From a virus, in IMG/VR virus record IMGVR_UViG_3300047356_000653, positions 1-29,165 of that record: DNA of 29,165 nt; one strand, given 5' to 3'. The position numbers and the translations under genes were made by a program. The notes below the pieces were generated by a model. That model had not been told where the DNA came from. It searched no databases and saw nothing but the letters and a program-made list of their open reading frames with translations. Positions 1-29,165 of this stretch are shown piece by piece. Positions within the stretch are counted from its first letter, which is position 1. Each line of letters begins with the position of its first letter.

Positions 1-30
1 TCATATAAACATTTTGGAGTTACAAAATAA
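1..30 (+). CDS. C-terminal tail of an upstream gene (partial)
   Basis: The first 30 bases read in frame 1 as a nine-residue tail (SYKHFGVTK) closed by TAA, directly abutting the next ATG. The GGAG at 16-19 inside this tail would serve as the ribosome binding site of the following gene, a packing style repeated across the window. Nothing about the product can be said from nine residues. Confidence 0.5.
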   Translation, partial: SYKHFGVTK

Positions 31-198
31 ATGAACCCAGTATCACGAGAAGTAGACGACGAATCTAAACGATTAATACAAGAATATCTTGACAAGGGCG
101 GCAAAATTACATATTGTGAGCCAATGGCCCGTACAGAAAATATTGAAGTTAAAGGGGGCTTCTACGGTACGAAAAAGAAAAAGAAAAAGGAAGAATGA
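31..198 (+). CDS. small conserved phage protein, 55 aa, function unknown
   Basis: A 55-residue reading frame starts at the ATG directly after the upstream TAA, with GGAG 11 bases before it. The protein has an acidic, helical N-terminal third (residues 3-20), a short middle containing CEPMARTE and a lysine-rich tail (residues 48-53). From memory, small proteins with a similar 'CEPxARTE' core occur in marine T4-like phages, but no function is known to me. The frame ends in the poly-lysine codons just before a strong promoter. The overlapping frame that opens at a TTG at 89 is out of phase and its first part looks like a shadow of this gene. Confidence 0.7.
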   Translation: MNPVSREVDDESKRLIQEYLDKGGKITYCEPMARTENIEVKGGFYGTKKKKKKEE

Positions 199-199
199 T

Positions 200-228
200 T
201 TGACAAACTTTGAAAATACTGCTATAAT
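200..228 (+). promoter_or_regulatory. perfect sigma70-type early promoter before gp44
   Basis: TTGACA at 200-205, a 17-base spacer, and TATAAT at 223-228: both boxes match the consensus without mismatch. A transcript would start near 235 and carry gp44 and the genes behind it. The -35 box overlaps the likely TTG start codon of the small gene upstream of gp44. Confidence 0.85.
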
Positions 229-403
229 AGCAGAACTACTATCAGATGATTATGAAATGATTGGAGAAGCAATGCCATTAACAACTAATGCTGTTAAACT
301 TAACAAACATAGCATGAAAGATTTAGATAAGGTATTGGATCAAATTAAACTAACTTCTGAAGAAATGACTAAATTAAAACAAATTATAGAGGCAACTAAA
401 TGA
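200..403 (+). CDS. hypothetical protein before the clamp loader gene, 67 aa
   Basis: This frame runs into gp44 with a 4-base ATGA overlap. I place the start at TTG 200 because AGGA at 188-191 sits eight bases before it. The protein is short, mildly acidic, then helical and lysine-rich at its C-terminus (residues 32-67), with no recognised domain. The TTG codon is also the first three bases of a perfect -35 box. Transcripts from that promoter would begin near 235 and could only carry a shorter version starting at ATG 257 (48 aa). Start choice is therefore uncertain. It is not recognisable as gp62, the small clamp-loader subunit often next to gp44 in T4-like phages. Confidence 0.5.
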   Translation: MTNFENTAIIAELLSDDYEMIGEAMPLTTNAVKLNKHSMKDLDKVLDQIKLTSEEMTKLKQIIEATK

Positions 404-1314
404 AAGAACTATGGGTAGAAAAGTACCGTCCTAAAACAGTAGACGGATATGTGTTTAGAGATGAAGCACAGCGTAATCAAGTAAACACTTGGATCAAAGA
501 CAAAACTATTCCACATTTGTTGTTTAGCGGCAATGCAGGTATTGGTAAAACTACCCTTGCAAAATTAATGTTTAACGAGCTTGATATAAATCCGTTAGAT
601 ATTCTTGAAATAAATGCAAGTCGTACAAACTCAGTAGATGATGTACGTGATAAAATTGTTAACTTTGTGCAAATGATTCCATTTGGAGACTTTAAAGTTG
701 TATTACTTGATGAAGCCGATTATCTTAGTCCAAACGCTCAAGCGGCACTACGTGGCGTTATGGAAGAATATCACACCACTGCAAGGTTTATTCTTACTTG
801 TAATTACCCCAATCGTATTATCCCTGCTTTGCACAGTCGTTGTCAAGGCTTTCACATTGCTAAAATAGATCAAACAGAGTTTACTGCTCGTGTAGCAGAG
901 ATTCTTATTACAGAAGGTGTTACTCCTGATCTAGACACACTTGATACATATGTAAAAGCAACATATCCAGACTTGCGTAAGTGTATCAACACAGTGCAAA
1001 TGAATTCGCAAGACGGAAACTTACTAGCACCACATGAAGGCGACACAGGTGAACAAGACTGGAAGCTAGATATGGTTGAACTATTTAAAGCAGGTAAAAT
1101 ACAAGATGCACGTAAACTATTGTGCGGAGCAGTTCGTCCTGAAGAAATGGAAGAAATTTATCGTTGGCTGTATGACAATGTTGAACTGTTCGGAACTGAG
1201 CAACAGCAAGATGATGCAGTGCTAATTATTAAACAAGGGTTAGTTGATCATACATTGGTAGCTGATCCTGAAATAAACTTATCAGCAACGTTAATTAATT
1301 TGGCGAAAGTGTAG
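400..1314 (+). CDS. 44: clamp loader large subunit (T4 gp44-like AAA+ ATPase)
   Basis: A 304-residue AAA+ ATPase of the RFC/gp44 family, which opens the gp45 sliding clamp and loads it at primer-template junctions. It begins with the family signature WVEKYRP (residues 5-11). It has Walker [10 protein letters not shown] (44-52), Walker B VVLLDEAD (100-107), sensor-1 asparagine at 135 and the SRC arginine-finger motif (146-148), followed by helical lid and collar domains. Length matches T4 gp44 (about 320 aa). The start overlaps the upstream stop as ATGA, with AGAGG before it. The partner clamp gene lies near 27 kb of this window, and no gp62 is visible here, so the loader genes are not clustered as they are in T4. 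Confidence 0.95.
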
Positions 1315-1661
1315 TGACATACTTAGTTACAGATAATTGTATTAAATGCAAGCACACAGATTGTGTAAGTGTTTGCCCAGTAGATTGTTTTTATGAAGCA
1401 GATAATTTTCTAGCAATTAATCCTGACGAATGTATTGATTGCGGTGTTTGTGTACCCGAGTGTCCAGCGGATGCTATTGTTGCAGATACTGATCTAAGTG
1501 TTGAAGAACTTGAAAAATGGGAAAATATAAATCGAAAAGTATCTTCCTGGAATGTAAATATAGTTGACCAACAAGACTCACTGCCAGATGCTGATAAATG
1601 GGATCAATATCCTAATAAGTACGAAGAATTTGGAATAATACCTTGTGTGGAGATAGATTAA
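1314..1661 (+). CDS. fdxA: 7Fe ferredoxin (FdxA type)
   Basis: A 115-residue bacterial ferredoxin carrying electrons through one [3Fe-4S] and one [4Fe-4S] cluster. Cysteines at 9, 12, 17 and 21 (followed by Pro22) and at 40, 43, 46 and 50 (followed by Pro51) follow the Azotobacter ferredoxin I/FdxA pattern. In that family Cys 9, 17 and 50 bind the 3Fe cluster and 21, 40, 43 and 46 the 4Fe cluster. The region around residues 20-50 is close to the FdxA consensus, and the tail of about 60 residues is typical of the family. It starts at GTG 1314, sharing one base with the gp44 stop. This is not the plant-type [2Fe-2S] ferredoxin (petF) of cyanophages. It may feed the radical SAM enzyme encoded at 3523, which is inference. 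Confidence 0.93.
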
Positions 1662-1856
1662 ATGAGTAAAGGAAGTAGACAACGGCCAAGAGCAATTGAT
1701 ACTAATACATTTGAAGATAACTGGGACGCAATCTTTAACAAAAAGAAAGCTGACTATAAAGAAGTACAACAAGACCTTACTGAATTAAACGGTGATGGCA
1801 ATCGAACCCGAGGAAGGTACGGCGAAGATAATGATAAAAGCAATTCTAGCGTGTGA
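1662..1856 (+). CDS. small conserved phage protein (MSKGSRQRPR start), 64 aa
   Basis: A short hydrophilic protein beginning MSKGSRQRPR, then an aromatic/acidic core (TFEDNWDAIFNKKK, residues 16-29) and a polar tail. From memory, small proteins with this 'MSKGS-RPR ... F-NWD-IF-KK' layout occur in many phages and their role is unknown. It starts directly after the ferredoxin stop. Its last 26 bases overlap the start of the DHFR gene in another frame, so the last eight residues may be under little constraint. No catalytic motif is visible. Confidence 0.7.
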   Translation: MSKGSRQRPRAIDTNTFEDNWDAIFNKKKADYKEVQQDLTELNGDGNRTRGRYGEDNDKSNSSV

Positions 1857-2316
1857 CGATTATGGCGGTGTAAGTAAAAACGGAACACTACCATGGCCTA
1901 ACAACAGTACAGATCTAAAATGGTTTAAAGATAATACAGCAGGTCATATTGTAATAATGGGATCTACCACTTGGAACGATCCACACATGCCTCGCCCTTT
2001 ACCTAAACGTAAAAATGTATTAGCAACTACTCAGCCAAGAAACTATCCTGGTGCTGACATTTATATTAGCGGCAACCTTAGCGAAAGCATAGTAAAAATT
2101 GCTGAGGATTATCCACAATTAATTACATGGGTAATTGGCGGACCAAAGATTATTGAACAAACACTAGATGTAATTGATGAATTTTACCTAAGTCGTATTC
2201 CAGGTGCATATGCCTGTGATACTTTCCTTCCTATAAAAGATATTGAATCATTATTCGAAAAGACTTGGTCTGAAAATCATGACGAAGTAGAGTTTCAAAT
2301 TTGGAGTAAAAAATGA
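1831..2316 (+). CDS. frd: dihydrofolate reductase
   Basis: A 161-residue DHFR, which reduces dihydrofolate with NADPH and so regenerates the folate used up by thymidylate synthase, encoded two genes downstream. The N-terminal strand IKAILACDD is followed by GGVSKNGTLPW (residues 12-22, substrate and cofactor loop). An acidic Asp28 sits where the catalytic Asp27 of E. coli DHFR lies, before WFK. VIGGPKI in the C-terminal half is the conserved NADPH-binding GG motif. An in-frame start exists at 1792, but the family begins at the residue encoded at 1831, and AAGG/GAAG stand before that ATG. The 3' end overlaps the next start as ATGA. Confidence 0.93.
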   Translation: MIKAILACDDYGGVSKNGTLPWPNNSTDLKWFKDNTAGHIVIMGSTTWNDPHMPRPLPKRKNVLATTQPRNYPGADIYISGNLSESIVKIAEDYPQLITWVIGGPKIIEQTLDVIDEFYLSRIPGAYACDTFLPIKDIESLFEKTWSENHDEVEFQIWSKK

Positions 2317-2486
2317 TTGACGAAATTGTAAAAATTATTTTTGGTATTATTATATTAATACCATTTGCTTGGGTAGTTTGGGAGTCATCTGTAATGTTAG
2401 CTGAACGTAAAGCAAGATATCGTGCAGGTACTCATGACTACTACGACAATCCTATAGTAAAGGAAACAGATGAAACAATATCTTGA
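2313..2486 (+). CDS. small single-span membrane protein, 57 aa
   Basis: A 57-residue protein squeezed between DHFR and thymidylate synthase, overlapping both. Residues 6-24 form one hydrophobic helix ([16 protein letters not shown]), followed by a basic stretch (AERKARYR) and an acidic, tyrosine-containing tail (DYYDN). The layout suggests an inner-membrane anchor with the C-terminus in the cytoplasm. It starts in an ATGA overlap with the DHFR stop, with GGAG at 2304-2307 before it. No known family is recognised. It could join folate/dTMP enzymes to the membrane, but nothing in the sequence shows this. Confidence 0.7.
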
Positions 2487-3306
2487 TGCATTACAATATA
2501 TTTTAGATAACGGCGAAAATGTAAGTGATAGAACAGGTGTAGGTACACGTACCGTATTTGGATATCAAATGCGTTTTCCTCTAACATACAGTAACTTTCC
2601 AGCTGTAACTACAAAGAAACTTGCGTGGCGTAGTGTAGTAGGAGAACTACTATGGTTCTTAGAAGGATCAACATCTGAGCCAAGACTAGCAGAAATTACA
2701 CACGGCGATAAAACAAAGAATACAATTTGGACAGCTAATTTTAAAGAACAAGGTGTAGCATTAGGATACACAGACGGAGAGCTTGGTCCTGTATATGGTT
2801 CTCAATGGAGAAACTTTAACGGCGATAGTGTAGATCAAATTGCATCTGTTATAGATCAACTTAAAAATAATCCTGACAGTAGACGAATTATTGTAAGTGC
2901 TTGGAACCCAAGTAAGCTAGACAAAATGGCGCTACCTCCGTGCCATGCATTTGCACAGTTTAAAGTAATAAACGGCAAACTAAGTTGTCAACTGTATCAA
3001 CGTAGTGCTGACATGTTTTTAGGTGTGCCTTTTAACATTGCATCGTATAGTTTGCTTACACATATGTTAGCACAAATTTGCGATCTAGAGCTAGGAGAAT
3101 TTATATGGACCGGCGGCGATTGTCATATCTACAGCAACCATATGGATCAAGTAAACCAACAATTAGAACGTAAGCCTGTAAACGGTCCTATACTAGAGAT
3201 GCCTGAGTTTACTACACTAGAAGAACTATTACAAACCAAAACTGAAGATTACAAACTTGTAGGTTATAATCCTATGCCAAGTATAAAGGCACCTATGGCA
3301 GTATGA
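2470..3306 (+). CDS. thyA: thymidylate synthase (ThyA type)
   Basis: A 278-residue folate-dependent thymidylate synthase converting dUMP to dTMP with methylene-tetrahydrofolate. Visible family features are DRTGVGT (residues 20-26, phosphate-binding loop), the catalytic Cys158 in [17 protein letters not shown] (138-147) and the C-terminal KAPMAV ending. Length fits the bacterial/T4 enzymes. It is the ThyA class, not the flavin-dependent ThyX that some marine phages carry. It overlaps the small membrane protein by 17 bases and the next gene by ATGA, and forms a working pair with the upstream DHFR for phage dTTP supply. Confidence 0.97.
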
Positions 3307-3533
3307 TGGGAGCAAATTGGCAACAGGATCCAAAAGAAGTTACATTTCAAAAGTTTGCTTGGTTTCCTATACGTAGTTCTTTTAGTAGAAAATTAATTTG
3401 GCTAAAACACTATGTAGAAAAAGAAATATACCATGATAGCGAAATGTCAAATCCAATACGTTCTAATACATTTAATCTAGTATATACGCAAAACGAACAT
3501 TTACTTTATTTACTGAGGAAAGATGAACACTAA
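3303..3533 (+). CDS. hypothetical protein, 76 aa
   Basis: A basic, aromatic-rich protein of 76 residues. Its middle (residues 17-45) alternates aromatic and charged residues ([14 protein letters not shown], then [12 protein letters not shown]). No metal-binding or nucleotide-binding motif is seen, nor any membrane segment. It starts in an ATGA overlap with thyA and ends 11 bases inside the radical SAM gene, so it is translationally tied to both. Similar short 'FAWLP-R...WLK-Y' proteins exist in phages as far as I recall, without known function. Confidence 0.7.
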
Positions 3534-4572
3534 TTCTTCAACCTTTTGTCCTTTGATGCGGCATCAACTTACTATTAATCAAATGGGCAAGGTAATGCCT
3601 TGTTGTCATTTTGGTGAGCATATACCTATTGACCAATATGAAGAAACAACAACAAAATTTGCAGAACAGTTAGAAGCAGGTGAACGCATACCACAGTGTC
3701 AAGGTTGTTGGCAAACTGAGGATAAAGGTTTAGTTAGTGTACGACAAAGTGCAGTAGATAATTACGATCGAAACTATGCAAACTCTCCTGGCATTAATGC
3801 CATGGATATTAGATTACATAATAAATGTAATATGGCATGTAATATGTGTGCTAGTTTTAATAGTACACTTTGGGCTAAAATAGAAAAGAAAGACGAGACT
3901 CACGAAATTGGTGAAACTAATCTAGAGTACATCTATAGTCTAGCAGATAATGTTACAAAGTTAAGCATACAAGGTGGCGAAAGTTTTTACGGTCCGGAGT
4001 TTGTAGACTTTGTCGATAACTTTCCTAACAAAGAAAATTTAATACTAGATGTATTTACAAATACAATTACTGCTGATATGAAAGCAATAAAGCGTTGGAA
4101 TGACGAATGTAAAACATTATTAATAAATGCTAGTATTGACGGCGTAGAAGAAGTATTTGAATATATTCGTTGGCCAGGAAAATGGTCAAAGGCTAAACGT
4201 AATCTATTAAAAATTTATGACATTGTTGGATCTAACATGCGTTATTTCTATGCTATCCAAGCTAGAAACTTATCAAGTATTATTCCTACACTAGAGTTTA
4301 GAAATAATAATACACCTAAGAGCGAAATTATTTTTAACTTAGTTGAAGGACCTAGAGAACTTGCAGTTGAAGCAAGCACAATTGAAGAACGTACAAACTT
4401 TATAAAAGCGATGGATAATTATAGCGGTTATTATTCACAAAGAGAAGAACACGATTTAACCGCCGTCTATAATTTGTGTAACTCTATTACAACAGATAAT
4501 AAGTTACTAAAGCAAAGAGATGCTAAAGATACATATGTAGACTTAATACGTACTCGACATTTAGAAAATTAG
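3523..4572 (+). CDS. radical SAM protein with N-terminal auxiliary-cluster (twitch-type) motif
   Basis: A 349-residue radical SAM enzyme. The CxxxCxxC motif binding the SAM-cleaving [4Fe-4S] cluster is at Cys102, Cys106 and Cys109, and GGE at 151-153 contacts SAM. An N-terminal cysteine set (Cys9, Cys27, Cys28, Cys59, Cys62 in CQGCW) looks like an auxiliary-cluster motif of the SPASM/twitch kind, oddly placed before the radical SAM core. Such proteins recur in marine T4-like phages, and the substrate is unknown. It is not QueE, whose cysteine spacing differs. GAGGA precedes the start. It is the last gene before a strong hairpin. The 7Fe ferredoxin three kb upstream could be its electron donor (inference). 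Confidence 0.88.
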   Translation: MNTNSSTFCPLMRHQLTINQMGKVMPCCHFGEHIPIDQYEETTTKFAEQLEAGERIPQCQGCWQTEDKGLVSVRQSAVDNYDRNYANSPGINAMDIRLHNKCNMACNMCASFNSTLWAKIEKKDETHEIGETNLEYIYSLADNVTKLSIQGGESFYGPEFVDFVDNFPNKENLILDVFTNTITADMKAIKRWNDECKTLLINASIDGVEEVFEYIRWPGKWSKAKRNLLKIYDIVGSNMRYFYAIQARNLSSIIPTLEFRNNNTPKSEIIFNLVEGPRELAVEASTIEERTNFIKAMDNYSGYYSQREEHDLTAVYNLCNSITTDNKLLKQRDAKDTYVDLIRTRHLEN

Positions 4573-4603
4573 CTGTGTACTGAAATTTCTTACAGTACAC
4601 AGC
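4572..4603. terminator. bidirectional hairpin terminator between convergent genes
   Basis: A perfect 11-bp inverted repeat, GCTGTGTACTG at 4572-4582 and CAGTACACAGC at 4593-4603, with a 10-base loop. It fills the 39-base gap between the radical SAM gene (+) and phoH (-). A/T-rich bases flank both sides (AATTTAATTT on the + strand, TAATTTTCTAA on the - strand), so it can end transcription from either direction. The U-runs are interrupted, so efficiency is uncertain. Confidence 0.85.
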
Positions 4604-4611
4604 AATTTAAT

Positions 4612-5334
4612 TTACTCGTCTCCGTAGACTTGTAAAACTTCTTTTACTGCATCATGCCTTTCAATATCTCCTTGTGCAAAGTGGACTATGTCCAAACGTG
4701 TAGAATTGCTTTGTTCTAACAGTTTACAGAAATCTATTAAACCGTTGTCTTTGAGCCTATCAGCTTGTGCTAAGTCGCCTGTAACAGCCATCATTGATCC
4801 TTCGCCTAAACGTGTTAGTAACATTTTCATTTGATTTGGTGTTGCGTTTTGCATTTCATCAGCTAAAATAAAACTATTTTTAAAAGTGCGTCCACGCATA
4901 TATGCTAGTGGAGCAATTTCAATAATACCTTCTTCTATCATACCTTCAATCTGTCGAGCATCAAAGTACTCTCTTAGCACATCAAAAATAGGTCTCGTCC
5001 ATGGAGCCATTTTATCTTCTAATGTTCCTGGTAAAAATCCTAGATCTTCATCAACTGACACTGCGGGTCTTGTCACAATGATTTTATCGATTTTACCTTC
5101 TTTGAAGAGTTTTACTGCCACTTGTACTGCTAATAATGTTTTACCCGTACCTGCTGGACCAATACCAAAGACTATATCTTTGTTTAGATCTAACAATTTT
5201 AAAACATAATGTTCTTGATTTATATTTCTTGGTAGGATTTGTACTTGTGTCTTTTTTTGATGTGGATTGAATTTAATTACGTTTCCGTAATTGCTGTCTG
5301 CACGTTGTTTTTGTGCTTTCCTTTTTGCACCCAT
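4612..5334 (-). CDS. phoH: PhoH-like ATPase
   Basis: A 240-residue PhoH-family P-loop ATPase, common in marine phages; its role is unproven, with links to phosphate starvation and RNA metabolism in bacteria. Walker A is GPAGTGKT (residues 59-66); FILADEMQNAT is the Walker B region, followed by the sensor-like AVTGDLAQ. An upstream in-frame ATG would add 16 residues, but I choose the ATG at 5334 because AAGGAGG stands just before it. That stretch, and the extra residues encoded there (PCGAHYSN...), look like untranslated leader. It is the only gene on the - strand, and it converges on the radical SAM gene across a shared terminator. Confidence 0.94.
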   Translation of the reverse strand: MGAKRKAQKQRADSNYGNVIKFNPHQKKTQVQILPRNINQEHYVLKLLDLNKDIVFGIGPAGTGKTLLAVQVAVKLFKEGKIDKIIVTRPAVSVDEDLGFLPGTLEDKMAPWTRPIFDVLREYFDARQIEGMIEEGIIEIAPLAYMRGRTFKNSFILADEMQNATPNQMKMLLTRLGEGSMMAVTGDLAQADRLKDNGLIDFCKLLEQSNSTRLDIVHFAQGDIERHDAVKEVLQVYGDE

Positions 5335-5366
5335 TAAAGGTCCTCCTTGTTTGGAATTGGAGTAGT

Positions 5367-5387
5367 GCGCCCCGCAGGGCAAGCCCT
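5367..5387 (-). promoter_or_regulatory. GC-rich alternative-hairpin element in the phoH leader
   Basis: A 21-base GC-rich island in otherwise AT-rich DNA lies 33-53 bases before the phoH start. It holds several small inverted repeats that exclude each other: TGCG-CCC-CGCA (5366-5376), GCCC-CGCA-GGGC (5369-5380) and AGGGC-AA-GCCCT (5376-5387). It could be a leader hairpin or attenuator. No protein or ligand can be named. Confidence 0.35.
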
Positions 5388-5445
5388 ACAAATGTATTTA
5401 CCATCGAAAGACTGATAAAAAACTATTTGTTAACCTCTTAGATAC

Positions 5446-5453
5446 GATAAATA
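5446..5453 (+). promoter_or_regulatory. late promoter motif GATAAATA
   Basis: GATAAATA 30 bases before the gene at 5483, with AGGA between motif and start. It fits the T4-type late promoter (TATAAATA in T4, NATAAATA in cyanophages), read by the phage sigma factor gp55. Confidence 0.65.
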
Positions 5454-5482
5454 AGTATGTTAGAGAAAACATAGGATATCCA

Positions 5483-6019
5483 ATGGAAGACGTATACGAT
5501 TTAATAAAAAATGTTGATGCTGTTTATAGTAGCAATACATCTTTTCAAGTATTAAAAGACTTTGAAAGAGTGTTAGAAGAACTTGACTTATATGTATATA
5601 AGAACTGGCAAGAAGGCGAATTGCTATCAGGACCTAATATTAGCAGACATTGGGTTACATGTAAATTTATGTGGGCTCGAAATGAAATGCCAGATCCGAT
5701 GGGAGCCAAGCGTTTGTCAGAGTACGATTGCAAAATAGGATATTCTAAAGATTTTATTGTTAAGCCTCGTAAAATACGTACTCCAGACGATATACGTCCA
5801 GGAACTAAAAAAGGCAAATTAGATAAACACGCTATTTGGATTGTTGAAATTGAAATGCCTAAGAAACTTATTGCTGATATGTATAACAGTTATGCAGAAC
5901 AACAAGGATTTAATGTTGAACCAGCTGTTCCAGAAAATACTCCTCCATTGGAAGCAGAACAATCCGAAGATCAATCAATTGATCAAATAGCAGTTGACGA
6001 TTCGTTGGAGACAGTGTAA
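5483..6019 (+). CDS. conserved phage protein, 178 aa, function unknown
   Basis: A 178-residue protein with an acidic helical N-terminus (residues 1-35), a tryptophan/aromatic core (NISRHWVTCKFMWARNEMPDP, around 52-72), a basic segment (PRKIRTPDDIRPGTKKGK) and a Glu/Asp/Gln-rich disordered tail from about residue 145. I recall relatives in marine T4-like phages, always unnamed, often beside the following gene. It shares one base with that gene and has a late-promoter motif before it, so a late function such as virion assembly is plausible but unproven. AGGA stands before its ATG. Confidence 0.8.
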   Translation: MEDVYDLIKNVDAVYSSNTSFQVLKDFERVLEELDLYVYKNWQEGELLSGPNISRHWVTCKFMWARNEMPDPMGAKRLSEYDCKIGYSKDFIVKPRKIRTPDDIRPGTKKGKLDKHAIWIVEIEMPKKLIADMYNSYAEQQGFNVEPAVPENTPPLEAEQSEDQSIDQIAVDDSLETV

Positions 6020-6735
6020 TGAGTTTGAGAGAAGGCGATCTAAGAAACCTAATAAGTGAAGTATTTGAAGTTGATGGATTTCAATCTAAAATGGGCGACG
6101 ACAAAAATATTATTACAGTAAGTTTTAATGTTGAAGGTAAAGACCCGGCAAATGACCTAGCTAACTTTTTAGAAAAAGGTTATGACTTTGTATTAGATGC
6201 AGATGTTACTAGTGGCGAGCAGTCAAATGGCAAATATAAAGTATTTGTTGAATTAGAAAGAGACCGTAGTGGTCCTGATAATATTATGGAAATGCTAGAC
6301 GGTATATCTAAGTTAGGTGATATTGATAAGTTTAAATTTAGATACTACAAAAACTTTCACAGCAAAGATGCAACACTAGAAGAACTAACAAATGTAGTAC
6401 CATCAGATCCGGATGGTTATGTAGTATTAGCAAATGAATCAAATTTAAATAATTTTAAGAATTTCTTTAACAAAAGTTTCGTTGACGAAATTGACATGAT
6501 AAATGAAACTGTATATATTAAGAAAAAATATGCAGATCCTTTAGCATTTGAATTTGTTGATTTTGGCGACACGCTGAAAACTGTTGATAAAATAGATGGA
6601 GTATTTGACTTAATGGAAAGTTATCCTGAAATACTCTTTTTAACCAAGTACATTGGTGATTACAACATAAGTAAGTATGGAGACAAACTTGTATTCGAAA
6701 ATGAAGACAAGGCTCTCGTATTAAAAAGGATCTAA
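6019..6735 (+). CDS. conserved phage protein, 238 aa, function unknown
   Basis: An acidic 238-residue protein, apparently a mixed alpha/beta fold. Residues 45-80 hold the stretch KGYDFVLDADVTSGEQ and the strand KVFVELER. There are no cysteines and no membrane helix. It follows the 5483 gene with a one-base overlap and precedes the lysis genes. The pair appears to be conserved among marine T4-like phages (from memory). It could be a virion or assembly protein, but nothing in the sequence decides this. Confidence 0.8.
   Translation: MSLREGDLRNLISEVFEVDGFQSKMGDDKNIITVSFNVEGKDPANDLANFLEKGYDFVLDADVTSGEQSNGKYKVFVELERDRSGPDNIMEMLDGISKLGDIDKFKFRYYKNFHSKDATLEELTNVVPSDPDGYVVLANESNLNNFKNFFNKSFVDEIDMINETVYIKKKYADPLAFEFVDFGDTLKTVDKIDGVFDLMESYPEILFLTKYIGDYNISKYGDKLVFENEDKALVLKRI
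6491..6519 (+). promoter_or_regulatory. candidate sigma70-type promoter inside the gene before the endolysin
   Basis: TTGACA at 6491-6496, 17 bases, then TATATT at 6514-6519 (one mismatch to TATAAT). It lies within the coding sequence, about 220 bases before the endolysin. With an AT-rich genome a single site like this may be chance, so it is only a candidate. Confidence 0.35.
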
Positions 6736-6738
6736 ATT

Positions 6739-7605
6739 ATGTTTGAACTACAGAAAGAACACCTGGCTAAACTTATCCCAGGCAACAAAAACGTTGACGA
6801 ATGGTTCGAAGCTCTAGTTGCTGTTATGCCAAAGTATGGTATTAACACAGAAAGAAGAGCCGCACACTTTATCAGTCAGTGCGCTCACGAAAGTAATAAC
6901 TTTCGAAGTTTACAAGAGAATTTAAATTACAGCGAAAAAGCACTCAACGCAGTGTTTGGTCGTTACTTTGGCGCACCGCCTAAGCGTAATGCGGCAGAGT
7001 ATGCACGTAACCCAGAAGCTATTGCAAACTATGTGTATATGGATGAATTTCGTAAGTACAAAATGGGCAACGTAAATGAAGGTGACGGTTGGTTATTCCG
7101 CGGACGTGGTCTAAAGCAATTAACAGGGCGCGAAAACTATACACGTTTTGGTGCCACAGTAGATATGACAGCAGAAGAAGCGGCAGACTATGTTGCAACT
7201 GAAAAAGGTGCTGTTGAGTCGGCTTGTTGGTTTTGGGACTCAAACAAATTAAACAACATTGCAGATACAGATGATGTTGTGCGTATGACTAAAAAAATTA
7301 ATGGTGGTAATATTGGACTTGCAGACCGTCAAGCACGTTATGCAAAAGCAATGGAAGTATTTGGTAGTCCTGTATCACTAGCTGAAGATAACGGAGACGA
7401 TGATTTTGATGTAGACGATATTGGTGTACTACGTAAAGGTTGTCGAGGCGAAGGTGTTAAAATGATGCAAGAAGCACTAGGCATTGGCGCAGACGGAATC
7501 TTTGGACCCGGAACTGAACGTAAACTAAAGGAATGGCAAACAAGTAAAGGTTTAGTAGCCGATGGCATTGCCGGACCTGCAACATTAGGAGAGCTTCTCG
7601 GCTAA
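6739..7605 (+). CDS. endolysin: GH19 muramidase/chitinase-like domain plus peptidoglycan-binding domain
   Basis: A 288-residue two-domain lysis enzyme. Residues 1-205 form a glycoside hydrolase family 19 domain. HFISQCAHES places the catalytic acid at Glu51, and QENLNYSE (Glu60/Glu66) holds the likely second carboxylate. FRGRGLKQLTGRENY is the conserved GH19 substrate-groove segment. After an acidic linker (DNGDDDFDVDD) comes a PG_binding_1 domain (about 224-288) with two DGI-GP repeats. There is no signal peptide, so release should depend on a holin. It stands directly before the spanin pair and AGGA precedes its ATG, giving a standard endolysin-spanin lysis block. Confidence 0.92.
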   Translation: MFELQKEHLAKLIPGNKNVDEWFEALVAVMPKYGINTERRAAHFISQCAHESNNFRSLQENLNYSEKALNAVFGRYFGAPPKRNAAEYARNPEAIANYVYMDEFRKYKMGNVNEGDGWLFRGRGLKQLTGRENYTRFGATVDMTAEEAADYVATEKGAVESACWFWDSNKLNNIADTDDVVRMTKKINGGNIGLADRQARYAKAMEVFGSPVSLAEDNGDDDFDVDDIGVLRKGCRGEGVKMMQEALGIGADGIFGPGTERKLKEWQTSKGLVADGIAGPATLGELLG

Positions 7606-7613
7606 CTATAGTT

Positions 7614-8099
7614 ATGTTCGGAACGATAAAAATTGCTATGATTGTCGTTGCCCTCGCTACAGCGGGCGGCGGCTTTCTTCACTATAAAACAGTAAAGTCA
7701 GACTTAGAGACTGCTAAAGCAAATAATGTATTACTTGAGCAATCAGTTGAAGGTCAAAAAGCTGTAATAGCACAGCAAAAGGAAGACTTTACTGCTATAA
7801 TGGCGGCAAACAAAACACTACAAGAACAAAATAGAGTGCTACAACAAGAATTTTCAGCACTCGACGAACGCTTCAATAAAATTAATGGTCAAGGCGAAGT
7901 TCGTGATATAGGCAAACTTGCTGTCGAACGTAGTAGATCAGTTGAACGTGTTATTAACAATGCGAGTAACAAAGCAATGCGATGTGTTGAAATTGCTATG
8001 GGCTCGCCATTAACAGAGGATGAGATTAATGCAACTAAAAAGTCTGAAATCAACTCAGAGTGCCCTAGTATTGCTAATCCTAACTACGTTCCTTATTAG
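7614..8099 (+). CDS. Rz: inner-membrane spanin (Rz-like)
   Basis: A 161-residue protein with one N-terminal membrane helix (residues 5-22) followed by a long coiled-coil region (about 25-90, rich in Gln, Glu, Lys and Leu) and a periplasmic tail ending in a proline/tyrosine patch. That is the shape of an i-spanin, which bridges the periplasm with the outer-membrane lipoprotein to fuse the membranes at lysis. Cys122 and Cys149 could form disulphides. It follows the endolysin, and its 3' end contains the start of the o-spanin gene in another frame, the classic Rz/Rz1 layout. No clear Shine-Dalgarno is seen at the right spacing. Confidence 0.85.
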   Translation: MFGTIKIAMIVVALATAGGGFLHYKTVKSDLETAKANNVLLEQSVEGQKAVIAQQKEDFTAIMAANKTLQEQNRVLQQEFSALDERFNKINGQGEVRDIGKLAVERSRSVERVINNASNKAMRCVEIAMGSPLTEDEINATKKSEINSECPSIANPNYVPY

Positions 8100-8415
8100 T
8101 GGATGTAGTACAGTACAGAAACTAGATGTTTTCTCTACTGAAGTAGAGCGTGTACCGCTTAAATTAGAAAGCCCTGTGACTCCTGAAATGGAGGAAATTA
8201 AATGGGTAATTATTACTAGCGAAAACGCAGAACAAGTATTTGCTAAACTACAAGAACAAGGATCAGATCCTGTGTTGTTTGGTTTAACTGACGATGGATA
8301 TGAAACACTGTCAAAAAACTTTGCACAAATACGTGCATATATGATTCAACAGTCAACAGTTCTTGATCAGTATCGCGAATATTATGAGCCTGAAGAGGTT
8401 GACAACGAAGAATAG
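8029..8415 (+). CDS. Rz1: outer-membrane spanin lipoprotein (Rz1-like)
   Basis: A lipoprotein overlapping the Rz-like gene in the +1-shifted frame. From ATG 8029 it has a basic n-region (Lys4, Lys7), a hydrophobic core (residues 12-23) and the lipobox LISGC with Cys26 as the lipidated residue. The mature part is about 100 residues, ending in a helical, tyrosine-rich segment. I prefer 8029 over the in-frame ATG at 8020 because AGAGG (8014-8018) has proper spacing only to the former. With the upstream i-spanin it would form the trans-periplasmic complex. It is longer than lambda Rz1 (60 aa). Confidence 0.85.
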   Translation: MQLKSLKSTQSALVLLILTTFLISGCSTVQKLDVFSTEVERVPLKLESPVTPEMEEIKWVIITSENAEQVFAKLQEQGSDPVLFGLTDDGYETLSKNFAQIRAYMIQQSTVLDQYREYYEPEEVDNEE

Positions 8416-8427
8416 TTTTGTTATACT
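8399..8427 (+). promoter_or_regulatory. sigma70-type promoter before iscU
   Basis: TTGACA (8399-8404), a 17-base spacer and TATACT (8422-8427, one mismatch). The -35 box lies in the last codons of the o-spanin gene. The start point would be near 8434, leaving a leader of only about 16 bases with no visible Shine-Dalgarno before the iscU ATG. Confidence 0.75.
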
Positions 8428-8449
8428 AATAAAATAATAACAATAATTT

Positions 8450-8878
8450 ATGGCATATTCAGATAAAGTAGTTAAGCGTTTTGAAGACGTTCTTAACAAC
8501 CCTCATAGTCACGGGGTAGGTCGCTTTGATCCAAATGATCCTAACGTGGCAACAGGCATGACTGGCGCACCGGCGTGTGGTGATGTAATGAAACTTGACT
8601 TAAAAGTAAATCCTGATACTGATGTTATTGAGGATGTTAAATTTAAGACATATGGTTGCGGTAGTGCTATAGCAAGTTCAACAATGTTTGTTGAAATGCT
8701 TAAAGGACTTACTATGACTGAAGCATTAGAAATTAAAGATAAAGATATTGCTGATGCTTTAGAATTACCTCCTATCAAATTGCATTGTTCTGTACTAGCA
8801 GAGGATTCTATTAAGAAAGCCTTAAAAGATTGGGACGAAAAGAAAGCAAAACGTAAACATAACGGAGGACCTGAATAA
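8450..8878 (+). CDS. iscU: iron-sulphur cluster scaffold (IscU-like)
   Basis: A 142-residue IscU-family scaffold, on which Fe-S clusters are built before transfer. All three cluster cysteines are present: Cys43 in GAPACGD with Asp45, Cys70 in TYGCGSAIASS, and Cys113 in the LPPIKLHC motif. The LPPIK segment is the HscA chaperone recognition site. The N-terminus (MAYSDKVV) also matches. The region around residues 12-25 is altered relative to the bacterial 'HYENPRNVG' stretch (FEDVLNNPHSHGVG), and a basic tail (KKAKRKHNGG) is added. It has its own promoter. With the phage ferredoxin and radical SAM enzyme it suggests an investment in Fe-S chemistry. Confidence 0.94.
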   Translation: MAYSDKVVKRFEDVLNNPHSHGVGRFDPNDPNVATGMTGAPACGDVMKLDLKVNPDTDVIEDVKFKTYGCGSAIASSTMFVEMLKGLTMTEALEIKDKDIADALELPPIKLHCSVLAEDSIKKALKDWDEKKAKRKHNGGPE

Positions 8879-9069
8879 TGCCTATTAAATTTAAACCATC
8901 ACAAACCATTAGAGACAAAGCATCTGGTAAAAATAAAACACAACATTTTTACATGAAGTCTACACCAACCAAAGAACTTGTTGATTACTTTGATAGTTTT
9001 AATGCTAAACCTAAACTAAAAGTAAAAGTAAAACGAGAACTTGTACGCAGAGGTTACTACAAAAGCTGA
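8878..9069 (+). CDS. small basic conserved phage protein, 63 aa
   Basis: A 63-residue, strongly basic protein (MPIKFKPSQTIRDK..., then YMKSTPTKELVDYF and a C-terminal KLKVKVKRELVRRG). It shares one base with the iscU stop and has GGAGG before its ATG. I recall relatives in marine T4-like phages, unnamed. The charge pattern would suit nucleic-acid or ribosome binding, but that is a guess. Its stop codon TGA overlaps the late-promoter motif that serves the next gene. Confidence 0.75.
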   Translation: MPIKFKPSQTIRDKASGKNKTQHFYMKSTPTKELVDYFDSFNAKPKLKVKVKRELVRRGYYKS

Positions 9070-9076
9070 TAAATAC
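9068..9076 (+). promoter_or_regulatory. late promoter motif GATAAATAC
   Basis: GATAAATA plus C, 24 bases before the gene at 9101, which has GAGGG as its ribosome binding site. The first bases overlap the TGA stop of the upstream gene. Confidence 0.7.
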
Positions 9077-9100
9077 TTGCATAATAATTGAGGGATTAAT

Positions 9101-9382
9101 ATGTGGGATATGATTGAAAGAATGGCGAATGATCGCCTATGGATTTACACAGCATTAGTTGGGTCGCTATTTGGATTAGCGTTTTCAACATATTTTCAAA
9201 GCACACGTTTAGGCTTATGGCTATATGCTAAGTTTGACTTGACAATTGACTTCTTAGTTAAACGTTGGGGATGGACTTGGTTACAACAGCCAGAAGATGC
9301 ATGGCGTAAAAAATATCCACATGTAACCAAAAAAATTGACGAATTAGAAAAACGTCTAAAACATCTTGAGGGGAAAAGATAA
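9101..9382 (+). CDS. membrane protein with C-terminal coiled coil, 93 aa
   Basis: A 93-residue protein with one clear hydrophobic helix (about 14-33, YTALVGSLFGLAF...), a second amphipathic aromatic stretch (38-62, rich in Trp), and a short charged C-terminal coiled coil (KKIDELEKRLKHLEGK). It shares one base with the next membrane protein and lies behind a late-promoter motif. Size, time of expression and neighbourhood would suit a lysis accessory protein or antiholin, but no family was recognised. Confidence 0.7.
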   Translation: MWDMIERMANDRLWIYTALVGSLFGLAFSTYFQSTRLGLWLYAKFDLTIDFLVKRWGWTWLQQPEDAWRKKYPHVTKKIDELEKRLKHLEGKR

Positions 9383-9726
9383 TGGCAGAAGAAGACAAAA
9401 AATCCGTAACTATGGATTCAGCTACAGCTAAAAGTATGGATACAAATGGCGATGGGCATATATCAGCAGAAGAAGCCGCAATGGATCTTGAATTCAAACG
9501 TAAACGGTTAGAAGATGCTGATGCTATGCGTGATGCACAACGCAATATGGCATGGTTTGCATTGTTTGGTATGCTACTGTATCCGTTTGCAGTAGTTGTT
9601 GCAAGCCTAATTGGATTAGATACTGCTGGTAAAATTTTAGGAGATATGGCTCCTACATACTTTGTATCAGTAGCGGCTATTGTTGCGGCATTCTATGCTA
9701 AAGAAGCAGTTGGCGCAAAGAAGTAA
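9382..9726 (+). CDS. EF-hand membrane protein, candidate holin, 114 aa
   Basis: A 114-residue protein joining a canonical 12-residue calcium-binding EF-hand loop (Asp20 to Glu31, with Asp20, Asn22, Asp24, Ser28 and Glu31 at ligand positions) to a charged helix and two hydrophobic helices (about 52-76 and 85-107). Only one EF hand is present. Two closely spaced helices and a soluble N-terminus resemble class II holins. No holin is otherwise visible near the endolysin, so this is the best candidate. GAGGGG precedes the ATG. The holin call is inference; it may instead be a virion or signalling membrane protein. Confidence 0.6.
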   Translation: MAEEDKKSVTMDSATAKSMDTNGDGHISAEEAAMDLEFKRKRLEDADAMRDAQRNMAWFALFGMLLYPFAVVVASLIGLDTAGKILGDMAPTYFVSVAAIVAAFYAKEAVGAKK

Positions 9727-9741
9727 TCACGTCTGATAAAA

Positions 9742-9782
9742 TGTAATAGTCCATGCGATAAGTATTAATATGGACTATTACA
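9742..9782 (+). promoter_or_regulatory. 13-bp hairpin that buries the dnaJ start codon
   Basis: TGTAATAGTCCAT (9742-9754) and ATGGACTATTACA (9770-9782) are exact reverse complements with a 15-base loop. The right arm begins with the dnaJ ATG and covers codons 1-4. In RNA the start codon would be paired shut. No Shine-Dalgarno is visible in the loop. A late-promoter-like motif lies in the loop. Confidence 0.75.
9757..9764 (+). promoter_or_regulatory. possible late promoter in the hairpin loop (GATAAGTA)
   Basis: GATAAGTA differs by one base from the GATAAATA motif seen four times elsewhere. By the T4 late-promoter geometry the start point would fall at or next to the A of the dnaJ ATG, giving a transcript without the left hairpin arm. 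A second weak match, GATAAAAT, lies at 9735-9742. Confidence 0.45.
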
Positions 9783-10573
9783 CAATCCTTGGTGTTCAAA
9801 AAAACGCTTCTCCAGATCAGTTAAAAAAGGCATACAAGAAAGCAAGTATGCAACACCATCCTGATCGAGGAGGCGACGAAGAACAGTTTAAAAAAGTTAA
9901 TGAAGCATATGCAACATTAAAGGATCCACAAAAAAGAGCGGCATACGACAATCCACAACCAAGAATGGATAGTAATATGTTTAATCAAAACTTTGGAAAC
10001 TTTAATGATATATTCTCATCTATGTTTGGTGCTGATGTTCGTAGACAGCATGTACGCAATCCTGATGTCAATATTAAAGTTCCAATAAGTCTTAGAGAAG
10101 TAATTACAGGTAAGAAAATACTAGCAACTTACAGGCTACGCAACGGACAAGAGCAAACTGTTGATTTAGATATACCTATTGGAGCTAAACATAAAGATAC
10201 TATAAGATTTAGTGGTTTAGGAGAAAGTAGTTTTCCTGGACCAAGAGGCGATTTGTATGCAGTTGTAGACATTCAAAAAGACTCTGTATTTGAACGCTCA
10301 GGTGATAATGTATTACTATCTTTAAAAGTAAATTGTTTAGAACTAATAACAGGATGTAATAAACATATAACAACACTTGAGGGTAGAACAATATCATTAA
10401 CTATTCCTCAAAATACAAAACACGGATCAACATTTAGTATGAACGGATACGGATTACCAAATATGCATACAAACAGGAGAGGCTCTATGCTTGTACGAAT
10501 TGAAGCAGAAATACCTCAAACATTAACTGATAAACAAATAAAGAAAATAAGCGAGATAGTAAATGGATCTTAA
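9770..10573 (+). CDS. dnaJ: DnaJ-like co-chaperone (type II, no zinc finger)
   Basis: A 267-residue J-domain protein. The J domain (1-65) has the HPD motif at 30-32, which stimulates the ATPase of host DnaK. A short Gly/Phe/Asn/Met linker (about 66-95) replaces the G/F region. There is no CxxCxGxG zinc finger, so it is of the type II (CbpA/DnaJB) kind. Two beta-rich substrate-binding domains follow (about 100-180 and 181-255), with the FSGLGESSFPGPRGDLYAVV segment typical of domain I. No Shine-Dalgarno precedes the ATG, which lies in a hairpin. The 3' end overlaps the deformylase gene by 11 bases. Confidence 0.93.
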   Translation: MDYYTILGVQKNASPDQLKKAYKKASMQHHPDRGGDEEQFKKVNEAYATLKDPQKRAAYDNPQPRMDSNMFNQNFGNFNDIFSSMFGADVRRQHVRNPDVNIKVPISLREVITGKKILATYRLRNGQEQTVDLDIPIGAKHKDTIRFSGLGESSFPGPRGDLYAVVDIQKDSVFERSGDNVLLSLKVNCLELITGCNKHITTLEGRTISLTIPQNTKHGSTFSMNGYGLPNMHTNRRGSMLVRIEAEIPQTLTDKQIKKISEIVNGS

Positions 10574-11069
10574 ATTAGTAAAATCACCTAATCCATGGTT
10601 AGCTAAAAAAGTTAGCCCGTTTAGTTTTGGATTTTTAAATCCAGTAGAAGTTGAAAAACAAATGATTGAATTGATGATACAAGAAGGCGGAATCGGATTG
10701 GCTGCTAACCAAGTAGCATTAGATGCACAAGTTTTTGTAATGAAACCTTACTTATTGGAAGATAAGAGTCCTTTTGCAGTTATAAATCCTGAAGTGCTAC
10801 AAGTGTCAGAAGAACAAGAAATAATGCCCGAAGGATGTTTAAGCCATCCTAATTTAATAATAAATGTTAAACGTCCTAAAACAATTTTAGTAAAATTTCT
10901 TGACATTGAGGCAAATGAGTGTATAATAGAGTTAACAGACATAGATGCTAGGTGCTTTTTACATGAGTATGATCACTTACACGGTATTGAGTTTGTAGAT
11001 CGAGTAAGCAAACTAAAATTAGATAGAGCAAAGAAAAAATTACAAAAGAGGAAAAAACTTAATGGTTGA
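10563..11069 (+). CDS. def: peptide deformylase
   Basis: A 168-residue peptide deformylase, removing the formyl group from new proteins. All three family motifs are present: GIGLAANQ (43-50, Gln50), EGCLS (90-94, metal ligand Cys92) and HEYDH (134-138, ligands His134 and His138, catalytic Glu135). The C-terminus is short and lysine-rich. Phage deformylases are known from cyanophages, where host photosystem turnover was proposed as the reason; that cannot hold for a heterotroph. It overlaps dnaJ and clpA on either side, so the three are co-translated. Confidence 0.95.
   Translation: MDLKLVKSPNPWLAKKVSPFSFGFLNPVEVEKQMIELMIQEGGIGLAANQVALDAQVFVMKPYLLEDKSPFAVINPEVLQVSEEQEIMPEGCLSHPNLIINVKRPKTILVKFLDIEANECIIELTDIDARCFLHEYDHLHGIEFVDRVSKLKLDRAKKKLQKRKKLNG
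10900..10927 (+). promoter_or_regulatory. sigma70-type promoter inside def, before clpA
   Basis: TTGACA (10900-10905), a 16-base spacer and TATAAT (10922-10927); both boxes are perfect. The start point would be near 10934, about 130 bases before clpA, so clpA could be made early without dnaJ and def. Confidence 0.55.
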
Positions 11070-13302
11070 ACCAAGTAAAGAGTTACAGGTAGTATTTGAT
11101 AAAAGCATTAGAGATGCTAAAAAACTGCAACACGAGTATGTGACAGTTGAGCATCTATTATTTGCAATGTTATGCTCTGATAATTTCTATAACCTATTAA
11201 AAGGATCGGGTGTAGATGTTGATTATCTAAAGTCTAATCTTGAGCATTATTTAAAGAATAATCTACAAGAAATTACAATTGAAACTGTAAAATATAAACC
11301 TAAGAAAACAGCATCAGTTGAGCGTGTTTTAAATAGAGCATTTACGCAAACATTATTTGCTGGTAGAAGTCATATTGAACTTAGTGATGTACTAATGAGT
11401 ATGCTAAGTGAAAAGAAAAGCCATGCTGTTTATTATTGTGATAAAGCAGGTATTGTAAAAGAAGAGTTCGCTGAATACATTAATAGTGAATTTGAAGAAC
11501 AGTTTGAAGATGAAGAAATGTCTGGAGCAAGTGCAAAAGCTCTAAGACAATTTACAACTAACCTAAACGATCAAGCAAAGCGTAATAAAATTGACCCAAT
11601 TATCGGACGCAGTGACGAACTTGAAAGTATTGCACTAGCATTAGGGCGTCGACAAAAAAACAATGTTATTTTAGTTGGAGACCCGGGTGTTGGTAAGACT
11701 GCTATTGCTGAAGGCATGGCTTACAATATTATTAATGATGCTGTACCAGAATTTCTAAAAGAATATGAAGTATACATGTTAGACATTGGTGCAATGCTTG
11801 CAGGTTCAAAATATCGCGGCGACTTTGAAGAACGATTTAAACTTGTATTGTCTGGATTAAAAAGTAAAGGCAAAACAATTATGTTTATTGACGAAGCACA
11901 TATGATGAATGGTGCAGGTGCAGGCGGTCAAGGTAATTCAAATGATCTTGCTAATATGTTAAAGCCAGCTCTTACTAAAGGAAATATCAAAGTAGTTGCA
12001 TCAACTACTTGGGACGAATATCGTAAGTACTTTGAAAAAGATCGTGCATTGATGCGTAGATTCCAACGTGTAACCGTTGACGAACCTACAGCAGAAGTTA
12101 CTAAAGATATTTTACGAGGTATCAAACGCTACTATGAAGACTTTCATAAAACTGTAATTACAGAAGAAGCAATTGACCAAGCTGTGAAACTAAGTGTAAA
12201 ATATCAAGCTGATAAAAAATTACCTGATAAAGCAATTGACTTAATTGATTTAGCATGTGCTAGATTTAAACTTAACATGGAAACTGATAAAAAAGTTACA
12301 GCTAGTAAAATTGAGTTTGAATTAGCAAAACTTGTTAACCTTCCAGCAGAACAAGTTTCTGAAAAAGAGAGTGAAAATTTAGCTAACCTTGAGAAAAATC
12401 TCAAGAAGCAAGTATACGGACAAGACGAAGCAATTGACAGTATTGTTGATAAAATTCTTGTTGCTCAAGCTGGTCTAAAACCAGCAGATAAACCTGTAGG
12501 TGCATTTGTGTTTATGGGGCCAACGGGTACTGGTAAAACTGAAACTGCCAAACAACTTGCAACAGCACTTGGTGTTGAACTTGTACGCTTTGATATGAGC
12601 GAATACCAGGAAAAACATAGTGTTGCTAAACTTATAGGCTCGCCTCCAGGGTATGTAGGACATGAAGAGAGTCAAGGTCAGCTGATTGTAAAATTACAAG
12701 AAAATCCTAACTGTGTTTTATTGCTTGATGAAATTGAAAAAGCACATCCGGATGTATCTCAAATCTTATTGCAAGTTATGGACAACGGTAAAGTAACAGG
12801 CTCTAATGGTAAAGAAGCAGATGCACGTAACAGCATCTTAATTCTTACAACTAATCTTGGCGCACAAGCCGCTGAGAAGAACACTATTGGATTTGACGAA
12901 GACTTTGATCAATCTTCATATGAAGATACAGAATTGAAAAAGTTTTTTGCTCCAGAGTTCCGCAACAGGCTAGACGGTACAATTACATTTGCTAAACTTG
13001 GCAAAGAAGTAATGATAAAAATTGTTGGCAAGTTCCTTGTTGAACTTAAAGATATGGTTGTTGATAAAGATGTTAGTATTGAAATATCAGACGAAGCTAT
13101 TGATGCACTAGTTGAAAAAGGTTTTGACAGTAAAAACGGAGCTCGTCCATTACAGCGTGTTATTGACAAAGAAATTAAACGTCCGTTATCACGAAAGTTA
13201 TTGTTCGGTGATCTAAAGAACGGTGGAAAACTACATATCGATTTCGTTGATGATAGTTTTACGCTTAGTGTGTTGGAGATTGAAACAGTTGATCACGAAT
13301 GA
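11062..13302 (+). CDS. clpA: ClpA-type AAA+ protein unfoldase
   Basis: A 746-residue Clp/Hsp100 ATPase, close in length to E. coli ClpA (758). It has an N-domain (about 1-150), D1 with Walker A GDPGVGKT (206-213) and Walker B MFIDEAH, and D2 with Walker A GPTGTGKT (486-493) and Walker B LLLDEIEKAHPD. There is no ClpB/ClpC middle coiled coil. The D2 loop contains IGF (609-611, after EKNT) where ClpA and ClpX carry the IGL/IGF tripeptide that docks onto ClpP. No clpP is seen here, so it may act with host ClpP. It overlaps def by eight bases. Family call is certain; the partner is inferred. Confidence 0.94.
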   Translation: MVEPSKELQVVFDKSIRDAKKLQHEYVTVEHLLFAMLCSDNFYNLLKGSGVDVDYLKSNLEHYLKNNLQEITIETVKYKPKKTASVERVLNRAFTQTLFAGRSHIELSDVLMSMLSEKKSHAVYYCDKAGIVKEEFAEYINSEFEEQFEDEEMSGASAKALRQFTTNLNDQAKRNKIDPIIGRSDELESIALALGRRQKNNVILVGDPGVGKTAIAEGMAYNIINDAVPEFLKEYEVYMLDIGAMLAGSKYRGDFEERFKLVLSGLKSKGKTIMFIDEAHMMNGAGAGGQGNSNDLANMLKPALTKGNIKVVASTTWDEYRKYFEKDRALMRRFQRVTVDEPTAEVTKDILRGIKRYYEDFHKTVITEEAIDQAVKLSVKYQADKKLPDKAIDLIDLACARFKLNMETDKKVTASKIEFELAKLVNLPAEQVSEKESENLANLEKNLKKQVYGQDEAIDSIVDKILVAQAGLKPADKPVGAFVFMGPTGTGKTETAKQLATALGVELVRFDMSEYQEKHSVAKLIGSPPGYVGHEESQGQLIVKLQENPNCVLLLDEIEKAHPDVSQILLQVMDNGKVTGSNGKEADARNSILILTTNLGAQAAEKNTIGFDEDFDQSSYEDTELKKFFAPEFRNRLDGTITFAKLGKEVMIKIVGKFLVELKDMVVDKDVSIEISDEAIDALVEKGFDSKNGARPLQRVIDKEIKRPLSRKLLFGDLKNGGKLHIDFVDDSFTLSVLEIETVDHE

Positions 13303-13966
13303 ATCAAATAAATTATTCTACGGCAAATACTTATATAGACTTGAAATAAACAATCATCTAGCAAGATTTTTTAGAGAGAAAAATCTTCCTCAGGCTAAAT
13401 CTGTGCTAGATAGTTTACAGGGTCAAATTGATTCAGGTATGTTGGAAAAATTAACAGTCCGTCGTGGCCTGCGCCATATACAAGTACCTTATGATGAATT
13501 TATCGATGCTGTAAAACTTTATAGTTCTTTTATAACTGCTGATGATTATAAACTACGTGTATCCTATAGTTTTCTAAATATATATGCTAATAATTTAGAT
13601 TGGCTTAAAGACATTGCTAACCAAATTAATTCAAATAAAGTATACGGACTATGGAAACCTAATGAAAAATACATAACTTCTTTAAAACAAAAAAATGTAA
13701 TTTTAGTTAACGAAGGTAACGGGTATCAATATAAAGTTACATTTGGCAATGGGCGAGGAGAAGAATCATTTATAAAATGGGCTGATGCAAACCCTAATTT
13801 AATTAAAGTAGGTCCTCGTCTTAAAGAAGAACTAGAAGCTCAAGGATACGTTAACGGTATGTATTTTTATGCAAGAGATGAAAAAACATTGTCATTATGC
13901 AACCTAGTTACGTCAAATATTAGGCGCATTGACAAATTACTAGTCAAGTCCGATATTGATAAATAG
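13289..13966 (+). CDS. conserved hypothetical protein, 225 aa
   Basis: A 225-residue protein of mixed alpha/beta character. It starts at TTG 13289 inside the end of clpA: GGAG at 13274-13277 stands 11 bases upstream and there is no usable ATG in this frame nearby. Notable segments are NKLFYGKYLYRLEINNHLA near the N-terminus, YKLRVSYSFLNIYANNLDWL in the middle and YVNGMYFYARDEKTLSL near the C-terminus. No known catalytic motif or membrane helix. The stop TAG is embedded in a late-promoter motif for the next gene. I cannot name the function. Confidence 0.75.
   Translation: MITNESNKLFYGKYLYRLEINNHLARFFREKNLPQAKSVLDSLQGQIDSGMLEKLTVRRGLRHIQVPYDEFIDAVKLYSSFITADDYKLRVSYSFLNIYANNLDWLKDIANQINSNKVYGLWKPNEKYITSLKQKNVILVNEGNGYQYKVTFGNGRGEESFIKWADANPNLIKVGPRLKEELEAQGYVNGMYFYARDEKTLSLCNLVTSNIRRIDKLLVKSDIDK
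13958..13965 (+). promoter_or_regulatory. late promoter motif GATAAATA five bases before an ATG
   Basis: GATAAATA contains the TAG stop (13964-13966, sharing TA) of the upstream gene and ends five bases before the next ATG. With T4 late geometry the transcript would begin at the ATG. A weak sigma70-type pair (TTGACA 13929-13934, 17 bases, GATATT) lies just upstream. Confidence 0.65.
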
Positions 13967-13970
13967 TTAT

Positions 13971-14312
13971 ATGGCACAAAGTGAATTAATATTAGCAAAT
14001 CAAATGCATCCCGGTGATAGTACCGCACAAACTACATTCGGTGAAAAATTTAAAGGGGACGGGTACTACGGACGTAGTGACGGGCTCCACACCGTACAAT
14101 ACAGTGTAACAGGATTTACAGGCACAGTTGCCGTGCAAGCAACACTTGCAGTTAATCCAGTTGAAGCAGATTGGTTTACAGTCTACACCGAATCACATTT
14201 AACTACAACTAAAACGATTGTAGAAAACTTCACAGGAAATTATGTTTGGTTAAGAGCCGCAGTAAGTAGCTGGACTGATGGCTCAGTTGATAGTATATTA
14301 TTAAATCATTAG
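13971..14312 (+). CDS. probable virion beta-sheet protein, 113 aa
   Basis: A 113-residue protein rich in Thr, Val, Ser and Gly with alternating hydrophobic residues (SVTGFTGTVAVQATLAVNP, then TVYTE and NYVWLRAAV), as expected of a small beta-sandwich. It has a GDGYYGRSDGLHTVQYSV segment that I associate, from memory, with structural proteins of T4-like marine phages. No cysteine or signal peptide. The start is the ATG at 13971, five bases after a late-promoter motif and with no Shine-Dalgarno. A decoration or fibre-associated protein is plausible, not shown. Confidence 0.75.
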   Translation: MAQSELILANQMHPGDSTAQTTFGEKFKGDGYYGRSDGLHTVQYSVTGFTGTVAVQATLAVNPVEADWFTVYTESHLTTTKTIVENFTGNYVWLRAAVSSWTDGSVDSILLNH

Positions 14313-14322
14313 GGAAAAGAAC

Positions 14323-14892
14323 ATGGAACATTTTATTAGAGTAGTAATGGAAAAGCAGGAAGTACTAAAAGGCTTAAATGAGTCAATATTTCCAACACAC
14401 GAGGTTTTTGAATCAGAGCAAGGTGCTACTGTAATTCAAATTCCATTACCTAGCGCACTATCAGAAGATCAAGCTGATGCTATGGCTAACAAAGTAGCTG
14501 ATCATTTTTTTAATGAAGGTTACGACGACTTTGACATTGAAGTAAGTTCAGACGGTGAAATTGACGAAACTGATGAAATCACATACGAAGATGATGACGA
14601 GTTTTTTGAAGACTACGGTGTTATGTGGTACAACGAAGATGAAGAAATTGATGAAGCAGAATACCAAGGACGCAAAGTTAAACTAGGCAAGCCAATGGCA
14701 GGTGATGTTAAGAAGTTTAAAGTATATGTAAAGAATCCAAAGGGTAATGTAGTTAAAGTTAACTTTGGACAAAAAGGTGTAAAAATCAAAAAAAGCAATC
14801 CATCACGTAGACGTTCATTTAGAGCAAGACACAACTGTGATAACCCAGGACCACGTCATAAGGCACGTTACTGGTCATGTAGGAAGTGGTAA
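14323..14892 (+). CDS. acidic phage protein with basic Cys-containing C-terminal module, 189 aa
   Basis: A 189-residue protein with two opposite halves. Residues 25-112 are very acidic (DDFDIEVSSDGEIDETDE..., many Asp/Glu). From about 113 the chain turns strongly basic: a beta-like stretch (FKVYVKNPKGNVVKVNFG), then NPSRRRSFRARHNCDNPGP and a KARYWSCRKW end. That C-terminal module recurs, from memory, in virion-related proteins of marine phages and giant-genome phages; its two cysteines and His suggest a metal site. GGGAAAAG stands before the start. Likely virion or assembly protein; function unknown. Confidence 0.8.
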   Translation: MEHFIRVVMEKQEVLKGLNESIFPTHEVFESEQGATVIQIPLPSALSEDQADAMANKVADHFFNEGYDDFDIEVSSDGEIDETDEITYEDDDEFFEDYGVMWYNEDEEIDEAEYQGRKVKLGKPMAGDVKKFKVYVKNPKGNVVKVNFGQKGVKIKKSNPSRRRSFRARHNCDNPGPRHKARYWSCRKW

Positions 14893-14895
14893 ATT

Positions 14896-15231
14896 ATGAA
14901 AATAGTAGAGATGGGAATCGAAGACAATCAGAATCTTAACTTTGATGTTGTAGATGACGTTTGTGTCTTTATGCGTAATGATCCAATGTTTTATCGTAAG
15001 TCGTTTTTTCCAGCGATTAGTCAGATGGCAGAAATGCAAAGATCTGGAAAAACATTAGATAAAAATAAATGTCTTTCAGGAATGATCGAAAATGCATTAA
15101 ACGCTTATGTAAGAAAATATAATATTGCAGATTTACCCGACGAAGTATTTAATAACGATGACAGACAAAAAATTATTGATCAAATATTTTCTGAAGAATG
15201 CGAACTAATAAAGAATGGTGAGTATGCATGA
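14896..15231 (+). CDS. conserved phage protein, 111 aa
   Basis: A 111-residue, mainly helical, acidic protein. Its core DDVCVFMRNDPMFYRKSFFP (residues 20-39) is, from memory, a well-kept signature in marine T4-like phages and usually lies beside the nucleotidyltransferase gene, as here. No catalytic motif is visible. It has AGGAAG before the ATG and overlaps the next start as ATGA. Probable virion assembly component by context only. Confidence 0.8.
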   Translation: MKIVEMGIEDNQNLNFDVVDDVCVFMRNDPMFYRKSFFPAISQMAEMQRSGKTLDKNKCLSGMIENALNAYVRKYNIADLPDEVFNNDDRQKIIDQIFSEECELIKNGEYA

Positions 15232-16184
15232 GACTAAGACAACTCTTCGAAGCTCCCCGCACAGCAGTAATGGCCTTTGGTCGAATGAATCCTCCAACTA
15301 TTGGTCACCAAAAACTTGTAGATAAAATTAAAAGTCTTCCGGGCGATCATTACGTATTTCTTAGCCAATCACAAAAACCTAAAACTGACCCGTTAGCATT
15401 TGTAGATAAACTACGCTATGCTAAATTTTTCTTTCCTAACGTAACAGTAGGACATCCAGAAGTTAAAACAATTATACAGGCAATGCAAAAACTAGAAGAA
15501 CTAGGGTACGAACGTATTATCTATGTTGCAGGTAGTGATAGAGTTGATTCATTTACAAAATTATTAAATCAATACAATGGTCAAGCTGATAAATCAGGCA
15601 ATATTCCTTACAGCTTTAAATTAATTAAAGTAGTAAGTGCAGGCGAGCGTGATCCGGATGCAGATGGTGCAGAAGGCATGAGTGCAAGTAAAATGAGAGC
15701 GGCAGCGGCAGAAGGTGATTTAGAGTCATTTAAGCAAGGGGTTCCGCAACAAGATTTAGCAGACGAAATGTTTGCGGCTGTAAGACAAGGCATGGGCATT
15801 AGAGACAAAGAGCCTGAAATGGCAGAAGGTTGGTTCAGCGGTGATCCACTTGAAGCACCTAAATGGTTAACTGATAAAAATAAGGCTATGTGGGAACAAA
15901 TAAAGCCTACTACTAAAGATAAAAGACTTGTTCTAAATCTAAAGAAAGTGCAAAGATTTATTCAGGCTGGACTCATTGACGAAGCTAATCAAGTAATTGC
16001 AAAAGAACTAATGATGATGCAGTCAACTACGGAACGTACACTTACTAAGCCAGAAGAAAAAGAAAAAGAACGTGTTGTAAAAGGTATGAAAAAAGCCAAA
16101 GGCAATTTTAAGGATCGTTACGGTAAAGATGCTGAAGCAGTCATGTATGCTACAGCAACAAAATTAGCAAAGAAGAATGCATAA
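15228..16184 (+). CDS. nucleotidyltransferase domain protein with virion-type ends, 318 aa
   Basis: A 318-residue protein whose residues 10-180 form a cytidylyltransferase/NMN-adenylyltransferase fold. GRMNPPTIGH (18-27) is the (H/T)xGH nucleotide-binding motif, VAGSDR is the mid-domain strand, and MSASKMR (151-157) stands for the ISSTxxR motif. Residues 195-318 are a separate helical region ending in RYGKDAEAVMYATATKLAKK, a tail I associate with phage structural proteins. The N-terminus MRLRQLFE resembles a capsid-targeting sequence with an LxE cleavage site. Substrate unknown: NMN/nicotinate mononucleotide, FMN or a phospho-alcohol are possible. An enzyme carried inside the capsid is an attractive inference. 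Confidence 0.85.
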   Translation: MRLRQLFEAPRTAVMAFGRMNPPTIGHQKLVDKIKSLPGDHYVFLSQSQKPKTDPLAFVDKLRYAKFFFPNVTVGHPEVKTIIQAMQKLEELGYERIIYVAGSDRVDSFTKLLNQYNGQADKSGNIPYSFKLIKVVSAGERDPDADGAEGMSASKMRAAAAEGDLESFKQGVPQQDLADEMFAAVRQGMGIRDKEPEMAEGWFSGDPLEAPKWLTDKNKAMWEQIKPTTKDKRLVLNLKKVQRFIQAGLIDEANQVIAKELMMMQSTTERTLTKPEEKEKERVVKGMKKAKGNFKDRYGKDAEAVMYATATKLAKKNA

Positions 16185-16405
16185 TGGATATTGCCGATCT
16201 TCAACATCTAGCTGGTATACGTAATAAATTTACAGGATACTCGGAATATAAGATTGAAGAAAATCCAAGCGAGACAGCTGCCGAATTAAAAAAGAAAGAA
16301 AAGGCAATGGGTCTAAAGCCAGGAGATAAAGACTGGTTTAAATTATGGTTTTCAAAACCGTATATGAATGGTCCAACACAATTTAGAGGACGTACAAAAA
16401 AATGA
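16184..16405 (+). CDS. small conserved phage protein, 73 aa
   Basis: A 73-residue protein with a leucine-rich helical start (MDIADLQHLAGIRNKF), an acidic middle and the aromatic segment GDKDWFKLWFSKPYMNGPTQF before a basic end. The 'LxxLAGI' opening is frequent in virion proteins of marine T4-like phages as I recall. It shares one base with the upstream stop and ATGA with the next start, so it is part of the tightly coupled 14.3-20.4 kb run. Function unknown. Confidence 0.75.
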   Translation: MDIADLQHLAGIRNKFTGYSEYKIEENPSETAAELKKKEKAMGLKPGDKDWFKLWFSKPYMNGPTQFRGRTKK

Positions 16406-16890
16406 AAATGTACGAATTATTAGAAGATGGTAGAATTGTTAAAGGTGTAAACACTACACCTGACGTTGATGTTAATTCTATTTCTCGCGAAGCAGGTAAA
16501 TTTGGAAACAAAGTAGATAAAGACGGAAAGCCGCCAACACTTAGTAAGAAAGTAAAAGGTGCAAGTACTAATGTATTATACAACTTAGGATTAGCCGAAG
16601 ATGTAATAATGAAAGAAAGTTACAAAGCATGGTTTAAAGATAAGTTTACTCCTGATCCAGAGTATAAAGCATGGAGAAGAATGTATAAACATGATCCTAA
16701 AAAAGCAAAATCTACTTTTAGAGATAAACATAAACAGTTTCTAGCAACATACACACAAGCAGGTAATGAAGAAAAATTTACAGATTATGAACTTGCTGTT
16801 ATGGAAGGTGGTCATAGTTTAGATAACAATGAATTAGAAATAAAAAAACCTGGCAGAATATTTACCGCATTGGACGCACTGAAAAAATGA
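16402..16890 (+). CDS. hypothetical protein with capsid-targeting-like start, 162 aa
   Basis: A basic, lysine-rich 162-residue protein. It opens with MKMYELLE, matching the M-[KR]-x3-[L/F]-x-E pattern of its neighbours, with LLE as a possible prohead-protease site. The middle (residues 73-115) is rich in Lys, Trp, Tyr and Phe (YKAWFKDKFTPDPEYKAWRRMYKHDPKKAK). No enzyme motif or membrane segment. Translation is coupled on both sides by ATGA overlaps. Its charge would suit a protein packed with DNA inside the head, like the internal proteins of T4; this is inference. Confidence 0.75.
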   Translation: MKMYELLEDGRIVKGVNTTPDVDVNSISREAGKFGNKVDKDGKPPTLSKKVKGASTNVLYNLGLAEDVIMKESYKAWFKDKFTPDPEYKAWRRMYKHDPKKAKSTFRDKHKQFLATYTQAGNEEKFTDYELAVMEGGHSLDNNELEIKKPGRIFTALDALKK

Positions 16891-17375
16891 AAAAGTTAGA
16901 TATAAGTCAAGCAGAACCGATACGTAAAAAGTTTTGTCCTAGTTGGGAAATTCGTAAGGGAACTTATCTATATAAAAAAGTTGCACTAGACGATTATAAT
17001 CAAGTGCTACGTTTTTTAATGATGATTGAACAACCACAAATTAAATTAGATCACTTTGCTGACTTTATGAATTTCTATAACGAACTAACTATTGCTATTA
17101 CCACACACGATGTAAAAGGACTTACACAATTAGATTTTGAACTTGCACTATACATAGACAAAGCCTTAGAGAAAATGGATGCTAGACAACTAGAAGAAAA
17201 TTTTGCTGATGGTAAGAAAAAAGGCAAAAGCAGACCAGGTAGAGTAAAGAAGTCAGGTGCTAGTTGTAATGGTAGTGTAACATCATTACGCAAACGTGCT
17301 AAGAACGCTAGTGGTGAGAAGGCTAAAATGTATCACTGGTGTGCTAATATGAAATCAGGTAAGAAGAAAAAATGA
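16887..17375 (+). CDS. hypothetical protein with basic Cys-containing C-terminal module, 162 aa
   Basis: The first 110 residues are a helical domain with PSWEIRKGTYLYKK and FADFMNFYNELTIAI segments. The last 52 residues form a strongly basic module: GKSRPGRVKKSGASCNGSV, then LRKRAKNASGEKAKMYHWC and a KKKK end, with cysteines in ASC and HWCAN. I recall this module in several phage virion-associated proteins. It resembles in style, though not in alignment, the basic Cys end of the 14323 protein. Metal or DNA binding is possible. Coupled by ATGA overlap to the preceding gene. Confidence 0.78.
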   Translation: MKKLDISQAEPIRKKFCPSWEIRKGTYLYKKVALDDYNQVLRFLMMIEQPQIKLDHFADFMNFYNELTIAITTHDVKGLTQLDFELALYIDKALEKMDARQLEENFADGKKKGKSRPGRVKKSGASCNGSVTSLRKRAKNASGEKAKMYHWCANMKSGKKKK

Positions 17376-17497
17376 CCAAAGAAGAACTAGAACACTACAT
17401 AGCAAAGTATAAAGAACACGAAGCACGTAGAGCTAGTACTAATGAACGTAATGCATATTGGAGAGAATACAATGAAAGTAAACGAATTAACAAATGA
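17372..17497 (+). CDS. very small charged protein, 41 aa
   Basis: A 41-residue frame in ATGA overlap with the preceding stop: MTKEELEHYIAKYKEHEARR and a basic, asparagine-rich end. Predicted to be one or two charged helices. It is supported by the shared overlap and by filling an otherwise empty 97-base gap; its last 26 bases overlap the next gene. No family recognised. Confidence 0.55.
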   Translation: MTKEELEHYIAKYKEHEARRASTNERNAYWREYNESKRINK

Positions 17498-17654
17498 AGT
17501 GTTTTCAATAAAAGAAACAACTACTGCTGGAGCAGTTGCATCAGTAGCTAATCCTACAGTAGCTAAAGCTAAACCAAAAAAGAAAAAAGTAAAATCAGTA
17601 AATGCATTAGATAGCAATGCTAACTTATTTGGCGGCGGAACAGTAAAACGATAA
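17472..17654 (+). CDS. small Ala/Lys-rich phage protein, 60 aa
   Basis: A 60-residue protein from ATG 17472, chosen over an in-frame ATG 30 bases earlier because GGAGAG stands just before it. It begins MKVNELTNE (one residue longer than the neighbours' MKxxxLxE pattern), has a small-residue stretch (TTAGAVASVANPTVAKAK), then KPKKKKVK and a LFGGGTVKR end. Small internal or scaffold-like virion proteins look like this. Its TAA stop is part of the following GATAAATAC motif. Confidence 0.7.
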   Translation: MKVNELTNEVFSIKETTTAGAVASVANPTVAKAKPKKKKVKSVNALDSNANLFGGGTVKR

Positions 17655-17658
17655 ATAC
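17650..17658 (+). promoter_or_regulatory. late promoter motif GATAAATAC
   Basis: GATAAATAC lies 26 bases before the gene at 17685, which has GGAG at 17674-17677. The motif includes the TAA stop of the upstream gene. Confidence 0.7.
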
Positions 17659-17684
17659 GTTATATAAGTTATTGGAGTAAATTT

Positions 17685-18017
17685 ATGAAAACTAAAGAAT
17701 TTAGAGAAGGACTTGGCGATTTAGCCGCAAAGGCTGAAATGGATCACGAAGTACAAATGGCCCGTGCTGATCTATATAAAATTGCAAAATACGCAATTCA
17801 GTTACACGACATGCTAAAAGGTGTAAGTGAAGCAGAAGGTATTGAAGGTTGGCAACAAGCTAAAATTACAAAAGCCGCAGATTATCTAGGAAGTGTATAT
17901 CACAATTTAGAATATGATCAAAAATTTGGTAGCGGACAAAGCATGGAAGTTGAACCAACTGTTGCTGAACAAACTTATCGCGAACGATTACAAAGTAAAC
18001 TAGACGAAAAAAAGTAA
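17685..18017 (+). CDS. conserved phage protein, 110 aa
   Basis: A 110-residue, mainly helical protein opening MKTKEFRE (capsid-targeting-like, FRE in place of LxE). Its core MDHEVQMARADLYKIAKYAI (residues 19-38) followed by QLHDMLKG and a WQQAKITKAADYLGSVYHNLEY segment is strongly kept in marine T4-like phages as I recall it, always unnamed and near structural genes. It is led by a late-promoter motif and a good ribosome binding site. No enzyme motif. Confidence 0.82.
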   Translation: MKTKEFREGLGDLAAKAEMDHEVQMARADLYKIAKYAIQLHDMLKGVSEAEGIEGWQQAKITKAADYLGSVYHNLEYDQKFGSGQSMEVEPTVAEQTYRERLQSKLDEKK

Positions 18018-18026
18018 GGTAGAACA

Positions 18027-19685
18027 ATGAAAATTTCTACCTTACTAGAATTTGCAATAAATCCACAGGTCGAACAAATGCTCGACGACGGCGTGGCTCG
18101 CATATGGGGCGGGCAACTCCAACGTGCCGTTGAAGAGATTGGTAATAGTACAGGCAGTAGAAGACAAGTACATTATTTTGCAAGTAAGGTTGCAGAAATT
18201 AGAAACTTAGAATGGATTGTTGTTCGTATACAAGGAAGAGTAACTTACATTACAGCTGAACGTCTTGAAGATAATTCTCCTAAAGAAATACAGTACGGAG
18301 ACTTGCCTTTACCTAGTAACGAAAAAGCAGAAATTCTTAATGATATTGCAGGTGCCGGACTTCTTCCGCCATACATTGAAAACTTATGGATGGAAGAAGG
18401 CGACGAAATACAAAAGGCGGCTGCAGAAATTCAAGATAGATGGAGAGCTGGCAGAGTTGCAAGTAGGGCAGATGATACTGCCACTAGAGTAACTGCTACA
18501 TCTAATACTGATAGTACGTTTAACGTTGACGATGTAAGAGCCGCAATTGAACGTGGTGAAGAAACATCTGTTGTAAACGACGGTGGCAATATTGAAGTAG
18601 TAAGTGATACTTCAAAATTAAATAATCTAGTATCTTTTGCTAGTTCTGGTAAAGGTGGGCTTGCTAATGACTTTGACGAAAAAGATGCAATAAATGAATT
18701 GCAAACATTTCTTGTCAGTCTTGGTCTAAACGTTGGTAACAACGGTGTAGACGGACTTTATGGAAGGAAAACTGTTGCCGCAGTTAAGAAGTTCCAAAGT
18801 GCAATAAAGGATCTTGCAGTTGATGGAGATGCAGGACCTCGGACTATTCAAGCTATATCAACTGTTGAATCAGACTTGCTCCGTATGCAAGAACTTGTAG
18901 ATAGACACCTTAGCGAATCTTTTACATATAAAAGTAACTTAGCAAGATTATTAGAAGCAGATTTAACTGATGCTGAAGCCGCAGAGCTACAAGAATTAAT
19001 CGACAAGTACAAAGATTTTAGTACAGAATTTCCAGGCTTTATGGACGGTGTATATACTAAAGCACAAGAAGCGGCAGCCGGAGTACAAACACTCCCACTA
19101 GACAATGATGAAGTAGTCTCTACTGATGGCAACGACGGGGCAGATGCTGAAACTACTGATGACGGTCTTGGCGAAGATCTGAAGATGCCAAAAGTTGGTG
19201 ATTTATCAACGCCATTAATGACCGATATGCTTAAAGACTTTGATCCAACTCAATATCCAATGGCAGGTGAACCTATTAATATTGAAGATATTGAAATCTT
19301 AAAAAACGAAACACAATACGATAAACGTACAGACCCAGATTATCCTTACTCACCAAGTAATATCGTTGAGCCAGAAGTCGACGATTCCCAGGATATAAAC
19401 ACTGATAATACTACTGATAATACTACTGATACTACTACTGATACTACTACTACTAACGGACTAACGATTGTTACTTCGCCTGGTAACGGCGTTGGACAAA
19501 TTCAAATTAACAGAGCAAGAGAGCTAAGTTATACTATATTGAAAACTTCTGATAATCCACCTAAATTTAGGTATAGAGATCCAGGCGACAATGTATCGTC
19601 AACTGTATACGATAATGTACAAGATATGATGACAGATATCGAAAGATTTGCAGAATTGCGTAGACGAGCAGGTACTCTAAAATGA
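18027..19685 (+). CDS. large virion-type protein with peptidoglycan-binding domain, 552 aa
   Basis: A 552-residue acidic protein. It begins MKISTLLE, a good match to a capsid-targeting sequence. Residues about 1-215 are mixed and charged. Residues about 217-275 form a PG_binding_1 domain (DGLYGRKTVAAVKKFQ, then VDGDAGPRT), as in the endolysin at 6739. A helical region follows (to about 350), then an acidic stretch, a Thr/Asp low-complexity segment (about 460-478) and a short folded end. Cell-wall binding plus late, structural context suggests a virion protein that meets peptidoglycan, or a prohead-packed cell-wall factor. No hydrolase motif seen. Confidence 0.8.
   Translation: MKISTLLEFAINPQVEQMLDDGVARIWGGQLQRAVEEIGNSTGSRRQVHYFASKVAEIRNLEWIVVRIQGRVTYITAERLEDNSPKEIQYGDLPLPSNEKAEILNDIAGAGLLPPYIENLWMEEGDEIQKAAAEIQDRWRAGRVASRADDTATRVTATSNTDSTFNVDDVRAAIERGEETSVVNDGGNIEVVSDTSKLNNLVSFASSGKGGLANDFDEKDAINELQTFLVSLGLNVGNNGVDGLYGRKTVAAVKKFQSAIKDLAVDGDAGPRTIQAISTVESDLLRMQELVDRHLSESFTYKSNLARLLEADLTDAEAAELQELIDKYKDFSTEFPGFMDGVYTKAQEAAAGVQTLPLDNDEVVSTDGNDGADAETTDDGLGEDLKMPKVGDLSTPLMTDMLKDFDPTQYPMAGEPINIEDIEILKNETQYDKRTDPDYPYSPSNIVEPEVDDSQDINTDNTTDNTTDTTTDTTTTNGLTIVTSPGNGVGQIQINRARELSYTILKTSDNPPKFRYRDPGDNVSSTVYDNVQDMMTDIERFAELRRRAGTLK
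19401..19455 (+). repeat. ACT/GATACT-type short tandem repeat in a coding region
   Basis: About 55 bases built of repeated ACT and GATAAT/GATACT units, coding for a Thr/Asp/Asn stretch (TDNTTDNTTDTTTDTTTT). All unit changes keep the frame. This could be a length-variable linker arising by slippage. Confidence 0.85.
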
Positions 19686-20419
19686 AAACAATACAAATAA
19701 TATCTGAACAAATACGTAGTGCCGAAAGTTTAGCTAGGGCGTTTACTGAAGAACAGTGGAGAGCTATAGTAGATTACTTTAGAAAAAAACGTAACCTATC
19801 TCCGCTTACTGAACTAAAAATCACCCAATTCTTATCAACATGCGGATCAGACATGATCGAGTCAGGTGAAGCATCAAGTCACACTCCTAGTAGCTGGAAT
19901 AGAGACGCCGCAAGATACGGTGTTGCTGCCGAAGTGTCCGTCCTACCAACATGGAATCAGATATACGAACATTTACTACAAGCTAAAGGTCATCCAACTC
20001 CTCCACCAGACTTAGACGTGGGCGGGGCAAATTCTTTTACTAGATATGATGATACACCTGAAACAATTGATGACATTAGAAATCTAGTAACAGATAATAC
20101 CCTAGATTCTTTTCCTAATTTTGCCACTCAAAATGAAACTGGATATGATCAATCAGGTAGACTTTATCTATCAAAACTTTTGGCGGCTTCGTTTGAAAGA
20201 AGAAATGATGCCCAAATAAGTTTCTTTCAAAATGAAACAATAGCTGGCACAGATATGGGCACAAGGCCAATGCAGTCATGGAAAAGAATGACTCAACGAT
20301 TACAACAAATAGTAACAACTAATGGACAAGTTACTAAAGAAGAAATAGATCTTAATTTCTTCTCCTGGCTTAAAACATGGGATACTGCTTGGCAGAAGCA
20401 TCAAAGAGATAATCTATGA
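19682..20419 (+). CDS. hypothetical protein, 245 aa
   Basis: A 245-residue protein in ATGA overlaps with both neighbours. It opens MKTIQIISEQ, where ISE is a possible prohead-protease site one residue later than in neighbours. A helical N-terminal part (EEQWRAIVDYFRKKRNL, 23-39) is followed by a Pro-rich turn (HPTPPPDLD) and a polar C-terminal half with several tryptophans (FFSWLKTWDTAW). One cysteine; no known motif. Context suggests a virion protein. Confidence 0.72.
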   Translation: MKTIQIISEQIRSAESLARAFTEEQWRAIVDYFRKKRNLSPLTELKITQFLSTCGSDMIESGEASSHTPSSWNRDAARYGVAAEVSVLPTWNQIYEHLLQAKGHPTPPPDLDVGGANSFTRYDDTPETIDDIRNLVTDNTLDSFPNFATQNETGYDQSGRLYLSKLLAASFERRNDAQISFFQNETIAGTDMGTRPMQSWKRMTQRLQQIVTTNGQVTKEEIDLNFFSWLKTWDTAWQKHQRDNL

Positions 20420-21054
20420 AGCTAATAAATTTATATCCTGAATTTACTAGCGATCCTTACCTTACTATTCCAATTGACCAACACTTAGTTGAAACATTAC
20501 CGTTCAAAGACTTTGACAAGGACGGATACGAAGTTCCTACTCCTTTAGAACATTTACATTACGAAGCAAACGGTATTGAACTTAATCGTGACATACAATT
20601 TCATATTGCACCAGTGCAAGAATGGTACCATGATGTAGAACAAAGTGAACACGGTCTTGTATTAGATCATTGTATGCTATTAACTCGTTATGCATTTGCA
20701 GGCGAGGCAAGAGAACAAATAGAACGTGTTTGTAAAAATCGCCCTATACTACAGAAACTCCTAAATATTCAGCCTAAGTGGGGAATTGATTTTTCACTAG
20801 ATTATGTAACACATGATATTGTAATGGAAGTTATACATATTGAACAAGACTTTTCCAGTGCTGAAGAAGCATACGATGCAAAAGAACGTTTAGAACAAAT
20901 CATTAATAGTACCGATTGGTACGATGGTGCAATGCGTTTATATAAACACAAAAATGAATGGGAGAATCTTAGCTCCGACGATCATTCAGATTATAAAGCT
21001 CAATTCTTTGGATGGGAACGAGCTTTTGACAATAAAAAAGTATTTTCTACTTGA
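20416..21054 (+). CDS. hypothetical protein, 212 aa
   Basis: A 212-residue acidic protein opening MKLINLYPE. It contains two similar-looking strands (RDIQFHIAPVQEWYHDVEQS and GIDFSLDYVTHDIVMEVIHIEQD) and a tryptophan-rich end. No cofactor or membrane motif is recognised. It is the last gene of the overlapping 14.3-21.0 kb run; the -35 box of the next promoter uses its last codon and stop (TACTTGA). Confidence 0.72.
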   Translation: MKLINLYPEFTSDPYLTIPIDQHLVETLPFKDFDKDGYEVPTPLEHLHYEANGIELNRDIQFHIAPVQEWYHDVEQSEHGLVLDHCMLLTRYAFAGEAREQIERVCKNRPILQKLLNIQPKWGIDFSLDYVTHDIVMEVIHIEQDFSSAEEAYDAKERLEQIINSTDWYDGAMRLYKHKNEWENLSSDDHSDYKAQFFGWERAFDNKKVFST

Positions 21055-21079
21055 CAATCCTCTAAATAGAGCTTATAAT
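21051..21079 (+). promoter_or_regulatory. perfect sigma70-type promoter with inverted repeat in the spacer
   Basis: TTGACA (21051-21056), 17 bases, TATAAT (21074-21079); no mismatch. The spacer holds CTCTA-AA-TAGAG (21060-21071), a small symmetric site that could bind a regulator. The start point would be near 21086, and AGGAGA precedes the following ATG. Confidence 0.88.
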
Positions 21080-21113
21080 ATAACTTAACATTTAACCTAA
21101 CAGGAGAAATCAT

Positions 21114-21374
21114 ATGGGTGACAGAGTCTACGGTGGCGACGAAAAAGCCAAGTTAGAAAAATTAGTTCGCGAAGGCGTAACTGTATTGCAAGAAATTGAA
21201 GATCTAAATCAAGGACTAAAAGAAACAGTTAAGGCTGTTGCTGAAGAAATGGATGTAAAGCCTTCTTTAATTAATAAAGCAATTAAAGTTGCTAAGAATC
21301 GTGATTGGGATAAGCATTTTGACGAGTTTGATGATTTGGAAACTATTGTTACAACTTTAGGTTACGACAAATAA
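21114..21374 (+). CDS. DsbA-like small DNA-binding protein, 86 aa
   Basis: An 86-residue, highly charged helical protein (EKLVREGVTVLQEIEDLNQG, LKETVKAVAEEMDVKPSLINKAIKVAK, then an acidic end). Size, helix pattern and the 'LxVxPxLxNKAIxxA' segment resemble T4 DsbA, a double-stranded DNA-binding protein tied to late promoters. The match is by pattern memory only. It has its own strong promoter and ribosome binding site (AGGAG), so it is likely an abundant early product. It could alternatively be another small transcription factor. Confidence 0.65.
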   Translation: MGDRVYGGDEKAKLEKLVREGVTVLQEIEDLNQGLKETVKAVAEEMDVKPSLINKAIKVAKNRDWDKHFDEFDDLETIVTTLGYDK

Positions 21375-21375
21375 C

Positions 21376-21657
21376 ATGCAAAAAATTAAGGACTTTTGGA
21401 TTAACAGCTATAAAAGTGACAAAATTGCATTTGCATTTGAACTCATTAGCTTTGTCTTTACAGTAGCCGCTAGTTTGACATTAGCGTTCAATGCTAAAGA
21501 CCCTAATATGCTAATTATCTATCCTTTCTTTTTTGTAGGATCGGTTACACAATGCTACGCGGCTGTACGCAGAGGCGCGGCATGGGTAATGTTACTAACA
21601 GGATATTTTGCTGTTATTAACGTATTTGGATATGGAGTTGCCGCAGGATGGTGGTAA
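21376..21657 (+). CDS. membrane protein, three predicted helices, 93 aa
   Basis: A 93-residue membrane protein with a basic/amphipathic start (IKDFWINSYKSDKIAF), then helices at about 19-38, 45-62 and 68-88. The loop RRGAAW between helices 2 and 3 is basic and should face the cytoplasm. I recall close relatives in marine T4-like phages, unnamed. It lies one base after the DsbA-like stop and overlaps the next membrane protein by ten bases; the two may form one complex. No Shine-Dalgarno better than weak is seen. Confidence 0.78.
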   Translation: MQKIKDFWINSYKSDKIAFAFELISFVFTVAASLTLAFNAKDPNMLIIYPFFFVGSVTQCYAAVRRGAAWVMLLTGYFAVINVFGYGVAAGWW

Positions 21658-21866
21658 AACCTTATCAATGGTTAGCGTGGCTGAGTACTGTATGTTTGTT
21701 AACAGCCGCAACACTAGCCGCTTTTAATGTCTACCCTTTGTATATTTGGGCATTCATTATTAGCAACAGTCTTTGGATACTGGTTGGTATTTTATGGAAA
21801 GAAAAAAGCCTTATTGTAATGAACGCAGGACTAACCGTAATTTACGTAGCAGGCTTGTTGTTTTAA
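21648..21866 (+). CDS. small membrane protein, 72 aa
   Basis: A 72-residue, almost wholly hydrophobic protein with three likely helices (about 7-25, 30-48, 54-71) and a single charged turn (KEKS) between the last two. ATG 21648 is used here; GTG at 21651 is an alternative with little difference. It overlaps the upstream membrane gene and precedes the DNA polymerase leader. Function unknown. Confidence 0.7.
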   Translation: MVVKPYQWLAWLSTVCLLTAATLAAFNVYPLYIWAFIISNSLWILVGILWKEKSLIVMNAGLTVIYVAGLLF

Positions 21867-21941
21867 TAAGTATATATAACGCCAATGGCAATTGCCAGGC
21901 ATGAAGAAGGTTAAGTTGGCCATAAGCAACGAAGGAGATAA
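21867..21941 (+). promoter_or_regulatory. DNA polymerase leader with palindromes
   Basis: A 75-base leader before gp43. It holds an AT-rich stretch (TAATAAGTATATATAAC, a weak promoter candidate), the perfect palindrome TGGCAATTGCCA (21886-21897), and a later TGGCC (21917-21921) that can pair with the GCCA of the first. AAGGAG precedes the ATG. T4 gp43 represses its own translation through a leader hairpin; this leader may do likewise. Confidence 0.4.
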
Positions 21942-24614
21942 ATGAGTTACGTAGACGCACTATTTGATCGCGATTCTGATATAATTAGAATAGTTGAACG
22001 CAAAGACGGTAAAAGAGAATACCGCGAATATAACGCAAAATATACATTTTATTATGAAGACCCTAGAGGCAAATACAAAAGTATTTTTGGCGATCCTCTA
22101 ACACGAGTTGTGTGTAAGAACACAAAAGACTTTCGAAAAGAAGTTGCCATTAACAAAGGCAAGAATTTATTCGAAAGCGACATCAATCCTATCTTCCAAT
22201 GTTTGAGTGAGAACTATCTTAATCAAGATGCTCCTAAACTAAATATTGCGTTTTTCGATATTGAGACAGACTTCGATCCAGAGCGCGGCTTTGCTGATCC
22301 GGCAGATCCGTTTATGCCAATTACATCTATAAGTGTATATTTGCAGTGGATGGAAACAATGGTGTGTTTAGCAGTTCCTCCTAAGACACTTACAATGGAA
22401 CAAGCCAAAAAAGAACTTGAAGGCATTGACAACGTAATGCTGTTTGAAAAAGAAGGTGACATGATTGACACTTTCTTAACGCTGATTGAAGATGCTGATA
22501 TTTTGTCAGGTTGGAACAGTGAAGGTTATGATATTCCGTACACAGTAAACAGAACTGCTCGTGTACTAAGCAAAGATGACACAAGACGTTTTTGTTTGTG
22601 GGGACAATTGCCCAAGAAACGTGAATATGAAAAGTATGGTAAATCAGCTGTCACCTTTGACCTAATAGGTAGAGTGCATTTAGATAGTTTGGAATTATAT
22701 CGTAAATACACATATGAAGAACGACACACTTACAGGCTTGATGCTATTGGCGAAATCGAAGTTGGTGAAAACAAAGTCCCTTATGAAGGTACTTTGGACC
22801 AGTTGTACAACAATGACTTTAGAAAGTTCATCGAATACAACATACAAGATACCGCACTACTGGACAAGCTGGACAAAAAACTAAGATTTATTGATCTTTC
22901 TAACACAGTTGCTCACGAGAATACTGTGATGCTACAGACCACTATGGGTGCTGTTGCTGTCACAGAGCAAGGTATTGTTAACGAAGCACACAATAGAGGA
23001 TTACAAGTTCCTAATAGACGCAAGCGTGATGACACTGAAAACACACAAGCCGCAGGTGCTTATGTTGCGTTCCCCAAGAAGGGCTTACACAAATGGATTG
23101 CTAGTATGGATTTGAACAGTCTGTATCCAAGTGTAATTCGTGCATTAAATATGGACCCGGCAACTATTGTAGGACAAATACGTCCTGAAATTTCAGAAGC
23201 TCGTGTAACAGAAGATATGGGTCTAAAAAAGAAGAGCTTTGCAGGCAGTTGGGAAGGTCGTTTTGCAACAGAAGAATACGAAGCAGTTATGGAGCAAAAA
23301 CGTGATGTTGCACTAACTATTGACTGGGAAGCTGGTGGTAGTGATGTACTAAGTGGTGCTGAAATTTATAAAGTAATTTTTGATAGTAATCAGCCTTGGA
23401 TGCTTAGTTCAAATGGTACTATCTTTACTACTGAACACGAAGGTGTTATTCCAGGACTGCTAAAGCGTTGGTATGCTGAACGTAAGGACATGCAGAAAAT
23501 GCTTAAAAAAGCAAAAGATGCAGGGAATGCCGCAGAAATTGAATACTGGGACAAACGCCAGCTAGTTAAGAAAATTAACTTGAACAGTTTGTATGGCGCT
23601 ATCCTTAATCCAGGCTGTAGATTCTTTGATAAACGTATCGGACAATCAACTACACTTACAGGTAGAACTATTGTTAAGCACATGAGTGCTGAAGTTAATA
23701 AGGTTATTACTGGTACATATGATCATGTTGGCGAAGCAATGATATACGGAGACACTGACTCATGCTATTTTAGTGCATATCCAACACTTAAAGCTGATAT
23801 CGAAAGCGGTAAGATTCCGTGGAGTATTGAAAATGCTATTGCGTTGTATGATCAAGTGTGCGAAGCGGCAAATGAAACATTTCCAGACTTTATGTCTAAG
23901 GCTTTTCATTGTCCAAAGAGTCGTTCAGATGTTATTGCGGCAGGTAGAGAAATTGTTGCACAATCAGGCTTGTATATTACTAAGAAACGTTATGCGGCCT
24001 TGGTAGTAGACAATGAAGGCTTTAGAACAGACGTTGACGGCAAGCCAGGCAAAGTAAAAGCAATGGGCTTAGATTTGCGTAGGTCAGATACTCCAGTGTT
24101 TATGCAACAATTTTTAAGTGAAATACTACTTATGGTGCTTACTGACAAACCTCAAGCGGATGTACTAGAACGTATTACTGTTTTCCGTAAGGAATTTAAT
24201 GATCGTCCGGGTTGGGAAAAAGGTTCACCTAAACGTGCAAACAAAGTAGGTCACTATCAGCGTCTTGAAGAAAAGCAAGGCAAAGCAAACATGCCAGGGC
24301 ATGTACGGGCAAGCATCAACTGGAATACACTTAAACGTATGAACGGTGACAAATATTCACAAGAAGTCGTTGACGGTATGAAAGTTATTGTTTGTAAACT
24401 AAAACAAAACCCATTAGGCTACACAAGTGTTGCATATCCAACAGACGAATTGCGTATACCTGATTGGTTCAAAGAATTGCCATTTGATGATGCATTAATG
24501 GCAGAAACAATTATTGATAACAAACTAGACAACTTGATCGGTGTGCTTAACTATCCACTAGAAGATACTAAGCGTCACAATACGTTTAATAGTTTGTTTG
24601 ATTTTGGAGGTTAA
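21942..24614 (+). CDS. 43: family B DNA polymerase (T4 gp43-like)
   Basis: The 890-residue replicative DNA polymerase with 3'-5' proofreading. FFDIETDF holds the exonuclease acidic pair Asp106/Glu108. DLNSLYPSVIR carries polymerase motif A with metal ligand Asp390, KKINLNSLYGA is motif B, and YGDTDS is motif C with Asp604/Asp606. Length is near T4 gp43 (898) and no intein or split is present. It works with the gp45 clamp at 27122 and the gp44 loader at 400. AAGGAG is placed well before the ATG. The start of the gene is preceded by a palindromic leader. Confidence 0.97.
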   Translation: MSYVDALFDRDSDIIRIVERKDGKREYREYNAKYTFYYEDPRGKYKSIFGDPLTRVVCKNTKDFRKEVAINKGKNLFESDINPIFQCLSENYLNQDAPKLNIAFFDIETDFDPERGFADPADPFMPITSISVYLQWMETMVCLAVPPKTLTMEQAKKELEGIDNVMLFEKEGDMIDTFLTLIEDADILSGWNSEGYDIPYTVNRTARVLSKDDTRRFCLWGQLPKKREYEKYGKSAVTFDLIGRVHLDSLELYRKYTYEERHTYRLDAIGEIEVGENKVPYEGTLDQLYNNDFRKFIEYNIQDTALLDKLDKKLRFIDLSNTVAHENTVMLQTTMGAVAVTEQGIVNEAHNRGLQVPNRRKRDDTENTQAAGAYVAFPKKGLHKWIASMDLNSLYPSVIRALNMDPATIVGQIRPEISEARVTEDMGLKKKSFAGSWEGRFATEEYEAVMEQKRDVALTIDWEAGGSDVLSGAEIYKVIFDSNQPWMLSSNGTIFTTEHEGVIPGLLKRWYAERKDMQKMLKKAKDAGNAAEIEYWDKRQLVKKINLNSLYGAILNPGCRFFDKRIGQSTTLTGRTIVKHMSAEVNKVITGTYDHVGEAMIYGDTDSCYFSAYPTLKADIESGKIPWSIENAIALYDQVCEAANETFPDFMSKAFHCPKSRSDVIAAGREIVAQSGLYITKKRYAALVVDNEGFRTDVDGKPGKVKAMGLDLRRSDTPVFMQQFLSEILLMVLTDKPQADVLERITVFRKEFNDRPGWEKGSPKRANKVGHYQRLEEKQGKANMPGHVRASINWNTLKRMNGDKYSQEVVDGMKVIVCKLKQNPLGYTSVAYPTDELRIPDWFKELPFDDALMAETIIDNKLDNLIGVLNYPLEDTKRHNTFNSLFDFGG

Positions 24615-24615
24615 T

Positions 24616-24732
24616 ATGAAAATTAAACTCGAGATAGAACTTGATACTGAAAGAGATAAACAAGAACTTGAAGATTTGATGGATATTATCGAAAGTCTTC
24701 GTTACAGAGAAAGTGACGAAGATGAAGATTAA
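24616..24732 (+). CDS. very small acidic protein, 38 aa
   Basis: A 38-residue frame beginning one base after the polymerase stop, with GGAGG just before its ATG: a strong start signal. The protein is a charged amphipathic helix (MKIKLEIELDTERDKQELED...) ending in a run of Ser/Asp/Glu. It overlaps the cupin start by 11 bases. No function is known; it may simply couple translation from gp43 to the cupin gene. Confidence 0.65.
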   Translation: MKIKLEIELDTERDKQELEDLMDIIESLRYRESDEDED

Positions 24733-25051
24733 TATTTTTGATATTGGTGGAGATATTGTTAAAGATAATGAAACTTATCTCCTTAAAGATAATACAGCTC
24801 TTAAAAATTTAGTTGTAAGTAGTACAAAATTGTATGCTCACAGAAGTACAAGAGGCCATCGTCATGCCGGACAAGAAGAAGTTTATATCTTCATAAAAGG
24901 TAGCGGTCAAATAGAACTTGATCACGAAATCTTTGATGTAAAGGAAGGCGATACTATTTTAATTAAAGATAATGTATTCCATAAAGTACATAATAATACT
25001 GACTTTGGTTTAGAATTTATATGTGTTTTTGACGGGAGGAGAAATCATTGA
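24722..25051 (+). CDS. cupin-domain protein (sugar isomerase-like), 109 aa
   Basis: A single-domain cupin of 109 residues. Cupin motif 1 is seen as GHRHAGQEEVYIFIKGSG (two His and one Glu ligand, plus glycine) and motif 2 as GDTILIKDNVFHKVHN (third His). It therefore most likely binds a divalent metal in a small beta-barrel, as in mannose-6-phosphate isomerase C-domains and similar sugar enzymes. I start at ATG 24722 rather than the GTG nine bases earlier. It opens a five-gene block of sugar/polyol-phosphate enzymes. Exact reaction unknown. Confidence 0.85.
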   Translation: MKINIFDIGGDIVKDNETYLLKDNTALKNLVVSSTKLYAHRSTRGHRHAGQEEVYIFIKGSGQIELDHEIFDVKEGDTILIKDNVFHKVHNNTDFGLEFICVFDGRRNH

Positions 25052-25467
25052 AAGTAGGATTTACATGTAGTACATTTGACTTGTTACACGCCGGACATGT
25101 TCAAATGTTACGTGAAGCAAAAGACCAATGTGATTATTTAATTTGTGGTTTACAAGTTGACCCTAGTGTAGATAGAGCAGAAAAAAATGCTCCTATACAG
25201 ACTGTAGTAGAGCGTTATACACAACTTAAAGCAGTAGGATATGTAGACGAAATTATTCCTTACGGAACTGAAACTGACTTAGAAGATATTTTAAGTATGT
25301 ATACAATTAATGTTCGTATACTAGGCGAAGAATATCGAGACAAAGATTTTACTGGTAAAGACATTTGCCGTAAACGTGATATTGAAATATACTTTAACAA
25401 ACGTGATCACCGTTTTAGTTCAAGTGATCTTAGAGCTCGAGTAGCAGAAAGGAAAAACAATGACTGA
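25048..25467 (+). CDS. glycerol-3-phosphate-type cytidylyltransferase
   Basis: A 139-residue cytidylyltransferase-fold enzyme of the TagD/HldE-C/RibL-like group. STFDLLHAGH (8-17) is the HxGH nucleotide-binding motif, and SSSDLRARV near the C-terminus is the ISSTxLR-like motif. The size matches single-domain enzymes such as glycerol-3-phosphate cytidylyltransferase. It starts at TTG 25048, overlapping the cupin stop, with the strong site GGGAGGAG before it. It would activate a phosphorylated polyol or sugar as a CDP- or ADP-derivative. Substrate cannot be read from sequence. Confidence 0.87.
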   Translation: MKVGFTCSTFDLLHAGHVQMLREAKDQCDYLICGLQVDPSVDRAEKNAPIQTVVERYTQLKAVGYVDEIIPYGTETDLEDILSMYTINVRILGEEYRDKDFTGKDICRKRDIEIYFNKRDHRFSSSDLRARVAERKNND

Positions 25468-25639
25468 TGGCCCATTTAAGAACGCATTTGAAGGAGACAC
25501 TGAAGGTGTTATTCGTAGAGAAATAGTAACTTACCGTCAAAAGAATGGTATGCTAGTTAAAGAAACAGCAACACGTGATTATTATGGCGATAACGATTAT
25601 AATGATAGTATATCAACTCAACCTTTAGTGGCAAGATGA
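25460..25639 (+). CDS. small conserved phage protein, 59 aa
   Basis: A 59-residue protein overlapping both neighbours by a few bases, with AGGAAA before its ATG. It carries EIVTYRQKNGMLVKETATRDYY, a tight beta-hairpin-like stretch, then an Asp/Asn-rich segment and a STQPL end. From memory, short proteins with 'TYR-K-GML-K-T--R-Y' and a similar end are frequent in T4-like marine phages. It is not recognisably a sugar enzyme, so it sits oddly inside the sugar block. Confidence 0.7.
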   Translation: MTDGPFKNAFEGDTEGVIRREIVTYRQKNGMLVKETATRDYYGDNDYNDSISTQPLVAR

Positions 25640-26343
25640 ATAAATTTATATTTGATGTAGACGGAACACTTACACCTAGTCGGCAAGAAATTGACGGCGA
25701 CTTTGCTGTATTCTTTAGCAACTTCTGTAGCGATAACGATGTATATCTTGTGACAGGTAGTAACAAAGAAAAAACCATAGATCAAATAGGCGAAGAAATA
25801 TATAGTCTTGCACAACGAGCATATCAATGCAATGGCAATGATGTTTGGCAAGGTGAAAAACATATACGAACAAATGAATGGTCTTTACCAGACTTAGCAA
25901 GAACATTTTTAATTAATTGTGAATATGAAAGTCCATTTACTATACGTACAGGTAATCACATTGAAGAACGTCCAGGACTAGTGAACTTTAGTGTTGTTGG
26001 ACGTAATGCTAATCTTGAAGAACGTGCGAGATATGTAGCTTACGATACGTTTGAAAACGAACGTGCTACAATAGCAAACGCATTTAACACAATGTTTCCA
26101 GACTTGTCAGCAACAGTTGGCGGAGAAACAGGTATTGATATTTCACCTAAAGGTGCAGATAAAAGTCAGATCGTAAAAGACTTTGATGAACAAGATAAAT
26201 TATGGTTTTTTGGTGATGCTATTTACGAAGGCGGCAATGACTATCCGTTAGCAAAAATAGTAAAAAATCATAGGAAAGTCAACGGTTGGCAAATGACTAA
26301 AGAATATTTGCAAGTATTACAAGACGAAGGTATTGCACAATGA
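25636..26343 (+). CDS. phosphomannomutase-like HAD enzyme
   Basis: A 235-residue HAD-superfamily protein most like the eukaryotic-type phosphomannomutases (PMM1/PMM2). FDVDGTLTPSRQ holds the nucleophile Asp7 and Asp9. VTGSNKEK is motif II. ERPGLVNFSVVGRNA and GGETGIDISPKGADKSQI match the PMM cap and core, and FFGDAIYEGGNDYPLA holds the late acidic residues (Asp194, Asp202). It may interconvert mannose/glucose phosphates or act as a phosphatase. It is coupled to both neighbours by ATGA overlaps. It fits with a cupin isomerase-like protein and an SDR epimerase in one sugar-nucleotide route. Confidence 0.87.
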   Translation: MNKFIFDVDGTLTPSRQEIDGDFAVFFSNFCSDNDVYLVTGSNKEKTIDQIGEEIYSLAQRAYQCNGNDVWQGEKHIRTNEWSLPDLARTFLINCEYESPFTIRTGNHIEERPGLVNFSVVGRNANLEERARYVAYDTFENERATIANAFNTMFPDLSATVGGETGIDISPKGADKSQIVKDFDEQDKLWFFGDAIYEGGNDYPLAKIVKNHRKVNGWQMTKEYLQVLQDEGIAQ

Positions 26344-27125
26344 AAATTTTACTAACAGGTAATAAAGGTTTTATTGGATCTAGGTTAGAACAAACATTAA
26401 TTATGCAAGGTCATACTGTTCATGGCATTGACATCGAAGCAGGTTGGGATAGAGACAGACTTCATAATTCACAAAACTTGCTAGACTGCGATTTACCTAG
26501 CAATATTGATCTAGTTATACACTTAGCAGGTAAAAGCGGTGTACGCGAAAGCCTAAAAGACCCTGCTAGTTACTGGTATAACAACGTAGAAGCAAGTCGT
26601 AGATTATTTGAAGAATATGCGGACACACGTATATTGTATGCAAGTAGTTCTAGTGCATACGAGCCTGACTTAAATCCTTATGCGGCATCTAAGTATTGTT
26701 TAGAAGAACTTGCAGAACGTTATCCTAATACATTAGGTATGCGTTTCCATACAGTTTATAGTGACAGTTGCCCTAGAGAAAATATGTTCTTTAACAAACT
26801 TCTTAATGGAACACTAGAATACGTAACTCCGCATTATAGAGATTTTATACACCTTATTGATGTAATTGACGCTATAAAAATCCTAATAAAAAACACACAA
26901 ATAAACGGTGTTGTTGATATTGGAACTGGTAATCCAATAAAGATCCAAGACCTTGTACAGGACCTTCCCGTCCGCCTAAATACTCCTGGTGAACGACAAT
27001 TTACTTGTGCAAATACAGAATTAATGTCATCATTGGGCTTTGAACCTAAATACTCAGTAGAAAAGTTCTTGACAAATAACGAGTTAGACAATATAATATA
27101 CTTAAACAATGGAGAAACAGTATGA
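26340..27125 (+). CDS. NAD-dependent sugar-nucleotide epimerase/dehydratase (SDR)
   Basis: A 261-residue extended short-chain dehydrogenase of the GalE type. TGNKGFIGSRL (6-16) is the GxxGxxG NAD(P)-binding motif. HLAGKSGV follows strand 4, and the active site shows SSSSAY and YAASK with Tyr114/Lys118. DFIHLIDVIDAI is the usual C-terminal segment of this family. It is somewhat short (GalE is about 340). It is the last gene of the sugar block, and its final 57 bases contain the promoter of gp45. Product sugar unknown. Confidence 0.9.
   Translation: MKILLTGNKGFIGSRLEQTLIMQGHTVHGIDIEAGWDRDRLHNSQNLLDCDLPSNIDLVIHLAGKSGVRESLKDPASYWYNNVEASRRLFEEYADTRILYASSSSAYEPDLNPYAASKYCLEELAERYPNTLGMRFHTVYSDSCPRENMFFNKLLNGTLEYVTPHYRDFIHLIDVIDAIKILIKNTQINGVVDIGTGNPIKIQDLVQDLPVRLNTPGERQFTCANTELMSSLGFEPKYSVEKFLTNNELDNIIYLNNGETV
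27069..27097 (+). promoter_or_regulatory. perfect sigma70-type promoter before gp45
   Basis: TTGACA (27069-27074), 17 bases, TATAAT (27092-27097), no mismatch. It lies in the end of the SDR gene. The start point would be near 27104, and GGAG at 27111-27114 serves the gp45 ATG. Confidence 0.88.
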
Positions 27126-27850
27126 AAGACATCTTACAAGACGTGGTAGCACATACACACGCATTAGGCTTCTTAACTTTAGTTAAGGTATCCAACGAAG
27201 ACAGCACAGCAATTGATAGTATGGCCGAAGATCGCAGTGTTATCTTAAGTGCAGAAACACACTCACCAGTAGCAGAATTTACAGGTACATTCGGTATGCC
27301 TAACTTAGATAAGTTAGCGTTACATTTAAAGAATCCTGAGTATCAAAAAGATGCTAAGATTGAAGTAGTGCAAGCAGAACGCAACGGTGAAACTGTTCCA
27401 ACACATATTCACTTTGAAAATGCCGCAGGTGACTTTGAAAACGATTATCGCTTTATGAATAAAGCAATTATTGAAGAAAAGTTAAAAACTGTTAAGTTTA
27501 AAGGTGCGGCATGGAACGTTGAAGTTACACCTAGTATGGCAAGTATTGCACGTATGAAGTTAATGAGTGCGGCACATACTGAAGAACCAGTATTTAACGT
27601 AAAAACTACTGACAATAACTTAGTATTCAGCTTTGGTGATGCAAGCACACACGCAGGCGAGTTTGTATTCCAGCACGGAATTGAAGGTTCGTTGCAACAT
27701 ACATGGAGTTGGCCTGTAGCACAAGTACAAGCAATATTAGGTCTTGACGGTGATAAGACAATGAGCATTAGTGATCAAGGTGCAATGCAAATCACAGTAG
27801 ACAGCGGTATGGTCAAATACGACTACATCCTGCCAGCACAGAGTAAGTAA
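27122..27850 (+). CDS. 45: sliding clamp (T4 gp45-like)
   Basis: A 242-residue DNA polymerase processivity clamp, which in T4 forms a ring of three and also activates late transcription. The call rests on length and on segments I associate with marine phage gp45: DYRFMNKAIIEEKLKTVKF in the middle, WNVEVTPSMASIARM, and the FSFGDASTH...DYILPA end. T4 gp45 itself is far diverged, so motif support is weaker than for gp43 and gp44. It has its own perfect early promoter and ribosome binding site, as expected for a protein needed in quantity. It follows the sugar block and shares an ATGA overlap with the SDR. Confidence 0.88.
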   Translation: MKDILQDVVAHTHALGFLTLVKVSNEDSTAIDSMAEDRSVILSAETHSPVAEFTGTFGMPNLDKLALHLKNPEYQKDAKIEVVQAERNGETVPTHIHFENAAGDFENDYRFMNKAIIEEKLKTVKFKGAAWNVEVTPSMASIARMKLMSAAHTEEPVFNVKTTDNNLVFSFGDASTHAGEFVFQHGIEGSLQHTWSWPVAQVQAILGLDGDKTMSISDQGAMQITVDSGMVKYDYILPAQSK

Positions 27851-27851
27851 T

Positions 27852-28142
27852 ATGTGTCCAGCTTGTTATATAAACGGATTGCTATTTTTGATATTTGGAG
27901 CATCCGGTGCCGCGTTAGCAAACGAACCTTGGGTTATTGCATTAAGTGTTGTACTAACTATTGTAGGGTTTTGGTGGATGTATAACGCATACAAAAAGAA
28001 CAAAGGCAAAGGTGGTTGGAAAACAAATCTAAAAACAACTGTAATTTATTTGCTTATCTTTACAGCTGGTTACACTACTGCGGCATATACAACTCACGAG
28101 TATTTTAAATCTAAATATGAAATACAATTGGAACAACAATAA
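27852..28142 (+). CDS. membrane protein with N-terminal CPAC motif, 96 aa
   Basis: A 96-residue protein starting MCPACYINGLLFLIFGASG: a CxxC pair next to the first membrane helix (about 8-24), then helices at about 28-45 and 62-82, with a lysine-rich cytoplasmic loop (YKKNKGKGGWKTN) between. The C-terminus is charged. The CPxC pair at a membrane edge could bind metal or do thiol exchange. No family assigned. It abuts the gp45 stop and the following gene. Confidence 0.72.
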   Translation: MCPACYINGLLFLIFGASGAALANEPWVIALSVVLTIVGFWWMYNAYKKNKGKGGWKTNLKTTVIYLLIFTAGYTTAAYTTHEYFKSKYEIQLEQQ

Positions 28143-29165
28143 ATGAAAAAAGACTTAACTGCTGAACAAAAAGATTACGCTAGATTTCTCCCAGCACTTA
28201 GTGGCTTTTATGCAACTTATGTAGGTAAGCAACGGTATGACGAGTATGTAGATAAGTCGCGTATTCCTAGCAACTTTACACACGGTGTTGAAAGCCTAAA
28301 CTATCTCAATAAAAACGAAGGACAATTCCAATATCAATGGACTTTATACTCAGCAGGACACGCTGAACTTGATGTTAATAAACACTCTCCTAAAGAAGAT
28401 ATGGTGCGTAATAGAGATAGAGAAAATAGTTGGCTACTTGGGGACTCAGGTGGTTTCCAAATTGGTAAAGGCGTATGGGAAGGCGACTGGAAAGACCCTA
28501 ACTGTCCTAAAGCACAAAAGAAACGTGACGGTGTTCTCCGTTGGATGGACGCATACATGGACTATGGAATGATACTTGATATTCCGGCCTGGGTAGCACG
28601 TTCACCAGAAGGTGCAAAAGCAACAGGCATTAGTACATATGCCGAAGCAGTTGCCGCAACACGTATTAATAACGACTACTGGATGAAGCACAGAACAGGT
28701 GCTTGTAAGTTCTTAAACGTATTGCAAGGTGAGAATCACGCAGACGCAGATGACTGGTACGAACAGATGAAAGATTACTGTGATCCAGTTAAGTATCCTG
28801 ACAATCATTTTAACGGATGGTCAATGGGTGGACAGAACATGTGCGATGTGCATTTGGTTCTTAAACGTCTAGTTACATTACACTTTGATAACCTATTACA
28901 AAAAGGTGTACACGATGTAATGCACTTCTTAGGCACTTCTAAATTAGAGTGGGCTACATTACTAACAGATATTCAACGAGCAGTACGAAAGAATTATAAT
29001 GAAAACTTTACTATTACTTTTGATTGTGCTAGTCCTTTCCTCGCAACCGCTAATGGACAGATATACATTCAGAATGAGACAGAAGATCGTTCGAAATGGA
29101 CATATCGAATGGTGCCATCAGTTGACGATAAAAAGTATGCTACAGACAACCGCCTGTTTAAAGAC
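28143..29165 (+). CDS. TGT/DpdA-like 7-deazaguanine transglycosylase (3' end beyond window)
   Basis: A frame open for 341 codons up to the window end. It resembles tRNA-guanine transglycosylases. GDSGGFQ places the general acid/base at Asp101, as in TGT 'DSGGFQ'. FLNVLQGENH and FNGWSMGG stand for the VQGG and AIGG substrate loops, and TFDCASP places the nucleophile at Asp294, as in TGT 'MFDC-xP'. The rest diverges from tRNA-specific TGT, as in DpdA, the phage/bacterial paralogue that inserts preQ0-type bases into DNA. The zinc site, if present, would lie beyond the window. No preQ0 synthesis gene is seen here. Fold call good; DNA versus tRNA target open. Confidence 0.8.
   Translation, partial: MKKDLTAEQKDYARFLPALSGFYATYVGKQRYDEYVDKSRIPSNFTHGVESLNYLNKNEGQFQYQWTLYSAGHAELDVNKHSPKEDMVRNRDRENSWLLGDSGGFQIGKGVWEGDWKDPNCPKAQKKRDGVLRWMDAYMDYGMILDIPAWVARSPEGAKATGISTYAEAVAATRINNDYWMKHRTGACKFLNVLQGENHADADDWYEQMKDYCDPVKYPDNHFNGWSMGGQNMCDVHLVLKRLVTLHFDNLLQKGVHDVMHFLGTSKLEWATLLTDIQRAVRKNYNENFTITFDCASPFLATANGQIYIQNETEDRSKWTYRMVPSVDDKKYATDNRLFKD

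Follow-up and report, generated by a model that had tools for sequence, protein, structure and literature searches.

The dnaJ-type chaperone gene of a T4-superfamily phage fragment begins inside a hairpin that carries a late promoter between its arms, and we propose that this arrangement is probably a late switch of the T4 type whose active product is a leaderless mRNA, set within a wider class of leaderless late genes. The window, i.e., the whole stretch of DNA that was analysed (29,165 bases), also encodes a T4-type DNA polymerase, a clamp loader, a thymidylate synthase, a peptide deformylase, and a Clp ATPase. Its DNA polymerase shares 76-90% identity with those of the contigs of its clade, 45% with that of Agrobacterium phage Atu_ph07, and 26-27% with those of HTVC008M and S-PM2 (26% for HTVC008M). 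A search with T4 gp55 revealed a gp55-like late sigma factor in four relatives (G003, G007, G019, and G020) and none within the 29-kb fragment itself.

According to the proposed mechanism, RNA entering dnaJ from upstream, either from the late promoter at 9068 or from an earlier one, would fold the first four codons of the gene into a 13-bp stem and could not be translated from dnaJ. The octamer GATAAGTA inside the hairpin would instead initiate transcription at the A of the dnaJ ATG. The resulting RNA would have no left arm and an open 5'-terminal AUG. Ribosomes would read it as a leaderless mRNA, and dnaJ would be translated only when its own promoter fires. The features involved are listed in Table 1.

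Table 1. Features of the dnaJ region and of a second leaderless-type locus in the window.
Feature	Position	Strand	Remarks
Upstream late octamer GATAAATA (P1), leadered	9068..9075	+	Shine-Dalgarno GAGGG before ATG 9101
Small gene (MWDMIERM...) driven by P1	9101..9382	+	
Hydrophobic protein gene	9382..9726	+	Weak EF-hand match; stop codon 43 nt before dnaJ ATG
Hairpin left arm TGTAATAGTCCAT, noncoding	9742..9754	+	Reverse complement of dnaJ codons 1-4; 63 relatives conserve AATAGTCC[AG]T
Late-promoter octamer GATAAGTA	9757..9764	+	Predicted -13 to -6; T4 numbering PMC2988020
Predicted transcription start, A of dnaJ ATG (leaderless)	9770..9770	+	Octamer + 5 nt; spacing invariant in relatives, modal in clade
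Hairpin right arm ATGGACTATTACA	9770..9782	+	dnaJ codons 1-4 plus one base
dnaJ-type chaperone gene, 267 aa	9770..10573	+	DnaJ and DnaJ_C Pfam domains; J-domain match from residue 2
Peptide deformylase gene, next in operon	10563..11069	+	
Clp-type ATP-dependent protease ATPase gene	11062..13302	+	
Second leaderless-type late promoter GATAAATA, 5 nt before ATG	13958..13965	+	Orthologous sites at 4-6 nt in related contigs
113-aa gene, predicted leaderless start	13971..14312	+	Conserved start ATG 13971; ORF list extends to TTG 13956

The hairpin over the dnaJ start codon

The two 13-nt arms are 100% complementary and enclose a loop of 15 nt, the right arm starting with the dnaJ ATG. An earlier note on this DNA, made from the letters alone, had described exactly this 13-bp perfect repeat, with its right arm running from the ATG through codons 1-4, and had also been right about the lack of a Shine-Dalgarno (SD) sequence before dnaJ: inspection of the sequence upstream of the ATG revealed no SD-like stretch. 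No other inverted repeat of at least 12 nt with arms up to 100 nt apart is found in 9000-11000. The predicted fold of 9700-9830 reaches -28.3 kcal/mol (z -3.05), and an equally low energy was obtained in 2 of 200 shuffles. Both the predicted folding and the covariation described below place the start codon within the stem in the long RNA.

The opening of the dnaJ start region is predicted to cost 15.7 kcal/mol in the read-through RNA of the window vs 1.5 in the leaderless one, the medians of the arm-bearing clade being 16.1 and 0.9 kcal/mol, respectively. These values are consistent with the silence of read-through RNA that the earlier note had proposed, but the promoter at 9068 is itself a late one, and the silencing would thus cover late read-through too. 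Since both P1 and the dnaJ promoter are late, the hairpin would separate the outputs of two late promoters, in addition to any early read-through, and for the same reason a role in early/late timing is not established.

The same energies bear on the suggestion that the hairpin might be an RNA thermometer controlling the chaperone gene. A dnaJ-type gene and an AU-rich stem over a start codon would be appropriate for such a device, but opening the start would still cost 22.5 kcal/mol at 10 °C and 15.7 at 37 °C, there was no match to any Rfam thermometer (neither ROSE nor fourU), the stem covers the AUG and not an SD sequence, and the predicted active RNA has no left arm. Temperature sensing, which had been put forward as a second option, is thus highly improbable.

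Conservation and covariation of the arms

Relatives were collected with pattern searches for dnaJ that preset the promoter, the spacing, and the residues MDYY, but not the left arm; together with loci collected earlier, they yielded 163 sites, 116 of them distinct. The left arm was in register at 63 dnaJ sites, and its 10-bp core was paired in 99.5% of the cells of the comparison (60 distinct relatives). Only the inner 10 of the 13 pairs are conserved, the outer ones varying freely. Although noncoding, the left arm is far more conserved than the flanking bases, across dnaJ proteins down to about 46% identity to that of the window.

Covariation is restricted to few pairs because the right arm has to encode MDYY. 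At pair 9, we have found three double changes from A-U to G-C, each with the Tyr codon passing from TAT to TAC (Fisher p 3e-5), and they represent three separate events on a dnaJ tree that was built without the hairpin codons. On this tree, sense pairing was kept in about 30 of the 33 left-arm events. Left-arm changes compatible with G-U pairing occur at pairs 2, 3, 4, 7, and 10, whereas at pairs 1, 5, 6, and 8, which would not stay paired after a left-arm transition, there are zero changes (1/210 at the position level). The inner pair -15/-1 is GU in 23, AU in 20, GC in 16, and AC in 1 of the 60 sequences, and most relatives extend the stem inward (-15 to -11 with -5 to -1) to 15 bp with a 5-nt loop, an extension mostly lost in the window. 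The covariation on which the earlier note had made its hairpin depend is therefore found in the core, but not without exceptions: L134 and L152, both arm-bearing, show an A.C without compensation at pair 9, and L067 and L072 have lost one or two outer pairs.

On the opposite strand, the G-U compatible changes would leave mismatches. This pattern points to an RNA of mRNA sense as the pairing molecule and supports selection on the pairing at the RNA level. A different reading takes the arms as a DNA palindrome, i.e., an operator or an extruded cruciform at the late promoter that would regulate transcription and not translation. The octamer does lie between the arms, and T4 late promoters need a replicating template (PMC2988020). 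However, nearly all the left-arm changes are G-U compatible on the mRNA-sense strand and thus A.C on the other one, the outer pairs are free to vary, and such arms are absent at most other leaderless promoters, which makes a role at the DNA level improbable.

The hairpin could also be a 3'-end stabiliser or processing site of the upstream mRNA, the hiding of dnaJ being a by-product. It begins 15 nt past the stop codon of the upstream gene, and its loop is AU-rich in the window. Against this, the stem of the arm-bearing relatives keeps its register to the dnaJ AUG and compensates for changes in dnaJ codons, and it lacks a T-run and received no terminator call, so that we regard this reading as slightly more doubtful than the palindrome. 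The constraint of the protein sequence on the right arm would fit even a functionless inverted duplication, the product of chance or a relic, but a noncoding left arm that is conserved beyond its flanks over such a protein distance, and with compensation, leaves this with almost no likelihood: the dnaJ hairpin is real.

About 50 further dnaJ sites keep the 5-nt spacing without the left arm, nearly all of their octamers ending in ATAAGTA. In this arm-less group, the median opening cost of the start region in read-through RNA is 6.7 kcal/mol vs 16.1 in the arm-bearing group. Thus, the leaderless output would not require the hairpin; of the two features, the predicted leaderless start is the more widespread, and the strong hairpin has been added in a single group. 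Many members of clade B, which has no upstream arm, present a smaller GTAATAGT-ATGG-ACTATTAC hairpin that is often mismatched beyond the four TAGT/ACTA pairs, and we do not claim selection on it.

Late-promoter spacing and the proposed leaderless class

The late-promoter-like motif noticed earlier in the loop proved to be a variant of the T4-type late octamer, with two departures from the T4 late consensus TATAAATA. Exactly 5 nt separate it from the dnaJ ATG, making 13 nt from the octamer start to the ATG. The T4 octamer is numbered from A(-13) (PMC2988020), and by this numbering the octamer would span -13 to -6 and the +1 would fall on the A of the ATG, yielding a leaderless late mRNA. The active transcript that had been predicted to begin in the loop does have a late promoter inside the hairpin, but the 5-nt distance moves its predicted start to the ATG itself. 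Judged by position, this promoter would release an RNA without the 5' arm, with an open 5' AUG and no SD, as expected of a leaderless mRNA.

When dnaJ relatives carrying the motif were fetched by protein similarity, the spacing was always 5 nt although the five bases themselves varied; these loci are free of the selection introduced by the pattern search, which preset that spacing. Across the 116 distinct sites, the dnaJ promoters are GATAAGTA, GGTAAATA, or another octamer ending in TAAGTA, and the consensus NATAAATA occurs in none of them. The dnaJ octamers of all relatives are single-G variants, with the G at -8 or -12, unlike the other leaderless-type genes, where ATAAATA predominates. This suggests that the dnaJ promoter is tuned and weaker, and the main effect of the switch may be to confine dnaJ expression to this single-G variant promoter of its own.

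The most serious competitor is a classical switch of the T4 e/soc type, in which the late transcript is leadered, its true start lies further upstream, and the translation signal resides in a short leader. T4 e, soc, and I-TevI have the same architecture (PMC3014915, PMC2988022), and the neighbouring P1 gene fits it, with an SD and, in many relatives, an arm split by the predicted +1. At dnaJ, however, only the 13 nt from the octamer start to the ATG would be available and no SD-bearing leader is seen, the 5-nt spacing is invariant though the spacer sequence varies, and the 4-6 nt class as a whole is nearly devoid of SD sequences. We therefore consider a leadered dnaJ transcript unlikely, albeit less so than the other alternatives.

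The spacing class was defined by a census of the window and 13 related contigs, in which each NATAARTA was paired with the closest ATG downstream that opens an ORF of 60 codons or more. The 271 unique motif-ATG pairs showed a bimodal distance: 61 at 4-6 nt (47 at 5, 10 at 4, and 4 at 6), 14 at 7-15 nt, and 171 at 16-32 nt. An SD core accompanied 2 of the 61, 1 of the 14, and 138 of the 171, respectively. Among 20 permuted motifs, none gave more than 7 sites at 5 nt, vs the 47 real ones. In addition, the purine fraction at leadered promoters is 0.47 at offset 4 but 0.70 at offset 5, and it remains high further on, as expected for an RNA start at offset 5.

The 4-6 nt class recurs at orthologous genes, with 13 sites at a 113-121 aa gene, 11 at dnaJ, and others, and several of these recurrent genes match virion structural families. 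The first is represented in the window by the 113-aa gene, whose TTG start in the ORF list overlaps the late promoter. A few other leaderless-type genes have high-scoring hairpins (e.g., L268 and L059) but most do not, so a hairpin as a general part of the class was rejected. One member, at L039:16000-18048 (minus strand), is a phage gene whose product combines CHASE2 with guanylate/adenylate cyclase domains and whose ATG has a late promoter 4 nt before it; an annotated cyclase is also present in HTVC008M.

Outside the clade, HTVC008M, a T4-like pelagiphage of a SAR11 host, has 9 of 28 motif-gene pairs at exactly 5 nt, where any permuted motif gave at most one, and the gene starts of its depositors coincide with all six of the 5-nt ATGs checked, including those of CsgF, the tape measure, a DNA end protector, and a baseplate gene. 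The comparison of this phage with ours covered the late-promoter spacing and the DNA polymerase. S-PM2 has 1 of 30 motif-gene pairs at 5 nt, no pair at 4-6 nt was found in the 400 kb searched of Atu_ph07, and none below 12 nt in the T4 census (ATG of a 60-aa ORF). It thus seems likely, if somewhat less firmly than the reading of dnaJ itself, that some T4-superfamily phages of aquatic bacteria, including HTVC008M, use two kinds of late promoters, SD-leadered ones and leaderless ones at a fixed 5 nt, the latter amounting to about a fifth to a quarter of the late start sites, and that at dnaJ the hairpin makes translation conditional on the gene's own promoter.

Phage-encoded bS21 is found in several clade contigs with the leaderless class (L335-L338; G011, G013, G016, and G017) and in HTVC008M. 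As a cause of the 5-nt class it was discarded, since Atu_ph07 and Phosso also have it and both are without the class.

Comparison with known systems and gene neighbourhood

A few phage mRNAs are known to be leaderless, such as that of lambda cI, which is translated from a 5'-terminal AUG. These are single cases, whereas here we would be dealing with a recurrent class set by the spacing of the late promoter. The switch architecture, in contrast, is already known from T4, where e, soc, 49, and I-TevI have a start-sequestering hairpin with a late promoter inside (PMC3014915, PMC2988022), and the analogy with e and soc drawn in the earlier note is thus well founded. In these genes, as well as in Aeh1 mobE and T4 segB, a stem likewise hides the start in the long RNA and an inner late promoter yields an RNA without the 5' arm. 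The RNA released in the e/soc type, however, has a leader with a ribosome binding site, whereas the predicted +1 of dnaJ lies on the AUG, and the gene under control here is a chaperone in a dnaJ-def-clp operon. The octamer and the gp55-like sigma of the relatives are similar to the T4 late system (gp55/gp33/gp45), although the first base of the octamer, T in T4 late promoters, is often G, A, or C in this clade.

The open-access papers searched contained no description of such a leaderless late class for T4-superfamily phages, a scope that leaves priority less than certain. A study of phage AR9 describes phage transcripts as 'often leaderless', yet the AR9 leaders measure 26-491 nt (PMC5312081). 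If true, a systematic class of leaderless late mRNAs would mean that a phage can exploit the ribosomes of its host in a new manner, and the cultured phage HTVC008M offers direct access to such a class. It may also help to explain why late-promoter prediction failed in a study of pelagimyophages (PMC7029224) and why automatic ORF lists can choose wrong upstream starts, as with the TTG at 13956. In the dnaJ case, 41 bases combine the choice of a promoter with the control of translation, and natural variation supplies the evidence of covariation.

Upstream of dnaJ, the region 9068-9115 comprises P1, the leadered late promoter of both genes that precede dnaJ, and a stem that spans the start of the small gene (MWEMI/MWDMI). 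The five bases after the octamer are CACAT in many relatives and pair with ATGTG, and the predicted +1 splits the arm, i.e., the leadered T4 e type; this stem is weaker in the window. A scan of cellular genomes with the dnaJ-start pattern for a clue to the host gave 107 matches, none of them a DnaJ with the pattern. A NifU_N-like protein is encoded at 8450-8878, and a perfect match to a sigma-70 promoter (TTGACA-16-TATAAT) lies at 10900-10927, inside the deformylase gene and upstream of clp.
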